Both the position numbers and the translations under genes were made by a program. From positions 59,921-123,920 of the forward strand of contig JACRPN010000013.1 of NCBI GenBank assembly GCA_016223145.1: a stretch of 64,000 nucleotides of DNA, written 5' to 3'. Below, in pieces: positions 1-64,000 of this stretch (position 1 is the stretch's first letter; every line of letters begins with the position of its first letter). This DNA comes from Armatimonadota bacterium (GTDB lineage: Bacteria; Armatimonadota; Fimbriimonadia; Fimbriimonadales; Fimbriimonadaceae). The notes beneath the pieces are model-generated. The model was not told the origin of the DNA. It did no database searches and worked only from the letters and a program-made list of their open reading frames with translations.

Positions 1-628
1 GCGAGGCGTCGAGCGGGCGCACGCAATCGGTCAGCATCGGAAGCCAGGTCTTGGCGTTCTTGAACTCCCCGGGGGACGCGAAATACATCTGAAACGCCGC
101 CGAATAGGCGCCATAGGCGTTACAGATTCCTACTGTAACTTCTGCTTGCCGTTCGGAGCCCGTCGGATCAAGGTACTTGATGATAAAGGCCTTGACCTCA
201 TACGAAATGCCCGGGTAGCCGGAGGGCTGCGAGGGGAGGTTCTCTGTGCTCACGCGCTCGATCTGCCGGTAGCCGGCAGCCTCCAGTGCCCAGCTCAAGA
301 ACCGCCAGGGGCTAGATTCGCCGATGCTGCCGATGAGGACTGCCGAACTGGCCCCCTTGCTGCCATCGGGTGAAACGAGGTCAACGCCGTTCGACGTCTC
401 ACTCGACTTCCACCCCTTGGGCGCGACCCAGGAAAAGTAGCCGCCGGATTTGGCAATGAGCAAGGGCCGTTCGAAGGCCGGCTTGACCCTGGCCGTCTTC
501 TGGCTGGACCCCTGTTCAGGAGCAAACGGCACTTGTGAGGCGTCCCGAGCTTGGGCCGTACCGAAGCACCCCGTAGAGACCAGTACGAGCGCGGCGAGCG
601 ACGAGCATGCGAAAGCGGTGCGAAGCAT
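1..628 (-). CDS. Exported protein of unknown function, 3' end outside window
   Basis: An open frame starts at ATG 626-628 and runs off the left edge without a stop, about 209 codons. A GGAGGG ribosome binding site lies 4 bases before the start. The N-terminus has a basic residue, a hydrophobic stretch (AALVLVSTGC) and then GTAQA, so it may be cleaved by signal peptidase I after AQA or be a lipoprotein at the Cys; the lipobox is weak. The mature part begins with a motif like FSWVAPKGWK followed by VDLVSPDG, reminiscent of PsbP/DcrB-type small alpha-beta proteins, which is inference only. No function can be assigned. Confidence 0.8.
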   Translation of the reverse strand, partial: MLRTAFACSSLAALVLVSTGCFGTAQARDASQVPFAPEQGSSQKTARVKPAFERPLLIAKSGGYFSWVAPKGWKSSETSNGVDLVSPDGSKGASSAVLIGSIGESSPWRFLSWALEAAGYRQIERVSTENLPSQPSGYPGISYEVKAFIIKYLDPTGSERQAEVTVGICNAYGAYSAAFQMYFASPGEFKNAKTWLPMLTDCVRPLDAS

Positions 629-937
629 CGATCCCTCCGAGCGTCCGCATCCCAGCGTCGGGTTTCCGGGCGCTCAAGTTGGATTGTCGGGATTCGTGGG
701 CAGCCTCATCGCGGTAAACCTTCCAGGTTTTCAGGGCTTTACTGGAACTCTTTGATGCACAAAGCGGGAACGGGCCAGCCACCCTTTGGGGGGGGTGCAC
801 TAAGGCTCTGCCGCTCTGCAGCACTTCATCGACGGACACTGCCTCTGCCCGCGAAGCGTGGTTCGCCGGTGACGAGAGAGGGGCCAGGGAGCGATAAGCT
901 ATGCGCGAGTCGCGATGTCGGACCGGGTCCATGGCAT

Positions 938-983
938 CACCTCGCCACTTTTGGGGAGAGGCCGGTAAGCTCCGGCGAATCGA
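938..983. repeat. Diverged copy of the CACCTCGCC...GGGGAGAGG repeat (family D)
   Basis: The block reads CACCTCGCCAC...GGGGAGAGGCCGGTAAGC and is a diverged relative of copies at 23097, 41113, 41204 and 57755. The 629-1090 interval around it holds no convincing gene; frames through it have no family-like sequence. Confidence 0.5.
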
Positions 984-1090
984 AGATCCCGCGCCTTAAG
1001 GGACCGAGTGAGGGGCGCCAGAATGCCTGTCGTGACCTCCCACCAGCTGACGATCTGCAACCCGATCAACGCTACCCGCGTTCACCCTTT

Positions 1091-1336
1091 ATGCCGCCGA
1101 ACTTGCCTGAAATAATCGCCGCACTCGGGTTCTTTGGAGCCGTGGTCGTGTTCCCTATCACCTTCCTGCTGTTGCGGCACCAGCGCTCGATGGCCGAGAT
1201 CCTGCACCGAGGAAACCCCGGCGAAACGCAGCAGCGGCTCGAGGCACTGGAGCAAACGGTCCGCGAGCTGAGAGCCGCACATTACGACCGCGTGATCCGG
1301 GAAGATGACCGCAAAGAGCTGAGCGGGAGCGCCTGA
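1091..1336 (+). CDS. Small single-pass membrane protein with coiled-coil tail
   Basis: 81 residues from ATG 1091. A much longer in-frame extension upstream (from 551) was not used because it is Arg/Gly-rich low-quality sequence overlapping the start of the divergent gene. Residues about 6-28 form one hydrophobic segment (ALGFFGAVVVFPITFLLL), followed by a charged helical tail with heptad-like spacing (RLEALEQTVRELRA). There is no good ribosome binding site. The last codons (ELSGSA) lie inside a 72-base repeat that recurs at 3010, so the true C-terminus was probably replaced by repeat sequence. Function unknown. Confidence 0.5.
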   Translation: MPPNLPEIIAALGFFGAVVVFPITFLLLRHQRSMAEILHRGNPGETQQRLEALEQTVRELRAAHYDRVIREDDRKELSGSA

Positions 1337-1387
1337 TTACGCGTCGGGCAGAGCCTGGAAAAGGGGTGCGGCCCCCTCGCGAAGGGT
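1316..1387 (+). repeat. 72-bp dispersed direct repeat, copy 1
   Basis: Nearly identical (one mismatch seen) to 3010-3081. It starts at GAGCTGAGCGG and ends at CTCGCGAAGGGT. Copy 1 supplies the stop codon of the small membrane protein at 1091. Confidence 0.85.
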
Positions 1388-1430
1388 AGCGGGTCCGATG
1401 CCAAAGTCATCTATGGCTTACCACGTCTAA

Positions 1431-1625
1431 TTGAACAAGAGCGGTCGGGTTCACATCCATCTGGGAGAGTGCCCTTCGTGCAACCATGGCGCTGGTGTGC
1501 ACCACCACCGGAAGCACAACAGGTGGATCCCTGAGTCATTTGACTCAATCGACGACGCAAAGCGCGCGGAGAAGCTGGAAAGACCCAACGTCGAGCCGAT
1601 GATTTGCCGAAAGTGCCTGGGTTAG
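1431..1625 (+). CDS. Small Cys/His-rich protein, possibly zinc-binding
   Basis: 64 residues from a TTG start; no ATG is available in frame near the beginning and no strong ribosome binding site is visible. Two CxxC pairs (CPSC near residue 14 and CRKC near residue 60) with several His between them (VHHHRKH) suggest a small zinc ribbon. The interior RWIPESFDSIDDAKRA looks like real protein. It stands alone between repeats. Function unknown; a metal-binding or nucleic-acid-binding role is inference. Confidence 0.5.
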   Translation: MNKSGRVHIHLGECPSCNHGAGVHHHRKHNRWIPESFDSIDDAKRAEKLERPNVEPMICRKCLG

Positions 1626-1674
1626 CTCAGGAAGCCGGACGGCGGTTGGGAGCCTGACTCCGATCGCACCGCGC

Positions 1675-1800
1675 TAAAGCGTGTAGCCACCCAAAGCTCC
1701 GAACAGGTTGCGGTGGCCCCACTTGGAGGGTGGCTGGCCGTGGAGCCACCCTATGTTCCAATCAGGCTGAGGAGGTCACACCCGGAGGGTGGCCAGCCGA
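1675..1800 (+). repeat. Two adjacent REP-like units (family B)
   Basis: Unit 1 (1675-1741) carries AGCCACCC and TTGCGGTGGCCCCAC followed by GGAGGGTGGC; unit 2 (1742-1800) carries GGAGCCACCC and CACCCGGAGGGTGGCCAGCC. The same arrangement recurs at 2940-3005. CCACCC/GGGTGG arms can pair. Confidence 0.7.
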
Positions 1801-1871
1801 TTTTGGGCCCGTGGCTGGGCTCCACCAGATCCTGTGAGGGCCATCCGTGGCCCAAGACGACGTTCTCAAGC

Positions 1872-2441
1872 TCAGTTCTTTCGGCGGCGGATCAGCGCTA
1901 TCGCACCGAATCCGAGCGCGGCAAGAGTTCCGGGCTCAGGAACGGCGTCGTAGGTGAAATCGTCCCAGCCAAGACCGGCGCCATCAGTGATGTTCTTGAT
2001 CTCGATACGCGTGATATTCGAACCGGCAATAGTGACGAGATCTGGCGTATACGGCGTACCGTTCCCGATTACTTGCACCGTGTGGTCGAAGACGTTGTTG
2101 ATGAAAACGTCGACGTCCGCATTGTGGCCGTTGTTGTCGGCGCCGATAGCCAGAAACGAGAGGTTGCTCACGCCGCCCGCAAAGTCGACGTACGTGTCGT
2201 TGACGCAGTTGATGCTGCCGCCAACGGCGAAGGTGCAGATGAAGTTGGGCAGAGACGAGCCGAGGTTCTGGGCTTCAGCACGGTTTTCCTGACCCGAGTT
2301 GCTGGAAAACGTCACACCGGCATACTGCGTCGTGATGACGGTACCAGCAGCGACATTGTCGAAATTGATGGTTGTCGAAGCGAACGAGGGCACGGCCAAG
2401 ATGGCAAGGCCCACGCAGGCAGATAAACTGCGAACGCTCAT
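1872..2441 (-). CDS. PEP-CTERM sorting-domain exported protein
   Basis: 189 residues with an AAGGAG ribosome binding site upstream. A signal peptide covers residues 1-21 (cleavage after SFA). The mature domain is Asn/Gly/Thr-rich beta-type sequence, with two Cys at about 69 and 79. The C-terminus is a classic PEP-CTERM tail: VPEP at 167-170, a hydrophobic helix, then RRRKN. Such proteins are exported and processed by an exosortase at the membrane (family knowledge); the exosortase gene is not in this window. The ligand or role is unknown. The 1872 stop is followed downstream by family B repeats. Confidence 0.93.
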   Translation of the reverse strand: MSVRSLSACVGLAILAVPSFASTTINFDNVAAGTVITTQYAGVTFSSNSGQENRAEAQNLGSSLPNFICTFAVGGSINCVNDTYVDFAGGVSNLSFLAIGADNNGHNADVDVFINNVFDHTVQVIGNGTPYTPDLVTIAGSNITRIEIKNITDGAGLGWDDFTYDAVPEPGTLAALGFGAIALIRRRKN

Positions 2442-2708
2442 CTATTTTCTCCTTTTGGCGCCCCAATCGGAGCGAACCTGTTCGAAAGTATAGCCGAGGC
2501 TATGGTAATTCTACCGATGGAGTGTCCGGGGTCTCCTAAACCCGGCAATATTACGGTGAGCTGTACCTGCCCTAACGCGCGATATCCTTGGAGACGAGAG
2601 GCATTGACCGAGTGGACTCAGACTTTGGTGGGTTGGACCGGACTTTTGTCTTTGGCGACTGGCCACGCTTCGCACGGGTCTCACGCCGGGAAATGAGTTC
2701 GGGAGCCT

Positions 2709-2871
2709 CCACTCTTAAGAAGTTGCGTCATTGTGTTCTGACCTATCCCCACCGCGCACACGCGGTGGGTCGACGGCCAAGTGCTCAGCTTCAATGCACC
2801 CGCCGCGTGGGCGCGGCGGGGTTAGTCTCTGGGAACACCACAGCACATTGACGCAGCTTCTTGAGAGTGGT
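2709..2871. repeat. About 160-bp inverted-repeat element with two inner hairpins
   Basis: Outer arms of about 28 bases pair between 2709-2737 (CCACTCTTAAGAAGTTGCGT) and 2843-2871 (ACGCAGCTTCTTGAGAGTGG on the same strand) with a few mismatches. Inside lie two further hairpins, CCACCGCG...CGCGGTGG at 2748-2767 and CCCGCCGCG...CGCGGCGGG at 2800-2821. There is no coding potential. The form is that of a MITE or compound palindromic repeat. Confidence 0.65.
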
Positions 2872-2939
2872 GTCCGTGGTGGCATTGATCGCCCGGGACC
2901 TGTCTTCAAGCCTTCAGCACGGGATCCATCGCACCGCTC

Positions 2940-3005
2940 AAAAGCGTCGAGCCACCCCATGCTTCGATCAGGTTGCGGTGGCCCCACCCGGAGGGTGGCC
3001 TGCCG
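2940..3005 (+). repeat. REP-like unit (family B)
   Basis: Shares with 1675-1741 the blocks AGCCACCC, CAGGTTGCGGTGGCCCCAC and GGAGGGTGGC. It is followed immediately by the second 72-bp repeat. Confidence 0.7.
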
Positions 3006-3009
3006 AAAG

Positions 3010-3081
3010 GAGCTGAGCGGTAGCGCCTGATTACGCGTCGGGCAGAGCCTGGAAAAGGGGTGCGGCCCCCTCGCGAAGGGT
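3010..3081 (+). repeat. 72-bp dispersed direct repeat, copy 2
   Basis: Near-perfect copy of 1316-1387. Here it is outside any credible gene. At both loci it lies near family B units, so the two may be parts of one composite unit that duplicated. Confidence 0.85.
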
Positions 3082-3524
3082 GCTGTCCGAGTCCTTGAAA
3101 TCCCTGGAATCCTTCGTCACTTCTGGAAAAGCAGTATTTTGGGACTATATTCTGCAGGCATGCAATCCTCCTTGCCCTGCGAGCTCTCTGCATAAGGTGC
3201 TTCGGGGAAGGTCTGTCAACCACGAATTTGGGCCAGGCCACCCTCTGCCTGAACCCCTGGACCAGTCCACTTCGATTGCACCAAGACTCGTGGACTCGTC
3301 GTGGTGCTCCACGCAGCAGGGGGTGGCTTGCCTTCGAGATTCACTGGACACCAAAGAGCGGACTTTCCACCAGCACAATTCGCGTTCATGATTCTAGGTG
3401 GATCGTCGCTTGAGCGCGTCTCCGGGCAAACCGAGTAGACCCTTCCTCGGCCGTGTGCTCGCTTGGCGTAGCTTGGGGCGGTGGCTCAAGGAGCCTGTCA
3501 AGCGATCCGCATCAAGGAACGGAA
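3082..3524. other. Gene-poor interval with a diverged word repeat
   Basis: No frame here looks like a protein. Bases about 3090-3150 (GAGTCCTTGAAATCCCTGG, CACTTCTGGA, TTTTGGGACT) resemble 58895-58960, suggesting another dispersed repeat. Nothing else was recognised. Confidence 0.4.
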
Positions 3525-3608
3525 ATGTCAACCCAACTGATCATCCTGATTATCGTCCTTCTCCTCGTGTTCGGTGGAGGTGGCTACTTCTATCGAAGCC
3601 GCAGATAG
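3525..3608 (+). CDS. 27-residue membrane protein
   Basis: A very short gene: MSTQLIILIIVLLLVFGG, then GGYFYRSRR and a TAG stop. It has an AAGGAACGG ribosome binding site at the right distance. The composition (short Ser/Thr start, about 15 hydrophobic residues, a Gly run, then aromatic and basic residues) resembles tiny single-span membrane proteins often found next to CsbD and BON stress genes; that resemblance is from memory. It begins the stress-type cluster that continues to 5615. Likely located in the cytoplasmic membrane; function unknown. Confidence 0.65.
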   Translation: MSTQLIILIIVLLLVFGGGGYFYRSRR

Positions 3609-3813
3609 ACTCTCGTAGAGTTTGCCCTGGAGCATGGCTGACGGCGCGACCGAGCAGCTCTCGTCGTTGTCCACTGGTGTTCCCACGCCGGCCGCCCTCA
3701 ACTTGCTCATGCCTGTAGGTGAACCCTCGTACACTCAAGGGCAGACTGGTCCGCCCGAGGTGCCGGCACGTAGACTGAAACTTGATGGGCCAAGTGCCGA
3801 TCAAGGTTCTGCC

Positions 3814-4452
3814 ATGAAATTCAAAAGCCTCCTTATTGTCCTTGCAGCAGCCACCACAGTGCTGGCTCCTGCCCAGGTGACTTCACATACCCAGCACGTT
3901 TCCCCCAAGCCAAAGGCCGCTCAACACTCCTCCATGACGATGATGGACATGAAGAAGTGCATGGCCAATATGGCGGCGGGACAAGCAAAGATGGATGCCC
4001 TGGTCCTGAAAATGAATGAGGCCGAGGCTTCGGATAGGCCCGAGGCCACAGCTGCTGTCGTGGCAGAAATGGCGAATCAGCAGAAGGCGATGGGCCAAAT
4101 GTGCTCGATGATGATGAAGCATATGGCACCGATGGCCATGGGATCGAAGGGCTCGTCCATGCCGATGATGAATATGGAGACACACATGGCCAACATGGTG
4201 GCGGCACAAGCTCGAATGGATGATCTTGTCTCAGCCATGAATTCAGCGGAGGGCACCAATAAGGCAGACGCCACGACCGCGGTTGTGGCTGAGATGGCCC
4301 TGCAGCACAAGTCGATGCACCAAATGTGCTCGATGATGATGAAGCACATGGCTTCGCATCCGATGGCGCCCAAAAAGCCGATGGCCAAGACGACCTCAAA
4401 ACGCCCAGCCGCCAAGAAGCCGATGAACCACAAAGCTCACCGCGGCGGCTAA
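3814..4452 (+). CDS. Exported Met/His-rich protein with two tandem domains
   Basis: 212 residues from ATG 3814; the longer frame from 3622 was trimmed because MKFKSLLIVLAAATTVLAPA is a clear signal peptide start. The mature protein has two copies of a roughly 60-70-residue unit. Each begins with a Met-rich motif (MMDMKKCMANM, MMNMETHMANM), continues through an amphipathic helix with conserved AAVVAEMA and ends CSMMMKHMA. The C-terminus is Lys/Pro-rich. Clustered Met, His and single Cys residues suggest periplasmic metal binding, for example copper, but this is inference. The duplication is visible at protein level across roughly 3945-4130 and 4160-4350. Confidence 0.85.
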   Translation: MKFKSLLIVLAAATTVLAPAQVTSHTQHVSPKPKAAQHSSMTMMDMKKCMANMAAGQAKMDALVLKMNEAEASDRPEATAAVVAEMANQQKAMGQMCSMMMKHMAPMAMGSKGSSMPMMNMETHMANMVAAQARMDDLVSAMNSAEGTNKADATTAVVAEMALQHKSMHQMCSMMMKHMASHPMAPKKPMAKTTSKRPAAKKPMNHKAHRGG

Positions 4453-4640
4453 CTCCGGTCCGGCATTTCCTTGCTTCCGTTTTCGAGATTCCGAGTGATG
4501 AAGGCGCCCCGATTCGGCATTCTGTTCTGCACCGGCACCGTTCACTCGCCGCGGTGAACCCCTATTCGCCCGGCATCCAAGGATCCCAACGTCCTCGGGA
4601 CGCTCAGATCCAGTTCAATGCTTGGCAATCCGCGCCTGCT

Positions 4641-4850
4641 TCACGGACCCTCAGGACTCAGCGGCTCCTCCTGGCCATCTTGCCAATGGTGCACGATGGC
4701 ATAGGCCACACCACCGACGAACAGGACGCCACCGACAGCGGCGATCCATGGCAGCATGGGCCGGACGTAGGTTGTTACGATGTCTCCCAAGTACAGGAGC
4801 ACGGCTACAGCCATGATCGCCAAGCCTATCCAGCTAACGCGATTCAACAT
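4641..4850 (-). CDS. Small two-span membrane protein
   Basis: 69 residues with a GAGGAGATG ribosome binding site. Two hydrophobic segments lie at about residues 7-29 (IGLAIMAVAVLLYLGDIVTT) and 33-54 (LPWIAAVGGVLFVGGVAYAI), and an acidic tail follows. It lies upstream of the csbD-like gene's downstream end on the same strand and probably belongs to the same stress cluster. No family recognised. Confidence 0.75.
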   Translation of the reverse strand: MLNRVSWIGLAIMAVAVLLYLGDIVTTYVRPMLPWIAAVGGVLFVGGVAYAIVHHWQDGQEEPLSPEGP

Positions 4851-4945
4851 GTCTTCATCTCCTCGGCCATCCCCGTTGGGGCCGCGATTGGCCGCAAGTC
4901 TCCTTGGGATGATTCCGGGCGTTGGGTTGGCGCCCTGGCTGGGAC

Positions 4946-5113
4946 TTAGCGCAGGGCGTCCTTTGCCTTGCCGTACGCTTCCTCGACTTTTCCCTCCAGC
5001 ACTTTCGCGGCTCCTTCGATCTCGTCCGACTTGGAGTGGGTCAGTTTGCCCTTTGCCTTTTGGACCTTGCCCTTGTTTTGCTTGATCTTTCCCTTAATGC
5101 GATCTTTGTCCAT
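4946..5113 (-). CDS. CsbD family stress protein
   Basis: 55 residues from the ATG at 5111-5113, preceded by TAGGAGATT. The sequence MDKDRIKGKIKQNKGKVQKA, then LEGKVEEAYGKAKD, has the typical CsbD layout of a short Lys-rich helical protein. CsbD-like proteins are general stress proteins of unknown biochemistry, often induced by osmotic or nutrient stress. It is flanked by a BON lipoprotein gene and small membrane proteins, a common partnership. The longer start at 5152 was rejected because it adds 13 uncharacteristic residues and lacks a binding site. Confidence 0.92.
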   Translation of the reverse strand: MDKDRIKGKIKQNKGKVQKAKGKLTHSKSDEIEGAAKVLEGKVEEAYGKAKDALR

Positions 5114-5186
5114 GGAATCTCCTATCCCCCGCTCTCGAGTGGGTTTTGGCAAGACTCAGCCCTGCCTGCAAGCCTCGCGTGTTCGC

Positions 5187-5615
5187 TTACTTGCTGACGA
5201 TTTCCAGGTTGTTCACAACCTTGAATTCACTTCCTGCCATCCCTTCGGCGACGGTAACAGCCTGATCCCGCTGCTTTCGATCAGGCACTGAACCATTCAG
5301 TGTGATCGTCCCGGCCCTCGTGTCGGTGTCGACGTTGATGTCGCCCGCTTTCAGGCCGGAGGCTGAATTGAGGGCGCTCATCACCTTTGAGGTCTGAAGG
5401 GTGTTGTCCGCGGCCTGCTTCGCGTTTTCAGCATCGGTTGCTGCGGCACGCCCAGTCTGTTTCGCGGCATCGCCGGCATCTTGGCCCGCTTCGGAGTATT
5501 GGTCGCGGGCTGCCGGGCTGCACCCTGAAATCACAAAGCCTATGGCCACGGGCAGGGCCAGCCGTTTAATTGCTTTCGTGCCTTCTTTCTGGTTTCTCAA
5601 TGCTTGCTTCCTCAT
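5187..5615 (-). CDS. BON-domain lipoprotein
   Basis: 142 residues from the ATG at 5615; an alternative start lies at 5672, and neither has a clear ribosome binding site. The N-terminus is basic, then hydrophobic, with lipobox VISGC (Cys about residue 32). An Ala-rich helical linker (AGDAAKQTGRAAATDAENAK) precedes a C-terminal BON domain at about 75-142 with GDINVDTDTRAGTITLNGSV and a final EFKVVNNLEIVSK. BON domains bind membranes or phospholipid, so this is likely a periplasmic envelope-stress protein. It is the first gene of the minus-strand run with csbD. Confidence 0.88.
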   Translation of the reverse strand: MRKQALRNQKEGTKAIKRLALPVAIGFVISGCSPAARDQYSEAGQDAGDAAKQTGRAAATDAENAKQAADNTLQTSKVMSALNSASGLKAGDINVDTDTRAGTITLNGSVPDRKQRDQAVTVAEGMAGSEFKVVNNLEIVSK

Positions 5616-5940
5616 GTAGGGCTTGCGACGGATTTCCCTTAAGGAAACTCGAGCCTTTAGGTTTCCGGTCATCTCGATCAGGGTCTACCGAAAGCCGTAG
5701 CCTCCACCTTCTGAGAGTCTACGGGCCCGCTTTGGCCCGCGCAAGTCGAACATTCGACGTCCCACTAAATCCAGACACGGAATGGAGGGCAGCTGAGGGG
5801 ACCGGCTTTTGTGGGTGGCAGGCGCTTGGGCTCAAGAGTGTTCCAGAGCCGTTCATCCGATCTGTAAGCTGGTGGGCCTGTCGAGGGTAGAAGGCGCCGC
5901 TTTCGCCCCATACCTCCCAGAGTCGGTGTGGGGCGGCACC
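5616..5940. other. Interval without recognised gene
   Basis: No convincing frame on either strand; the interval leads into the tandem repeat at 5941. Nothing else was recognised. Confidence 0.4.
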
Positions 5941-6065
5941 CTAAGCTGGGCTATCCCGGTGTCACCCAACTCTGTGTCCCCACGCGAAGCGTGGCTGGCC
6001 GGCACTCAAATCTGGGTAATCCCAGTGTCACCCTTCCCTGTGACCCCACGCAAAGCGTGGCTGGA
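5941..6065 (+). repeat. Tandem 66-bp REP-like repeat, two units
   Basis: Unit 1 has CTGGGCTATCCCGGTGTCACC and then CCACGCGAAGCGTGGCTGG; unit 2 has CTGGGTAATCCCAGTGTCACC and then CCACGCAAAGCGTGGCTGG. Each unit holds two short hairpins, CTGGG...CCCAG-like and CCACGC-GCGTGG. The second hairpin has a relative at 63353-63372 beside the RAYT genes. Confidence 0.8.
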
Positions 6066-6107
6066 CGAGACAAGTAGGACAGATACGACGTATTGGAGGC
6101 ATCTGAC

Positions 6108-6686
6108 TTATTGGGAGTGTGGATGGTCAGATTGGCTGGAGCGGTGCTGGGTCCGGGCCTTGTGGAGGCGTTCGGTGAAGCCGCCTTCCTCAGCAAAGTC
6201 TCTCTCCAGGCGCCGTAGGAGCTGGTCCAGCAGATAGGAAGCCTGGTGGATCAGGCAAATGAGAGTGTTTGCGGAGGATTCCTCGGACTTTTCTTCGATA
6301 TAGGTCCTATAAGTCGAATAGGACTTATCTTTCCTCATGGCAAGACTTCTGATGAAGAGCGCCTTTTCGTGGTCTTTGGGCCAGAGTTCGAGGCTTTTCT
6401 GCCGAAGGAAGTCCTCGTAATCGAGCAACAACTCCTCGAGACTCGCCCTGGCAACTCCCATCAGTTTGAGCTCAATCTTCTTGGAAGTCGCTGAGAACTG
6501 GCTACCCTCGGCGATGTTCTGCTTTCCGCTACGGGCAGCCTGCACCATCTGGTCCTTTGTTCTGGACTTTGGATCGACACAGCGCCTGCAGAAAGCGACG
6601 GTCCCATCATAGATAATCTCTGCAAGTTTGAAGACTTCCAGACCGCGATAGCCCCCGTGCGGAGGAATGATTGGGCGGTCCGGCAT
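6108..6686 (-). CDS. Four helix bundle suffix-domain protein with internal repeat insertion
   Basis: 192 residues from the ATG at 6684-6686. The frame extends to 6755, but those extra codons are the groEL terminator. Family features are strong: GGYRGLEVFKLAEIIYDGTV at the start, DQMVQAARSGKQNIAEGS at 45-62, ASLEELLLDYEDFL at 81-94, and LLDQLLRRLERDF with EEGGF near the end. Such proteins are related to 23S-intervening-sequence four-helix bundles and have no settled function. Residues about 118-136 (RKDKSYSTYRTYIEEKSEES) are encoded by an inserted hairpin repeat built from GTCCTAT/ATAGGAC, in frame, between two conserved helices. Confidence 0.85.
   Translation of the reverse strand: MPDRPIIPPHGGYRGLEVFKLAEIIYDGTVAFCRRCVDPKSRTKDQMVQAARSGKQNIAEGSQFSATSKKIELKLMGVARASLEELLLDYEDFLRQKSLELWPKDHEKALFIRSLAMRKDKSYSTYRTYIEEKSEESSANTLICLIHQASYLLDQLLRRLERDFAEEGGFTERLHKARTQHRSSQSDHPHSQ
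6303..6330. repeat. Hairpin repeat inside the four-helix gene
   Basis: GTCCTAT at 6305-6311 and ATAGGAC at 6319-6325 form an inverted repeat. The same word builds the groEL terminator at 6722-6751, 400 bases away. Confidence 0.6.
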
Positions 6687-6714
6687 GGGCGGGAGGCTAC
6701 CACAGGAATGCGAC

Positions 6715-6751
6715 AAAAAAAGACCTATAGGACATATGAGTCCTATAGGTC
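6715..6751 (-). terminator. Rho-independent terminator of groEL
   Basis: On the minus strand a perfect 12-bp stem GACCTATAGGAC/GTCCTATAGGTC with a 6-base loop is followed by seven T. It lies 30 bases after the groEL stop codon and just before the downstream four-helix gene, so that gene probably needs its own promoter. Confidence 0.9.
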
Positions 6752-6780
6752 CCATTCAGGGAGGCTGGACTTAGGCTCCC

Positions 6781-8546
<1,766 letters not shown>

Positions 8547-8553
8547 CTCTCTG

Positions 8554-8580
8554 TTAGCACTCGGCGCTGATGACTGCTAT
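8554..8580 (-). promoter_or_regulatory. CIRCE operator of groEL (HrcA site)
   Basis: TTAGCACTC, nine bases, then GACTGCTAT: the left arm is perfect and the right arm matches 7 of 9 positions of GAGTGCTAA. It overlaps the proposed -10 box, as expected for repression by HrcA. Confidence 0.9.
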
Positions 8581-8608
8581 TTTGGCACTCTCAGGGAGAG
8601 AGTGTCAA
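8579..8608 (-). promoter_or_regulatory. groEL promoter
   Basis: On the minus strand TTGACA (8603-8608), 18 bases, CAAAAT (8579-8584). The spacer itself contains an inverted repeat CACTCTC...GAGAGTG. The position directly before CIRCE supports a housekeeping-sigma promoter under HrcA control. Confidence 0.7.
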
Positions 8609-8702
8609 CAGAAACCCTGCAGTCTGATGGCCAAAGGCGGCAAGTGGTGCTCAGGCGTGCGCGAATCTAGGTCCCTTTGTCATTGAATCGACCTTCTGAC
8701 CC

Positions 8703-9503
8703 TCATCCGCGTCGGCGGCGGCGGAAGGCACCCAAACCAAGGGTCAGCACCAGCAGCCCCGACGGCTCAGGTACAGATTCGATCTTCATTTCGTTGACAA
8801 AGTAGTCGCCTGAAGGGGCATTTCTGGCAATCCTGCCCCAGAAATCGGCGTAGTTGGGAGCAAAACCACCCGCATTATAGGTCGTGCCGGTGTAGGTGAA
8901 GGTTTGCGATGTGGCTAGGGCCTCCAGCTCAAACCGATAGTCGAACTCGTCCCCATTGGCCGCGAGAAGGGTCAGGGACACCTTCAGTCCGCCGTCGGTC
9001 CACGCGATGCCGGTGTCAAGCTTGCCAACCACCTCAGAGAACTGCACATGATATCTCGGCTGGCTGCTGCTGACATCCACGAAGAAGAAGCCAATCGTAT
9101 CGCCGTAGAGCCCTGTCTCATAGTGAGTGCCTTGTGCGAGAGATCCGGTGTCCCATAGGCAGCTATAGGTGGCGCCCGTGGGCATTGGGGCAGAGAGAAA
9201 ACGAGCAATGTAGCTGCCGCCGATCACAGGATAAGAGACTCCCCACGAGCGCCCTCCAGTATCAATGCCCGGGCCACCGCCCCCACCGTTCGAATTCGAA
9301 GATCCAAGAAACATTGGGTTCGGATCGGAGTTGTTCGAGGTTCCGTAGTCCCACACATCAAAACCAAAGCCCCCGTTTGAGTACTGCAGGAACCCACCGT
9401 CGTAGGCCGAGTCGGAGGCATCGTCGTAGGCGAAAATCGTAGAGAACGACATTGCCGTTGCCGCCAGCAATGCCCCCAAAAGTACAAGTCGCTTTCCTTT
9501 CAT
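8703..9503 (-). CDS. PEP-CTERM sorting-domain exported protein
   Basis: 266 residues from ATG 9501-9503; a start ten codons earlier is possible. The signal peptide is MKGKRLVLLGALLAATAMSF, with cleavage probably after IFA. The mature part is Gly/Asn/Ser-rich with a poly-Gly stretch near residue 80, followed by beta-type sequence resembling a carbohydrate-binding or lectin-like fold (inference). The tail is VPEPSGLLVLTLGLGAF then RRRRRG. It is monocistronic, facing away from the neighbouring operon's end. Specific role unknown. Confidence 0.9.
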   Translation of the reverse strand: MKGKRLVLLGALLAATAMSFSTIFAYDDASDSAYDGGFLQYSNGGFGFDVWDYGTSNNSDPNPMFLGSSNSNGGGGGPGIDTGGRSWGVSYPVIGGSYIARFLSAPMPTGATYSCLWDTGSLAQGTHYETGLYGDTIGFFFVDVSSSQPRYHVQFSEVVGKLDTGIAWTDGGLKVSLTLLAANGDEFDYRFELEALATSQTFTYTGTTYNAGGFAPNYADFWGRIARNAPSGDYFVNEMKIESVPEPSGLLVLTLGLGAFRRRRRG

Positions 9504-9689
9504 GTCACTACTAATTGCTGAACGACATGGCATTTGTGACGAAAAGCGCCAAATGTGCTCTAGGCGCGGGCGAAAACAATCTGAAGCAGCCGTACGGAAA
9601 CGAGGCTGATTGGAGAGTTTGCCCGGCGGCCTTCGCCCGCTTATAGCTCCTGAACCAGTCTTGCGGGGCCAGCGGAGGCGAGCAAAGGG

Positions 9690-10370
9690 CTACGGCGCGT
9701 GCTTGCTCGGCGCTTTGTCCAGGCTAAAGAACTCCACGACATCGTCGAGGCGGTTGGATTCGGACTCACAGGCCTGCGAAACGCCGGTGGACCTGGTTTT
9801 GGCGTCTTCGATGGCTCTCTTGATCGAGGCGATTTGCGACTGGAGCTGAGCTATCTGCTGTTCCGATGCGGCGACGAAGGACTGCGCCTGCTTTTCGTGG
9901 CTCTCCGAATAGCTGGCGAGCGCGGCGAGCTTGCGCGAGGCATCCGCCAAGACGCTCTCGATCGTCACTCCGCTCGTCTTCGACATGGCGCCAAGGGTCA
10001 CCTTGAGGGTGGCTCGCTTGGATTCGATGGGCAATTCTGCGGGGAGCTGAGCGAAAAGCTCAAGCACGTTTTCAGCCGTGAAGGCCTCCTGCGGGAGCTT
10101 GGCCATCTTGTAGATGGCCTCAAAACTGACTTTGCCGTCGGATGAGATGACGGGCAGGTCGGCACTTTCCTGGCTCACCGTCGGCGAGATCTCGTCGAGG
10201 TTGGGTCCAGGAGCATCGCGTACCAGCTGTTCAATCGTTTTTTGGGGCCTTGGCGCAGCCGTTTGGGCACTCGCCGGGTCGGCCAATCCGGGCGACGAAA
10301 CGTAGCCGGTGTCGGGGTCCATCTCGACGAAGAGCCCAGCCACCTTTCTTACAGTGTCGCGAACGCTCAT
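9690..10370 (-). CDS. Unknown cytosolic coiled-coil protein, last gene of SBP-OmpA operon
   Basis: 226 residues. No signal peptide or membrane span. Residues 1-20 (SVRDTVRKVAGLFVEMDPDTGY) form an amphipathic start, a Pro/Ala linker follows, then a helical domain with PELPIESKRATLKVTLGAM-like sequence, and a long coiled coil (QQIAQLQSQIASIKRAIEDA) near 170-190. It overlaps the upstream gene by four bases (ATGA), so translation is coupled. Its position in a transporter operon suggests a cytosolic partner of the 313-residue membrane-anchored protein. No family recognised. Confidence 0.85.
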   Translation of the reverse strand: MSVRDTVRKVAGLFVEMDPDTGYVSSPGLADPASAQTAAPRPQKTIEQLVRDAPGPNLDEISPTVSQESADLPVISSDGKVSFEAIYKMAKLPQEAFTAENVLELFAQLPAELPIESKRATLKVTLGAMSKTSGVTIESVLADASRKLAALASYSESHEKQAQSFVAASEQQIAQLQSQIASIKRAIEDAKTRSTGVSQACESESNRLDDVVEFFSLDKAPSKHAP

Positions 10371-11308
10371 TTGTTAGGCAGATTATACAGCCGGCTCGCC
10401 CCCTGGGCGACGGGCATCTCGTCGAACGGCGTCATCTCGCTGAGCGCCTCTGTCAGGATGTCGCTCTGGCTGACCACGCTGTCGATCTCGGCGATCACCT
10501 GTTCGGGTGATCGCGCCCTGATTTCGTCGCTGATGAGTCCGAGCGTGTCTTCCATGAGCTTCATCTGGTTTGTGAGGTTATCAAAGATGTCAGCGATCTG
10601 CTGCACGTAGAGCGCCCGGCGGTTCATGATTTCAATCCGCTTATCGAGAAGGGCCTTGTTATGGAGGTTCTCCTCGTCGACGGACTGGCGATTAAGGCGG
10701 TCGTTCTCGTTGCGGTAAAAATCCTGGACGTCGTCGACGATGGCTTTCGCCCAGGCTTCAAGTCCCTCGGTGTCGTCGCTAGAAGGAGGTGATGGCGGGG
10801 GAGCGCCCTTCTTGCCCTTTTTTGATCCTAAGTCGAACTGCGCCGGCACTGCCGGCGCACGTTCGGGGATCACTTGTTCGTGTACGTGGATGAGGTAGTT
10901 CTGGAATTCAAGCCTCTTGGCTGCAAAGAGCAAGTACTTCTCCAGCAGGTAGTCCAGCTTCTTCAGCACGTCGCGCAGAAAGGGCCTGTCCCTGTCGATG
11001 GGCTGGATGTTGGCGCGGTTCTCCTCCAAACGGTTGTAGCGGATCTGCTCCTTTGGTGAGAGAAATGGGAAGACGCGCTTTTTGAGATCGGCGCGGCGAC
11101 GCTCCACCTCCAGTTGATAGCGCTTTTCGAGGAGCCCGTTGTACCACTTTGAATCTGGCGCGAACAGCAAGTAGCCTGCTTCGAGCGCGAGACCAGCCAT
11201 CAGAGGCAGAGGATTGAGAAACGCAGCGCTAAGGGCGAATGCCGAGGCGAGCCCGAGGAGGTTGGGCGTTTCAGAGAGAGCGCTCTTGAGGTTGCTCGGC
11301 CTCTTCAC
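10367..11308 (-). CDS. Unknown membrane-anchored helical protein
   Basis: 313 residues. Hydrophobic residues about 17-50 (LGLASAFALSAAFLNPLPLM, then AGLALEAGYLLFAP) make one or two membrane spans. The remainder is charged and helical, with a Lys-rich, Pro-rich linker (SKKGKKGAPPPSPPSSDD) near 175-195 and predicted coiled coils on both sides. It overlaps the ATPase gene by four bases at its start and the 226-residue gene at its end. It might link the importer to a cytosolic process; that is inference and no family was recognised. Confidence 0.85.
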   Translation of the reverse strand: MKRPSNLKSALSETPNLLGLASAFALSAAFLNPLPLMAGLALEAGYLLFAPDSKWYNGLLEKRYQLEVERRRADLKKRVFPFLSPKEQIRYNRLEENRANIQPIDRDRPFLRDVLKKLDYLLEKYLLFAAKRLEFQNYLIHVHEQVIPERAPAVPAQFDLGSKKGKKGAPPPSPPSSDDTEGLEAWAKAIVDDVQDFYRNENDRLNRQSVDEENLHNKALLDKRIEIMNRRALYVQQIADIFDNLTNQMKLMEDTLGLISDEIRARSPEQVIAEIDSVVSQSDILTEALSEMTPFDEMPVAQGASRLYNLPNK

Positions 11309-12120
11309 TTGGCAGGCCCGCCTTGGGGTACGCCGTTCGGAGCCGGCGACTTCAGCATGTTTAGGATCGCCTGATGGAGCCTCTGAAAGTTCGGCTCCGT
11401 CTGGATCGCGAGCGTGCGCGGCCGGGCGAAGGAGATCATGGTATCGAGCACGATCTGCGACGGGCGAGGAGAGAGCACCAAGACCCTGTCAGCAAGGAGG
11501 AGAGCTTCCATAATGTCGTGCGTCACGAACACGATCAGGCTCCTTTCTTGCTGCCAAATGTCCACGATGAGCCGTTGCATGTCCGCCCTGGTTTGGGCAT
11601 CCAAAGCGCCGAACGGTTCATCCATAAGAAGCACTGGACGCTTGAGGGCAAGCGCGCGCGCTATCGCAACGCGTTGCTGCATGCCACCAGACAGCTCGCG
11701 GGGATAGGCGTTTTCGCGGTCCGCCAGTCCAACCATTCCCAGGTATTTGCGGGCGGTGTCCTGGGTTTCGTCTTGGGGCGCGCCCATGAGCTCTAGCCCG
11801 AACGTGACATTCCCAAGGACCGTTCTCCAAGGAAAGCAGGTGTAGGCTTGCTGGACCGTTACCGCTTGAACGGTCGGCCCGACGACCTGCTCTCCCATGA
11901 TATAGACTTTGCCGTGCGATGGCAGGAGCAGCCCTGAAATCATGTTCAGAAGCGTGCTCTTCCCGCAGCCCGAAGGGCCGACGATGGCAATGAACTCGCC
12001 GTCTTCGTCTTTGGTGACTTGAAAATCGATCTCCTTGATCGCCATCACCGGTTCCTGCCCTTTGCGCAAGTAGGAATGCCCGACGTGGTCGAACTTGAGC
12101 AGCGCGTCTCCATCTACCAT
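11305..12120 (-). CDS. ABC transporter ATP-binding protein, nitrate/taurine (NitT/TauT) type
   Basis: 271 residues from the ATG at 12118-12120, which overlaps the permease stop by seven bases; an apparent 570-residue frame is this gene read through the permease. Walker A GPSGCGKST is at 48-56, the Q-loop region at about 91-97, signature LSGGMQQR at 143-150, Walker B LLMDEPF at 164-170 and the switch His at 201. It should drive the permease encoded just upstream. The closest family is the SsuB/TauB/NrtD-type importers; the substrate is not clear from sequence. Confidence 0.95.
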   Translation of the reverse strand: MVDGDALLKFDHVGHSYLRKGQEPVMAIKEIDFQVTKDEDGEFIAIVGPSGCGKSTLLNMISGLLLPSHGKVYIMGEQVVGPTVQAVTVQQAYTCFPWRTVLGNVTFGLELMGAPQDETQDTARKYLGMVGLADRENAYPRELSGGMQQRVAIARALALKRPVLLMDEPFGALDAQTRADMQRLIVDIWQQERSLIVFVTHDIMEALLLADRVLVLSPRPSQIVLDTMISFARPRTLAIQTEPNFQRLHQAILNMLKSPAPNGVPQGGPAK

Positions 12121-12899
12121 GGGAACAGCCTCCTGCGCGCTATCAGGAACGCCCAGTCCGTGATCGCGGAGATGATGCCGACGACGATGAGCGTGGCGAA
12201 GACCTTTCCTGAGTCTTGTGTACGTGAACCGACGTAAAGAAGATATCCCAGCCCCAGCTGCTCTTCGCTGTTGTTGATGAACTCCGCCAAGACGATGTAG
12301 GTCCACATGATGCCGTTGCAGACGGCGACGGCCTCCCAAATCTGCGGCAGGGCGCCAGGAAGCAGCACCTTCCCTAAGACCTGGCGGCGCTTGGCGCCAA
12401 TGTCCAACGCAACGTTGACGTAATCCTGACTTACGGCCAACACGGCCTGCCGCACAAGAACGATCATGTAGAACAGCGCGCCAAGGAATAGGAACACGAT
12501 CTTGGCTTTTTCTTCCACGCTGAACCAAAGCACAATCAAGCCTACAAGGCCCGTGGTGGGAACGCTTTTGGCGCCGTTCACAACCTTGCGAAACAAGGCA
12601 TCGATCGGTGCAAAGGCCCCCATGAGGAGACCCAAAGGCACTCCAACCAAGATGACAAGGCCAAGCGCCTGGACCACTCGAAACGTGCTTCGCAAGATGG
12701 CTGGCAGAAGCCAATCCTTGTGGTGATACTCGGCCAGAGCCTCCCACACTGCCGAAGGCGTGGGAAGAAACAAGGGCTTCACGTATCCGCCATAGGTTGC
12801 GGCGCTCCACAACAGACCCAGCATGAGGACGCCCAGCATGCCGATCATCAGATCGACCCTGGGGGTCAGTTTGCCTCTGACTGCGAGAAAGTCCTTCAC
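12114..12899 (-). CDS. ABC transporter permease, SsuC/TauC type
   Basis: 261 residues with about six membrane spans. The cytoplasmic coupling motif reads DIGAKRRQVLGKVLLPGALP at about 167-186, the EAA-loop form of the BPD_transp_1 superfamily (family knowledge). It starts two bases after the stop of the substrate-binding gene and overlaps the ATPase gene. One permease gene implies a homodimer. It works in the cytoplasmic membrane with the SBP-OmpA protein and the ATPase. Confidence 0.95.
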   Translation of the reverse strand: MKDFLAVRGKLTPRVDLMIGMLGVLMLGLLWSAATYGGYVKPLFLPTPSAVWEALAEYHHKDWLLPAILRSTFRVVQALGLVILVGVPLGLLMGAFAPIDALFRKVVNGAKSVPTTGLVGLIVLWFSVEEKAKIVFLFLGALFYMIVLVRQAVLAVSQDYVNVALDIGAKRRQVLGKVLLPGALPQIWEAVAVCNGIMWTYIVLAEFINNSEEQLGLGYLLYVGSRTQDSGKVFATLIVVGIISAITDWAFLIARRRLFPW

Positions 12900-12901
12900 G
12901 A

Positions 12902-14467
12902 TTACTTAGGGACGACCATGATGTCCGTTCTGCGGTTCTTCGATCTGCCTTCTTCGGTGTCGTTTGACGCAACCGGCTTGTTCGGGCCATTCCCCTTCGC
13001 GATGAAGCGGGCGGCATTGAAGTGATACTTGGAGACCAGGTAGTTCACGACCGACTGGGCGCGCCGCTGACTGAGCGCAGTATTCGTGGCCGCTGAGCCT
13101 CGACTATCGGTATTGCCTTCCACGCGGATGTAAGCGTTCGAGTAGGTTTGTGCCGTCAAAGCCACCTGGTCCAGCGCTTGCTTGGCATTTGGATCCAGGC
13201 TTGCCTGCCCGGTGGCAAAGAAGATGTTCACCGGTTTCGTCATCAGAGCAGGCTCGTTGACCTTTTCTTTTGGCGTCCGTGCTGGGAACTTCGATTCCTC
13301 TACAGGAGCCTTGATCTCGGCATTCTTCGAAGCCTCGGCATAGATCTCCTTGAGGAAGCTGTCGTCTTTGGCGACGCTTGGACGAACGGCTTCAGGAATA
13401 TAGCCCCGGCGTACCCAGGCTGTGCTCGCCTCTTTAAAAATGCGGTCAAAGAGCGGTTCAGAGCCGTCAAGGCCGAACATCTTGGTGTTATCTACGAGGT
13501 CTGCCCACTTCACCGTCGAGAGTTGGCTTAGGGTCTCTTCTTGGCCGAGATCCTTGTACAGCGGTTCATTTTCCATGAGCGCGTTGACGGCAAGGTCGGG
13601 CCTGCGGTTAGCTTCTGTCGTTCCCTCGAGCCATCCCTTGACGAACGCCTTGATGACATCCGGATGCTGCTTGATGAACTCGGTCCGCGCAACCATGAGA
13701 TCCGCAATCAGGTTCGCAGCGGTCTTTGAGCTAACAAGTATCTTGCTGCCGGGCCGCTTGTTGAGGCACTCGGTGACGTCGGGCTCCCAAACCACGGCGG
13801 CGTCGACTTTTCCGGCCACGAAGTCGGCTCGGGCGTCAGGCGAGGCGTTCTTTCCAACCAGGGCCTTCACGATTCGGGCTTGCTCCGTATCGTCCAGGCT
13901 AGAGTTTGCCAGACTGTATTCGAGGAGCCAGTGGGAGGGTGTGAAGAGGGCCAGCGAGATCTTCTTACCGGCGAGGTCCTCAATTCGATTGATCCCAGAC
14001 CTTACGACGATGGCATCGCCACCGCGGGACCAGTCCACCTGCATGATGGCTTTTGAATCGACGCCGCCTTTGATGAAACCGGGAAGCTCATTGCCCCAAA
14101 AGTCGACGGTCGACCAGACGATGTCGACCCCATCGGGTCCACCCTTCGCAAAGGCCTTTGCGCGTGCGTCCACATCTTCCATCAGCATGAACTCAACGAG
14201 GAGCTTGTGGTTCTTCCAGTAGATGCATTCTTTGTTGGGTTTGAACCCATGATTGGCCACGAGACCGCCGGCATAACCAGGCCAGGTGACGATGCCTACC
14301 CGGAGCGGCCTGCCCAGGATTCCCTGGTCTCCCGACACCGTGTTCCCTCCACCACCGAAGAGTCCGCCTTCTTTGGAGCCACCGTTCATGTACCGGTAAG
14401 CCCCAAAGCCCAAGCCCGTCAAGACGATTAGGAAGATAAGTACCTTCCCCAAAGGTTTAATGCGCAT
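12902..14467 (-). CDS. Substrate-binding protein fused to a C-terminal OmpA domain
   Basis: 521 residues from ATG 14465-14467 with a TTGGAGG binding site. An N-terminal uncleaved-looking span (VLIFLIVLTGLGFGAYRYM) is followed by a Gly-rich linker and then a NitT/TauT-type periplasmic binding domain (about 60-370; VGIVTWPGYAGG at its start, DAAVVWEPDV in the middle). Residues about 410-521 are an OmpA-like peptidoglycan-binding domain with NTDSRGSAATNTALSQRRA, containing the Asp and Arg typical of diaminopimelate binding. The protein would therefore sit anchored in the inner membrane and bind the cell wall while presenting ligand to the permease. It is the first gene of the five-gene operon. 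Confidence 0.93.
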   Translation of the reverse strand: MRIKPLGKVLIFLIVLTGLGFGAYRYMNGGSKEGGLFGGGGNTVSGDQGILGRPLRVGIVTWPGYAGGLVANHGFKPNKECIYWKNHKLLVEFMLMEDVDARAKAFAKGGPDGVDIVWSTVDFWGNELPGFIKGGVDSKAIMQVDWSRGGDAIVVRSGINRIEDLAGKKISLALFTPSHWLLEYSLANSSLDDTEQARIVKALVGKNASPDARADFVAGKVDAAVVWEPDVTECLNKRPGSKILVSSKTAANLIADLMVARTEFIKQHPDVIKAFVKGWLEGTTEANRRPDLAVNALMENEPLYKDLGQEETLSQLSTVKWADLVDNTKMFGLDGSEPLFDRIFKEASTAWVRRGYIPEAVRPSVAKDDSFLKEIYAEASKNAEIKAPVEESKFPARTPKEKVNEPALMTKPVNIFFATGQASLDPNAKQALDQVALTAQTYSNAYIRVEGNTDSRGSAATNTALSQRRAQSVVNYLVSKYHFNAARFIAKGNGPNKPVASNDTEEGRSKNRRTDIMVVPK

Positions 14468-14755
14468 CGAATTGCCTCCAAACCCCACTAGGTCGATTTG
14501 CTTAGGATCGACTGATGAGTAGTTTAGCAAACATCCCATACGTTGGAAGCATCAAGAGGTTGCTGTCGGGATATTCTTTGAAGCTCGAACCAGACGGATG
14601 CGGTGTGGCAACCGGCGGGTCGGCCTCGCTCCCACGCGAAGATCAGCAGCCGGATGGACGCTTTTCGTCAGGCAAACTTGGACCTTCCCCCGGTCTTGGA
14701 GACACAAACGCCCCATATCGAGCTCCGAGCAACCGGCGTCTCGACGGTCCAGGTT

Positions 14756-16114
14756 TCAGCCTTCCGGGTACCCGTCAACGGGCAGAGAGTGCGCGTCCGT
14801 CTCCACACGCTCGATGCTCCTGAGCCAGTTTTGCGGCGGCACCGCAGCGGCCAATAGAGTCAGTGCGACTGCAATTGGGATGGCGATATGGCGCTTCTCC
14901 CAAAGGGTGGGAAGCACCCCAAAGATCAGCGCAAACACCGGCACCCCGAACCAGAAGTACAGCCACGCCCTGTTGCTGGACTGGTCGAAGTCAAACACTT
15001 CGAGCGTGAAACCGGTGTAGGGCTTCCAGCTCACGTCGAAATCCCTGTTCATCTGGCTCGGCTGGATGTCGCCCCGGAGGAAGGTGTAAGCCACGCCGAA
15101 CTTGGCCATGGCGTAGCGTGTGCCCTTCCATTCGTCGAAGAGGCCCTTATCCTCTTGCGGGTCTTTCCGAACCTCAATCTCCAGGCCGTAGTTGTCGGCT
15201 TTCCACACCCTCATGCCCTCGATTTCGGCTCTTCGGCCGCCTACGACCACCAGCTCCAGGTGGACCGGCTGGTTCATCGTGGCGGTCAGGCGCATGGGAT
15301 AGACCGGCTTCTCGGTATCAAAAACGGCCTTCAGCGGGTGGGGTGGGAGTGGCCGGTCGGTCGCCTTCCGGAAGCTCGCCGCAAGGAAGCACCACCCTTC
15401 CTCGGCGTATTGATCGATCACCGAGGCCGCCTGCTCGGGGACGTCGATATTGTGGTCCCTGAGCCAATCCATGATAGGCTTCGAGGATTCCGATGAGAGC
15501 GCTGAGACCTCATAGGACCCGATCGTGCCGTAGTTGGTGACGTTGACCTCAGGCTGAGCCATCTTGTACGAAGCTCCGCCCTCGGCTGCCGCTGATTCTG
15601 TTGCGCCGGACTTGGCGGCATTTCGTGCGTCGGAGGGGTCGAACCAAACGTTGACCACCAGGAAGCAGGCCAACAGGAATGCCTCAAGCAGCATCCAGCC
15701 CAGGCGGTTGCCGGGCGACGCCTTGCGGTGGCGCACACCCGAACTCAGGAGCACCGCCGCCGCGAAGATGGCAAGGAGGCCGACCGTTTGGTGGTCCCTG
15801 TTGCTTAGGCTAAGGACGCGCGGCTTGACCTTCTCAAAGGTCCGCGTGATGTACTCCGGCTTGACCGCCTTGACAAAGCTGGGCTTGGCGGGTAGCGGCA
15901 CCACCCAGCCATAGCCTCCGCTAGGGCCGTCGAGCACCGATTCGATGATGAGCGTTTCGGTCTTGCCGTCCCACTTGAGCACGGCGCGCTGACTGGGGAT
16001 GCTCGGCGGACGCTCGGTCAGCTGGACGGTGCGTTCGGGAAACATGCCGCCGTCGGCAAGCGCTTTGGCCGACGCAACGACGGTCAGGAGGCAAACCAAG
16101 GCTAGTCTGGTCAT
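14756..16114 (-). CDS. DUF2330 domain membrane/exported protein
   Basis: 452 residues with a TAAGGAGT ribosome binding site. A signal peptide (MTRLALVCLLTVVASAKALA) is followed by DGGMFPE and TERPPSIPSQRAVLKWDGKT, the start typical of DUF2330 proteins (family recalled, function unknown). Unusually, two membrane spans (VGLLAIFAAAVLLSSG and WMLLEAFLLACFLVVNVWF) interrupt the domain at about 110-157, and two more lie near the C-terminus (FWFGVPVFALIFGVLPTLW, IPIAVALTLLAAAVP). It is monocistronic. It may be an envelope protein that exposes its beta-domain outside. Confidence 0.85.
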   Translation of the reverse strand: MTRLALVCLLTVVASAKALADGGMFPERTVQLTERPPSIPSQRAVLKWDGKTETLIIESVLDGPSGGYGWVVPLPAKPSFVKAVKPEYITRTFEKVKPRVLSLSNRDHQTVGLLAIFAAAVLLSSGVRHRKASPGNRLGWMLLEAFLLACFLVVNVWFDPSDARNAAKSGATESAAAEGGASYKMAQPEVNVTNYGTIGSYEVSALSSESSKPIMDWLRDHNIDVPEQAASVIDQYAEEGWCFLAASFRKATDRPLPPHPLKAVFDTEKPVYPMRLTATMNQPVHLELVVVGGRRAEIEGMRVWKADNYGLEIEVRKDPQEDKGLFDEWKGTRYAMAKFGVAYTFLRGDIQPSQMNRDFDVSWKPYTGFTLEVFDFDQSSNRAWLYFWFGVPVFALIFGVLPTLWEKRHIAIPIAVALTLLAAAVPPQNWLRSIERVETDAHSLPVDGYPEG

Positions 16115-16372
16115 CGCGGTGACTCCTTATCGGTTAGTGTGCTCTACTCCGGCAATCGTTCACACAGGTCGACGGGCAATGCTTGGGACGGTGGGCATGA
16201 CTACAGGCAATCTCAATAGTCGGGTGTCGCCCTTACAGGGCTCGTCCACAAACGGCCACCTGGTTCCAGGGCTGCGCCCTTCGCTCCAACAGGTCGGCCC
16301 GTTGGGCCTCCGGAAACGGCCCTTGAGATGCCCAGAAGTGGCCGGCCCTAATCGGTGCGATGCGCGGATAGA

Positions 16373-17731
16373 ATGAAGCAAGCCATGTCCACGCTTCCGA
16401 GGCTCGCCCTCAGCGCCAATCGGCGCTACTTGATCACCGAAACAGGACAGCCATTCTTTTGGCTAGGCGACACAGCCTGGGAGCTCGTTCACCGTCTGAA
16501 GCGCGATGAGATCGACCACTACTTCGCCGCGCGCAGCGAGCAAGGGTTCAACGTGGTGCAAACGGTGGCGCTCGCCGAGCTGGACGGGTTGCGCACACCC
16601 AATGCTTACGGACACCTTCCCTTTCACGATCTAGATCCCGCCAAACCGGATGAGGGCTACTTCCAGGACCTGGACTATGTTGTGCAGGCAGCGGCCAAGC
16701 ACGACATCTACCTAGCACTGCTTCCCACTTGGGCCGACAAGGTGACGCTCGCCTGGGGCGCGGGGCCGGTCGTGTTTGACGCAGCGAAGGCACTGAGCTA
16801 TGGGCACTATCTCGCGAATCGGTATCTATTCGCGACAAACCTCATCTGGGTGCTGGGTGGCGACCGGCCAATGCACAAAGGGGACCATGATTGGAGCCCG
16901 ATCTGGTCCGCGATGGCAGAGGGAATCCAGGCAGCCATGGGGCGCTCCGCGTTGATCACCTATCATCCGGACGGTGGGCCTGATACTCCCACAACCGTTC
17001 ATAGGGCGCCGTGGGCCAACTTTACGATGATCCAGTCAGGACACTGGGCCGCTGAGAACCCAACCTGGGACTGGATCGAGCATCTCTATCGCCTCGATCC
17101 GCCAAAGCCGGTACTCGACGGCGAACCAAACTACGAGGACCATCCGGTCGCGCCCTGGCCCAAATGGGACCCGAAGAGTGGGTACTTCCGGGATCATTCC
17201 GTTCGCAAGCAGGTGTATCGGTCTGTGTTCGCAGGTGGCTTTGGCGTGACCTATGGCCACCACTTTGTCTGGCAGATGTTTGACGAGGGCCGCGAGCCGG
17301 TCAACAACGGCAACGAGCAGATGCCCTGGAAGCAGGCGATCCAGCGGCCCGCGGCAAAGCAGATGATCCACCTTAAGCGGCTGATGCTCTCGCGCCCGTT
17401 TCTCAGTCGAATACCGGACCAAACCCTGTTGGACATGCCGAACGGCACGGGTGGGGATCACATCCGCGCGACGCGCGACTCGAATGGCCGCTTTGCGATG
17501 GTCTACTTCCCCAATCCGGGCATGCGATGCCGTCTCAAGGTAGCGAGCTTGGCAAAGGACCTCGTGGGTTGGTGGTTTGATCCACAAACCGGCAAGGCGG
17601 AGAGGTTCGAGTCCAAAATCATGGACAGGCACCTCGAAGTGGAGTCGCCGACGCCCGGTCCGGACAGCGTGTTGGTGCTGGATGACGCCTCGAAGGAGTT
17701 CGCTGCGCCTGGACACATGGCTCACGCCTAA
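16373..17731 (+). CDS. GH140-like glycosidase (DUF4038, apiosidase-like)
   Basis: 452 residues from ATG 16373; GTG 16355 and ATG 16385 are alternatives and no ribosome binding site decides. There is no signal peptide, so it acts in the cytosol or leaves by another route. The N-terminal TIM barrel contains LGDTAWELVHRL (31-42), LIWVLGGDRP with Asp164 and PVLDGEPNYED with Glu251; these fit the two catalytic acids of the DUF4038/GH140 family. The last roughly 90 residues are a small beta domain (RFAMVYFPNPGMRCRL, WWFDPQTG) like the C-terminal domain paired with DUF4038. Apiosidases cut apiose from pectin side chains; the exact sugar here is unproven. Confidence 0.88.
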   Translation: MKQAMSTLPRLALSANRRYLITETGQPFFWLGDTAWELVHRLKRDEIDHYFAARSEQGFNVVQTVALAELDGLRTPNAYGHLPFHDLDPAKPDEGYFQDLDYVVQAAAKHDIYLALLPTWADKVTLAWGAGPVVFDAAKALSYGHYLANRYLFATNLIWVLGGDRPMHKGDHDWSPIWSAMAEGIQAAMGRSALITYHPDGGPDTPTTVHRAPWANFTMIQSGHWAAENPTWDWIEHLYRLDPPKPVLDGEPNYEDHPVAPWPKWDPKSGYFRDHSVRKQVYRSVFAGGFGVTYGHHFVWQMFDEGREPVNNGNEQMPWKQAIQRPAAKQMIHLKRLMLSRPFLSRIPDQTLLDMPNGTGGDHIRATRDSNGRFAMVYFPNPGMRCRLKVASLAKDLVGWWFDPQTGKAERFESKIMDRHLEVESPTPGPDSVLVLDDASKEFAAPGHMAHA

Positions 17732-17835
17732 GAGAGGCCAGGCCGCCAGTCCAGGTCCCTATGTTGTTCGTGTGCAGAAACAGCTTCGCCCCGCCGTTCG
17801 ACCCTTGATGACCGAACGACAGGGCGAAATAAAGA

Positions 17836-18126
17836 TCAGCCTACAATCGCGTAGACTTGGTCTTCGTCGAGGATGGTGTACTCCTCGACGCCGATGGTGA
17901 CTTCGTTGCCGCCGTACTTGCTGAAGATCACCCGGTCGCCGACTTTGACGGAGATCTTGTTGCGCGTGCCGTCATCCAGGATGCGGCCCGGGCCAACGGC
18001 GATGATCTTGCCTTCCTGGGGCTTCTTCTTGGCGGCGTCGGGCAAGTAGATGCCTCCCGCGGTTTTCTCTTCTTCTTCGAGTAGCTGCACGACGACCTTG
18101 TCGCCGAGCGGTCGCAAGTTGCTCAT
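17836..18126 (-). CDS. groES: 10 kDa co-chaperonin GroES
   Basis: 96 residues from ATG 18124-18126 with a GGAGGAAA binding site; twelve further in-frame codons upstream are CIRCE leader. Features include MSNLRPLGDKVVVQLLEEEE at the start, the mobile loop KTAGGIYLPDAAKKKP (about 21-36) that docks on GroEL, and IFSKYGGNEV. It is separated from groEL by 9.4 kb, on the same strand, but carries its own promoter and CIRCE, so the two are probably co-regulated by HrcA. Confidence 0.99.
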   Translation of the reverse strand: MSNLRPLGDKVVVQLLEEEEKTAGGIYLPDAAKKKPQEGKIIAVGPGRILDDGTRNKISVKVGDRVIFSKYGGNEVTIGVEEYTILDEDQVYAIVG

Positions 18127-18155
18127 GTCTTGTGTGTTTCCTCCATCACAGGGCG

Positions 18156-18182
18156 TTAGCACTCGCCCAAGCTGATTGCTAA
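18156..18182 (-). promoter_or_regulatory. CIRCE operator of groES (HrcA site)
   Basis: TTAGCACTC, nine bases, GATTGCTAA: a perfect left arm and 8 of 9 in the right arm. It lies directly downstream of the -10 box. Confidence 0.94.
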
Positions 18183-18211
18183 ATGGTACCGCGAACGAAG
18201 GGCGCTGTCAA
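18183..18211 (-). promoter_or_regulatory. groES promoter
   Basis: On the minus strand TTGACA (18206-18211), exactly 17 bases, TACCAT (18183-18188), abutting CIRCE. Confidence 0.8.
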
Positions 18212-18391
18212 CCGGCGACCCGCATGGCCATGCAACAGTGCATCCTCCATTTTTTGCCAGACCGGCAATTTTGCTGTGGTCAATGAACAAAGTTGCCGCT
18301 ACACTGTGTTCAGCGGAGTTCATCGGCTCCAATATCTGTTTGGCCCCATTTTGGGACCCGAGGGGTTCTGCCCTCGATGAGGAGGAGGAAT

Positions 18392-19375
18392 ATGAGAAAT
18401 CGTTTGACGCCTGTGGCGTCCTTAGCAGCGTTGGCATTTGCAGCTGTGTCTGCCGCCCAGTTCAGCGACGACTTTGAGGTTGACAGCACTGCCAATTGGC
18501 AGTTCAACTCGTCGCAGACCGCGGATGGAACATCCGACAACTTCAACAACGAAGCCAACTTCTTCTTTGACTACTCGACGGTAGGCATTCCTTTGGCGCC
18601 GCACTCATCCTCTGGCGGAACGCGTGGCCTGAAGATGGAAGCGAACGTGTTCGGGACGACAACCGGAGTGCTTATGGGAATGAGCGCTTCGCCGATCGGC
18701 CAACACTTCTCCGGCGACTACAAGCTGAGCTTCGATTGCTGGCAGAACTTCCAGGGTCCTTTTCCAGGGGGGGGCTCCGGGACATCCCAGTTGACCCTCG
18801 CTGGACTCGGAAGCACTGACGGGCTGCAGTTCATTGGCGGTCCGTGGACGGCGGTCGGCTTTGCTGCGACAGGTGATGGAGGCAGTTCCATTGACTATCG
18901 CGCCTACGTTGACGCGGGCGCTCCGCTTTCCGAAGCAAGCGGCGCGTATGCGGCCGGCACGGGAAGCGGCGTTCGAAACAACACGAACTCCTATTACGGC
19001 AACTTTCAGGGAACCGTCCCAGCTGCGCAGACCGCATACGCTTCTGGACTTGGCTTCGGCAGCCAAACGGGAAGCACCAACGTTGGCGCCCTCGGAATGG
19101 CCTGGCGATACTGGGAGATCGAGAAGATCGGCGATACGGTGACGTGGACCGTTGATGGCAAGCTCATTGCAACTATCACTGGGGCAACGGCGCAGATGGG
19201 GAGCGACAACATCTTCATCGGCTACGGAGACATCAACACTAGCGCCTCCACCGAAGCCATCTCGCGACAGTTGCTCTTCGGTCTCGTGGACAACGTTCAT
19301 GTGACCCCGGAGCCGGGCTCGATGGCCGTTCTCGGGCTTGGGATGTTGGCCCTTGCGCGACGTCGGCGCAAGTAG
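18392..19375 (+). CDS. PEP-CTERM sorting-domain exported protein
   Basis: 327 residues from ATG 18392, preceded directly by a purine-rich AGGAGGAGGAA binding site; an earlier in-frame ATG at 18377 would place this site inside the gene. Signal peptide MRNRLTPVASLAALAFAAVS with cleavage after SAA or AQF. The mature part has the look of an extracellular jelly-roll domain (FSDDFEVDSTANWQFN, MAWRYWEIEKIGDTVTWTVD), and the tail is TPEPGSMAVLGLGMLALA then RRRRK. It ends just before a strong bidirectional terminator. Likely surface or exopolysaccharide-associated; role unknown. Confidence 0.93.
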   Translation: MRNRLTPVASLAALAFAAVSAAQFSDDFEVDSTANWQFNSSQTADGTSDNFNNEANFFFDYSTVGIPLAPHSSSGGTRGLKMEANVFGTTTGVLMGMSASPIGQHFSGDYKLSFDCWQNFQGPFPGGGSGTSQLTLAGLGSTDGLQFIGGPWTAVGFAATGDGGSSIDYRAYVDAGAPLSEASGAYAAGTGSGVRNNTNSYYGNFQGTVPAAQTAYASGLGFGSQTGSTNVGALGMAWRYWEIEKIGDTVTWTVDGKLIATITGATAQMGSDNIFIGYGDINTSASTEAISRQLLFGLVDNVHVTPEPGSMAVLGLGMLALARRRRK

Positions 19376-19395
19376 GCGCGCGACACCTCCAAAAG

Positions 19396-19431
19396 AAAGC
19401 CGGCCCCGCACAAGGTGCGGGGCCGGCTTTT
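19396..19431. terminator. Bidirectional rho-independent terminator
   Basis: GCCGGCCCCGCAC and GTGCGGGGCCGGC form a 13-bp GC stem with a very short loop; TTTT follows on the plus strand and AAAG...AAAA precedes it. It lies between two convergent genes ending at 19375 and 19447 and can serve both. Confidence 0.92.
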
Positions 19432-19446
19432 CGCTGGATAGATGAG

Positions 19447-19761
19447 CTAACGAACGTAATGGATCTTGGGATCTTCCATGCTGTCGAGGAGCATGAGCGC
19501 GACCACAGGATGCGGGCGAGATTTGGCCACTTCTCGCGCCTCGTCGAAGGAAAGCTCGATGACCGACATGCCGCTGAGCTCGATCCACTCGGTGAAGCGA
19601 AAAGCGCTGGATTCCGTGCTGAAGCAGGCCAAACCGTGGACCCCAAGGTGGCAATAGCAGCCGTATTTGCCCGTGGACGGGTGGAAAGAGACGTAAACCG
19701 TGTCGGGAAACTCGTTCTCGAGGCCCAATAGAGGCTGTTGTAGCGTATTGACCATGCTCAT
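19447..19761 (-). CDS. Conserved-looking small protein of unknown function
   Basis: 104 residues; ATG at 19761 or two codons later at 19755. No signal or membrane segment. Sequence such as FPDTVYVSFHPSTGKYGCYC, ACFSTESSAFRFTEWIELSG and FDEAREVAKSRPHPVVALML has good protein character. Three Cys occur near residues 35-46. It ends at the shared terminator. No family recognised; cytosolic by prediction. Confidence 0.75.
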   Translation of the reverse strand: MSMVNTLQQPLLGLENEFPDTVYVSFHPSTGKYGCYCHLGVHGLACFSTESSAFRFTEWIELSGMSVIELSFDEAREVAKSRPHPVVALMLLDSMEDPKIHYVR

Positions 19762-19845
19762 CTCACTCTAATATCGGAGTGTTCGTGTCAACTTCTCAGA
19801 CTCGAAATCCTCGCTGTGGGTTCAACTGTACCTCGAATTTTGAGG

Positions 19846-19921
19846 TGGCGCGGGCGAAGGGATTCGAACCCCCAACCCTCAGTTCCGAAGACTGATGCTC
19901 TATCCGTTGAGCTACGCCCGC
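19846..19921 (-). tRNA. tRNA-Arg (anticodon TCG)
   Basis: The minus strand folds as a full cloverleaf: acceptor GCGGGCG/CGCCCGC, D arm GCTC...GAGC, anticodon stem TCAGT/ACTGA with loop CTTCGGA (anticodon TCG, reading CGA and related Arg codons), T arm with TTCGAAT loop, discriminator G and an encoded CCA end. It is 76 bases long. Confidence 0.97.
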
Positions 19922-19937
19922 GCAGTTGGGAGTCGAT

Positions 19938-20054
19938 TGTACCTGGAGCGAGGAGGCAGGGAGGGCTGGAAGGGTGGAAGGGTGGAGGGGTGGAGGGGGT
20001 GAGGATTGTGAAGGGATGAAGGGATTAAGGGATGAGGGGACGGAGGGACGAACA
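19938..20054 (+). repeat. Purine-rich, G-run tract
   Basis: About 115 bases that are almost all purine, with GGAAGGGTGGAAGGGTGG-type units followed by GAAGGGATGAAGGG units. Several closely spaced runs of three to five G could form a G-quadruplex on this strand. Confidence 0.7.
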
Positions 20055-20082
20055 GAAACGCCGCTAACCAGGCGCCACGCAC

Positions 20083-20249
20083 CACGCGCCTCCCCCCTCG
20101 GGAGTACTGAAGACGATGTAGCCCAGGCGTCTCGCCTGGGTAACTTAGGTTCAACGATTGTAGTTGCCACGCGCCTCCCCCCTCGGGAGTACTGAAGACG
20201 GTGTAGCCCAGGCGTCTGGCCCGGGTAACTTAGGTTCAACGATTGTAGT
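20083..20249 (+). repeat. Tandem 85-bp direct repeat, two copies
   Basis: Copy 1 starts at 20083 and copy 2 at 20168. Shared blocks are CACGCGCCTCCCCCCTCGGG, AGTACTGAAGACG, TGTAGCCCAGGCGTCT and GGTAACTTAGGTTCAACGAT. CCCAGGCGTCTCGCCTGGG in copy 1 forms a hairpin that is mutated in copy 2. Confidence 0.9.
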
Positions 20250-20309
20250 CTTCGAGCACCAATCCACCATTTCTCGACACTCGCCCTTGGGGTAAACCTC
20301 CGAGCACCC

Positions 20310-21164
20310 GTGACGACTTGGCTTCAGCCCGAACCCGCCAACTGGTGGCATTGCGTCGACGACGCCATAGAAGAGGACGTGGGCAGTGGAGACGTGACCA
20401 GCGGGTGCATCGATCCCGACCTCCTCGCTGAGTATTCGATCGAAGCTCAGGCGGACGGAATCGTCTGCGGCGTCGGCATCGCCGAGTACCTTCTCAGCCC
20501 ATATCCCTCCGATCCCGACGAATGCCGCTTCACGGTGTCCAAAGGGGACGGCGGCGGGGTGCAGCGGGGTGATCCGATCGTGTCGGGCGTGCTGCCGGCG
20601 CGCAGGGCCCTGATGGCCGAACGGGTGGCCCTGAACTTCATGATGATGCTGAGCGGCGTCGCGACGCTCACCGCGCAATACGTCGCGCGGACCGAAGGAA
20701 CAAAGGCCGAAATCCTCGACACGCGAAAGACCACCCCAGGTTTGAGGGCGCTTCAGAAGTACGCCGTACGCTGCGGCGGCGGCAGAAACCACCGCATGGG
20801 GCTGTTTGACGGCGCCTTGGTCAAGGACAACCACATTGCCGCGGCGGGGAGCATTCGAGCGGCGGTCAAGGCCGTCAAGAGCTACCTTCCCCATACGCTG
20901 AACGTCGAGGTCGAGTGTCGAAACATGGGGGAGGTCAAGGAGGCGATCGAGGCTGGCGCAGAGATCGTCCTTCTCGACAACATGGACCCCTTCGAGATGC
21001 GCGAGGCAGTCCGAAACTTCCAAGGTCAAGCGCTTTTCGAGGCCAGCGGCGGCATTTCGCTCGACACGGTCAAGGGTGTGGCGCAGACCGGAGTCGACTT
21101 CATCTCGATTGGGGCGCTGACCCATTCTGCCCCAAGCCTTGCGATGCACATGGAATTCTCCTGA
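20310..21164 (+). CDS. nadC: Nicotinate-nucleotide pyrophosphorylase (carboxylating)
   Basis: 284 residues from a GTG start. NadC converts quinolinate and PRPP to nicotinate mononucleotide in de novo NAD synthesis in the cytosol. Motifs are EEDVGSGDVTS at 21-31, DTRKTTPG at 137-144, GGGRNHRMGLFDG at 156-168, KDNH at 172-175, VEVECRNMGE near 200 and EASGGIS with ISIGALTHS near the end. nadA and nadB are not in the window. birA follows after 40 bases and is probably cotranscribed. The ribosome binding site is weak. Confidence 0.98.
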   Translation: MTTWLQPEPANWWHCVDDAIEEDVGSGDVTSGCIDPDLLAEYSIEAQADGIVCGVGIAEYLLSPYPSDPDECRFTVSKGDGGGVQRGDPIVSGVLPARRALMAERVALNFMMMLSGVATLTAQYVARTEGTKAEILDTRKTTPGLRALQKYAVRCGGGRNHRMGLFDGALVKDNHIAAAGSIRAAVKAVKSYLPHTLNVEVECRNMGEVKEAIEAGAEIVLLDNMDPFEMREAVRNFQGQALFEASGGISLDTVKGVAQTGVDFISIGALTHSAPSLAMHMEFS

Positions 21165-21204
21165 GCGCACCGGCGGCTCGCATTCGTGCCAAGCTAAGGA
21201 TGCA

Positions 21205-21939
21205 ATGCGTTTCGACACTTCGGAGGCTGCGTTTCTGGAGGTCGAGGAAGTCGATTCCACCCAGCACTTGGCAGCCCGGCTCATCAAGGAGAACGGCCAC
21301 GCCCCTTCGCTGATCTTTGCGCACCATCAAACCTCTGGACATGGGCGTCACGGGCGAACATGGTATAGCGCACCCGGCGAATCCCTAACGGCGAGCTTGG
21401 TGTTTGGGGAGTATGCGAACGCTCCGAAACCCTGGCTGATCGGCATGGCGTTGGCATGTGCAGCCGCCAGCGTCCTGCATTGCCAGCTCCAATGGCCAAA
21501 CGATCTCTTGGCGCGTGGCAAGAAGCTGGGCGGAGTTCTCACCGAAGTCTTTGAGGATCGCGACGGGCGCCGCATTCCCGTGGTGGGCCTGGGAATCAAC
21601 CTGAACCAGAGCTCGTTCCCTCCCGAAATTGAGCAGCGCGCGATAAGCCTGACAATGGCCCACGAGGCTGGGTTCGGGGGAGCGAACCCAATGGCATTAA
21701 CGCCGAGGAACATCCTCGCAAAGGTCGTGGAACGACTCCCCAGCCTTCCTGAACCCACCGAATGGGCCCACCTCTCACCGATCTGGGACCTCTTCGACGC
21801 GACCGCAGGCAAGCTGTATTCGATGCCTGACGGGCGTCAGGGTATCGCACTGAGGGTGGGGAGGGACGGCGAATTGTTGTTATCGGTCGAGGGAAATCCG
21901 ATGGCCGTTCGAGCCGCCGAGGCCCATTTCGCCAACTGA
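21205..21939 (+). CDS. birA: Biotin--[acetyl-CoA carboxylase] ligase, class I
   Basis: 244 residues from ATG 21205 with TAAGGA five bases upstream. An earlier frame start at 21139 lies inside nadC and was rejected. It has the ligase domain only, without the N-terminal helix-turn-helix of class II BirA, so it should not act as a repressor. Motifs are EEVDSTQHLAA, the biotinyl-AMP loop HQTSGHGRHGRTWYS (a variant of GRGRRGR), WPNDLL, GGVLTE and GLGINLNQ, followed by a small C-terminal SH3-like domain. It biotinylates the carrier subunit of acetyl-CoA carboxylase. Confidence 0.97.
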   Translation: MRFDTSEAAFLEVEEVDSTQHLAARLIKENGHAPSLIFAHHQTSGHGRHGRTWYSAPGESLTASLVFGEYANAPKPWLIGMALACAAASVLHCQLQWPNDLLARGKKLGGVLTEVFEDRDGRRIPVVGLGINLNQSSFPPEIEQRAISLTMAHEAGFGGANPMALTPRNILAKVVERLPSLPEPTEWAHLSPIWDLFDATAGKLYSMPDGRQGIALRVGRDGELLLSVEGNPMAVRAAEAHFAN

Positions 21940-21991
21940 AAGGGAGATAGCGGCCACGGACCGAAGGGAAGCAGAGTTGCCAATCTTCCCT

Positions 21992-22045
21992 GTCTCCCTC
22001 CCCAACCCCTCGCTCATCCCGGGTGGCCGGGACAAGGGAGGGGCT
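21992..22045 (-). repeat. Family C repeat, copy 1
   Basis: GTCTCCCTCCCCAACCCC and, on the other side, ACAAGGGAGGGGCT flank a variable tip TCCCGGGTGGCCGGGA. Copies at 23005, 23151, 25983 and 46987 share the flanks but have different tips. Confidence 0.8.
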
Positions 22046-22215
22046 CTTCCGCTCCCCCAAAAAACCACCTCTTCAACTCCTCATCTCATGGCCTCAACTC
22101 ATCACGTCTCGATCACACGGTCCCGGGGATCAAGCCCTAGGTCTTTACTGAACAGTAGGGATTCCCACATAATCTGTGCTGACGTGAGGCAGATAGCCTC
22201 CTAATGGAAGTGGAT

Positions 22216-22995
22216 ATGAACAAGAAAACCCTATTCGTATTGGCAGCCGTGATCGTCGGAGTTCCCGCCTGTTCCCTGGCAAGCGGGACCAAGACTGAAA
22301 AGGGCCCCTCCGTTTCGTTCGGCAGCGGCAAAGCCACCTCTTGGATCAAGTCGGATGCTAAGGGCAAACCGGTCGAGATGGGGATCAGCTTTCCGAAATC
22401 CGCTATGACGGGACTACCACCCGCAAACCCGGAGATCAAGGTTGCCAACTTCGACACGCACCTCTTCGAGATGGCCCTGCCCCGTTCAGCGTCCGCCACG
22501 GCGTTCACCCATGCCGCCATGGACTGGAATCCTCGCGGCCACGACCCTGAGGGCGTCTACACCGTGCCCCACATTGACTTCCACTTTTACACCCTGACGG
22601 AGAAGGAGCGCAAGGCGATCACGGCGCAAGGCGACGACCTGGCCCGCTGCAAGAAGGCGCCCGAACCCAAATACATGCCCGCGGCATACATTCAGGCGCC
22701 GGGGACGGAAGTGCCACAGATGGGATCCCACTGGGTGGACACGGCCACGCCAGAGCTGCACGGCAAGCCGTTCACCTACACGATGATCTATGGCTCCTAT
22801 AACGGCAAGGTGGCGTTTGTCGAGCCGATGATCTCGAGGGAGTTCCTCGAAGCGGGCATCGAGGTGAACGCAGCGATCGCGCAACCCAAGGCCTTTCAGA
22901 AGAAGGGCAAGTACTACCCAACCCGGTTCAAGCTGCACCACGACGCAAAGTCTGGTGAGATCCACGTCATCCTCACTGGATTCAAGAAGCGATAG
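22216..22995 (+). CDS. Exported DUF5602/TTHB210-like protein
   Basis: 259 residues from ATG 22216 with GGAAGTGG upstream. N-terminal MNKKTLFVLAAVIVGVPACS is a signal peptide; ACS could be a lipobox (PAC). The mature protein contains MGISFPKSAMTGLP, PHIDFHFYTLTEKERKAI, GSHWVDTATPELHGKPFTYT and EPMISREFLE, which resemble the DUF5602 (TTHB210-like) family known from Thermus, a periplasmic fold without established activity. The His/Asp in HIDFHF may bind metal. It stands alone, between family C repeats. Assignment is from memory of the motif pattern. Confidence 0.8.
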   Translation: MNKKTLFVLAAVIVGVPACSLASGTKTEKGPSVSFGSGKATSWIKSDAKGKPVEMGISFPKSAMTGLPPANPEIKVANFDTHLFEMALPRSASATAFTHAAMDWNPRGHDPEGVYTVPHIDFHFYTLTEKERKAITAQGDDLARCKKAPEPKYMPAAYIQAPGTEVPQMGSHWVDTATPELHGKPFTYTMIYGSYNGKVAFVEPMISREFLEAGIEVNAAIAQPKAFQKKGKYYPTRFKLHHDAKSGEIHVILTGFKKR

Positions 22996-23004
22996 CTTCC
23001 GGAG

Positions 23005-23062
23005 AGCCCCCTCCTTGTTTTTGACGAAGTCGAAAATGAGGAGGGGGTTGGGGGTGGAGACC
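23005..23062 (+). repeat. Family C repeat, copy 2
   Basis: AGCCCCCTCCTTG, tip TTTTGACGAAGTCGAAAA, then GAGGAGGGGGTTGGGGGTGG. It is nearly identical to copy 3 at 23151. Confidence 0.85.
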
Positions 23063-23096
23063 CGGGAGGCGTTGATCACCTCCCCATGTGGGCGGC

Positions 23097-23147
23097 CCTC
23101 ACCCGGTTCACTCCTTTCACCAACCTCTCCCACTCGGGAGAGGTGGC
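23097..23147 (+). repeat. Family D repeat
   Basis: CCCTCACCCGGTTC and then CCTCTCCCACTCGGGAGAGG, the latter a hairpin. It lies between two family C copies. Confidence 0.8.
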
Positions 23148-23150
23148 AAT

Positions 23151-23207
23151 AGCCCCCTCCTTGTTTTTGACGAAGTCGAAAATGAGGAGGGGGTTGGGGG
23201 TGGAAAC
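23151..23207 (+). repeat. Family C repeat, copy 3
   Basis: Direct copy of 23005-23062, differing by a few bases at its right edge. Confidence 0.85.
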
Positions 23208-23218
23208 CCCGATTGCGG

Positions 23219-25090
23219 CTAGGGCTTCCCGGTTGAGAGCCTGGGCAGGTTTGCGGCGACCCTCGCCCGGTGAGCTTCGGTCAGGAAATCGTTGTAGAAC
23301 GGATTGAGGCGCGCATTGACGCTCAGGCCAAAGGCGGCCGCGCCGAAGTAGCCCACACACGCGACGGAGAACGCGACACTTGCCGCCAGCTTGCGCTTCT
23401 CGGATGAGAACGCACAGAAAAGGGCCCCTGCCATGCAGAAACTAAAGATGAAGTGATGCCCCGGATGCACGCCGCGCGGCAGGCTTGCGACCAGCCCCAC
23501 CGCCAAACACGCCATCACGATCATGGCGAGGATCGGGCCCAGCTTGCTCCCCGCTCTCCAAAAGAAGACGAGGGCCAGCGTGTTTGCTCCCGCCAGTAGC
23601 AGGGAAAAGGGGAACGAAGCGGCCGCCAAGGCGCTGAGTCCTGCCAAAAGGCAGACCATATTGGCGCCCTTCTGGAACCCCTCCGAGGTGCCAAACATCT
23701 CGGTACCGGCCCGGAGCCCATAGAGCACCGCCATCATCAGGAACCACAGGGCCGATTCCATTCCCATCAACGAAGATCCGTCCGGCCGAACGTGGATCTT
23801 GGTCCACAGCACGCTCGTCACGATCAGCGCGAGCCCGAGAGCAACACGCGAGCGGTCGAAGCCCGACGGCGCGCGCCAGCTCCACACAAGCATCACCCCA
23901 CAAGCCGCAAGCGTGGCAAGCAGGGAGATCAGGCCCAGTGCCGACACGATCGAGCCGATGAGGAAGCTGTCGTCTATCATGGACCCCGCGCCGCCGGCGA
24001 TGACCCTCTGCCCGGCGTCTCTGAGCCGGTTGGCCTGGGTAGCCATCTCAATCACGTTCTGCCCTTCCGTGTCGATCCCAGCCTTGGCGAGCTCCATCTG
24101 AAACGTGCGGTAGAGTCGGCCCGACTTTTCGGCTTCGCGAACGACGCGGTCGGGCTCCTTTGCATAGGCGCCCGCCTTCGCGGCCGCTACCATGCCAGCC
24201 CGACCGATGAGCTGCCCGATGAGGGTTTGCGCTTCGCGTGTGATCAGGTAGCCGACCTTGTACACCTGAAGCCTCCGGCTCGCATCGGCCTTCGGGTCCG
24301 AAGACGGTTTGCACGTGATGCGCATCCAGTTCCGATGGTTGGCCACTTGGGGAAACAGCATTCCGGCTGCTAGAAGCACGCGCACACCCTCCCCACGATA
24401 ACCCCAGCGCCTCTCAATGGTCTCCCGTGTGGCGGAAGCCGCCTCCAGCACGTACTCTTCGTAGCGCTTCATTTGGGAGGCACGATCCAGGCAAGATAGA
24501 GAGTCGGAATGGTCGCTCAGAGCCTCGCTCAAGGCGCCTCTCGAAATTGTCCAATAGGCATTGTCCGGTTCCAGAGCCTCGCCGCGTTTGGCCAGCTCAA
24601 GGGCATACTTGGTCACCCTCTCGCGCTCGGGAAGGACCTTCTTGGGTTTCGGCTCAGGATCGGTGTCCCTGTAGGGAAGCGAAATCGCCGGCTGGAACGC
24701 GAGGCGCAAGAGTTGGGCCAGCGCCATCACGTCCTTTGGGTTCTTGGTGCAGTAGGCGTCGAGTGGTTCGAGGCGCTTGGTGAGGATGGCCCCCCATTCC
24801 GGTGCATTCGGCCCTGGGTTGTAGCCCCACTCCGCATAGCCAAGGGCCTGGACGAACTGCTCTTTCTGGCCTGAAGGATGGATCTCGTCGGGATCCATCA
24901 TGGGCATCGACGCGCTCGAGTTCCAAGGCGACTCTGCGAGGACCGAGAACGCCGGTCCGCCAGTCAGCCCAGACTTGGCGAGGTCTAGGTCGTTGCGAAA
25001 GCTCCAGCTCGACATCGGCGCCAGGGCCACGCACAGCACGAGGCCGATGCCGAAGAGGGTTAGGGTTCTGGGAGTGATCAGGCGCGCCAC
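23219..25090 (-). CDS. Large membrane protein with N-terminal helical repeat region
   Basis: 623 residues from a GTG start at 25090 that overlaps the stop of the preceding gene by thirteen bases; an earlier frame to 25228 lies within that gene. Span 1 (TLFGIGLVLCVALAP) is followed by a long periplasmic or cytosolic region of about 330 residues with TPR-like helices (LALAKRGEALEPDNAYWTIS-type sequence), then about eight spans from residue 390 onward (SIVSALGLISLLATLAACGV, VALGLALIVTSVLW and others). It belongs to the ECF sigma operon. No family recognised. Confidence 0.85.
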   Translation of the reverse strand: MARLITPRTLTLFGIGLVLCVALAPMSSWSFRNDLDLAKSGLTGGPAFSVLAESPWNSSASMPMMDPDEIHPSGQKEQFVQALGYAEWGYNPGPNAPEWGAILTKRLEPLDAYCTKNPKDVMALAQLLRLAFQPAISLPYRDTDPEPKPKKVLPERERVTKYALELAKRGEALEPDNAYWTISRGALSEALSDHSDSLSCLDRASQMKRYEEYVLEAASATRETIERRWGYRGEGVRVLLAAGMLFPQVANHRNWMRITCKPSSDPKADASRRLQVYKVGYLITREAQTLIGQLIGRAGMVAAAKAGAYAKEPDRVVREAEKSGRLYRTFQMELAKAGIDTEGQNVIEMATQANRLRDAGQRVIAGGAGSMIDDSFLIGSIVSALGLISLLATLAACGVMLVWSWRAPSGFDRSRVALGLALIVTSVLWTKIHVRPDGSSLMGMESALWFLMMAVLYGLRAGTEMFGTSEGFQKGANMVCLLAGLSALAAASFPFSLLLAGANTLALVFFWRAGSKLGPILAMIVMACLAVGLVASLPRGVHPGHHFIFSFCMAGALFCAFSSEKRKLAASVAFSVACVGYFGAAAFGLSVNARLNPFYNDFLTEAHRARVAANLPRLSTGKP

Positions 25091-25413
25091 GCTTTCGCCT
25101 CCGTCCTTTGGGTTCCCGCCGGTTGGGAATGGATGGCGTCCTCTTGCGCCAGTCCCGCCTCTCGAAGCTGCTGCTTGAAGATCGGCATCGAGCTTGGAGT
25201 GGGGGCCATGCTGCCGGTTTGCGAGCATGCCACGAGGAGAGCTAGGCCGAGGCCGACGCTGATTCCGGCAGGCAATAAAGCTCCTGCCAGTGCGTTCAGA
25301 GCTCCACGAAGCCGGATCGCCCTCACCGCCACAGGGTCGGGCAGGCCCCTGGTTGGATTGGCCTCGTCGCAGACTTCATAATGTCGCTTCAGGGCGTCAA
25401 AGGGTTCGTTCAT
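25078..25413 (-). CDS. Short single-span protein next to ECF sigma factor (possible anti-sigma)
   Basis: 111 residues from ATG 25413, overlapping the sigma gene stop by four bases (ATGA). N-terminal 45 residues are soluble (NEPFDALKRHYEVCDEANPT), followed by one span (LNALAGALLPAGISVGLGLALLVACS) and a short tail. Gene order and topology (cytosolic N-terminus plus one span) fit an anti-sigma factor, but no zinc-binding HxxxCxxC motif is present, so the role is inference. A Cys at residue 20 is the only one before the span. Confidence 0.75.
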   Translation of the reverse strand: MNEPFDALKRHYEVCDEANPTRGLPDPVAVRAIRLRGALNALAGALLPAGISVGLGLALLVACSQTGSMAPTPSSMPIFKQQLREAGLAQEDAIHSQPAGTQRTEAKAWRA

Positions 25414-25949
25414 CGGGGGTCCTCCCATTTGGCGCGAAAGGCTTGCTTGGCGGTATGGAGCCTGGATGCGACGGTACCGACAGGAATCGCCAGGGACGAG
25501 GCGATCTCCTCGTAGCTGAGCCCTTCTCCGATCGCAAGCGCCAGCAGGGCTCGTTGCTCAGGCTTCATCGCCGAAAGAACGCTCTTCACAGCAAGGCCCT
25601 CTTCGAGGTCGGCTTGAACGGCACAGACCGGCATTTCGCCACTCATGGCGGCCGGGCACTGATCCAAGGCGCACCGCACCAGAATGCGACGGAACCAGCC
25701 TTTGGCAGCGTGGAGGTCCCTCAGTCCGCGATGGTGCCTGAGAGCCCGCAGCAGCGCGTCCTGAAGGGCATCCTCGGCCAGGTCGGGGTCGCCCGTGATC
25801 TTGATCGCGAGCCTGAAGCCCCACACGCGCCACTCCGAAGCGAGCGCTTCGAGGGCCCTTTGCGGGTCGCGCTCCTCCCGGGGCCTGAAGATGGAAACCG
25901 TTCTTGCTTGCAGCATGGTCCTGTTGAATAGACCCTTGTCGGAGCCCAT
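25410..25949 (-). CDS. ECF-type RNA polymerase sigma factor
   Basis: 179 residues; start at ATG 25949, with ATG 25916 an alternative. Region 2 covers about 45-100 (KITGDPDLAEDALQDALLRA), and region 4 covers about 125-175 with PEQRALLALAIGEGLSYEEI and VGTVASRLHTAKQAFRAKW, the -35-binding helix-turn-helix. Region 3 is missing, as in ECF factors. It heads a three-gene overlapping operon with a single-span protein and a large membrane protein, suggesting a membrane signal. Its promoters were not identified. Confidence 0.93.
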   Translation of the reverse strand: MGSDKGLFNRTMLQARTVSIFRPREERDPQRALEALASEWRVWGFRLAIKITGDPDLAEDALQDALLRALRHHRGLRDLHAAKGWFRRILVRCALDQCPAAMSGEMPVCAVQADLEEGLAVKSVLSAMKPEQRALLALAIGEGLSYEEIASSLAIPVGTVASRLHTAKQAFRAKWEDPR

Positions 25950-25982
25950 TCCTTCATGGATTCTTGCTGATCTCGCCCGCGG

Positions 25983-26032
25983 GTCTCCCTCCCCAACCCC
26001 TCCCTCATTTACAAACCAAACGGGGGAGGGGC
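25983..26032 (-). repeat. Family C repeat, copy 4
   Basis: GTCTCCCTCCCCAACCCCTC, tip TTTACAAACCAAAC, then GGGGGAGGGGC. It lies between the ECF operon and the permease gene that ends at 26037. Confidence 0.7.
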
Positions 26033-26036
26033 ACGT

Positions 26037-26837
26037 TCACATCCCAACCGCCGTGTAATGCCGGAGCCCCAGTTTCCACATCTTCTGACCCACGAACAAA
26101 GCCCCGGCCACCCAGGCGGCCTGGATCAGAATGGTCTGCTGCGCTGCGGGCCCGGATAGCTTGCCGACCAGCATCTCCACCGGAGCGCCATTGGTGTAAT
26201 AGAACGGCAGCATCTTTGTCAGGTTGCGGGCCCAATCCGGCAGAAGCGCCACCGGGAACATATAGCCGGACAGAAAGAGATGGGGGATGTAATACAGTTC
26301 AAAGATTGCAAACGCCTCCTGAACGTAGAGGGACAGCGAGGCCATCGCCATCACCGTTGAGAAGCTCACCAGGTGCCCCATGAAGAGCGAGACCCAGAAC
26401 TCCGGGCTGAAATGCAGGTGCGCTCCCTTGAGGATCGGCTGGTACAGCCAATAGAGGGCGAGAAAGATCGGAAAGGCCAGCAACGGACGCAAGGTCCGCC
26501 AGGCAAGATTGTTCACGAACTGCCATTGGTAATAGCTGATCGGGCGCACCAGATAGATCGAAAACACGCCCTCCCGAACCTGATACGCCACCTCCCACAT
26601 CATGTGGCACGTCACGAACGACGTTACGATGAGCGTACACAGGTAGTACAGCGTCATCTCGCCGACGGCGTAACCCTGGATCGTGCCCACGCGTGCCGCG
26701 CTGGCCCAGACCAATGGCATCGTGATGGCTGTGGTCGTGTCCGTCAGGATCCAGATCAGCATGGAGGCGCGGTACGCGATCGTTTCTTGGATCGCGATGG
26801 AATAGACCGCCCGCCACTTCCTCAAGAGGATCGCCAC
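26037..26837 (-). CDS. ABC-2 type transporter permease, orphan
   Basis: 266 residues with six predicted spans and a long amphipathic start (MAILLRKWRAVYSIAIQETI, AYRASMLIWILTD). VREGVFSIYLVRPISYYQWQ and PHLFLSGYMFPVALLPDWAR are typical of the DUF990/ABC-2 exporter permeases that work with a partner permease and an ATPase. Neither partner is encoded nearby, so the complete transporter must be encoded elsewhere or this gene has been separated from its operon. Substrate unknown; membrane protein. Confidence 0.88.
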   Translation of the reverse strand: MAILLRKWRAVYSIAIQETIAYRASMLIWILTDTTTAITMPLVWASAARVGTIQGYAVGEMTLYYLCTLIVTSFVTCHMMWEVAYQVREGVFSIYLVRPISYYQWQFVNNLAWRTLRPLLAFPIFLALYWLYQPILKGAHLHFSPEFWVSLFMGHLVSFSTVMAMASLSLYVQEAFAIFELYYIPHLFLSGYMFPVALLPDWARNLTKMLPFYYTNGAPVEMLVGKLSGPAAQQTILIQAAWVAGALFVGQKMWKLGLRHYTAVGM

Positions 26838-27001
26838 GAAGGTGATTATGGCGGGAAGGCTAAGCCTGGCGCGCCGTCAAAGTGGCCTCAATACCTATCG
26901 GTGTTTGACGAGGCCACATCCCATGCGTCCCCACAAGTGAGAACTCCCTCGTCAGATCCAGGTAAGGAGCAATAATGGAGTGTCCCGGGCGCTAACGATG
27001 C

Positions 27002-27820
27002 TCAGTTCTCGGCCCAGTCCCGAATCCACTCCCATTCTCTCTTGGCTGCAATCGTACGTTCTGCATCAAGCCGATTCAGCAACTCTTCAGTAGAGTTCAA
27101 CCGATCGACGATCGAGTCGAACTCCTTGACTACGGCCTCTGGCACTCTCTCGTTGAACTCGACTGCTCCGTCGTCAGAAACCTTGTACTGTCCAATTCTG
27201 CCAAGGAGAAAGGCACAGAGTGCTTCAGCCGCTGAGAAGTTATCTAGTACGACTTGGAACTCTCGCTTCAGCGCTCTGTATTCGGAGCTCGACCCATCAA
27301 GATTTCGTGCAAGTTGCTCGCAAGCTTTCGTCGCTAATCTATTGCTTTGGGCCCGTTTTTTCAAGGCTCCGCATGCGACTTTTGCCGCTTGCCAACAATT
27401 TCTCTCGTAGAGCGTAGCCGCAGTCTGAGCTTTGCGAATCCTCCGCAGGCACTCTTCAAGGTTTGCCCTTGAGCTTAGTGATTCCGGCGAAAGTACCCAC
27501 TCCCAGCCGAGAGTCATCAACTCGACCTCGTACTTGCGCTTAAGGTTGGCCACCTTCTCCATGTAGCCATGCAGGATCTCTTGAACCTCGCCCGAAGGCG
27601 TGTTGGGGAAGTCTTTACGCTCTATCGGCGCCTCGCCGCCTAGCACCCTCAATGCGTCTTCCGAAAATGCCCTCTGGAATTGCCTTTCCTCCCGACGTCC
27701 CTCAACGGCCGTGTTCACGCTTGGAACAATCCACAGCGTGATCGCAGCGCTCACCACGAGAGTGGCAGCTAAGATGATGACTGCTAACACCCAGGGCCCC
27801 TTGTTTGGGAAAACACCCAT
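27002..27820 (-). CDS. Single-span protein with cytosolic or periplasmic helical domain
   Basis: 272 residues from ATG 27820; a start 21 codons upstream (27883) is possible but adds a Cys-rich stretch without a binding site. One N-terminal span (WVLAVIILAATLVVSAAITLW) anchors a helical region of about 230 residues with charged coiled-coil character (EILHGYMEKVANLKRKYEVE, RLNSTEELLNRLDAERTIAA). Base composition is slightly more AT-rich than its neighbours. It lies directly downstream of the ribosomal operon end but is unrelated to it by content. No family recognised. Confidence 0.75.
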   Translation of the reverse strand: MGVFPNKGPWVLAVIILAATLVVSAAITLWIVPSVNTAVEGRREERQFQRAFSEDALRVLGGEAPIERKDFPNTPSGEVQEILHGYMEKVANLKRKYEVELMTLGWEWVLSPESLSSRANLEECLRRIRKAQTAATLYERNCWQAAKVACGALKKRAQSNRLATKACEQLARNLDGSSSEYRALKREFQVVLDNFSAAEALCAFLLGRIGQYKVSDDGAVEFNERVPEAVVKEFDSIVDRLNSTEELLNRLDAERTIAAKREWEWIRDWAEN

Positions 27821-27964
27821 GCCTGCACCACTGCCATTCCTGCCGCAACTACTGCATAAGCAATTCGGCGGGAGACGTGTCAAAGCTTACCCCTTGGGTC
27901 TTGTCACAACAGGCCGCCAGCCCTATCCTGGCTGTCCGCTCGTTCCGCTAGCTCAGGATCGGCC

Positions 27965-28552
27965 TTACTTCTCGCGAAGCGGAAGTCCCATCTGCTTGAG
28001 GAACGACCACGCTTCCTGGTCGGTTTTCGCTGTCGTGCAGATCACGATGTCCATTCCGCGTTGGCGGTCGAACGAGTCGTAAGGGATCTCCGGGAACACC
28101 AGCTGCTCTTTCAGACCAAGCGCGTAGTTGCCACGGCCATCGAACGATTTGGCGGGAAGGCCCTGGAAGTCTCGAATTCGGGGCAGCACGACCGTGCAAA
28201 GGCGGTCGAGGAAGTGATAGGCGCGGTCGCCTCGCAGGGTGACCTTGCAGCCGATCTTCATGCCTTGGCGGAGTTTGAAGTTCGAAATGGCCTTCTTCGC
28301 GATGGTCACCACGGGCTTTTGGCCTGCGATGAGCGTCATGTCGCGAACGGAGTTCTCGAGGTGCTTGGGGTCCTTTTCACCGGTGCCGGTGCCCATGTTG
28401 AGCACAACTTTAACGAGCCGGGGCGCTTGCATCGGCGACTTGTAGCCGAACTCCTGAATGAGCTTCGGCGCAACCTGCTCCTTATAGATCGCCTTCAGAC
28501 GAGGCGTCGGCAGGGCAACGGGCCCGCCTTCCGATTTCTTCTCTTTAGCCAT
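27965..28552 (-). CDS. rplE: 50S ribosomal protein L5
   Basis: 195 residues, slightly long because of a charged N-terminal extension (MAKEKKSEGGPVALPTP). Core motifs KEQVAPKLIQEFGYKSPMQA, VVLNMGTGTG and KPVVTIAKKAISNFKLRQG are clear. L5 binds 5S rRNA and the central protuberance. It is the last gene of the operon here; the usual followers rpsN, rpsH, rplF, rplR and rpsE are absent downstream. Confidence 0.98.
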   Translation of the reverse strand: MAKEKKSEGGPVALPTPRLKAIYKEQVAPKLIQEFGYKSPMQAPRLVKVVLNMGTGTGEKDPKHLENSVRDMTLIAGQKPVVTIAKKAISNFKLRQGMKIGCKVTLRGDRAYHFLDRLCTVVLPRIRDFQGLPAKSFDGRGNYALGLKEQLVFPEIPYDSFDRQRGMDIVICTTAKTDQEAWSFLKQMGLPLREK

Positions 28553-28609
28553 TTTCTTCTACTCTGCTCTCCGATTTCTGACCGGAAAGCCACTTTGAGG
28601 GATGGGGAA

Positions 28610-28708
28610 CGTGAAAAATGTGAGACTTGTGAGAGTTGTGGGAATGGCTCAACTAACACCGATGTCCATTCTCACCAAATTCACCTTTCCCTCGATTCTC
28701 ACACGTCC
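28610..28708. repeat. GTGAGA-type word repeat between rplX and rplE
   Basis: GTGAGACTTGTGAGAGTTGTG on one side and CATTCTCACC...GATTCTCACAC on the other are partly complementary and enlarge the usually short rplX-rplE spacer to 156 bases. The same words fill the rpsQ-rplN spacer. Confidence 0.7.
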
Positions 28709-29107
28709 CTATTTGTTCGGCTCGTCCTTGAAGACCGTTTTCGTCTTCTTGGAGTAGCGCACGATCTTGCCGCCGTCCTTCTTCCGGCCCACGCGGGTCG
28801 GCTCGCCGGTCTTGGGATCGAGCACCATCACATTGCTGACGTCGAGCGGCACGGGGATGCGGATTCGAGCTGACTTCTCGCCCTGCATGCGCGCCTTTCG
28901 GTGCTTGACGGCGGCGTTCAGGGGCAGCGGCTGGTCCTTGTCCTCTTCGTTCTCTTTCAGGACCATGACCTTGTTGGCCTTGGGGTCGACGGCGGCGATG
29001 AAGCCCTCTTCACCCTTGTCTTTGCCCGAGATGATCTTCACTCGGTCGCCCTGGCGCACTTTGAGCTTGATATGCTGGGCTCGTTTTTTGATTTCGGCTT
29101 TCGTCAT
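28709..29107 (-). CDS. rplX: 50S ribosomal protein L24
   Basis: 132 residues. KOW motif region KVRQGDRVKIISGKDKGEEG at about 15-34 is followed by PLPLNAAVKHRKARMQGEKS and a C-terminal VGRKKDGGKIVRYSKKTKT. It is somewhat longer than the usual 100-105 residues because of an acidic insertion ENEEDKDQ. L24 initiates 50S assembly. It begins one base after the rplN stop. Confidence 0.97.
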   Translation of the reverse strand: MTKAEIKKRAQHIKLKVRQGDRVKIISGKDKGEEGFIAAVDPKANKVMVLKENEEDKDQPLPLNAAVKHRKARMQGEKSARIRIPVPLDVSNVMVLDPKTGEPTRVGRKKDGGKIVRYSKKTKTVFKDEPNK

Positions 29108-29108
29108 G

Positions 29109-29480
29109 TTAGAGCACCTCCGGCGCGAGGGAAACGATCTTCATAAAGTTGTGGTCTCGAAGCTCGCGCGCCACCGGCCCGAAGATTCGGGTGCCTCTCG
29201 GCTCCATGTTCTGCGGATTGATGAGCACGCAGGCGTTGTCGTCAAACCTGAGCGTGCTGCCATCGACGCGTCGGATCGGCTTTTTGGTTCGCACGATGAC
29301 GGCCTTGATGACGTCGCCCTTCTTGACGGGCATGTTGGGAGTCGCGGTCTTCACGCTGCCCACGATGACGTCCCCGACACCCCCGTACTTGGGCTGCGAA
29401 CCCTTGAGCACGCGAATGCACATGACTTCTCGCGCGCCCGAGTTGTCCGCCACTTTCAGTCTCGAAAATTGTTGAATCAT
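29109..29480 (-). CDS. rplN: 50S ribosomal protein L14
   Basis: 123 residues, normal length. [39 protein letters not shown] and [20 protein letters not shown] are diagnostic. L14 lies at the subunit interface. Its 5' spacer from rpsQ (121 bases) is filled with word repeats. Confidence 0.98.
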
Positions 29481-29486
29481 TGCTTT

Positions 29487-29598
29487 TCACAAAGATCGTG
29501 AGAGTTGTGAGAATTGAAGGAATTGTGAGAGTTCTGGGGCAGGCAGTCAGATGCCATGTGCCATTCTCACCATTCTCACCAATCAGTCCATTCTCACT
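29487..29598. repeat. GTGAGA-type word repeat between rpsQ and rplN
   Basis: GTGAGAGTTGTGAGAATTG on the left and CATTCTCACCATTCTCACC on the right can pair. Same words as at 28610-28708. Confidence 0.75.
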
Positions 29599-29601
29599 TC
29601 C

Positions 29602-29922
29602 CTACTTCACCTTCTCCAGAATCTTTGAAACTCTCCAGCGCTTATCCTTGCTGATCGGCCGCGTCTCCATGATCTGCACTCGGTCTCCCACGTCGCAGGA
29701 AAGCTCGTCGTGTGCCTTGAATCGCTCCGAGCGCTTCACAACCTTGCCATAGAGTGGGTGCGCGATCCGGCGCTCGATGCTGACCACTACGGTCTTCTGC
29801 ATCTTGGCAGATACGACCATGCCCTCTCGAACCTTGCGCGTACCCCGGTCTTCAGCCGCAGCCTCGACGACGGCGGCTTTGGCCTTCGGCGCAGCCTTCT
29901 TGGCCTTTTTCTCTGCTGCCAT
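29602..29922 (-). CDS. rpsQ: 30S ribosomal protein S17
   Basis: 106 residues with an extra N-terminal Ala/Lys-rich segment ([20 protein letters not shown]) of about 25 residues before the core. Core motifs are [38 protein letters not shown] and [18 protein letters not shown]. Start and stop overlap with rpmC by one base (TAATG type), so translation is coupled. Confidence 0.97.
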
Positions 29923-30215
29923 TACGCGTCACCTCCGCTCTTCTTGGTGACGGCGGCCTTCTTGGGAGCGGCTTTGGCCGGAGCCTTCTTGGGCGCCGGA
30001 GCCGCCACGGTCTCGCCGCCCCGCTTTTTCTCACCGATGATGGTCAAGATGCGAGCGACGTTGTGACGCCGAACGGCGAGCCCAGACCGGTCCATGTTCT
30101 GGCGAAAAACCAGGTCCCGTCGCGCCTTGTACAGCGCCGAGCGCTCGGCCGAGAGCATCTCTTCGAGCTCCGGCACGTTCTTGCCTCGCAGTTCAGTCGA
30201 CTTCAGTGCTTTCAT
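29922..30215 (-). CDS. rpmC: 50S ribosomal protein L29 with basic Ala/Lys/Pro tail
   Basis: 97 residues; the family usually has 60-70. The core [20 protein letters not shown] through [18 protein letters not shown] is normal, and the last 30 residues are a low-complexity tail ([20 protein letters not shown]). L29 sits near the peptide exit tunnel, so the tail may contact RNA or exit-site factors; that is inference. Overlaps rpsQ. Confidence 0.96.
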
Positions 30216-30235
30216 AGGTTTCGTTTGAGTCGGGC

Positions 30236-30658
30236 TTACGCGCCCTCGATATCGTGCTTGGTAACAAACTTGGAGCTGATGGGCAGCTTGTGCATGGCGA
30301 GCCGCATGGCCTCACGGGCCACCTCGACCGGCACGCCCTCCATCTCGAACATGACTCGACCCGGCTTGATGACCGCCACCCACCCTTCTACGGGCGCTTT
30401 TCCCTTTCCCATACGGGTTTCGAGCGGCTTCTTCGTGTAGGACTTGTCCGGGAAGATGCGGATCCAGACCTTTCCGCCGCGCTTCACGTGGCGGGTCATG
30501 GCGATACGGGCGGCCTCGATCTGTCGGCTGGTGATCCAGCCCGGCATGGTGGCCATCAGACCGAACTCGCCAAAAGCCACGGTGTTGCCCCGCGTCGCGG
30601 GTCCGGCCATTCGGCCTCGGTGCATCTTGCGGTACTTGACCCTTTTAGGCATTAACAT
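30236..30658 (-). CDS. rplP: 50S ribosomal protein L16
   Basis: 140 residues from ATG 30658, which has GGAGGTG seven bases upstream; a second ATG two codons later is less well spaced. [37 protein letters not shown] and [20 protein letters not shown] are diagnostic. It overlaps the 3' end of rpsC. L16 lies next to the A site. Confidence 0.98.
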
Positions 30659-31445
30659 CGTTCTTCACCTCCTCAACGGGAGCCGTGGCCTCCACAGGTG
30701 CTGGAGCGGGCTCAGGAGCCGGAGCCGGCGACGGGACGGGAGCTTCCACTTTGGGGGCGGCTTCGCCGGCCGGAGCGGCCACGGCTTCGGCGAGTCTGCG
30801 CTCGGGGAGGATCTCTCCGCGATAGATCCAGACCTTCACGCCTACAGAACCATAGATCGTGTTCGCCGTGGCGATGCCGTAGTCAATGTCGGCACGAAGC
30901 GTGTGCAGCGGCACCTTTCCAAGCTTGTCGCCCTCAGAGCGCGCGATTTCGGAACCGCCCAATCGGCCAGCAACCTGGATTTTGATGCCTCGCCCGTTCA
31001 TTCGGGCCACGCGGGTCAGCGCCTGCCGCATCGCTCGACGGTGAGAAATTCGCTTCTCGAGCTGAACGGCAACGTTCTCGGCCACTAACTGGGCATCGAG
31101 TTCGGGCTGTCGCACCTCGGTCACGTTCACCTGAACGGATTGAAGGTGGTCGAACCGTCGGACCATCGCGTTCAAAGCCGCGCTCAGGTCGTCGATTCCC
31201 TTTCCGCCCTTGCCGATGATCGCTCCGGGGCGAGACGTGTAGATCGTGACCTTCACGCGGTTTGCCGCTCGCTCGATTTCGACGCGGGAGATGACGCCCT
31301 TCGCGATCCGGTTCTTGATGAACTCCCGGATGCGATAGTCCTGGTGAAGCGCGGGGCCATAGCCCTTCTTGTTATAGAACCAGTGGCTGTCGAAGCCACG
31401 GATCACGCCTACCCTAAACCCAACTGGATTGATCTTCTGACCCAA
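30645..31445 (-). CDS. rpsC: 30S ribosomal protein S3 with Pro/Ala/Glu-rich tail
   Basis: 266 residues; a standard S3 is about 210-230. [20 protein letters not shown], the KH domain with [14 protein letters not shown], and [14 protein letters not shown] are diagnostic. After residue about 215 comes a low-complexity acidic tail built of [20 protein letters not shown]. The tail matches the style of the L22 tail encoded next door. Confidence 0.98.
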
Positions 31446-31448
31446 GCT

Positions 31449-32078
31449 TTACTCCGTTTCCTTTTCTTTGGCAGCCTCGGCGGCTGGCTCGACTTCAGCG
31501 TCTGCGGCGGCCGGCTCTTCAGCGGGCTCCTCTGCCGGTGTCTCGACCACGTCCTCGGCGGGAGATTCCTGAACCCCAGGAGCCTCGGCCACGGCCTCGG
31601 TCTCGACGACTTCTTCTGCGATCGGCTCTTCGACCGGAGCGGGCGCCGGAGCTTCCGCGACGGGCTTGGCCTTCGATTTCTTCTTCTCGCCGAACGTGGG
31701 CCTTGGCTTCGCCTGAGTGCCCTTGTTCTTGGTCTTCAGCGGCGCTTCGGTCTCCTCGACGACCACGGTGATGTGGCTGGTCTTCTTCTCGATCCGATAG
31801 GCGCGGCCCATGGCTCGGGGCTGAATCCGCTTGAGGCGGGGGCCGCCGTCCACATAGACCTCTGCGATCCGGAGCGAATCGCCGTTCAGGCCATAGTTGT
31901 TCTCCGCGTTGGCGATCGCACTCTCGATCACCTTGCGAAGGGCCTGTGCCGACTTGCTCTTGTGGAAGCGCAGCGTCGACGCCATGCGAGCGGCAGGATT
32001 GCCGCGGACCTTGTCCGCAACGATCCGCACCTTGCGCGGCTGCACCCTTATGTTCTTTCCGACTGCCTTAACTTCCAT
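31449..32078 (-). CDS. rplV: 50S ribosomal protein L22 with long acidic tail
   Basis: 209 residues; L22 is usually about 110-120. The core (EVKAVGKNIRVQPRKVRIVA, RKVIESAIANAENNYGLNGD, RPRAMGRAYRIEKKTSHITV-like) ends near residue 120, followed by a Lys-rich linker and then about 70 residues rich in Glu, Ala, Pro and Val (EEPIAEEVVETEAVAEAPG and similar). L22 lines the exit tunnel, so this tail should project at the ribosome surface. Three bases separate it from rpsC. Confidence 0.97.
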   Translation of the reverse strand: MEVKAVGKNIRVQPRKVRIVADKVRGNPAARMASTLRFHKSKSAQALRKVIESAIANAENNYGLNGDSLRIAEVYVDGGPRLKRIQPRAMGRAYRIEKKTSHITVVVEETEAPLKTKNKGTQAKPRPTFGEKKKSKAKPVAEAPAPAPVEEPIAEEVVETEAVAEAPGVQESPAEDVVETPAEEPAEEPAAADAEVEPAAEAAKEKETE

Positions 32079-32157
32079 TGTCTCGTCTTCTTGATTCGTC
32101 TGGCGCGCTCAAAAAGGCCTTTGATTGTACCTTTTTGAACCTATGCCGGCCCGAATG

Positions 32158-32445
32158 CTACTTGATGCGGGTTCCTCGCTCGGCCAGGCCGCCCGCGTGG
32201 CCGCGGAACGTTCGCGTGGGGGCAAATTCCCCGAGCTTGTGCCCGATCATGTTTTCGGTGATGAACACCGGAACGTGCTTTCTGCCGTCGTGCACGGCCA
32301 AGGTGTGCCCGATCATCTCGGGGATGATCGTCGAGCGCCTCGACCAAGTCTTGACGAGCTTCTTGTCGCCTTTGGTGTTCATGTCTCGCACCTTCTTCAG
32401 AAGGTGGTCGTCCACGAAGAACCCTTTCTTTGTGCTTCTAGCCAT
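32158..32445 (-). CDS. rpsS: 30S ribosomal protein S19
   Basis: 95 residues. [40 protein letters not shown] and [20 protein letters not shown] are diagnostic. S19 forms a complex with S13 in the head of the small subunit. Both flanking spacers are longer than usual (79 and 98 bases). Confidence 0.98.
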
Positions 32446-32454
32446 GAGCTTTTA

Positions 32455-32540
32455 CCAATTGCGGATTGCGGATGGCGGATTGCGGATTGGCTCGGATGGG
32501 ACTGCCCCCAACCCGAGATCCGAAATCCCAAATCCTCAAT
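32455..32540. repeat. GCGGATT-type word repeat between rplB and rpsS
   Basis: GCGGATTGCGGATGGCGGATT on the left and GATCCGAAATCCCAAATCC on the right are partly complementary. The block forms nearly the whole rplB-rpsS spacer. Confidence 0.7.
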
Positions 32541-32543
32541 TCA

Positions 32544-33374
32544 CTAGCCGTTCCTCCGTCTCACGATGAATTTGTTCGTCCGCTTGTTCTTGCGGGTTCG
32601 CGTACCCAGAGCCTTGTTGCCCCAACGGTCCACGGGACCCTTCTTGCGGCCCACAGGCGACTTGGCTTCACCACCACCATGGGGGTGGTCCCTTGGCGAT
32701 TTCACAACGCCGCGAATCGTCGGGCGCCGGCCAAGGCCGCGGTTCTTGCCCGCCTTGCCCATGCGCTCGTTCTCATGCTCGGCGTTGCCAACTTCGCCTA
32801 CGGTCGCGCGGCAGTCCTGGTGGACCATGCGCATTTCGCCGCTGGGAAGCCTCAGCGTGACATAAAGACCTTCTTTGGCCATAACCTGGGCCGCGGCGCC
32901 CGCCGACCGGACCATCTGGCCGCCCTTTCCCGGCTGCAGCTCGATGTTGTGAACGAGCGTGCCGAGGGGGATGTTTTTCAAGGCCAGGCAGTTGCCCGGA
33001 AGGATGTCCGACTCCGGCCCGCTGCTCACCTTGGCGCCGACTACCAGGCCCTTGGGCGCCAAGATATAGGCCTTTGAGCCGTCGGCGTAGTGGAGCAGCG
33101 CGATGCGGCAGGTGCGGTTCGGATCGTATTCTATCGCAGCCACCTGGGCAACAACGCTGTCCTTCGTTCGCTTGAAGTCGATGATTCGATACTTCTGCTT
33201 ATTGCCGCCTCCGGTCTTGAAAGCAGTGGTGCGGCCCGTGTTGTTTCGGCCGCCGCTCTTCGGCTTGGCAGACGTGAGCGACTTCTCCGGCTTGGACTTG
33301 GTGATCTCCGAATAGGTGGCGCCAATTTTGTGGCGCCTGCCTGGAGAGGTTGGTTTGAGTGGCTTTACGGGCAT
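32544..33374 (-). CDS. rplB: 50S ribosomal protein L2
   Basis: 276 residues. [56 protein letters not shown] and [20 protein letters not shown] are diagnostic, including the conserved His near the peptidyl transferase centre. Starts one base after the rplW stop. Confidence 0.99.
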
Positions 33375-33375
33375 A

Positions 33376-33735
33376 TTAGACTCCGAAGTCCTCCAACTGC
33401 TGGCCGGCCTTCAAGGTGATGATCGCCTTCTTCGAATCGGCTCGATGGCCCGCCACCGGGTACTGGGCGTGCTTGGTGCGCACCCTTCGAAGCTTGCCTC
33501 GAATGGTCACGGTGTTCACGCCGGTCACTTCGATGGCCTCGCCCTTCTTCTTGCCGGCGTTGTAGATGGCCTCGATCGCGCCCTTGATCTCGATCTTGGT
33601 CGAGTTCTTCGCAACGATAAAGGTGTACTTGCGAACGTTGTCCTTCTCGTCCTTAACGAGGGGATTGCCGTAGCTCTGCGCCACGGAACGCTCGGTGATG
33701 TGCGGCTGAATGATGATGTCGTGCGGGTCCTTCAT
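33376..33735 (-). CDS. rplW: 50S ribosomal protein L23
   Basis: 119 residues from ATG 33735, which overlaps the rplD stop by four bases; a start three codons earlier lies deeper in rpl[41 protein letters not shown] and [13 protein letters not shown] are diagnostic. L23 docks trigger factor and SRP at the tunnel exit. Confidence 0.97.
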
Positions 33736-34397
33736 TTGCCCCATACCTCTTCAATTCGGGAGAGCGCGTCCTTGGCGATCACGATTTTGTGGGCGACGAG
33801 CACGTCGCGCGTTGAAAACACTGCGGTCTTGGGAGCTGCCTTGCCTTCCTCCACCTTGGCCGGTGCGGTGCGAACCACCACGTTCGGCATGTTGCGGAAA
33901 CACTTGTAAGCCACGTCGTCAATCTCAGCGAGCACCACGAGCACGCGCTTGGCCTCTCCGACTTCCAGCGAGTTCAGGAACGCCGCGGCGTCCTTGGTCT
34001 TCGGGCCGGCAAAGGCGATCTTCTCAGCAATCACCACGTCGTTGGATTCGATCTTCTCGGCGAGCGCACCGAGGATCGCCGCCTGGCGCTCCTTTCGGTT
34101 CATCTTCTTGGAGTAGTCGCGCGGCTCCAGGAAGTGCGCGTGTCCGCCATGCGTGTAGTGCGGCGCACGGATCGTTCCCTGTCGGGCTCGGCCGGTCTTC
34201 TTTTGCTTATAGGGCTTCTTGCCGCCGCCCTTGACCTGGGCACGGCCCTTCGTCGCCGATGTGCCTTGCCTTGAATTCGCTTCCTCTGAAACGACAGCGC
34301 GGTGAAGGAGAGCGGCGCCGGCCTTGGCGATGGCCTCGCTGACGTCTACCGTCCCAACCTTCTTTCCGTCTTTTCCTCTTACTTCGAGCTTAGCCAT
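33732..34397 (-). CDS. rplD: 50S ribosomal protein L4
   Basis: 221 residues. GTSATKGRAQVKGGGKKPYK, GRARQGTIRAPHYTHGGHAH and VVIAKDALSRIEE near the end are diagnostic. In some bacteria L4 represses the S10 operon; no such leader structure was identified here. It begins ten bases after rplC. Confidence 0.98.
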   Translation of the reverse strand: MAKLEVRGKDGKKVGTVDVSEAIAKAGAALLHRAVVSEEANSRQGTSATKGRAQVKGGGKKPYKQKKTGRARQGTIRAPHYTHGGHAHFLEPRDYSKKMNRKERQAAILGALAEKIESNDVVIAEKIAFAGPKTKDAAAFLNSLEVGEAKRVLVVLAEIDDVAYKCFRNMPNVVVRTAPAKVEEGKAAPKTAVFSTRDVLVAHKIVIAKDALSRIEEVWGK

Positions 34398-34407
34398 CTC
34401 TGTTTCC

Positions 34408-35034
34408 TTATCGCTCCGACTTGTTGATGATCACGAGCGAGCCCGGGGCGCCGGGGATGCTGCCGTCGACGAGGATCAGGTTGCGCTCAACGTCCACGGC
34501 GTGGATCTTGAGCCCAAGCTGGGTCATGGTGTCGCCGCCCATTCGACCCGGGCGACGGGTGCCTTTGAAAACGCGCTGAGGACCCGTGGCGCCGCTCGAG
34601 AGCGGACGTCGGTGGGTCATGTAGCCGTGCGTCATGTGCTGGCCCTTGAAGTGGTAGCGCTTGACGCCGCCGGCAAACCCTTTGCCCTTGCTGGTTCCGG
34701 TGACCGCGACCTTCTCGCCCGCCTCGAAAATGCTGGCGTCGATCGTCTGCCCGAGTTCAAAGCCGTTGGTGTTTTCGACTCGAAACTCGCGCAGGGTCTT
34801 CACGTTCTGATCGAGACCGGCCTTCTTCAAGTGGCCAAACTTCGGCCAGGTGAGGTTCTTTTCTCGGTCAGCGCCGAAACCCACCTGGACCGCCGAGTAG
34901 CCGTCGGTCTCGGGGGTCTTGATCTGCGTCACAAACACGGGCCCGGCCTGGATGACGGTGACGGGCACCATCTTGCCTTCGTCCGTGTAGACGTGGGTCA
35001 TTCCAATTTTCGTGCCTAGTAGTCCTGGCAGCAT
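34408..35034 (-). CDS. rplC: 50S ribosomal protein L3
   Basis: 208 residues with GGAGAA upstream. LLGTKIGMTHVYTDEGKMVP, KGFAGGVKRYHFKGQHMTHG and RRPGRMGGDTMTQLGLKI are diagnostic. The spacer to rpsJ is 239 bases, far longer than normal, because of inserted repeats. Confidence 0.98.
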   Translation of the reverse strand: MLPGLLGTKIGMTHVYTDEGKMVPVTVIQAGPVFVTQIKTPETDGYSAVQVGFGADREKNLTWPKFGHLKKAGLDQNVKTLREFRVENTNGFELGQTIDASIFEAGEKVAVTGTSKGKGFAGGVKRYHFKGQHMTHGYMTHRRPLSSGATGPQRVFKGTRRPGRMGGDTMTQLGLKIHAVDVERNLILVDGSIPGAPGSLVIINKSER

Positions 35035-35053
35035 TAAGTTCTCCGAATGTGGT

Positions 35054-35150
35054 CGTCGGGTCTTCAGGTTGTCGGGTTGTCAGGTTGTCAGGTTGTCAGG
35101 TCCAAAAACCTGAACACCCGAACACCTGAAAACCCAGAACCTGGTTTCCT
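35054..35150. repeat. GTTGTCAGG-type word repeat between rpsJ and rplC
   Basis: Left half: GTTGTCGGGTTGTCAGGTTG repeated several times. Right half: CCTGAACACCCGAACACCTG. The halves are complementary in pattern and could fold in the mRNA. Confidence 0.8.
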
Positions 35151-35273
35151 TCCGGTTTTAGCTTCTCCGCCCAGGACGATCTGGTTGCCGTTGCCCCGGA
35201 GATCGGGGTCAGCGCCGTCCTCGCTATCGAAGCCGAGCGCTTCGAGCCTTGGCTCAAAGCTTGAAGACTATAC

Positions 35274-35573
35274 CTAACTCTTGATCTCGATATCAACGCC
35301 GCTTGGCAGATCGAGGCGCATGAGGGCATCGATGGTCTTGTTCGTGGGCTCGACGATATCGATCAAGCGGTTGTGGGTCCGCAGCTCGAAGTGTTCCATC
35401 GACTCCTTGTCGATGGTCGGGCCGCGGTTGACGCAGAAGCGCCGGATATCGGTGGGAAGGGGGATCGGGCCGCGGATTCGGGCGCCGGTGCGGCGTGCGG
35501 TCTCGGCGATCTTCTCGGCCGAGATGTCGAGAATGCGGTGGTCATAGGCCCGTAGGCGGATTCTTACTTTCAT
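35274..35573 (-). CDS. rpsJ: 30S ribosomal protein S10
   Basis: 99 residues from ATG 35571-35573 with GGAGAA upstream; a longer frame to 35687 is leader with hairpin repeats. [34 protein letters not shown] and [14 protein letters not shown] are diagnostic. S10 is also the NusB partner in antitermination. It is the first gene of this operon. Confidence 0.98.
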
Positions 35574-35595
35574 GCTTCGATGTTTCTCCAGATTG

Positions 35596-35642
35596 GCGCA
35601 GGCTGGAAGCCTGCGCTCCGGGGTGCGGACAAGGCTGTCCGC
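35596..35642. repeat. REP doublet with CTGGAA loops (related to family A)
   Basis: Two hairpins, GCGCAGGCTGGAAGCCTGCGC (35596-35616, 21 bases, written here as GCGCAGGC and GCCTGCGC arms around TGGAA) and GCGGACAAGGCTGTCCGC (35625-35642), lie in the rpsJ leader. The doublet layout matches the family A units at 35859, 36636 and 38200. Confidence 0.7.
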
Positions 35643-35709
35643 GCTCCTATTTCCCCGCGAATTCCGGATAGCCGCATGACCAGCCATCCCAACCTCTCAG
35701 GGACGGACG

Positions 35710-35738
35710 ATTGTACCACAGGCACATTGGCGCCGCAA
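35710..35738 (-). promoter_or_regulatory. Promoter of the S10 ribosomal operon
   Basis: On the minus strand TTGCGG (35733-35738), 17 bases, TACAAT (35710-35715). It gives a leader of about 130 bases before rpsJ, including a REP doublet. Confidence 0.7.
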
Positions 35739-35858
35739 AACGGATCCTTGGCTTTCGCGCAGCTTCTGCTCAGCTTTTTTAGGCCCTTTCGGCGGTGCAA
35801 TGCGATACGGAATGGCCCGGATTCCCGGGAGTACAGGGGCATGTTGATGGGATGGGAC

Positions 35859-35915
35859 GGAACGCGAGACTCCAGTCTCGCATAGGGTCCCCGAGTCTCC
35901 AGACTCGGGCTCTGG
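35859..35915 (-). repeat. Family A REP doublet, copy 1 (inverted)
   Basis: Hairpins GCGAGACTCCAGTCTCGC (35864-35881) and CCCGAGTCT/AGACTCGGG (35890-35909), separated by ATAGGGTC. This is the reverse orientation of the copies at 36636 and 38200. Confidence 0.9.
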
Positions 35916-35957
35916 CCGCACCTTGAATCACCTCGCCGAATCCACTAAGATAGACAC

Positions 35958-36581
35958 ATGTCCGAGCCTCGAGGCTGGTACTCGCGCGGATATCTTCCAC
36001 ATATCGACGCGGGCCCGGTGCCCCAATTTATTACCTGGCGACTCAAGGATTCTATCCCGCACGCCCTCTTGCTTAGCTGGGAGGAAGAAATGGGGCGTCT
36101 CCCCAAAGAGGAAGCTGCCCGTCAAATGCAATCTCGTATTGAGAGTTACCTCGACGAGGGCCACGGGTCCGCTACCCTCAAGCTTCCAGGAGCCGCCAAG
36201 ATCGTTCAAGATGCCCTTCTCTACTATCACGAGCTCCATTACACGCTTCACGCGTGGGTGGTGATGCCCACGCACGTTCACGTCCTGATCACCCCGTTTG
36301 AAGGCCGCGACTTCCGCGACATTCTCAGGCCTCTGAAGGGATATTGCTCTCGTGAGATCCACAAGCACTACGGCGGCCACGGAGCTTTCTGGCAGAGGGA
36401 CTTCTTCGATCGGATGATCCGAGATGAGGAGCACTTCGGCAAGATCGTTGCCTACATTGAGTGGAATCCAGTCAAGGCCGGGCTCTGCTCCGATCCCTCC
36501 CGCTTCCCCTATTCCTCGGCGAACCCCACGGCGATAGGGCGCGTTTTGGCAAAGTCCGCAGAGAAGCGGTCGGGAAGATGA
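35958..36581 (+). CDS. REP-associated tyrosine transposase (RAYT, Y1_Tnp family)
   Basis: 207 residues. The HUH motif is intact (MPTHVHVLI, His106 and His108) and the likely catalytic Tyr is Tyr129 in RPLKGYCSREI. FWQRDFFDRMIRDEEHF (145-160 region) and IVAYIEWNPVKAGLC are typical of RAYTs. Such single-stranded DNA endonucleases are thought to mobilise REP palindromes. Here the gene lies between two REP doublets in inverted orientation (35859-35915 and 36636-36691), the usual REPtron layout. The gene looks intact and stands alone on the plus strand. Confidence 0.95.
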   Translation: MSEPRGWYSRGYLPHIDAGPVPQFITWRLKDSIPHALLLSWEEEMGRLPKEEAARQMQSRIESYLDEGHGSATLKLPGAAKIVQDALLYYHELHYTLHAWVVMPTHVHVLITPFEGRDFRDILRPLKGYCSREIHKHYGGHGAFWQRDFFDRMIRDEEHFGKIVAYIEWNPVKAGLCSDPSRFPYSSANPTAIGRVLAKSAEKRSGR

Positions 36582-36635
36582 GCCACAACCCCTGAGCCTT
36601 CCGTTCCGAAGTTCTTCAGGGGCTCTGCTCTTGTC

Positions 36636-36691
36636 TCATCCGCGAATCTGGAGATTCGCGGACCCTATGCGAGACTGGAGTCTCGCGTTCC
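36636..36691 (+). repeat. Family A REP doublet, copy 2
   Basis: Hairpins CGCGAATCTGGAGATTCGCG (36641-36660) and GCGAGACTGGAGTCTCGC (36669-36686) separated by GACCCTAT, followed by GTTCC. Confidence 0.92.
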
Positions 36692-36736
36692 GAACCAAAC
36701 GCCGCTTCAGCGGTTCCTTTTACCGACGTTTCGCAC

Positions 36737-38152
36737 TCAATACCGATAATGATCCGGTTTGTATGGGCCGTTGGGGTCCACCGAGATGTAGCTTGCCTGA
36801 TCTGGACGGAGCTGGGTCAGCTTGGAATCCAGCTTCTTGAGCTGGAGCCGCGCCACCTTCTCGTCCAGGATCTTTGGCAGCACATAGACGCCCGGCGCGT
36901 ACTCGCCGGCCTTGGTCCAAAGCTCGATCTGCGCCATCACCTGGTTGGTGAAGCTCGAGCTCATCACATAGCTGGGGTGGCCCGTTCCGCAACCGAGGTT
37001 GACCAGGCGTCCTTCCGCAAGAAGCGTGATCCGCTTCCCGTCAGGAAACACGATGTGGTCCACCTGCGGCTTGATGTTCTCCCACTTGTAGCCCTTGAGC
37101 GAGGCAACGTCGATCTCGCTGTCGAAGTGGCCGATGTTGCAGACGATGGCCTCGTCCTTCATCGCCTTCATGTGCTCGTGCGTGATCACGTGGTAGTTGC
37201 CGGTCGCCGTCACGAAGATGTCGGCCTTGCTCGCGGCATCCTCCATCGTCACGACCGGGTAACCCTCCATCGCCGCCTGCAGCGCGCAGATCGGATCGAT
37301 TTCGGTCACCCAAACCTGGGCGCTCAGAGCACGCAGCGCCTGGGCGCAGCCTTTGCCCACGTCGCCGTAGCCGCAGACCACCGCGATCTTGCCCGCGATC
37401 ATTACGTCGGTCGCGCGCTTGATGCCGTCCACCAGCGACTCGCGGCATCCGTAAAGGTTGTCGAACTTCGACTTGGTCACCGAGTCGTTGACATTGAAGC
37501 AGGGGAACGGAAGCCGTCCCTCCTTCTGAAGCTGATAAAGGCGCTTCACTCCGGTCGTGGTCTCTTCGCTGATGCCCTTGATCGCGGCCTTGATGCGAGA
37601 GTAGTAGCCGGGTGAAGAGGCCAGGCGCCTCTTGATCGAAGCGTAGAGCGCGGTTTCTTCCTCGTTCGTGGGGTTCTCCACGACGCCGGGATCCTCTTCG
37701 GCTCGGGAACCCAGCAGCACAAGCAAAGTGGCGTCACCGCCGTCGTCGAGAATCATGTTGGGGGTCCCGCCATCGGACCAATCCATGATCCGGTGGGTGT
37801 ACTCCCAATACTCATCCAGGTTCTCGCCTTTGACGGCAAACACCGGGATGCCCTGGTCTGCAATCGCGGCGGCGGCGTGGTCCTGGGTGCTGTAGATGTT
37901 GCAGCTCGCCCAACGCACATCGGCACCGAGCGCCCTCAGGGTCTCGATAAGGACGGCCGTCTGGATCGTCATATGAAGCGAGCCTGCGATGCGCGCGCCC
38001 TTGAGCGGCTGCGCCTTGGCGAACTCGTCGCGAATGGCAATGAGTCCGGGCATTTCCTTCTCGGCGATCGCGATCTCTTTGCGGCCCCATTCGGCAAGGC
38101 CAAGGTCGGCGACATGAAAGTCGGTCTGAATTGGGTTGTTGACGGTGTGCAT
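36737..38152 (-). CDS. ahcY: Adenosylhomocysteinase
   Basis: 471 residues from ATG 38150-38152 with CAAGGAGC upstream; a longer frame to 38272 is riboswitch leader. AhcY hydrolyses S-adenosylhomocysteine to adenosine and homocysteine with bound NAD, in the cytosol. Motifs are the start [60 protein letters not shown], the NAD-binding [10 protein letters not shown] near 275, and the C-terminal [10 protein letters not shown]. Expression is controlled by an SAH riboswitch and terminator at 38263-38377, an ON switch matching the enzyme's substrate. Confidence 0.99.
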
Positions 38153-38199
38153 GTTGCTCCTTGAATTGTCGGTCCTGGACGTCTTGTTCTTCTCGCTGC

Positions 38200-38256
38200 C
38201 CGAGCGCGAATCGGGAGATTCGCGGACCCTAGGCGAGACTGGAGTCTCGCGTTCCG
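38200..38256 (+). repeat. Family A REP doublet, copy 3, in the ahcY leader
   Basis: Hairpins CGCGAATCGGGAGATTCGCG (38205-38224) and GCGAGACTGGAGTCTCGC (38233-38250) separated by GACCCTAG. Same orientation as copy 2. It lies between the riboswitch terminator and the ahcY start codon, so it is transcribed whenever ahcY is expressed. Confidence 0.92.
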
Positions 38257-38262
38257 ACTCCC

Positions 38263-38301
38263 AAAAAAACAAAACGCCCGCAAGACCTTTTCTTGCGAGC
38301 G
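38263..38301 (-). terminator. Riboswitch-controlled terminator of ahcY
   Basis: On the minus strand CGCTCGCAAGA (38291-38301), loop of five, TCTTGCGGGCG (38275-38285), then TTTTGTTTTTTT. The 5' arm overlaps or abuts the 3' strand of the riboswitch pseudoknot, giving a mechanism for SAH-dependent readthrough. Confidence 0.88.
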
Positions 38302-38377
38302 CCGTTGCCTACGAAAAAGCTAACGCTTCTCCCCGCCGAGCCTGGCCCCGAAACCCGGGCTTGCAACGCTCCTCGGC
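38297..38377 (-). promoter_or_regulatory. SAH riboswitch
   Basis: On the minus strand the aptamer reads GCCGAGGAGCGTTGCAAG (P1 5' strand GCCGAG at 38372-38377), a P2 hairpin CCCG...CGGG, then CCAGGCTCGGC closing P1 (38335-38340). An optional hairpin GAAGC-GTTA-GCTT follows, and CAACGGCGCTC (38297-38308) can pair with GAGCGTTGC (38363-38371) as the pseudoknot. CCGAGGAGCG..GCAA and CAGGCTCGG are the diagnostic conserved blocks of this class. It precedes ahcY, the expected gene. Confidence 0.92.
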
Positions 38378-38451
38378 AGTGATGATATTATGACACAAGT
38401 CTTGCTGGACCCCAGCAGTTATGCCAGGGTCCAAAGGGTGGCTCCAAGGTC

Positions 38452-39639
38452 CTAAAGCCCCGCCAAGAACCGCTGGACCTGCTTTCGTTCAGGCCCCTTA
38501 AGGCTCAAATAGCGAGATCTCGAAACCGTCGCCTCGCCGCCGTGGGCCCGAATCGCCAAATCAAGCGTCTTGGCCCGCCCATCGTGCAGAAACCGCTTCT
38601 TCAGCCGCAGACCCCATAGCGGCGCCGTTCGAAACTCACTTCCAGTGGCGTCGCCTTGCCGGATGCCGTCGGCAAGCCCCGGACCCATGTCGTGGAGCAG
38701 AAAGTCTGAATACGGCGCAATCACCTTCGAGGCCAGCGCAGGATGGGCGTCTGGTTTGGTGGTTAAGGATGGAACATGGCAGCGCTCGCACCCAATCGCG
38801 CCGAACAGCCGCTTCCCCGCCAGATCGAGGCTGGGAAGCGGAGCGGGCGGCGCGAGGAAGGTCATGAACCGATAGAAGGAGTCGATGTCCGCGCCGATGT
38901 CCTCCGGGTCCTGGACCAGGTCTGCGCCCTGTGGAATCGCCTTGCCAGAAGGCTTAATCTCTTCCTGCATGAGGGGATTGGTCACCCCGATCTCGTTGAG
39001 ATACGCGAAAGAGGCAAACCACTCCAGATCGGAAATCTGCGCCTTCCAGCCGAACCGCCCGATCTCCGTCTGCTGGCTCAACGGGTTGAGCACCCAATTG
39101 ACCTTTCCCTTCACGCCGTCGTGTTCGGGGCGCGAGGCCAGGTCAAGCAGCGTCTGATCGTCGATCGCCTCGATCAGCCCCAGCCCAAAGAGCTGCGGAG
39201 AAGTCCGTCGGCTAACAAAGAGCGCCTCTGCAGGGATCTTCTCGCCGTGGACGGGGTAGTTCTTGATCTTGCGGCCAAGCGACTTCTGCTGCAGGATCGG
39301 CCCGCCGAGGTCCGCAAGGTCCGAGTATTCTCCATCGCGAATCCCGCCGATCACGAACACGTCGCTTGCGCTGTTCGCCCCCGCGCCGCCAGGCGCTCCG
39401 ACGCCGTGGCATTCCCGACAGGAGGTCCCGTTGAACACCGGCCCAAGCCCCTTCTGGACCCCCACATTGAACCCAAATACCCCTGCCGCTGCCCAGAAGA
39501 GGAGGTCCTCCTGTCGGTCCAGCCCGGAAACCGGAAAGCCAAGCTTGGGTGCCTTCTGCGCGGATGGAGGCGAGCCCGCACCCAACATCGATACGACGCC
39601 GAGCGCCAAACCGGCCCCGGGCACGGTGAACCACTTCAT
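38452..39639 (-). CDS. Diheme oxidoreductase (DUF1111/DHOR family)
   Basis: 395 residues with a signal peptide (VPGAGLALGVVSMLGAGSPP region). Two c-type heme motifs are visible: CRECH at 74-78 with NGTSCRECHGVGAPGG and CERCH at 284-288 with GAIGCERCHVPSL. The spacing and the LFGLGLIEAI and APLWGLR.KKRFLHDGRA stretches fit the di-heme oxidoreductase (DUF1111) relatives of cytochrome c peroxidase. It should act in the periplasm; substrate unknown. It is separated from tuf by a terminator and lies within the otherwise translation-related stretch. Confidence 0.92.
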   Translation of the reverse strand: MKWFTVPGAGLALGVVSMLGAGSPPSAQKAPKLGFPVSGLDRQEDLLFWAAAGVFGFNVGVQKGLGPVFNGTSCRECHGVGAPGGAGANSASDVFVIGGIRDGEYSDLADLGGPILQQKSLGRKIKNYPVHGEKIPAEALFVSRRTSPQLFGLGLIEAIDDQTLLDLASRPEHDGVKGKVNWVLNPLSQQTEIGRFGWKAQISDLEWFASFAYLNEIGVTNPLMQEEIKPSGKAIPQGADLVQDPEDIGADIDSFYRFMTFLAPPAPLPSLDLAGKRLFGAIGCERCHVPSLTTKPDAHPALASKVIAPYSDFLLHDMGPGLADGIRQGDATGSEFRTAPLWGLRLKKRFLHDGRAKTLDLAIRAHGGEATVSRSRYLSLKGPERKQVQRFLAGL

Positions 39640-39662
39640 TTCTCTAGGATATCTCCTCCCAT

Positions 39663-39703
39663 CAAAAACAAGAACGCCCGTGGCCTTGGGCCACGGGCGT
39701 TCT
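39663..39703 (-). terminator. Rho-independent terminator after tuf
   Basis: On the minus strand GAACGCCCGTGGCC/GGCCACGGGCGTTC with a very short loop, followed by TTGTTTTTG. It separates tuf from the diheme oxidoreductase gene. Confidence 0.92.
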
Positions 39704-39721
39704 CAAGAGTGAAGCAGGTGC

Positions 39722-40933
<1,212 letters not shown>

Positions 40934-41004
40934 GTATCTGGGTGGATCCTTTTAGATTCAAACTCCCGCCACCCGGGTTTACGGGGAGAGCCTGACAAGC
41001 CGGT

Positions 41005-41034
41005 ATTGTACCGCCAACGCCAATCAGGCTGCAA
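41005..41034 (-). promoter_or_regulatory. tuf promoter
   Basis: On the minus strand TTGCAG (41029-41034), 18 bases, TACAAT (41005-41010), about 70 bases before the tuf start. Confidence 0.65.
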
Positions 41035-41112
41035 TATGGGGAGGGTTTGGAGGTTGGAAGGATGGTAGGTCCGTGGTGCCTGGGCCGAGGTCCGAGGTTT
41101 CAGGACGGGGTT

Positions 41113-41169
41113 CACCTCGCCCCATCGGAGAGAGGCCGGCAAGCGAAGCGACGCGAACCGGGTGAGGGG
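41113..41169. repeat. Family D repeat in the tuf-fusA spacer
   Basis: CACCTCGCCCCATCGGAGAG, AGGCCGGCAAGCG, then GAACCGGGTGAGGGG. A second shorter unit follows at 41204-41229. Confidence 0.8.
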
Positions 41170-41203
41170 ATGGGATCGCGATGTGCAATGGCGAACGGCT
41201 GAC

Positions 41204-41229
41204 CACCTCGCCCCAGCGGGTAGAGGTGG
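41204..41229. repeat. Short family D unit
   Basis: CCACCTCGCCCCAGCGGGTA then GAGGTGG, able to form a hairpin. Confidence 0.6.
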
Positions 41230-41230
41230 T

Positions 41231-41276
41231 ATTCCCAACCTACAGACCTACAAACTTGCCGACCTGCGAACCTGCT
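41231..41276. repeat. GACCTAC-type word repeat before the fusA stop
   Basis: AACCTACAGACCTACAAACTT, GACCTGCGAACCTGC. Its complement in word style (GGTTTGGAGGTTGGAAGG) stands at 41042-41065, so the two halves enclose the family D units. Confidence 0.6.
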
Positions 41277-43404
41277 ATCTCCCGCCCTGGGCCTTCGCTA
41301 TCACTTCGGTGGCGATGTTGTTCGGCACCTCTTCGTAGTGCGAAGGCGTGACGTTCGGCGTCGCACGGCCCTGGGTGAGCGAGCGCAGCGTCGTCACGTA
41401 GCCAAACATCTCGGAGAGGGGCACATGCGCGTTCACGATCGACGTGCCGCCCATGGCATTCTCCATGCCCTCGATGCGGCCCCGGCGGCTGTTCAGGTCG
41501 CCCACAACGTCCCCCACGTTGCCTTCCGGCGTCGTGACTTCGACGTGCATGATCGGCTCCTTGAGCACGGGGTTAGCCTTTTTCATGGCTTCCTTGAAGC
41601 CGATGACGCCCGCCTGCTTGAAGGCGTTTTCGTTCGAGTCCACCTCGTGGTAGCTGCCGTCCACGACCATCACCTTGACATCCACGACGGGGTAGCCCGC
41701 CACGATGCCCGAGGTCATGGCCTCGCGAACGCCCTTTTCGATCGCGGGGATGTATTCCTTCGGAATCGCGCCGCCAACGACCTTGTTCTCAAAAATGAAT
41801 CCCGATCCGGGCGGAAGCGGCTCGATCTCTAGCCAACAGTGGCCATACTGGCCCGAACCACCCGTCTGACGGACAAAGCGCCCTTCGGCCTTGGCCTTGA
41901 TGCGGCAGGTTTCGCGATAGGCGACCTGCGGTTTGCCTTGGTTGGCCTGAACCCCGAACTCCCGGTTCAGACGGTCCACGATAATTTCGAGGTGAAGCTC
42001 GCCCATGCCCGAGATGATCGTCTGGCCGCTCTCCGCGTCGGTGAACATGCGGAAGGTCGGATCTTCCTGCGCGAGTCGGATCAGCGAGGTCGCCAGCTTC
42101 TCCTGGTCGGCCTTGCTCTTTGGCTCGATGGCAATCTGGATGACCGGTTCCGGGAAGCGGATACTCTCAAGAGCGATCGGCTTCTTTTCGTCACAGATCG
42201 TATGTCCGGTGTTGATGTCGTTCAGACCGATCACGCCGACGATTTCTCCCGCGTACACCTCGTTAAGGTCGGTGCGGTCGTTGGCGTGCATTTCGAGAAT
42301 TCGGCCGACGCGCTCGGTTCGAGTTCGGAATTCGTTGGTCTGAGGATCGCGATAGCAAACCGTGACCGATGAGCCCTTGCGGAGCATGCCCGAATAGACA
42401 CGGAGATAGGTCAAGCGGCCGACATATTTGTCGGACATGATCTTGAAAGCGAGCGCGGAGAACGGCTCGGTGTCGTCCGGATTGCGCTCAAGCGGCGCTT
42501 CAGTGTCGGGATCGACACCCTTGACCGCGCCCACATCGAGCGGAGACGGAAGGAAGTCGACGACCGCGTCGACCATCGCCTGCACGCCCTTGTTCTTGAA
42601 GCTGGAACCCGAGAGGATCGGCACGATCTTGTTACCCACCGTGCCGACACGGATGGCGGCGCGAAGGTCGGCTTCGCTGATGTCGTCGCCCTCGAGGAAG
42701 CGCTCCATGATCGAATCGTCGTAATCGGAGATGGCTTCGATCATTTTCTCGCGCCACTTGGCGGCGGTCTCGAGCATGTCTGCAGGGCAGTCCACAACTT
42801 CAAATTGCTTTCCGTCGTCGGACTTGTAGATCGTGGCCTTCATCGTGATAAGGTCCACATAGCCCTTGTACTGGCTCTCCGCGCCGATGGGAATCTGAAT
42901 GGGCGCGGCGTTCGTGCCGAGCCGCTGCAGGATCTTCTCTACGACCGCGAAGAAGTCCGCGCCAAGGCGGTCCATCTTGTTGACATAGATGATTCGCGGG
43001 ACGCCGTACTTGTTGGCCTGACGCCAAACCGTTTCGCTTTGGGGCTGCACGCCGCCAACAGCGCAAAACACGGCCACACAACCATCGAGCACGCGCAAGG
43101 AGCGCTCGACCTCGACCGTGAAGTCCACGTGGCCAGGGGTGTCGATGATATTGATCTTGTGCTCGGGCTTGTCATCATGGGAACCCGACCAGAAGCAGCT
43201 TGTCGCAGCCGAGGTGATGGTGATGCCGCGCTCCTGCTCTTGGACCATCCAGTCCATGGTCGCCGCGCCCTCGTGCACTTCGCCCATCTTGTGCGACTTG
43301 CCCGTGTAGTAAAGGATGCGCTCCGTGGTGGTCGTCTTGCCGGCGTCGATATGCGCGGCAATGCCGATGTTACGGACGAGTTCGAGAGGGTGCGTGCGTG
43401 GCAT
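41275..43404 (-). CDS. fusA: Elongation factor G
   Basis: 709 residues from ATG 43402-43404 with TAAGGAAA upstream; a longer frame to 43572 was rejected. [61 protein letters not shown] and the C-terminal [20 protein letters not shown] are diagnostic. It is the translocase GTPase of the ribosome. The 324-base spacer from rpsG contains a possible terminator, so fusA may have its own promoter. Confidence 0.99.
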
Positions 43405-43552
43405 GGGTTTCCTTAGATTCAGTTTCTGTTGTTCTTGTTTCCCAGGGACGGCCCTGTCCACTGGGTACTCCATTCGTTCGGTGTTTTGTCGCTGATCGTT
43501 GTTTGTTCTATTAGCAGGAAGTGAGCAATACCATTGGGAGGCGGCCTGGCAA

Positions 43553-43583
43553 CAAAAAACCCCGTCGCTCAATGCGGCAGGGC
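43553..43583 (-). terminator. Possible terminator between rpsG and fusA
   Basis: On the minus strand CCCTGCCGC, ATTGA, GCGACGGGG and then TTTTTTG. The stem has an internal loop, so it is weaker than the others. The rest of the 43405-43728 spacer shows no gene. Confidence 0.45.
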
Positions 43584-43728
43584 CAAGCGGTTCGATTCGC
43601 TTATGCCTTTGCCGAGGTGTTGGCCTCCTTCATGGTCTTGCTCCGAATGGCCGCCTGTGCGGCCCTTCATGTCCATTATGGGCAACTTGGGCCGGAAAAC
43701 TCAAGGTTTCCCAGCCCAGAATCCACGA

Positions 43729-44199
43729 CTAGAAGCGATAGTGCGCGAACGCCTTGTTGGCGTCGGCCATTCGGTGCGTGTCCTCACGCTTTTTCACGGA
43801 GGAGCCCGTGCCGTTCGCGGCATCGAGCAGTTCGGCAGAAAGCTTGTCCTTCATCGTCTTGCCGGAACGCTTGCGAGCGGCTTCGACGATCCATCGGAAG
43901 GCGAGGCTGCGCTTGCGCTCGGGGCGAACGTCCATCGGGACCTGGTAGGTCTGGCCGCCAACGCGCCGGGGGCGCACTTCGACGCCGGGCATCACATTCT
44001 GAACGGCCTTCTCGAATACCTGGATGCCGGGGTTGCCGGTCTTCTCTTCCAGCTCAGAAAGCGCTCCGTAGAAGATCTTCTCGGCGGTGACTTTCTTGCC
44101 ATCGAGCATCATGCGGTTGATGAACCGCTGGGCAAGCTCCGAACCGTAGACGGGATCGGGAAGGATTCGACGTTTGGGGACAGCACCTTTTCTTGGCAT
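43729..44199 (-). CDS. rpsG: 30S ribosomal protein S7
   Basis: 156 residues. [55 protein letters not shown] and [20 protein letters not shown] are diagnostic. S7 starts assembly of the small-subunit head and in some bacteria represses the str operon. It begins 14 bases after the rpsL stop and is surely cotranscribed with it. Confidence 0.99.
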
Positions 44200-44213
44200 T
44201 TCCTATAAGCTCC

Positions 44214-44597
44214 TTACTTCGCCGCCGCCTTCGGACGCTTGGCGCCGTACTTGCTGCGCCCCTGCATCCGGTTCGAGGTTCCCGAGGTCTGCTGCGTGCC
44301 GCGGACGATGTGGTAGCGCACGCCGGGCAGGTCTTTTACACGGCCGCCGCGAACGAGCACGACCGAGTGCTCTTGCAGGTTGTGGCCAATGCCGGGAATA
44401 TAGGCGGTGACTTCGATGCCGTTGGTAAGGCGGACACGGGCCACTTTGCGCAGCGCCGAGTTCGGCTTCTTGGGGGTCATGGTTCGGACGATCGTGCAAA
44501 CGCCCCTCTTGAACGGGTTCCCTTTGAGCGCGGGCGACTTCGACTTGACTCGCGGAATCGACCGGCCCTTTCTTACCAATTGATTGACTGTCGGCAT
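44214..44597 (-). CDS. rpsL: 30S ribosomal protein S12
   Basis: 127 residues from ATG 44595-44597; a longer frame to 44792 reads through the leader and was rejected. [60 protein letters not shown] and [14 protein letters not shown] are diagnostic; the residues around PKKPNSA and [10 protein letters not shown] are those where streptomycin resistance mutations arise in other species. First gene of the rpsL-rpsG unit; the leader carries a terminator. Confidence 0.99.
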
Positions 44598-44627
44598 ACT
44601 GTTTCCAAATTCTCCATTGTTTGTGTC

Positions 44628-44663
44628 CGACATGTCTGACTCGTCTGACCTGTCCGACTCTGG
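44628..44663. repeat. GTCTGAC-type word repeat in the rpsL leader
   Basis: GTCCGACATGTCTGACTCGT then CTGACCTGTCCGACTC. It is the same word family as in the groEL leader and in lysS. Confidence 0.75.
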
Positions 44664-44667
44664 CTCC

Positions 44668-44696
44668 CCATCAAAAAAGCCCCTTCGATCTCTCGA
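44668..44696 (-). terminator. Terminator in the rpsL leader (possible attenuator)
   Basis: On the minus strand GCCCCTGTCGAGAGATCGA then AGGGGC followed by TTTTTT: outer stem GCCCCT/AGGGGC and inner stem TCGA-GAGA-TCGA. It lies between the promoter at 44821 and the rpsL start, with no gene upstream on this strand, so it should act on the leader transcript itself. Confidence 0.8.
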
Positions 44697-44820
44697 CAGG
44701 GGCCCGTGCCTTCTGGTTCTTCGTCTGCTTGTCGCTCGCTTCAGAATCCGTCTCGGCGCTCGGGAGCCTCCACACAAGGGATATTGGCCCAAAAGGCAAC
44801 AGCCTCAAAGACCAAGGTGG

Positions 44821-44850
44821 ATTATGGACAGGTGGCACGAAGCTTGTCAA
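44821..44850 (-). promoter_or_regulatory. Promoter of the rpsL-rpsG unit
   Basis: On the minus strand TTGACA (44845-44850), 18 bases, CATAAT (44821-44826). This predicts a leader of about 215 bases containing the terminator at 44668-44696. Confidence 0.72.
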
Positions 44851-44861
44851 GGGGCTGAAGA

Positions 44862-44995
44862 CGCGAAGGGCGATGAGCGATGCGCGATGAGTCGCTTCAG
44901 GTCGACCGGGTTGATGGGAGCAGGCTTCGATAGGATCGCCGCGACAGGGCTGACACTCCTCGATCGCCCGTCGCCCATCGCAGATCGCATCTCCA
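44862..44995. repeat. GCGATGGGCGA-type word repeat, two complementary halves
   Basis: GAAGGGCGATGAGCGATGCG and CGATGAGTCGC on the left; ATCGCCCGTCGCCCATCGCA and GATCGCATCTCC on the right. The block lies between the divergent rpsL promoter and lysS. Confidence 0.65.
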
Positions 44996-45013
44996 AGTAC
45001 AATCACCCTTCCC

Positions 45014-46651
45014 ATGTCCGAAGAGTCCATTCGCGATATTCGACTTGCCAAGCTCGCCAAGATGCGCGAGTTGGGGCACGACCCCTATGCGGTCGAGCGA
45101 TTCGAGACCACCGCAAGCGCCTCGGACCTTCTGGCAAACTACGATTTCGGCCCCACCCCCGCCGAACGCGCCGAAAGCCAGACCCCAGACCCCAAACTCC
45201 CTACCCGCGTCTCTTTCGCCGGCCGCGTCACCAGCTACCGCCTCATGGGCAAGGCCGGATTTGCCCATCTTTCTGACGGAGACGGCAAGATCCAAGCCTA
45301 CTTTCGACGGGACGACCTCCAGATGAGCGGTGAGATCGCGCAGGGTTGGGAGCTCTTTAACCTGCTCGACATCGGCGACCACGTCGGCGTCTCCGGGGAA
45401 CTCTTCATCACCAAGACCGGTGAAAAGAGCATCCACGTCAGGCACATCACGCCGCTTTCGAAGTGCCTCCACACGCTCCCTCTTGGCAAGGTTCTGGAGG
45501 AGAAGGACGACGCCGGCAACGTGACCTCCCGCAAGACCTGGTATGAGCTCGAAGACGTCGAAATCCGCTATCGCCATCGCCATCTGGACCTCATCGCCCG
45601 ACCCGAGGAACGCGAGAAGCTGGTGCAGCGAAGCAAGATCGTCGCTGCGACCCGGCGTTTCTTTGAAAACTGGGGCTACATCGAGGTCGAAACCCCGATG
45701 CTCCAGTTCGTCGCGGGCGGCGCGGCGGCACGGCCGTTTCTGACCCACTACAACGCCTACGACGTGGACGTCAAGCTCCGCATCAGCCTGGAGCTTTATC
45801 TGAAGCGGCTGATCTGCGGCGACCTGCCGAAGGTCTATGAGATCGGGCGCGTGTTCCGGAATGAGGGCGTCAGCAACCGCCACAACCCTGAGTTCACGCT
45901 GCTGGAATGGTACGAGGCCTACGCCAACCTGGAAGACATGATGGCGATGGTGGAGGGGCTGTTCAGAAGCGTGGCGGAGGAGGTGTTTGGGAGCACTTCT
46001 GTCTCTCTCAAGTCCGACAGGTCGGACGCGTCAGACCAGTCCGACCGGTCAGACGAGCCCAAGACCCAAATCAACTTCTCTCAGCCCTGGGCTCGCCTCG
46101 ACCTTCTTTCCGGCATCCAGCAGTACTCCGGCATCGAGCCCGGCGAGCTTGCTGAGTTTGAGTCGGCCAAGGCTGCCATGGCGCGGGTCGGCCTGCCCAC
46201 CGCCAAAGAGGACTCCCTCGGCGGCATTATCGAGAAACTCCTCGAACACTTCGTCGAGCCGAACCTCATCCAGCCGACCTTCATCATCAACTACCCGATC
46301 GAGACTTCCCCGCTCGCCAAGAAGGTGCCCGGCAACCCGCGCCTCACCCGCCGCTTCGAGGGCTATATTCGGGGCCGTGAGGTCTGCAACGCCTTCTCCG
46401 AGATCAACGACCCCATCGATCAGCGCGAGCGCTTTGAAGAGCAGGTCAAGGCGGCCGCGAAGGGCGCCGACGAGACCCACCCGATGGATGAAGAATTCCT
46501 TTACGCTCTCGAGTGCGGCATGCCTCCGGCGGGCGGCTGCGGCATCGGCATCGACCGGCTGGCGATGATCTTAACCGGCGCGGAAAACCTCCGAGAGATC
46601 ATTCTCTTCCCCACCATGAAGCCGGAGGCCCCTCCTGAGGCGTCATCCTAG
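45014..46651 (+). CDS. lysS: Lysyl-tRNA synthetase, class II, with in-frame repeat insertion
   Basis: 545 residues. LysS charges tRNA-Lys in the cytosol. Landmarks are the OB-fold tRNA-binding domain (VSFAGRVTSYRLMGKAGFAH), motif 1 around FENWGYIEVETPMLQ, motif 2 VFRNEGVSNRHNPEFTLLEW and motif 3 GCGIGIDRLAMIL. Residues 334-348 (SDRSDASDQSDRSDE) are encoded by tandem GTCSGAC words at 46013-46057 in a surface loop between motifs 2 and 3, just before INFSQPWARLDL. The frame is kept and the catalytic motifs are intact. Confidence 0.98.
   Translation: MSEESIRDIRLAKLAKMRELGHDPYAVERFETTASASDLLANYDFGPTPAERAESQTPDPKLPTRVSFAGRVTSYRLMGKAGFAHLSDGDGKIQAYFRRDDLQMSGEIAQGWELFNLLDIGDHVGVSGELFITKTGEKSIHVRHITPLSKCLHTLPLGKVLEEKDDAGNVTSRKTWYELEDVEIRYRHRHLDLIARPEEREKLVQRSKIVAATRRFFENWGYIEVETPMLQFVAGGAAARPFLTHYNAYDVDVKLRISLELYLKRLICGDLPKVYEIGRVFRNEGVSNRHNPEFTLLEWYEAYANLEDMMAMVEGLFRSVAEEVFGSTSVSLKSDRSDASDQSDRSDEPKTQINFSQPWARLDLLSGIQQYSGIEPGELAEFESAKAAMARVGLPTAKEDSLGGIIEKLLEHFVEPNLIQPTFIINYPIETSPLAKKVPGNPRLTRRFEGYIRGREVCNAFSEINDPIDQRERFEEQVKAAAKGADETHPMDEEFLYALECGMPPAGGCGIGIDRLAMILTGAENLREIILFPTMKPEAPPEASS
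46010..46062. repeat. GTCGGAC-type word repeat inside lysS
   Basis: AAGTCCGACAGGTCGGACGC then GTCAGACCAGTCCGACCGGT and CAGACGAG. It also matches words in the groEL and rpsL leaders. Confidence 0.85.
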
Positions 46652-46667
46652 TATAAGAGAACACGCC

Positions 46668-46877
46668 ATGACCAAGATTCGAGCTTACGTCTTTCTCGCG
46701 CTGGCCGCCATCCTGGCGATCTTTGCCTTCACCTCGGGCGATTGGCTCCTGATGGGCCCCGGCGTGGCCATCGCCGCGATCATCGGAGTCGTGATGCTCT
46801 TCATGAAAGAGCCCGTCAAGAAGGAAAAGGTCATCAAGGCCGAGGACACCTACAAGCGCAAGACCATCGAGCTGTAG
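46668..46877 (+). CDS. Small two-span membrane protein
   Basis: 69 residues, starting 16 bases after the lysS stop. Two hydrophobic segments, AYVFLALAAILAIFAFTSG and LLMGPGVAIAAIIGVVMLFM, are joined by a short GDW turn and followed by a basic tail (EPVKKEKVIKAEDTYKRKT). Probably cotranscribed with lysS. No family recognised; located in the cytoplasmic membrane. Confidence 0.7.
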   Translation: MTKIRAYVFLALAAILAIFAFTSGDWLLMGPGVAIAAIIGVVMLFMKEPVKKEKVIKAEDTYKRKTIEL

Positions 46878-46986
46878 GCGGGACGGAGCGCAGGCATCCT
46901 CGCCTGGCCCCTGGGAAAGCAAGGGTCCGAGAGGCAGAGAAAACGACCCCTCACTCTACCATCGCCCCAAGACGAGGAGGGCGCGT

Positions 46987-47040
46987 AGCCCCTCCCTTGT
47001 CCCGATGATCGGGATGAGGGAGGGGATGGGGAGGGAGACT
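46987..47040 (+). repeat. Family C repeat, copy 5
   Basis: AGCCCCTCCCTTG, tip TCCCGATGATCGGGA, then TGAGGGAGGGGATGGGGAGG. It is the reverse complement of copy 1 in the arms, with a different tip. Confidence 0.85.
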
Positions 47041-47071
47041 CCGGGGAGCCAGGGATAGCTCCCTAAGCCCT

Positions 47072-48559
47072 CTACTTCCTAATCACCGAAAACACCTCAT
47101 AGCTGTATTCCAAGTCCAGCTTTCCGCCGGAAGGCACGCTGATCTTCCACTCCACTACATTCGAGGCATTGGGATCACCTGGGTTCACCGATGTGTATTC
47201 GATCGCGCCGCCGTTCTTCACCTCCAGCACCTTGCCGTTCACTTGGCGCCGAACCTTCACGTCTGCCGCCTCGGCACGGAAGTTCTCCAGCGTGAGCGTG
47301 CCCTTGAGCGTGATCGGAAGGAACTGCGTCTCCCCGATCTTCACCACTTCGCCCCGCCTCACCTCGACTTCCTGCTTCTTGACCCGTAGCCCGATTCCCG
47401 CCGCGAGCCGCAGTTCCCCCGAACCACCCGCAGGCGTGTACTTTATCTGCTGCTGGCCGACCGGGCGCTGATCCTCGACCACAAACACCGGCCCCGTCGT
47501 TAGGGGTTGTTTGGAGGTGTTTTTGATGTTGAGCAGATAGTAAAGCTCGTCGGTGTCGGCGTTCCATTCGAACGAGGAGGTCACCGGCACGGTGACCTCG
47601 AAGATCGAAGCCATCGCTCGATCGCCAGGCCTGAGCCTCAGTTTGGGCTTAGTGTAATAGTGGAGTTCTCCGGATTCCGCCGCGGGCAACGCGCCGCCCG
47701 CCTCGAAGTCCTCGCCGGCATTCCCGCCAAAGCCTCCTCCGCCCCTTCCGGCGGGCGCGGGCCGGTTGGATTGGGAATCACGCCCTTGGCCGAGACCCCC
47801 TCCAGGGCCTCCCAGTCCGCCAGAGGCGAGTCCCGGCATCATTCCGATAAGGAAGCTGTCAAGCTGGCCACGGTTGGCTATCAGCGGCGCCCCGACCACA
47901 AAGACGACGTCGGTGTTTTTCAGGTCCTCATCGAGGTTCAAGAGCGTTCCGCGCAGAGTCAGGCGCCCCTGCTTGCCGGGCTGCAGCTCCAGCAGGTAGC
48001 TCGGCTCCCACCGGATGCCCTCTTGGATGTAGGCCATCCCGATGCCCGCGACCCCGTTTGGCTTGGCGGTCGTCAGCTTGACCCGCACCGGGTAACCCAC
48101 CAAAGTAATCGTCTCCACCTTGGCGTATTCCAGCGCAATGTAGTTCTTCTGGGCGTCCTTGAGCAGCATCATGGTGGGAAGGAGGCTGGAAAGCTCTCCC
48201 TGCACGGTCCGCCCTTCCGTTGCAATGGAGAGCGGCAAACCGACCTTGTCCTTTAGGAGGGCGCTGATCTCGGCCTTGTCCTTGAATTCGAGTTGGTTGT
48301 CGTTGGTCATCACGACCGTGTCGACTCGGTCGTCTTTGGCCGTCGGATACATCCACAGCGTGCCTCGGATGGCACGAGGGACAAGGTTGGTGGTAGCCCA
48401 GCCGTCTTCTAGTTGGGCCTTCCCCTCACGGACGTAGAACCCGAAACCCTCCTTGAAAACCACAAGGGTCTTGAGCTCGGTACTGAAGGCGAGGCCGTTC
48501 TTCGGCTGGTCCTGGACAAAGATGGGGGCGACGGCAAGCGCCGCAAGCACGGAAAGCAT
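47072..48559 (-). CDS. Exported DUF4139 domain protein
   Basis: 495 residues from ATG 48557-48559 with CAGGAGGG upstream; a longer frame to 48892 overlaps rpoC and was rejected. The N-terminus MLSVLAALAVAPIFVQ is a short signal peptide. Two beta-rich halves (about 30-240 and 285-495) are joined by a Gly-rich linker (SGGLGGPGGGLGQGRDS at 246-262). VEDQRPVGQQQIKYTPAG and LEYSYEVFSV fit the DUF4139 (mucoidy-inhibitor-like) group; that assignment is from memory. It probably acts in the periplasm or outer envelope. It is the only gene between lysS and rpoC. Confidence 0.85.
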   Translation of the reverse strand: MLSVLAALAVAPIFVQDQPKNGLAFSTELKTLVVFKEGFGFYVREGKAQLEDGWATTNLVPRAIRGTLWMYPTAKDDRVDTVVMTNDNQLEFKDKAEISALLKDKVGLPLSIATEGRTVQGELSSLLPTMMLLKDAQKNYIALEYAKVETITLVGYPVRVKLTTAKPNGVAGIGMAYIQEGIRWEPSYLLELQPGKQGRLTLRGTLLNLDEDLKNTDVVFVVGAPLIANRGQLDSFLIGMMPGLASGGLGGPGGGLGQGRDSQSNRPAPAGRGGGGFGGNAGEDFEAGGALPAAESGELHYYTKPKLRLRPGDRAMASIFEVTVPVTSSFEWNADTDELYYLLNIKNTSKQPLTTGPVFVVEDQRPVGQQQIKYTPAGGSGELRLAAGIGLRVKKQEVEVRRGEVVKIGETQFLPITLKGTLTLENFRAEAADVKVRRQVNGKVLEVKNGGAIEYTSVNPGDPNASNVVEWKISVPSGGKLDLEYSYEVFSVIRK

Positions 48560-48670
48560 GGTGTTTCCCTCCTGATTCGAGAGTTCAGACGAATCAGAGA
48601 GCCCTGGGGTTGGTGTGGAATCTGGACAAAGGTCGGAACGGAAACGGCAAACGGGGGCAAACGCCAACAA

Positions 48671-48713
48671 ACATAAAGGAAGGCGGCGCCGGCTGTTGCC
48701 GGCGCCGCCTTCC
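48671..48713 (-). terminator. Rho-independent terminator of the rpoB-rpoC unit
   Basis: On the minus strand GGAAGGCGGCGCCGGC and GCCGGCGCCGCCTTCC form a 16-bp GC-rich stem, followed by TTTATGTTTG. It lies 16 bases after the rpoC stop. Confidence 0.9.
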
Positions 48714-48728
48714 GAGCTCCAAAGAGGA

Positions 48729-51700
48729 CTACTCCTTCTCGGCGCCTTCTCCTTCTTCTTCGGCCTCGACCACGATCCCGGTCTCGCCCAGATCATCCAG
48801 GTCGTCGAGGTCCTCCATGGCCATCTCAGCCAGGGTCGGGAAGCCCAACGCCTCGTCGCCGAGGCCCAGTTCGCCGTCTTCAGCCTCAACAAGAGCCGTC
48901 AGCGACTGCTGAGCCCATGCCGGCCCGCGCTCGATGTCGATCGCCACCGAGCGGTATTGCGGCACGCCTGTACCGGCCGGGATGAGCCGTCCGATGATGA
49001 CGTTCTCTTTGAGGCCGATCAGATGGTCCTTCTTTCCGCGCACCGCGGCTTCCGTCAGAACGCGGGTCGTCTTCTGGAACGAGGCCGCGCTGAGGAACGA
49101 CTCGGTGGCCAACGAAGCCTCGGTGATGCCAAGCAGGATCCACTCGGCGGTCGCTTCCTTCGGATCGCGCTCCACGCTTTCGCTGCTGATCGGGTCGATG
49201 TACTTGACCTTCTTGCCTTCCTGGATTGCCTTGCGAACCTTGGCGTTTTCACGGCTGAAGGTGAAGCGGTCCACGATCTGGCCAGGCAGGAACGGCGCAT
49301 CGCCCGGTTCTTTGATGCGGCGTTTGCGCAGCATCTGTCGGATGATGACCTCGACGTGCTTGGTGTTGATGTCGACGCCCTGGGCCTTATAGACCGACTG
49401 CAGGTTCTCGACGAAGTAGTCGTAGACCGCGGCCGAGCCGGCAAGCTCCAGAATCTCGTGCGGATCGCGCGGGCCCTCGGTCAGCGGGTCGCCCTTGATG
49501 ACCTTGGAGCCGACCTTGACCGGCAGGTTGCCGAGAGGCGGGACCAGGATCGGGTAGTAAACCGCAACCTCTTCGACGCCATGCTTTCGCAGAGCTGTCA
49601 AAGTCGCCGCCGTCATCTTCTGCCCTGTCAGGCGGTCGAGCGCGGTATCGTAGTCGCCGCTCTTCTGCCAGGCCTGAACGTCGCTCACATAAGCGTCCTT
49701 CATTGGGCTCGCAGTGGAGACGACTGAGTCCACGATGACCCAGCGTCCGAACTGCGTTTCCTTGATCGTTCGAACAGTACCGGTCACGGGGCAGATGATC
49801 GCCTTTCCACGAGGCTGGCGCCGCGCTTCGAAGATTTCTTCGACGCGGACGATACCGCTGGATTCACCCGTCCAGGCGTAGAAGAAGATCTTCCTCGACC
49901 GCTCCCACATCTTGCGGGATTCGGTGTCCATCTTGTCCAAGAGCTTCTGGGCCGCCTTGGTTTGGCGCTCAGTCTTCTTCTTGGCCTTGGGATCTTCTTC
50001 GTTGATCGTCAGCATGTCCTTTTGGAACAGGCCCTTGACGACGGCTTCCTGCGATTCGAGCAGCTTCGTTGGGTCGAGGTTCTTGGCTTCGGTGTCCGTG
50101 GCTGCTTCAAGGTCGGCCATGAACTGGCGGATGAACTTACCCGTCTTGTACTGGCTGGTTCGAGCGATGGTTGCCGAACCCGCGACGCCTCCCGTATGGA
50201 AGGTACGCATCGTGAGCTGCGTTCCAGGCTCACCGATGGACTGCGCGGCAATGATTCCGACGGCCACGCCCACCTCGACCGGTTTGCCTGTCGAGAGGTC
50301 CACGCCGTAGCACTTGGAGCAGATACCCTGATCCAGCTCGCAGGTTAGCGGACTGCGAAGCTGCACGCAGAGCTGGCCGTGCTCGTTCACGTCGAACCCG
50401 CAACCGATGTACTGCTTGGCGACGGCATCGCGCTCTTCATCGGTCTCGCAAGCATCGCTCGCGCTCACGAACTTGTTCTCGATGGCGGTGATGTGCTTAG
50501 CTTGGTCCTTTGTGATGATCGAATCGAACTGCACGAAGACTTCGCCCGTGTCCGGGTCGGTGAGCGTGCAAAGCGCGACGCGGCCGTGGCAGCGCTCGCC
50601 GACATGCTCGATCACTTCGCCTTCATCGAGGATGCGATGAACGAGGATTCCTTCACCTGTACCGCAATCCAGGGCCTTGATGATCACGTCTTGTGAGACG
50701 TCGACCAATCGACGGGTGAGATAGCCCGCGTCTGCCGTTCGAAGAGCGGTGTCGGCAAGACCCTTTCGGGCGCCGTGCGTGGTCACGAAGTACTCGAGCA
50801 TGTTCAGGCCCTTCTGGAACGAGTTCCGGACGGGCAGCTCATAGATAACTTCGTTGAACTGGTTGAACATCAGGCCGCGCATACCGGCAAGCTGCGAAAG
50901 CTGCTTGACCGAGCCGCGAGCGCCGGACACCGTGATGATCGACAGGGGGTTCGTCTGCCGCATACCGGCGACAATCTCCTTACCGATCTCGTCGTAGGTG
51001 TCCGCCCACAGCTTGATGAGGCTCTGCTGCATTTCGTTGAACGCGAGCATGCCCCGTCGGTACTGGGTAAGGATGGTCTGCGACTTGTCGTCCGCTTCGT
51101 TCAGGATCTCTTCGCGGCGCTTGGGAGGGTCCATGTCGGTGACCGCGATCGAAAGGCCATATTTGGTGGCCCAGCGGAAGCCGAGGTCCTTCATGTCGTC
51201 CAGCAGCTTGATCGTCCCGCCGAGCCCGCACCGCTTGTGGCAGAGCACGATGCACTCGGAGATGTTCTTCTTGTTTAGGGAATAGTCAAGCATCGCGTCG
51301 GAGTGCTTGAGCGGGTACGGCAGCACGTCGTTGAAGTAGAGCCGTCCCGGTGTGGTGACCGCGATAATGTCCTCAAATTCTTGAGGCAGCGGCTGAAGCT
51401 CTTTTCGCTCCTCGCCCTCTTCGTCCTCGATCGTCGCGTAGCGATACTCGACGCCCGTAACCGGGTCGCGATAGTCCACCTCGCCGTCGGGCGAGAAGAC
51501 GGGCCGCCGGATGCGAACCTTGACCGGATCGTTGAGGCCGATGCGCTCCTCGACGTTCGGCGTTTCGATGTGGAACGCCACTTCGATCGGGTCGCGATAG
51601 GCGCGGTTGCCGGGGTTGTTCTCCGGGTCCTTCGCGTGCGCCTCTTCGCGAGCCATGAACTTCTCCATCGACTCGGTGTTGAGGTACGTGAGCGCAAACG

Positions 51701-53495
51701 CGCCGAGCACGATGTCCTGAATCGGCGAGAGGATCGGGCGGCCGTCTGCCGGCGAGAAGAGGTTCTGCGTACTGAGCATCAGCACGCGGGCCTCCGACTG
51801 CGCTTGAAGCGACAACGGCACGTGAACGGCCATCTGGTCGCCATCGAAGTCCGCGTTGTACGCGTGGCAGACCAGCGGGTGAATCTGGATCGCTTTGCCG
51901 TCCACGAGGATCGGCTCGAACGCCTGGATACCCAACCGGTGCAGCGTGGGCGCGCGGTTCAGAAGAACCGGATGCTCCTTGATGACCTCTTCCAGGCCGT
52001 CCCAAACCGCCGGGTGCATGCGGTCGATCATGCGCTTGGCCGTCTTGATGTTCTGCGTGATCTTCTTTTCGACCAGCGTCTTCATCACGAACGGCTTGAA
52101 CAGCTCGAGCGCCATCTCCTTGGGCAGGCCGCACTGGTGCAGCTTGAGGTGCGGGCCGACCACGATGACCGAACGGCCGGAGTAGTCCACGCGCTTTCCG
52201 AGCAGGTTCTTTCGGAAACGGCCCTCCTTACCCTTCAGCATGTCGCTGAGCGACTTGAGTGGGCGAGAATTCGAACCCACCACCGGGCGAGCTCGGCGTC
52301 CGTTGTCCACCAGGGCGTCCACGGCTTCCTGCAGGAGGCGCTTTTCGTGGTTGATGATGGATTCCGGCGCGTGGATCTCCATGATCTTCTTCAGCCGGTT
52401 GTTGCGGTTGATGATGCGGCGGTAGAGATCGTTCAGGTCGGAGGTCGCAAAGCGGCCGCCGTCGAGCTGCACCATGGGCCGCAGCTCGGGGCTGATGACC
52501 GGGACAACGTCCAGGATCATCCACTCGGGGCGGCTCTTGGAGTTGATGAGCGCCTCGACCACTTCCAAGCGCTTGATCGCGCGGGCGCGGCGCTGGCTGG
52601 TGGTGACGATGATTTCCTGGCGCAAGCTGCGGGCCATCGTGTCGAGGTCCACTCGGCCGAGAAGCTCCTTCACGGCTTCGGCGCCGATGTTGGCGCGAAG
52701 CATCGAACGAAGGTCCACGTTTAGCCGGTGACCCACCGCGTCCAGCATCTTGCTGACGGCGCGATACTTGTCCTCGTCGATGAGCTGGTTCTGTTCGAGC
52801 TTGCCGAGGATGTCCACGGCCAGATCAAGGTCCTTCAGCCGGTCGTCGGCGTCGCGGTATTCGGCGCGGATGCGGTCGTTGATGGCCTTGGAGCGTTCGC
52901 GGACCGACTGGTCGTCGTATTCGTCCTGGTTGCCGTCGAGCTCATCGGAGAAGCGGTCGAAGCTCTCCTCTTCCAGCTCGCGCATCTGGCCCATGATGTT
53001 GGCCTTCTCGTGCTCGACGCACTCGCGGATGCTGGGCAGAAGCTCGGCGATCTTGTCGGCTTCGATGTCAATGATGATGAAGCTGGCAAAGTAGATGACC
53101 TTTTCGAGCAGCCTGGGCGAGATGTCCAGGATCAGCGCGAGGGGCGAGGGCACGCCCTTCAGGTACCAGATGTGGCAGACCGGCGCGGCGAGCTCGATGA
53201 TGCCCATGCGCTCGCGGCGGACGCGGCTCTTGGTGACCTCGACGCCGCAGCGCTCGCAGATGATGCCGGCGTATTTGACCTTCTTGTACCGGCCGCAGGA
53301 GCACTCGTAGTCCTTGACGGGCCCGAAGATGCGCTCGCAAAAAAGGCCGTCGCGCTCGGGCTTGAAGGTCCGGTAGTTGATGGTCTCCGGCTTCTTGACC
53401 TCGTGGTGGACGCCGTTGCGGAGCGACCAGCCGCGGATGTCCACGGGCGAGGCCATACCGATGCGGATTTTGTCAAATTGGCTAACGTCTGCCAT
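48729..53495 (-). CDS. rpoC: DNA-directed RNA polymerase subunit beta'
   Basis: 1588 residues. The N-terminal zinc site is [20 protein letters not shown] (about 65-84), and the catalytic [12 protein letters not shown] stands around residue 545. [39 protein letters not shown]-like C-terminal zinc site and [20 protein letters not shown] are further diagnostic blocks. The end is an acidic tail ([14 protein letters not shown]). It follows rpoB after 77 bases and shares its promoter; a terminator follows. No rplJ/rplL genes precede rpoB. Confidence 0.99.
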
Positions 53496-53572
53496 GCGCG
53501 CTTACTTTCTCCTAAACCTTCGCGAAACAGTTGACTCGGAATCTCCGGCACAGCCCTGTGCCGGAGTCAAAC

Positions 53573-56500
53573 TCAGTTGAAGAACCCGACACTGCGGGCG
53601 AGGCGGACGTCTTCCCCGCTGCCCAGCTCATCCAGATCCTTGAGCGGTAGCTCCTTGTTCGCCTTGTCCTCGACCGTGACCTTGAGGCACAACGACCGAA
53701 GCTCGTTCACCAGAATCTTGAAGGACTCCGGAATGCCGGGCTCCTGGATGCTTTCGCCCTTGACGATGCTCTCGTAAGCCTTCACGCGGCCCATCACGTC
53801 GTCCGACTTGATGGTCAGAAGCTCCTGGAGCGTGTACGCAGCGCCATAAGCCTCCAGCGCCCACACCTCCATTTCTCCGAAGCGCTGGCCGCCGAACTGC
53901 GCCTTTCCACCGAGCGGCTGCTGGGTGACGAGCGAGTATGGGCCGATGCTCCTGGCGTGGATCTTCTCTTCCGCAAGGTGCTCCAGCTTGAGCATATAGA
54001 TGATGCCCACCGTAATCGGGTTCGGCATCACGTCTCCCGTCATTCCGTCGCGAAGCAGCGACTTACAGGAGGCGGGGTCGATGCCGGCGCGCCGGAACGC
54101 GTTGTGCTCGATCCTGTCGCGGATCGTGGCATACACTTCCTTGCCCGCCTTGTGCGGCTTGCCCGGAGCCTTGGGCGCGGGGGCCTCTTCACCTTCCTCG
54201 CCGATGAACTCGGCATCCTCGGAGACGAACTCCTCGGGGTCCACGGCAAGCAGTTCTTCGACGCTCTTGACCGCAGGACCGGACAGGATGCGCGAGACGC
54301 GCTCCAAGCCTTCTTCGTCAAGCGTGTGGAGCTGAGCCTGAATCCGCTCGAACATCGTGTCGATGGCGTCGTCCTTCTGGAACTGTACGCCGAGCCTCAG
54401 TTCGCGATTCACGTAGTTGGCCAGCACTTCATGGCGCATCGTCTGCGCCAGGCGATCCATCTCGACGAGAACTTCCTGCTCCGAAGCGCCCTCGAACGCC
54501 GGGCAGCGATAGCGCAGGCCGAGCAGCTTGCCGACATAGCCGAGGTGCGTCTCCAGAATCTGGCCGATGTTCATTCGGCTCGGAACGCCGAGCGGGTTCA
54601 AGATGATGTCCACCGGCGAGCCGTCCATCAGGAACGGCATATCCTCTTCCGGCACCACCCGCGAGATGACGCCCTTGTTGCCGTGGCGTCCCGCCATCTT
54701 GTCGCCGACCATCAGCTTGCGCTTCTGGGCGATGTAGACCTGGACGGTCATGTTCGTGCCGGCCGGCAGCTCGTCGCCGGGAAGCTGGTTCAGAGACTCA
54801 TCGCAGCGATCGCAGAAAAGCCGATCGCGCTTTTTGGATTCCTTGTAAACGTGGCCACATCCGTTGCACTGGTACTTGTAGCGGCTGAAGACCTTTACGT
54901 CCACAACCGTTCCCTTTTCACCGTGCGGCAGCCTGAGCGATACGTCGCGGGTCTCTTCGGCCTTTTTGCCGAAGATCGCGATGATCAGCCGCTCTTCGGC
55001 GGTCATCTCGACCTGGCCCTTGGGCGCGACCTTTCCGACCAGGATGTCCTCCGGCCGAACCTCCGCGCCGACGCGCACGATGCCGTTCTCGTCGAGGTCC
55101 TTCAGGGCCTCTTCGCCGACGTTCGGGATGTCGCGGGTGATTTCTTCCGGTCCAAGCTTGGTGTCGACCGCCTCAGTCTCGTGGCGCTCGATGTGGATCG
55201 AGGTGAACACGTCGTCCTTCACCAGCCTCTCGCTGATGATGATCGCGTCTTCATAGTTGTAGCCGCCCCACGGCACGAAGGCAACGAGCACGTTCTTTCC
55301 AAGCGCAAGCTCGGATTGGTCCGTGCAAGGACCGTCCGCAAGCGGGTCGCCGGCGAGCACGTGCTGGCCAAGCTCCACAACGGGACGCTGCGTAAAGCAG
55401 GTCGACTTGTTCGACTGGAGCATGTGGATCAGCGGATACTTGTCCAGTTCTCCGGTCACCCGGCGAATCCTGATCTCGAGCGCGGTCACCATCTCGACGA
55501 TTCCCGACTGGTGCGCCACAACCGCTGCGCCCGAGTCCACGGCCGCCGTGCGCTCATAGCCCGTGCAGACATAGGGCCGCTCGGCTCGAAGACAGGGGAC
55601 CGCCTGACGCTGCATGTTCGCGCCCATCAGAGCACGGTTCGCGTCGTCGTTCTCAAGGAACGGGATGAGCGCCGTCGCCACTGAGACGATCTGCACCGGA
55701 GATACGTCCATCAAGCCGACTCGCTCCAGAGGAACGATCGGGTAGCTGGCGCCCGAATACTCCGCGCCGGCGCATCGAACCTGAAGCGTTGTTGCCAGGA
55801 TCTTCTTGTTCTCGTCCGTGCGGGTGTCTGCCGGGGCGATCAGCATGCCCTCGTCTTCCTGAGCCGTCAGGTACACGATCTCCTCGGTTACGACGCCCTT
55901 CACCACGCGGCGGTAGGGGGTCATGATGAACCCGAACTCATCGACGCGGGCATGCGCCGTAAGCTGCGAGATCAGGCCGATGTTCGGTCCTTCTGGCGTT
56001 TCAATCGGGCAGATGCGACCGTAGTGCGAACGGTGGACGTCGCGAACTTCCAGCTTGGCGCTGGTTCGCTGGAGACCACCCGGTCCGAGCGAGGACAAAC
56101 GACGCTTGTTCGTCAGCTCGCTGAGCGGGTTCGTCTGGTCCATGAACGTGCTGAGCTGGTTGCTGCTGAAGAAGCTCTTGATGGCGGCGCTGACCGGCTT
56201 GACCGAAAGGATGATTCCGGGAAGGAGGTTCTCCTGGTCGGTCGAGGTCATACGCTCTCGGGCGACCTTTTCCATGCGCACGAACCCAAGGCGAAGCTGG
56301 CTCTGCAGCAGCTCTCCGATGGAGCGCACGCGCTTGTTCTTCAGGTCGTCGATGTCGTCCCTTTCTGCCTCGCGCTTGACGTACGTTTCCATCTTGAGAA
56401 GGATTCCGCAGAGGTCTTCGGAGGTCAGGCAGCGACGGTCGAGCGGGATGTCCACGCCGAGCCGGTTATTGAGGAACCGCCGGCCGACCTTGCCCAGGTC

Positions 56501-57625
56501 GTAGCGCTTGACATCGAAGAAGAGGCCGTAGATGAGCTGCCGGGCAGCTTCCTCGTTTGCGGCTTCACCGGGGCGGAGCCGCTTGTAGATGTCAAGAACG
56601 GCTTCCTTCCAGTTGGAGGTGGGGTCCTGGTCGAGCGTGGCTTCCACCACGTCCGGCAGCGAAAGAACGGTCATCGTATCGAGTTCGAAAGACTCGATCA
56701 GCTTCGCGGTTTCGGGTTCGATGCGCTGAAGTCGCTTGAGCAACAGCTTGCCGTCCGGGCCCGAGAAATCTGCCGGCACACGCTTGCCGGTGATGTCTGC
56801 GGCCGTCGGCTTTTCGAGCTTGACCTCTCGGCCAAATACGAGCACGAGGTCGTCGTTCGAGCCCACAGGCGTGTCGCAAACCACCTTGGCGGTGCGCAGT
56901 TCTTCAGGGAGGCCATCAATGACGGCTTGGGTAAGGAAAGTCCCCACGTCAAGCAGCACTTCGCCGGTATCCGGATCGGCCAAAGGCTCGGCGAGTCGGC
57001 GGTGGATCGCGTTCGGCAGGGGGAGCCCCACGCGGACGCGGCCTTTCTCGAAGGCGCCAAGTGCCTTGATAAGCTGGGTGAGCGGGAGCTTCTTGGTCTG
57101 GCTGATCTGAGTTCGGACGACGTTGTGCGCGTCCGAATCGATCTCGAGCCAAGGGCCCTCGTTCGGAATGACGCGGGCGCTGATGACCATCTGCATCGAG
57201 CTGTCCACGCCCTCTTCGAAATAAAGGCCCGGAGATCGGGAAAGCTGCGAAACGATGACGCGCTCGCGGCCATTGATGATGAACGTGCCCTGGTCCGTCA
57301 TCAAAGGCAGATCGCCAAGGTAAACCTCGGACTCGATCACTTCCCTGTCGCGGCCCCCAAAGCGCACAATCGCTTTGATCGGCGCCTCGAAGGTCATGTC
57401 GCGGTCGCGACATTCGCTGATCGAATATTTCGGCTCCCCTAGAGAAAAGCTATCGAGTTCGATATAATTGGTTTGTGTGAAGTCCCAGATTGGGCTGAAC
57501 GTTGTGAAGAGTTCAGGCAGTCCTTCTTCGAGAAACCACTTGTAGCTGTTAAGTTGAAGTTCAATTAGATTCGGAACCTCGAGGAATCGGCCGATTCTCT
57601 TCGAAGTTGGCTGAATAACTCTCAT
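53573..57625 (-). CDS. rpoB: DNA-directed RNA polymerase subunit beta
   Basis: 1350 residues. The N-terminus [19 protein letters not shown], rifampicin-region [20 protein letters not shown] around 505 (here a variant of the usual sequence), the [20 protein letters not shown] block and the C-terminal [20 protein letters not shown] are diagnostic. A putative zinc ribbon is visible ([20 protein letters not shown], then RC), around residue 925. It forms the catalytic core with beta'. Promoter at 57657-57686. The residue at the usual Ser531-equivalent lies within this region and appears wild type by context. Confidence 0.99.
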   Translation of the reverse strand: [1350 protein letters not shown]

Positions 57626-57656
57626 CCAGACCTCCGGCAGTCTGCGCGAAAGTTCA

Positions 57657-57686
57657 ATTTACCCGCTTTCGGGCGGCCCGTGTCAA
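57657..57686 (-). promoter_or_regulatory. rpoB-rpoC promoter
   Basis: On the minus strand TTGACA (57681-57686), 18 bases, GTAAAT (57657-57662), about 30 bases before the rpoB start. Confidence 0.6.
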
Positions 57687-57754
57687 CGCTCAGGGCCCCT
57701 GTCTCGCCTTTTTCTCCACACACTGAGCTCGATCGTGATTCGGTGCCCACGGAC

Positions 57755-57808
57755 CCACCTCTCCCCGCTGGGGAGAGGTCAGTGAGCTTGCGAACTGGGT
57801 GAGGGGTG
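57755..57808 (-). repeat. Family D repeat overlapping the end of the glycosyltransferase gene
   Basis: CCACCTCTCCCCGCTGGGGA then GAGGTCAGTGAGCTTGCG and GGGTGAGGGGTG. It supplies the final codons (VGHPSPSSQAH) and stop of the glycosyltransferase frame. Confidence 0.8.
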
Positions 57809-58822
57809 ACCGACGTTGTCAGCGGCTCCCTCCGTGACGTCGCCCCTGAACCGCACCGGCGCCTGGGCGAGCACCTCCGCCGTCGGCAGCCCCTCGGGAA
57901 ACTCCGGCCACAGCTTCTTTCGTGCCAGAGGAAGCGGCAGCAGGCACGCCGCGAACCGGCGAAGTGCCGCCCGGCGGTCGCGATCGTGGCGGACCGCCGT
58001 CCAGGCGGCCCGAACCGCTTTCGCTTTTAGACCAAAGAGTGCGTAAAGCGCCGCGAGGTGCAGGCCGTGGCGGCCCATGTGCATTTGGATCGTCGCGCGA
58101 TCCCTGCCGCCTGACAGCCACAGGTCCGTGTGCTCGAAGATCGCCTCGCGAATGCGCAGATCCTCCAGATAGACGCCGCGCTTCTTGAAGTGCGCTGCGC
58201 CCTCGTGGATACGCCAGTGGCTCAGGCGTTCGGGAGCGCAGCAGACCGGCCCTCGCGCCGCCCCTTGAAGCAGGGCGTACCAGTCGCCGCAGTACTTGAG
58301 AGTCGGCTCGAAGTAGGCATGCTCCCGGCGAAACATCACGCTCGAAGCGAGGATGTTGTTCTCCTCCAGCAGATTCGGCAGCACGTCCTGAAGCTCCGCG
58401 GTTGGCCAGTCCTTGTGGGGGTCCTGGGTCTGGTCCAGGTTCCCTTCCTCATCGGCGAACCAGCCGAGCGTGTAACAATAGGTGACATCCGGGTGCTGGT
58501 CGAGGAGCGCGAACTGTTTCTCCAGCTTGCCCGGCTCCCAGATGTCGTCGTCGTTGAGCACGGCGATCAGGTCTCCCTGCGAGAGCTCGACCGCGCGGTT
58601 CTCGGTGGGATAGGTGCCCAGGTTGCGCTCGTTCACGTGAACCTGGATGCGCGGATCGTCGAACGATCGCCACAGGTCCACGCTGCCATCGGTGCTGCCA
58701 TCGTCGACGACGATCAGCTCCCAGTCCTGAAAGGTCTGCGCCAGAACCCCTTGCACGCACGCGGGGATATAGCGTGCGTGGTTGTAGCTGGGAACGATGA
58801 TGGAGACTCTTGGGCTGGCCAT
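57779..58822 (-). CDS. Family 2 glycosyltransferase
   Basis: 347 residues. GT-A fold: VSIIVPSYNHARYIPACVQG at 6-25, VVDDGSTDGS at 38-47, and the metal-binding NDDD at 90-93 in LIAVLNDDDIWEPGKLEKQF. The acceptor side includes YCGDWYALLQGA and ERLSHWRIHEGAAHFKK. It should transfer a nucleotide-sugar residue to a cell-surface glycan, at the cytosolic face. It is monocistronic; no other polysaccharide gene is nearby. The last dozen residues come from a family D repeat, so the native C-terminus may have been altered. Confidence 0.93.
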   Translation of the reverse strand: MASPRVSIIVPSYNHARYIPACVQGVLAQTFQDWELIVVDDGSTDGSVDLWRSFDDPRIQVHVNERNLGTYPTENRAVELSQGDLIAVLNDDDIWEPGKLEKQFALLDQHPDVTYCYTLGWFADEEGNLDQTQDPHKDWPTAELQDVLPNLLEENNILASSVMFRREHAYFEPTLKYCGDWYALLQGAARGPVCCAPERLSHWRIHEGAAHFKKRGVYLEDLRIREAIFEHTDLWLSGGRDRATIQMHMGRHGLHLAALYALFGLKAKAVRAAWTAVRHDRDRRAALRRFAACLLPLPLARKKLWPEFPEGLPTAEVLAQAPVRFRGDVTEGAADNVGHPSPSSQAH

Positions 58823-59117
58823 CTGGGCAGTGAGAGTTTAGCTTGTGACGTCTCGTGAGAAGGCTACTGCTCGATGAGTACTTGGTGGCAGGACTGCCAG
58901 GAGTCCTCCAAATCCTCCAAATCCTCTGCCACTTCTGGATTTTGAGGACTTTGGGACTGGAGTTTCGCATGTGTAGGAGACGGCGTCTCGGGCATTGGGT
59001 GGGCGTGGACGCCTGAAGTCAACCACCTTTCTCGATCTGACGCCCAGACGTTCAACGCAAGGCTCTGGGACACAACCCACAAAGTGGGTAGACACACAAC
59101 AAGTGGACTAAAGGCAG
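58823..59117. other. Interval with diverged word repeats
   Basis: Bases 58895-58990 hold CCTCCAAATCCTCCAAATCC followed by GCCACTTCTGGATTTTGAGG, similar to 3090-3150. A small hairpin ACCCACAAAGTGGGT stands near 59080. No gene seen. Confidence 0.45.
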
Positions 59118-59453
59118 TTAGGGCTCACACAAGAAGGGGCCACGCAGTGGCCAGCCGCCCTCAAGGGCGCCAATAGGGGTTTGGAGGCAGCAGGCGAATA
59201 CTGGATCCGGAAACTGTTCAAGGTCCCCTCCGACTTCAAAGGGGGCTCCTCCAAGGACAAGGACTGATATGCGCCGGTAGCCAAAAAGCTCGATCGTGAG
59301 TGCTGTTTTGGGTGGTACTTGCACATAGGTCGTCCCGCCTGTATTCTGCTGGAGGGATGTGCCTTTGAGGCTATGCGCACACTGTGCAGCAACGCCAAGC
59401 GAATAAAGCAACGGCGATTCCGAAAGGACCAAGCCTAAACCTTCGATGATCAC
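59118..59453 (-). CDS. Possible small protein, uncertain
   Basis: 111 residues, no signal peptide. Segments such as TYVQVPPKTALTIELFGYRR and ISVLVLGGAPFEVGGDLEQF have protein character, but the C-terminal part runs through a REP-like doublet (59138-59170) and no family fits. A second overlapping frame (59108-59398) is equally open. It could be a remnant of a beta-domain from the accessory island. Low confidence that it is expressed. Confidence 0.3.
   Translation of the reverse strand: MIIEGLGLVLSESPLLYSLGVAAQCAHSLKGTSLQQNTGGTTYVQVPPKTALTIELFGYRRISVLVLGGAPFEVGGDLEQFPDPVFACCLQTPIGALEGGWPLRGPFLCEP
59138..59170. repeat. REP-like doublet
   Basis: Hairpins GGCCACGCAGTGGCC and GCCCTCAAGGGC stand side by side. 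Confidence 0.6.
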
Positions 59454-59528
59454 GAAGGGGTCGAGGGACTCTCCATCTGCTTGTCGGATGAACGAGACTG
59501 TCCCAAGTAGCGTGCCTCAGCACGTGAA

Positions 59529-59873
59529 TCAATCAGTTAAGTCGGAAGGCTCAACTGATAAGGCTAAACCAGGTACGTTCCCACCCCCGGGGCTGTCCGT
59601 GAACAGCCCCATTTTCACGGACTCCTTTTCTGAGGGCAGACCTCGTCGCTGAATTTCGACTTCTTCATGGTTCTTCCCAAGGGACGGGAGGACTACTCTT
59701 TCAGCGTCTTCAGATTCGGGGGGCAGACCACCTCCGTAGCGCTCCCGCCAGCGGTACAGCGTCTGCTCTGTGATCCCGTGGGAGCGGGCCACGCTGGCGA
59801 TGCTGGCGCCCGCCTCGATCTCCTGGAGAACCTTGATGATCTGGTCCTCCGTGTACCTCTTTCCTCTGCTCAT
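59529..59873 (-). pseudogene. IS3-family OrfA remnant
   Basis: The frame begins at ATG 59871-59873 with CCAAGGAG upstream. Its first 55 residues (MSRGKRYTEDQIIKVLQEIE, AGASIASVARSHGITEQTLY, RWRERYGGG) form the helix-turn-helix of an IS3-group transposase OrfA. After about residue 62 the sequence stops resembling OrfA and there is no leucine zipper. OrfB does not follow. Truncated, probably inactive. Confidence 0.8.
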
Positions 59874-60032
59874 TTCGTCTCCTTGGTTGGAGACGGAAAA
59901 CTCAAACTCGAGGCTGGTCAAATTTCGGAGAACCAGTCAAGACGGCCTCCTGCAGAATCCGAATGATCTACGGCTCGCTGAAGTTCGACGTCCTGATGGT
60001 TCGCGTTGACAGAGAACTACTATTGACGTGCT

Positions 60033-60587
60033 TTAGGCTTGAGAAGCAGACCAAGCTATTGTGACCCTCCGGCATGGCACCACCATAGAGAGGCGCTTGG
60101 AACTGAACTCGATAGCAGAACTAACTACGAAGACAAACATAACATACAGTACAACCACTACAACAAAGCCAGGCAAAACCTTCTTCCTGAGACGCACGAA
60201 GTCAACGTCCAAGTCGTTCACTGAAGGAAGCAACTTACGCGGGATGCGACCGAAACTAGCCCACATGAGCCAACAAAACGTTGGCCCAAGGACGGCGAAC
60301 GCAAGGACCCCAGCATAGTTCGGAGTGTAGGTGCTACGCCCGGCTATTGTAACGATATAGACTGTCGGTATCGCGATGATGAATAGCAACGACATCGTTG
60401 TTACAAAGCTACTACACATAACAAGGGTCGCAACACGCAATGCAGACATTGTGGAGCTACTATGTTGCGCAATAGTGCGGTAACAAGCCCATGTTGGATA
60501 AAGGCAAGCGATCACGCCAAGGATCGCGAAATATCCAACAATAGAAAGCGCCGTAACAAATGCGCTAGAGACGGAATAGGGGTTCAT
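60033..60587 (-). CDS. Four-span membrane protein downstream of Rhs tip (possible immunity protein)
   Basis: 184 residues. Spans at about 12-32 (ALSIVGYFAILGVIACLYPT), 55-85 (LVMCSSFVTTMSLLFIIAIP), 92-110 (AGVLAFAVLGPTFCWLMWAS) and 140-160 (VLPGFVVVVVLYVMFVFVVS). It lies 58 bases downstream of the Rhs-tip gene on the same strand and is distinctly more AT-rich than the core genome. Position and topology fit an immunity protein for a membrane-acting toxin; this is inference and no family was recognised. Confidence 0.6.
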   Translation of the reverse strand: MNPYSVSSAFVTALSIVGYFAILGVIACLYPTWACYRTIAQHSSSTMSALRVATLVMCSSFVTTMSLLFIIAIPTVYIVTIAGRSTYTPNYAGVLAFAVLGPTFCWLMWASFGRIPRKLLPSVNDLDVDFVRLRKKVLPGFVVVVVLYVMFVFVVSSAIEFSSKRLSMVVPCRRVTIAWSASQA

Positions 60588-60645
60588 AGTTACTCCACTC
60601 TTCCAATACCTTGTAGCGTTCTCGCATCAATAGCAGCAGCCTTGG

Positions 60646-61632
60646 TTACTCATAGTACGTGCCCCCGTTTGCCTTTCGTCCCCCGAAACCATTCAATGGC
60701 GACGGACGATAAGATGGAGATGGACCACTGGGAGGTAGCCATCTGGACCTACCAAAAAGCCACATGCTGGCTTCGTAGCAAACCGCCTCCCAATATGGTC
60801 CCTCTGGGCAGGGAGTGCCAAGCGGAATCCCATACCGGCAGCCGCTCTGTTCGGACATAATTCTACTCATCTTGCTGCTGGTCTCACCTAGAGAGGTGAC
60901 GAGTGGACCGAACTCCCCCTCCATTCTCGTGCCAGGTCCGAGGCTAACACGTCCGCCTCTCGGAGTCGGCAGGAACAGGTGATCAACACGGTACCACTTT
61001 CCTTCAAACCTAAACCAATCAGCGTCGAAGCCGCAAGGAGTGCGTTCTCCTGTTCGAAGCACGACCACTTGGGATCGCTCCCGAGGATCGCCGAACTGTT
61101 CGCCAATCACGACAATATCTTGATTGGAACCATTCCTGACTATTCCGCCGAACGGAGGCTTGTGCGCGCGCGTGCCAAGTGCATCTATCCACGTTACTGG
61201 ATTAGTCTGACAGTAGGCGTACGATGGTTGAATAGGCCATAGTGTATCCACTGTCATCCACCTGCCATAGCCCTGCTGATAAGTTCTGGCTCTGACGTAG
61301 GTTCTTGTGCTGGAATCACGGAAGTAGCCTAAGGTCCCGGCGAACTTGAAGGGAGTGGCGTTCGTTCCAGTCGAGGTCCGCATCTCTCCGTACGGCCAGT
61401 AAGTGTAGGTGTCGGTCTTGGTTTGAGAGCCATCTAGCAAAGCCACGGTGCTGCCAAGGGGATCGGGAACGTAGTCCCGCTCAGTCCCGTTTCTGATCTC
61501 AGAAACGATTTCACCGTCGATGGTGCAGTAATCGGTGACTGGCATGCCACACTCCGTTCGAGAAGACAATTCCTCGACCAAGTATACAGCAGCGGATCGC
61601 GGAAACAACCACGATTTGGCCAGAATAGCCAT
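60646..61632 (-). CDS. Truncated RHS-repeat core domain with variable C-terminal tip
   Basis: 328 residues, N-terminus lost. Residues about 52-150 are the canonical RHS core: RDYVPDPLGSTVALLDGSQT, YTYWPYGEMRTSTGTNATPF, FAGTLGYFRDSSTRTYVRAR and GRWMTVDTLWPIQPSYAYCQ, ending with IDALGT. The remaining 175 residues form a unique tip (GGIVRNGSNQDIVVIGEQFG, CGFDADWFRFEGKWYRVDHL) with no recognised toxin motif. Intact Rhs proteins carry such tips as secreted toxins or adhesins. The upstream break coincides with IS3 OrfB debris at 61676-61876. Confidence 0.85.
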   Translation of the reverse strand: MAILAKSWLFPRSAAVYLVEELSSRTECGMPVTDYCTIDGEIVSEIRNGTERDYVPDPLGSTVALLDGSQTKTDTYTYWPYGEMRTSTGTNATPFKFAGTLGYFRDSSTRTYVRARTYQQGYGRWMTVDTLWPIQPSYAYCQTNPVTWIDALGTRAHKPPFGGIVRNGSNQDIVVIGEQFGDPRERSQVVVLRTGERTPCGFDADWFRFEGKWYRVDHLFLPTPRGGRVSLGPGTRMEGEFGPLVTSLGETSSKMSRIMSEQSGCRYGIPLGTPCPEGPYWEAVCYEASMWLFGRSRWLPPSGPSPSYRPSPLNGFGGRKANGGTYYE

Positions 61633-61675
61633 GTCGGCAGCGTCCTGACACTCTTGGGCGAAATCATGATCGATT

Positions 61676-61876
61676 GTGAGGCGATTCCTGGCCGGGCCGA
61701 TTTCCGAAATGAAGCTAGCCGTGTACCGCCAGCTCTACAACGAGCAAAGGCCGCATTCGTCGCTTGGCTACCTGCCTCCGGCGGTGGCCGCCGCGCATCT
61801 TGCAGACTTCGGTCGGGCTACGCCCTCCCTTCGTCCGCAATCCGCCGTGTCAATATCAACGGAGGACTATTTCTAA
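61676..61876 (+). pseudogene. IS3-family OrfB (integrase) C-terminal remnant
   Basis: Residues from 61709 onward, MKLAVYRQLYNEQRPHSSLG followed by YLPPAVAAAHLADFG, match the end of the IS3 OrfB integrase (the YNEQRPHSSLGYLTP block). The catalytic DDE residues are missing. It is on the opposite strand from the OrfA remnant, so the two come from separate insertions or from a rearranged element. Confidence 0.8.
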
Positions 61877-61980
61877 GTTGTATTCAGAAATGGGGGCAGA
61901 CCAAGTCTAAGGGGAACCTGTCACCAGGACGCGGGAATCTACAGTCATGAACGGCCTGCTTGTCCGAAAGCCAATCAGAC

Positions 61981-62379
61981 CTATTTGAGCAACATTTGAA
62001 CTTTTGCGCGAACTATGGCATCACCCACCATCAGATGCGCGCTTACACAGAGCGATATCGAAACAGCGCAACCAATGATAAGCGAAACCGCCAGCACACG
62101 ATTTCGATGCAACACCCTTTTAACAACGCATCCTGCAAACAAGGCCGTATTTGCAGCCATCACAATCCAAATAGGCAGATAGGCCATGAGACCCCAAAGG
62201 AAAAGATCTCCGTTGTGTCTATTGCAATAGCTCTCTGCACTAGCGTGTATTTGGTCCCTGTACAACATTAGCAAGACCGGGAAAACGATGGTGCCCAATG
62301 CTATAGCCAGCAGGAGCCATCCCATGAATGGTCCACCCAAAGCGCGCTGTCCTATCTTTTTCATTTGCGTCTGCGGCAA
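61981..62379 (-). CDS. Three-span membrane protein of the accessory island
   Basis: 132 residues. Spans GWLLLAIALGTIVFPVLLML, GLMAYLPIWIVMAANTALFA and VLAVSLIIGCAVSISLCVSA. It lies on the same strand upstream of the Rhs-tip gene, with IS debris between them. Like the protein at 60033 it could be an immunity protein of a lost toxin tip. Family unknown; AT-richer than the core genome. Confidence 0.6.
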   Translation of the reverse strand: MPQTQMKKIGQRALGGPFMGWLLLAIALGTIVFPVLLMLYRDQIHASAESYCNRHNGDLFLWGLMAYLPIWIVMAANTALFAGCVVKRVLHRNRVLAVSLIIGCAVSISLCVSAHLMVGDAIVRAKVQMLLK

Positions 62380-62441
62380 GCCACCCTCCGGGTGGGGATA
62401 CCTTCAACTCCTGGAACGGGGTGCCTTCCCGATAATCGGGA
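62380..62441. repeat. REP-like doublet beside the RAYT genes
   Basis: CCACCCTCCGGGTGGGG (62381-62397) and CCCGATAATCGGG (62428-62440). The first hairpin is the family B stem. Confidence 0.75.
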
Positions 62442-62547
62442 TGCTCGTGGAGTCATCTCCCAACCTGCACACAACCAGATCATACTGCATGTCCCAAGCG
62501 ATTCGGTCTCAGATGGGCTCTACCGGGCACCGGTCCACCTCGAACGG

Positions 62548-63069
62548 TCACGGAGGGAGGCACTCGTAGAATCGGTAGGAAGACCAAGACCAGTCGTCCG
62601 GCCTCTCACAGAGCCCTCTGGCGACAGGGTTACCATGGATGTAGGCGATGCTGGAGTAGATAGCCTTCGAACTCCACAGATTCCGGTCGTAGCCCTTGCC
62701 CTCCTGCCAGAACCGGGCCCTAACCCTGGCTTTCTCCACGACTCGTAGCTCTTGCAGCGTGGATGGGTTATGCTGTCGAAGCCAGGTGAGGGCCCGGAAG
62801 GCAGACTTCTGCTTGAAGCTCGAACGGATTCTCTCGATCGAGTAGGAGTCCTGAATGGGCTTTAGCAGGAGACGCACGTGCTCGGGCATCAGCACATAAG
62901 CCCAGACCTGAACGTCGAACTCCTGCCTCACCTCACCCAGCACGTCGAGCATGATCCTTCGGACTTCGTCATGCCGGATCAGTTGAAGCCTCTTGAAGCA
63001 GGATAGGGTGAGCTCGTGAGCATGTCCAGGTTCGTTCCAGTCCACCCTCTGGCCAAGCTCGATTTCCAC
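62548..63069 (-). CDS. REP-associated tyrosine transposase with altered HUH motif
   Basis: 173 residues. WAYVLMPEHVRLLLKPIQDS carries His64 but Arg66 in place of the second His, so metal binding may be impaired. The likely catalytic Tyr is in DSYSIERIRSSFKQKS. FWQEGKGYDRNLWSSKAIYS and YIHGNPVARGLCERPDDWSW are typical of this RAYT subfamily. A near-paralogue with the normal HVH motif starts beyond 63491. Probably inactive but not frameshifted. Confidence 0.85.
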   Translation of the reverse strand: MEIELGQRVDWNEPGHAHELTLSCFKRLQLIRHDEVRRIMLDVLGEVRQEFDVQVWAYVLMPEHVRLLLKPIQDSYSIERIRSSFKQKSAFRALTWLRQHNPSTLQELRVVEKARVRARFWQEGKGYDRNLWSSKAIYSSIAYIHGNPVARGLCERPDDWSWSSYRFYECLPP

Positions 63070-63490
63070 GGTTGGATGTTACTTTCTCATCAAGAGGTAA
63101 CTCCAATAACACCACCCATGAAGGGTGGAGGCACCCCCTACTTCCAATCACCCGGCATCCCCACCCGGAGCGTGGCTGGCCGCCGGGGCTTCTCACCTCC
63201 CGACTACCTCACTTATCCCAATCGTCGTCATGTTTCTCTTCGATGCAATCAACCGAGACTCGTCTTCAATTCTATCGTCCCCTGGCCACACCACAAGCAC
63301 GGCCACCTTCAGTCCTTTGACACGATACACTGCGACGATTCCATCGGGTGCCCACGCTTTGCGTGGCCTCCAACGATCACCACTGACCTTCGTGTGACCT
63401 CTTGTTGTGTGGCTACCCCGATCATCGGGGTTGTCTCCCCAGCATGACGTTGAGAGGATGGCCACGCATCCATTGTACGCCGGTCCAGCC
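63070..63490. other. Interval with several short palindromes, no gene
   Basis: Hairpins are visible at 63112-63128 (CCACCCATGAAGGGTGG), 63160-63181 (CCACCCGGAGCGTGGCTGG), 63353-63372 (CCACGCTTTGCGTGG) and 63413-63430 (CCCCGATCATCGGGG). They are of the family B type and lie between two RAYT genes, the setting expected for REP elements. Confidence 0.65.
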
Positions 63491-64000
63491 TCATTCCGGC
63501 TCCCAATACTGCTCCCAGACCCCAGATTCGCAGTTCGGCGGCTCGACTGGGCACCGGTCCACCTGGAAAGCGACAGGAGTGAACCCCTCATAGAACCTTG
63601 CTGAGGACCACTCCCATTGGAGCGGCGTCTCAGCCAGTTTCCTTTTCACGGGGTTGCCGTGGATGTAGCGGATGCTGCTCCAAATGGCGGGAGGCGTCCA
63701 AAGGTTGCGGTCGTGGCCCTTCCCATCCTGCCAATAGCGTTTCTTGCCGTTCTCAAGCACCAGCTTGGCTTCGACCTTCGGCTTATGGACCTTCAACCAG
63801 GCGAGGGCTTCCCTGGCGAACCCGCCCTTGATGGCGCTGCGGATCCTCTCGATGCTGTACTCCCTCTGACGTGGCCTCAAAAGCAGATGCACGTGCTCAG
63901 GCATGAGTACGTAAGCCCACAGGTCGAAGTCGTGCCTTGTTCGGGCCTCATCGAGATGGGTTAGAAAGAGGCTCCTCAGGAAATCGTCGTTGAGGATGGG
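63491..64000 (-). CDS. REP-associated tyrosine transposase, 5' end outside window
   Basis: About 170 residues are visible; the frame stays open to the right edge (PILNDDFLRSLFLTHLDEAR upstream of the first Met seen inside). The HUH motif is intact in WAYVLMPEHVHLLLRPRQRE, and the likely catalytic Tyr is in REYSIERIRSAIK. RYWQDGKGHDRNLWTPPAIW and YIHGNPVKRKLAETPLQWEW follow. It is a close relative of the gene at 62548. The C-terminal 25 residues (VEPPNCESGVWEQYWEPE) are extra. Confidence 0.9.
   Translation of the reverse strand, partial: PILNDDFLRSLFLTHLDEARTRHDFDLWAYVLMPEHVHLLLRPRQREYSIERIRSAIKGGFAREALAWLKVHKPKVEAKLVLENGKKRYWQDGKGHDRNLWTPPAIWSSIRYIHGNPVKRKLAETPLQWEWSSARFYEGFTPVAFQVDRCPVEPPNCESGVWEQYWEPE

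Follow-up and report, generated by a model that had tools for sequence, protein, structure and literature searches.

Known SAH Riboswitches and the Control of ahcY

In the original description of the SAH riboswitch by Wang and colleagues in 2008, SAH binding was reportedly proposed to activate expression, and some members of the class are said to use terminators. SAH riboswitches controlling ahcY and metF were described in beta- and gamma-proteobacteria (PMC4239095), and the control of ahcY by this class is also cited elsewhere (PMC2864571). The fluoride riboswitch is an established case of a strand passing from a pseudoknot into a terminator (PMC13273304). Our literature search found no paper on the SAH riboswitch in Armatimonadetes, or on riboswitches in Fimbriimonas.

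The DNA analysed here is a stretch of 64,000 nucleotides, hereafter called the window, from a genome placed in the Armatimonadota, adjoining the Fimbriimonadaceae. The original prediction proposed a SAH riboswitch with a built-in terminator upstream of ahcY at 38263-38377, coordinates that proved correct to within a few bases. This element is very probably a SAH riboswitch (RF01057) whose expression platform is transcriptional, and it would act as a SAH-induced ON switch before ahcY; SAH binding and SAH-dependent readthrough are what we infer.

A Full-Length SAH Aptamer Upstream of ahcY

The downstream gene, expected to encode an enzyme that uses SAH, is indeed that of adenosylhomocysteinase, which clears S-adenosylhomocysteine (SAH), a waste product. 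The gene and the parts of the aptamer are the following:

36737-38152, minus strand: ahcY, encoding an adenosylhomocysteinase of 471 amino acids, with its ATG at 38152 (TIGR00936, 605.5 bits; PF05221 and PF00670)
38290-38380, minus strand: full-length SAH riboswitch aptamer (RF01057; cmscan, 56.1 bits, sole match in the genome)
38363-38371, minus strand: 5' strand of the P4 pseudoknot, GAGCGUUGC, read from the sequence, whose partner is 38308-38297
38297-38308, minus strand: 3' strand of the P4 pseudoknot, GCAACGGCGCUC, of which the final 7 nt double as the 5' base of the terminator (RF01057 alignment, coordinates and energies)

The covariance search, which had been set beforehand as a test of the assignment, gave a clear match to the Rfam SAH riboswitch model on the minus strand at 38380-38290. 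Its score stands well above the curated gathering cut-off of 37 bits, its E-value of 1.2e-7 refers to the whole window against all Rfam families, and the alignment covers the model from end to end (positions 1-78 of 78). An artefact or a chance match was rejected on the basis of this E-value and of the lack of any RF01057 match across 14 control genomes. The SAM/SAH riboswitch model, RF01727, has no match within the window.

All the conserved blocks that had been recognised beforehand on the minus strand are present, namely CCGAGGAGCGUUGCAA from 38376, then CCAGGCUCGG, with CAACGGCGCUC as the P4 partner. The pairing of the GAGCG-UGC block with the 3' GC-CGGCGCUC block by which P4 is defined in this class is found here in the complementarity of 38371-38363 to 38308-38297, and the 3' strand of P4 is conserved among the leaders of relatives. 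The element also lies where members of the class are expected, upstream of a SAM-cycle gene, ahcY being directly downstream. The ahcY leader element thus belongs to a known riboswitch class, and the comparative evidence for its platform, presented below, is good.

A candidate promoter lies just before the aptamer:

38387-38395, minus strand: extended -10 element TGtCATAAT, conserved in the leaders of the phylum

Since P1 starts about 10 nt downstream of this element, transcription likely starts just before P1. A hexamer that matches TATAAT at 5 or all 6 positions, and whose end lies 9-17 nt before the conserved GAGG, was found in 38 of the 46 Armatimonadota leaders, against a mean of 2.4 for shuffled sequences, and in none of these 46 leaders when the same test was shifted 20 nt further upstream.

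Regarding the surroundings of the locus, an inverted repeat, TGGACCC...GGGTCCA (38406-38433), separates the upstream gene from the ahcY promoter; it may mark where the upstream transcript ends, or serve as a protein site. A gene for a di-haem oxidoreductase, a putative peroxidase (PF06537; 38452-39639, minus strand), sits between EF-Tu and ahcY, and EF-Tu is followed by a 17-pair terminator-like hairpin (39705-39669). Just downstream of ahcY, a REP-associated tyrosine transposase is encoded on the plus strand (35958-36581; NF047646, 94.2 bits).

A Terminator Sharing the Pseudoknot Strand

A strong terminator had been predicted directly after the aptamer, with a 5' arm that abuts or overlaps the P4 partner. 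A terminator scan located at this place a 13-pair hairpin with the tail TTGTTTTTTT, which is the strongest terminator of the intergenic region, and the two elements do more than abut, as they overlap by 7 nt. The features concerned are:

38273-38303, minus strand: intrinsic terminator hairpin, GGCGCUCGCAAGA AAAGG UCUUGCGGGCGUU (terminator scan; -20.0 kcal/mol)
38263-38272, minus strand: U tract of the terminator, UUGUUUUUUU (terminator scan)
38157-38162, minus strand: Shine-Dalgarno sequence AAGGAG of ahcY, read from the sequence, about 110 nt past the terminator and outside the switch

The sequence common to the 5' arm of the terminator and the 3' strand of P4 is GGCGCUC (38303-38297), so that the aptamer and the terminator are mutually exclusive, as expected of an ON switch in which the terminator cannot coexist with the ligand-bound aptamer. 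Folding of the leader, suggested as a check along with the original prediction, is in line with this arrangement: the energy of the hairpin falls from -20.0 to -5.5 kcal/mol once the P4 strand is withheld, and only a GCAAGA-UCUUGC hairpin is then left, apart from the U tract. In pseudoknot-free folding, which cannot weigh P4 and its ligand against the terminator, the whole leader adopts the terminator form at minimum energy, and it is more stable than shuffled sequence (z -2.79).

Such a terminator could also attenuate transcription constitutively, or end the upstream transcript, standing beside an aptamer that no longer responds to SAH; indeed, folding predicts greater stability for the terminator than for the aptamer when the pseudoknot is left out. 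This explanation is nevertheless extremely unlikely, in view of a full-length aptamer in which every strongly conserved block is intact, of a terminator that shares exactly the P4 strand, and of the separate promoter found between the upstream gene and the aptamer.

According to the favoured reading, that of a SAH-induced ON switch, RNA polymerase would start immediately before P1. At low SAH, GGCGCUC, from the 3' strand of P4, would be drawn into the 13-pair terminator, so that transcription would end at the U tract without reaching ahcY. Once SAH has accumulated, the bound aptamer would keep GGCGCUC in the P4 pseudoknot, leaving a 6-pair hairpin distanced from the U tract by the unpaired GGGCGUU, and the polymerase would read through this weakened hairpin into ahcY, whose product hydrolyses SAH.

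Conservation of the Terminator Platform

The arrangement is shared within the phylum. A U-tract hairpin (7 or more pairs, with its start inside the P4 strand and 5 or more U among the next 10 nt) was detected in 40 of the 46 distinct Armatimonadota leaders, where 0.5 was expected from shuffled downstream sequence, and the same test was positive for 5 of the 67 leaders of other bacteria, mostly Proteobacteria. In addition to these 40, two Armatimonadota leaders (L021 and L035) were judged by eye to have P4-strand terminators with interrupted stems. Three others (L011, L023, and L032) are devoid of a U tract and must therefore function in some other way. A few betaproteobacterial SAH leaders (L057, L087, and L088) also have a hairpin that resembles a terminator and involves the P4 strand; the one in L088 is perfect.

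The arms of the terminator covary as well. Beyond the P4 strand, five positions pair with their own arm in 198 of 205 cases, whereas swapping the right arms between loci gives a mean of 134 pairs and a maximum of 153, none of the 2000 permutations reaching 198. This test leans toward pairing, the right arm being placed by whole-stem complementarity, a bias from which the shuffle control of the hairpin count is free. The competition between pseudoknot and terminator proposed in the original prediction is thus visible in the sequence, both at this locus and across the phylum.

These comparisons also bear on the possibility that the SAH aptamer exerts mainly translational control, the downstream hairpin being ordinary or accidental. 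Such control would be in keeping with the Proteobacteria loci examined, most of which have no visible terminator, and several of which have the P4 strand close to the ribosome-binding site. At the ahcY leader, however, it is judged very unlikely because the ribosome site lies about 110 nt past the hairpin, and the conservation of the P4-strand terminator in the phylum, with its covariation, also argues against it.

Linkage of the Riboswitch to One AhcY Type

RF01057 was found in 25 of the 61 genomes of the window's family and order, and in 69 of the 291 Armatimonadota genomes sampled, nearly all within two families. Its presence follows the type of AhcY: every phylum genome whose AhcY shares about 73% identity or more with that of the window carries the riboswitch (67 of 67), and among the 291 genomes it is absent from those whose AhcY is 60-67% or below about 50% identical. 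Reciprocally, this AhcY type is scored in 67 of the 69 genomes that carry the riboswitch, and the remaining two (G054 and G135) are incomplete; the G054 contig encodes the start of this AhcY type (83% over residues 5-93), and the riboswitch of G135 is near a contig end. Besides, in all 42 loci of relatives that were detected with only the RNA model (L002-L043), ahcY is adjacent. The G054 locus (L009) is the lone riboswitch-ahcY pair in another family of the order; its contig, 3.7 kb long, comes from a MAG of 73% completeness and may represent contamination.

Among named genomes, members of the Armatimonadota, one of them a Fimbriimonadaceae MAG, encode the AhcY proteins closest to that of the window, at 80-82% identity. 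Within the genus of the window, the other two species have a distant AhcY, about 40% identical over the whole protein, and lack RF01057; no second ahcY was found in the window genome. In an AhcY tree obtained from a short search, the Fimbriimonadaceae sequences, one divergent row excepted, form a group that sits among rows from Proteobacteria and elsewhere. As the support of this tree is uneven, the pattern may reflect either transfer or differential loss, and no transfer donor is claimed from such a short search. The chances are about even that a lineage-wide transcriptional SAH riboswitch moves in the Armatimonadota with one ahcY type, which would have taken the place of the resident ahcY in many species, including some of one and the same genus, the regulator and the enzyme being inherited or transferred as a cassette.

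Comparison with Known Systems

The host range of the SAH riboswitch is wider than the cited papers report, reaching a little-studied phylum: the SAH riboswitches of PMC4239095 are from Proteobacteria only, whereas the host here belongs to the Armatimonadota. The locus thus provides a well-supported SAH riboswitch outside the group in which its regulons were described, and, being strictly tied to a single type of AhcY, it illustrates neatly how a regulator can be inherited or transferred along with its target gene.

With the validated RF01057 class (PMC4239095), it shares the sequence and structure of the aptamer (P1, P2, and the P4 pseudoknot), the target ahcY, and the expected ON logic. It differs from the proteobacterial relatives examined by its platform, a terminator on the P4 strand that is missing in most of them, and whose unusual uniformity in the phylum offers some forty natural variants for studying the exchange of a pseudoknot strand into a terminator. 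The transcriptional form of the fluoride riboswitch (RF01734) has another aptamer and another ligand, and is not a relative. Finally, the SAM/SAH riboswitch (RF01727) is likewise a small pseudoknotted RNA that binds SAH, but its structure is unrelated and it controls metK in Rhodobacterales (PMC2864571, PMC4239095).
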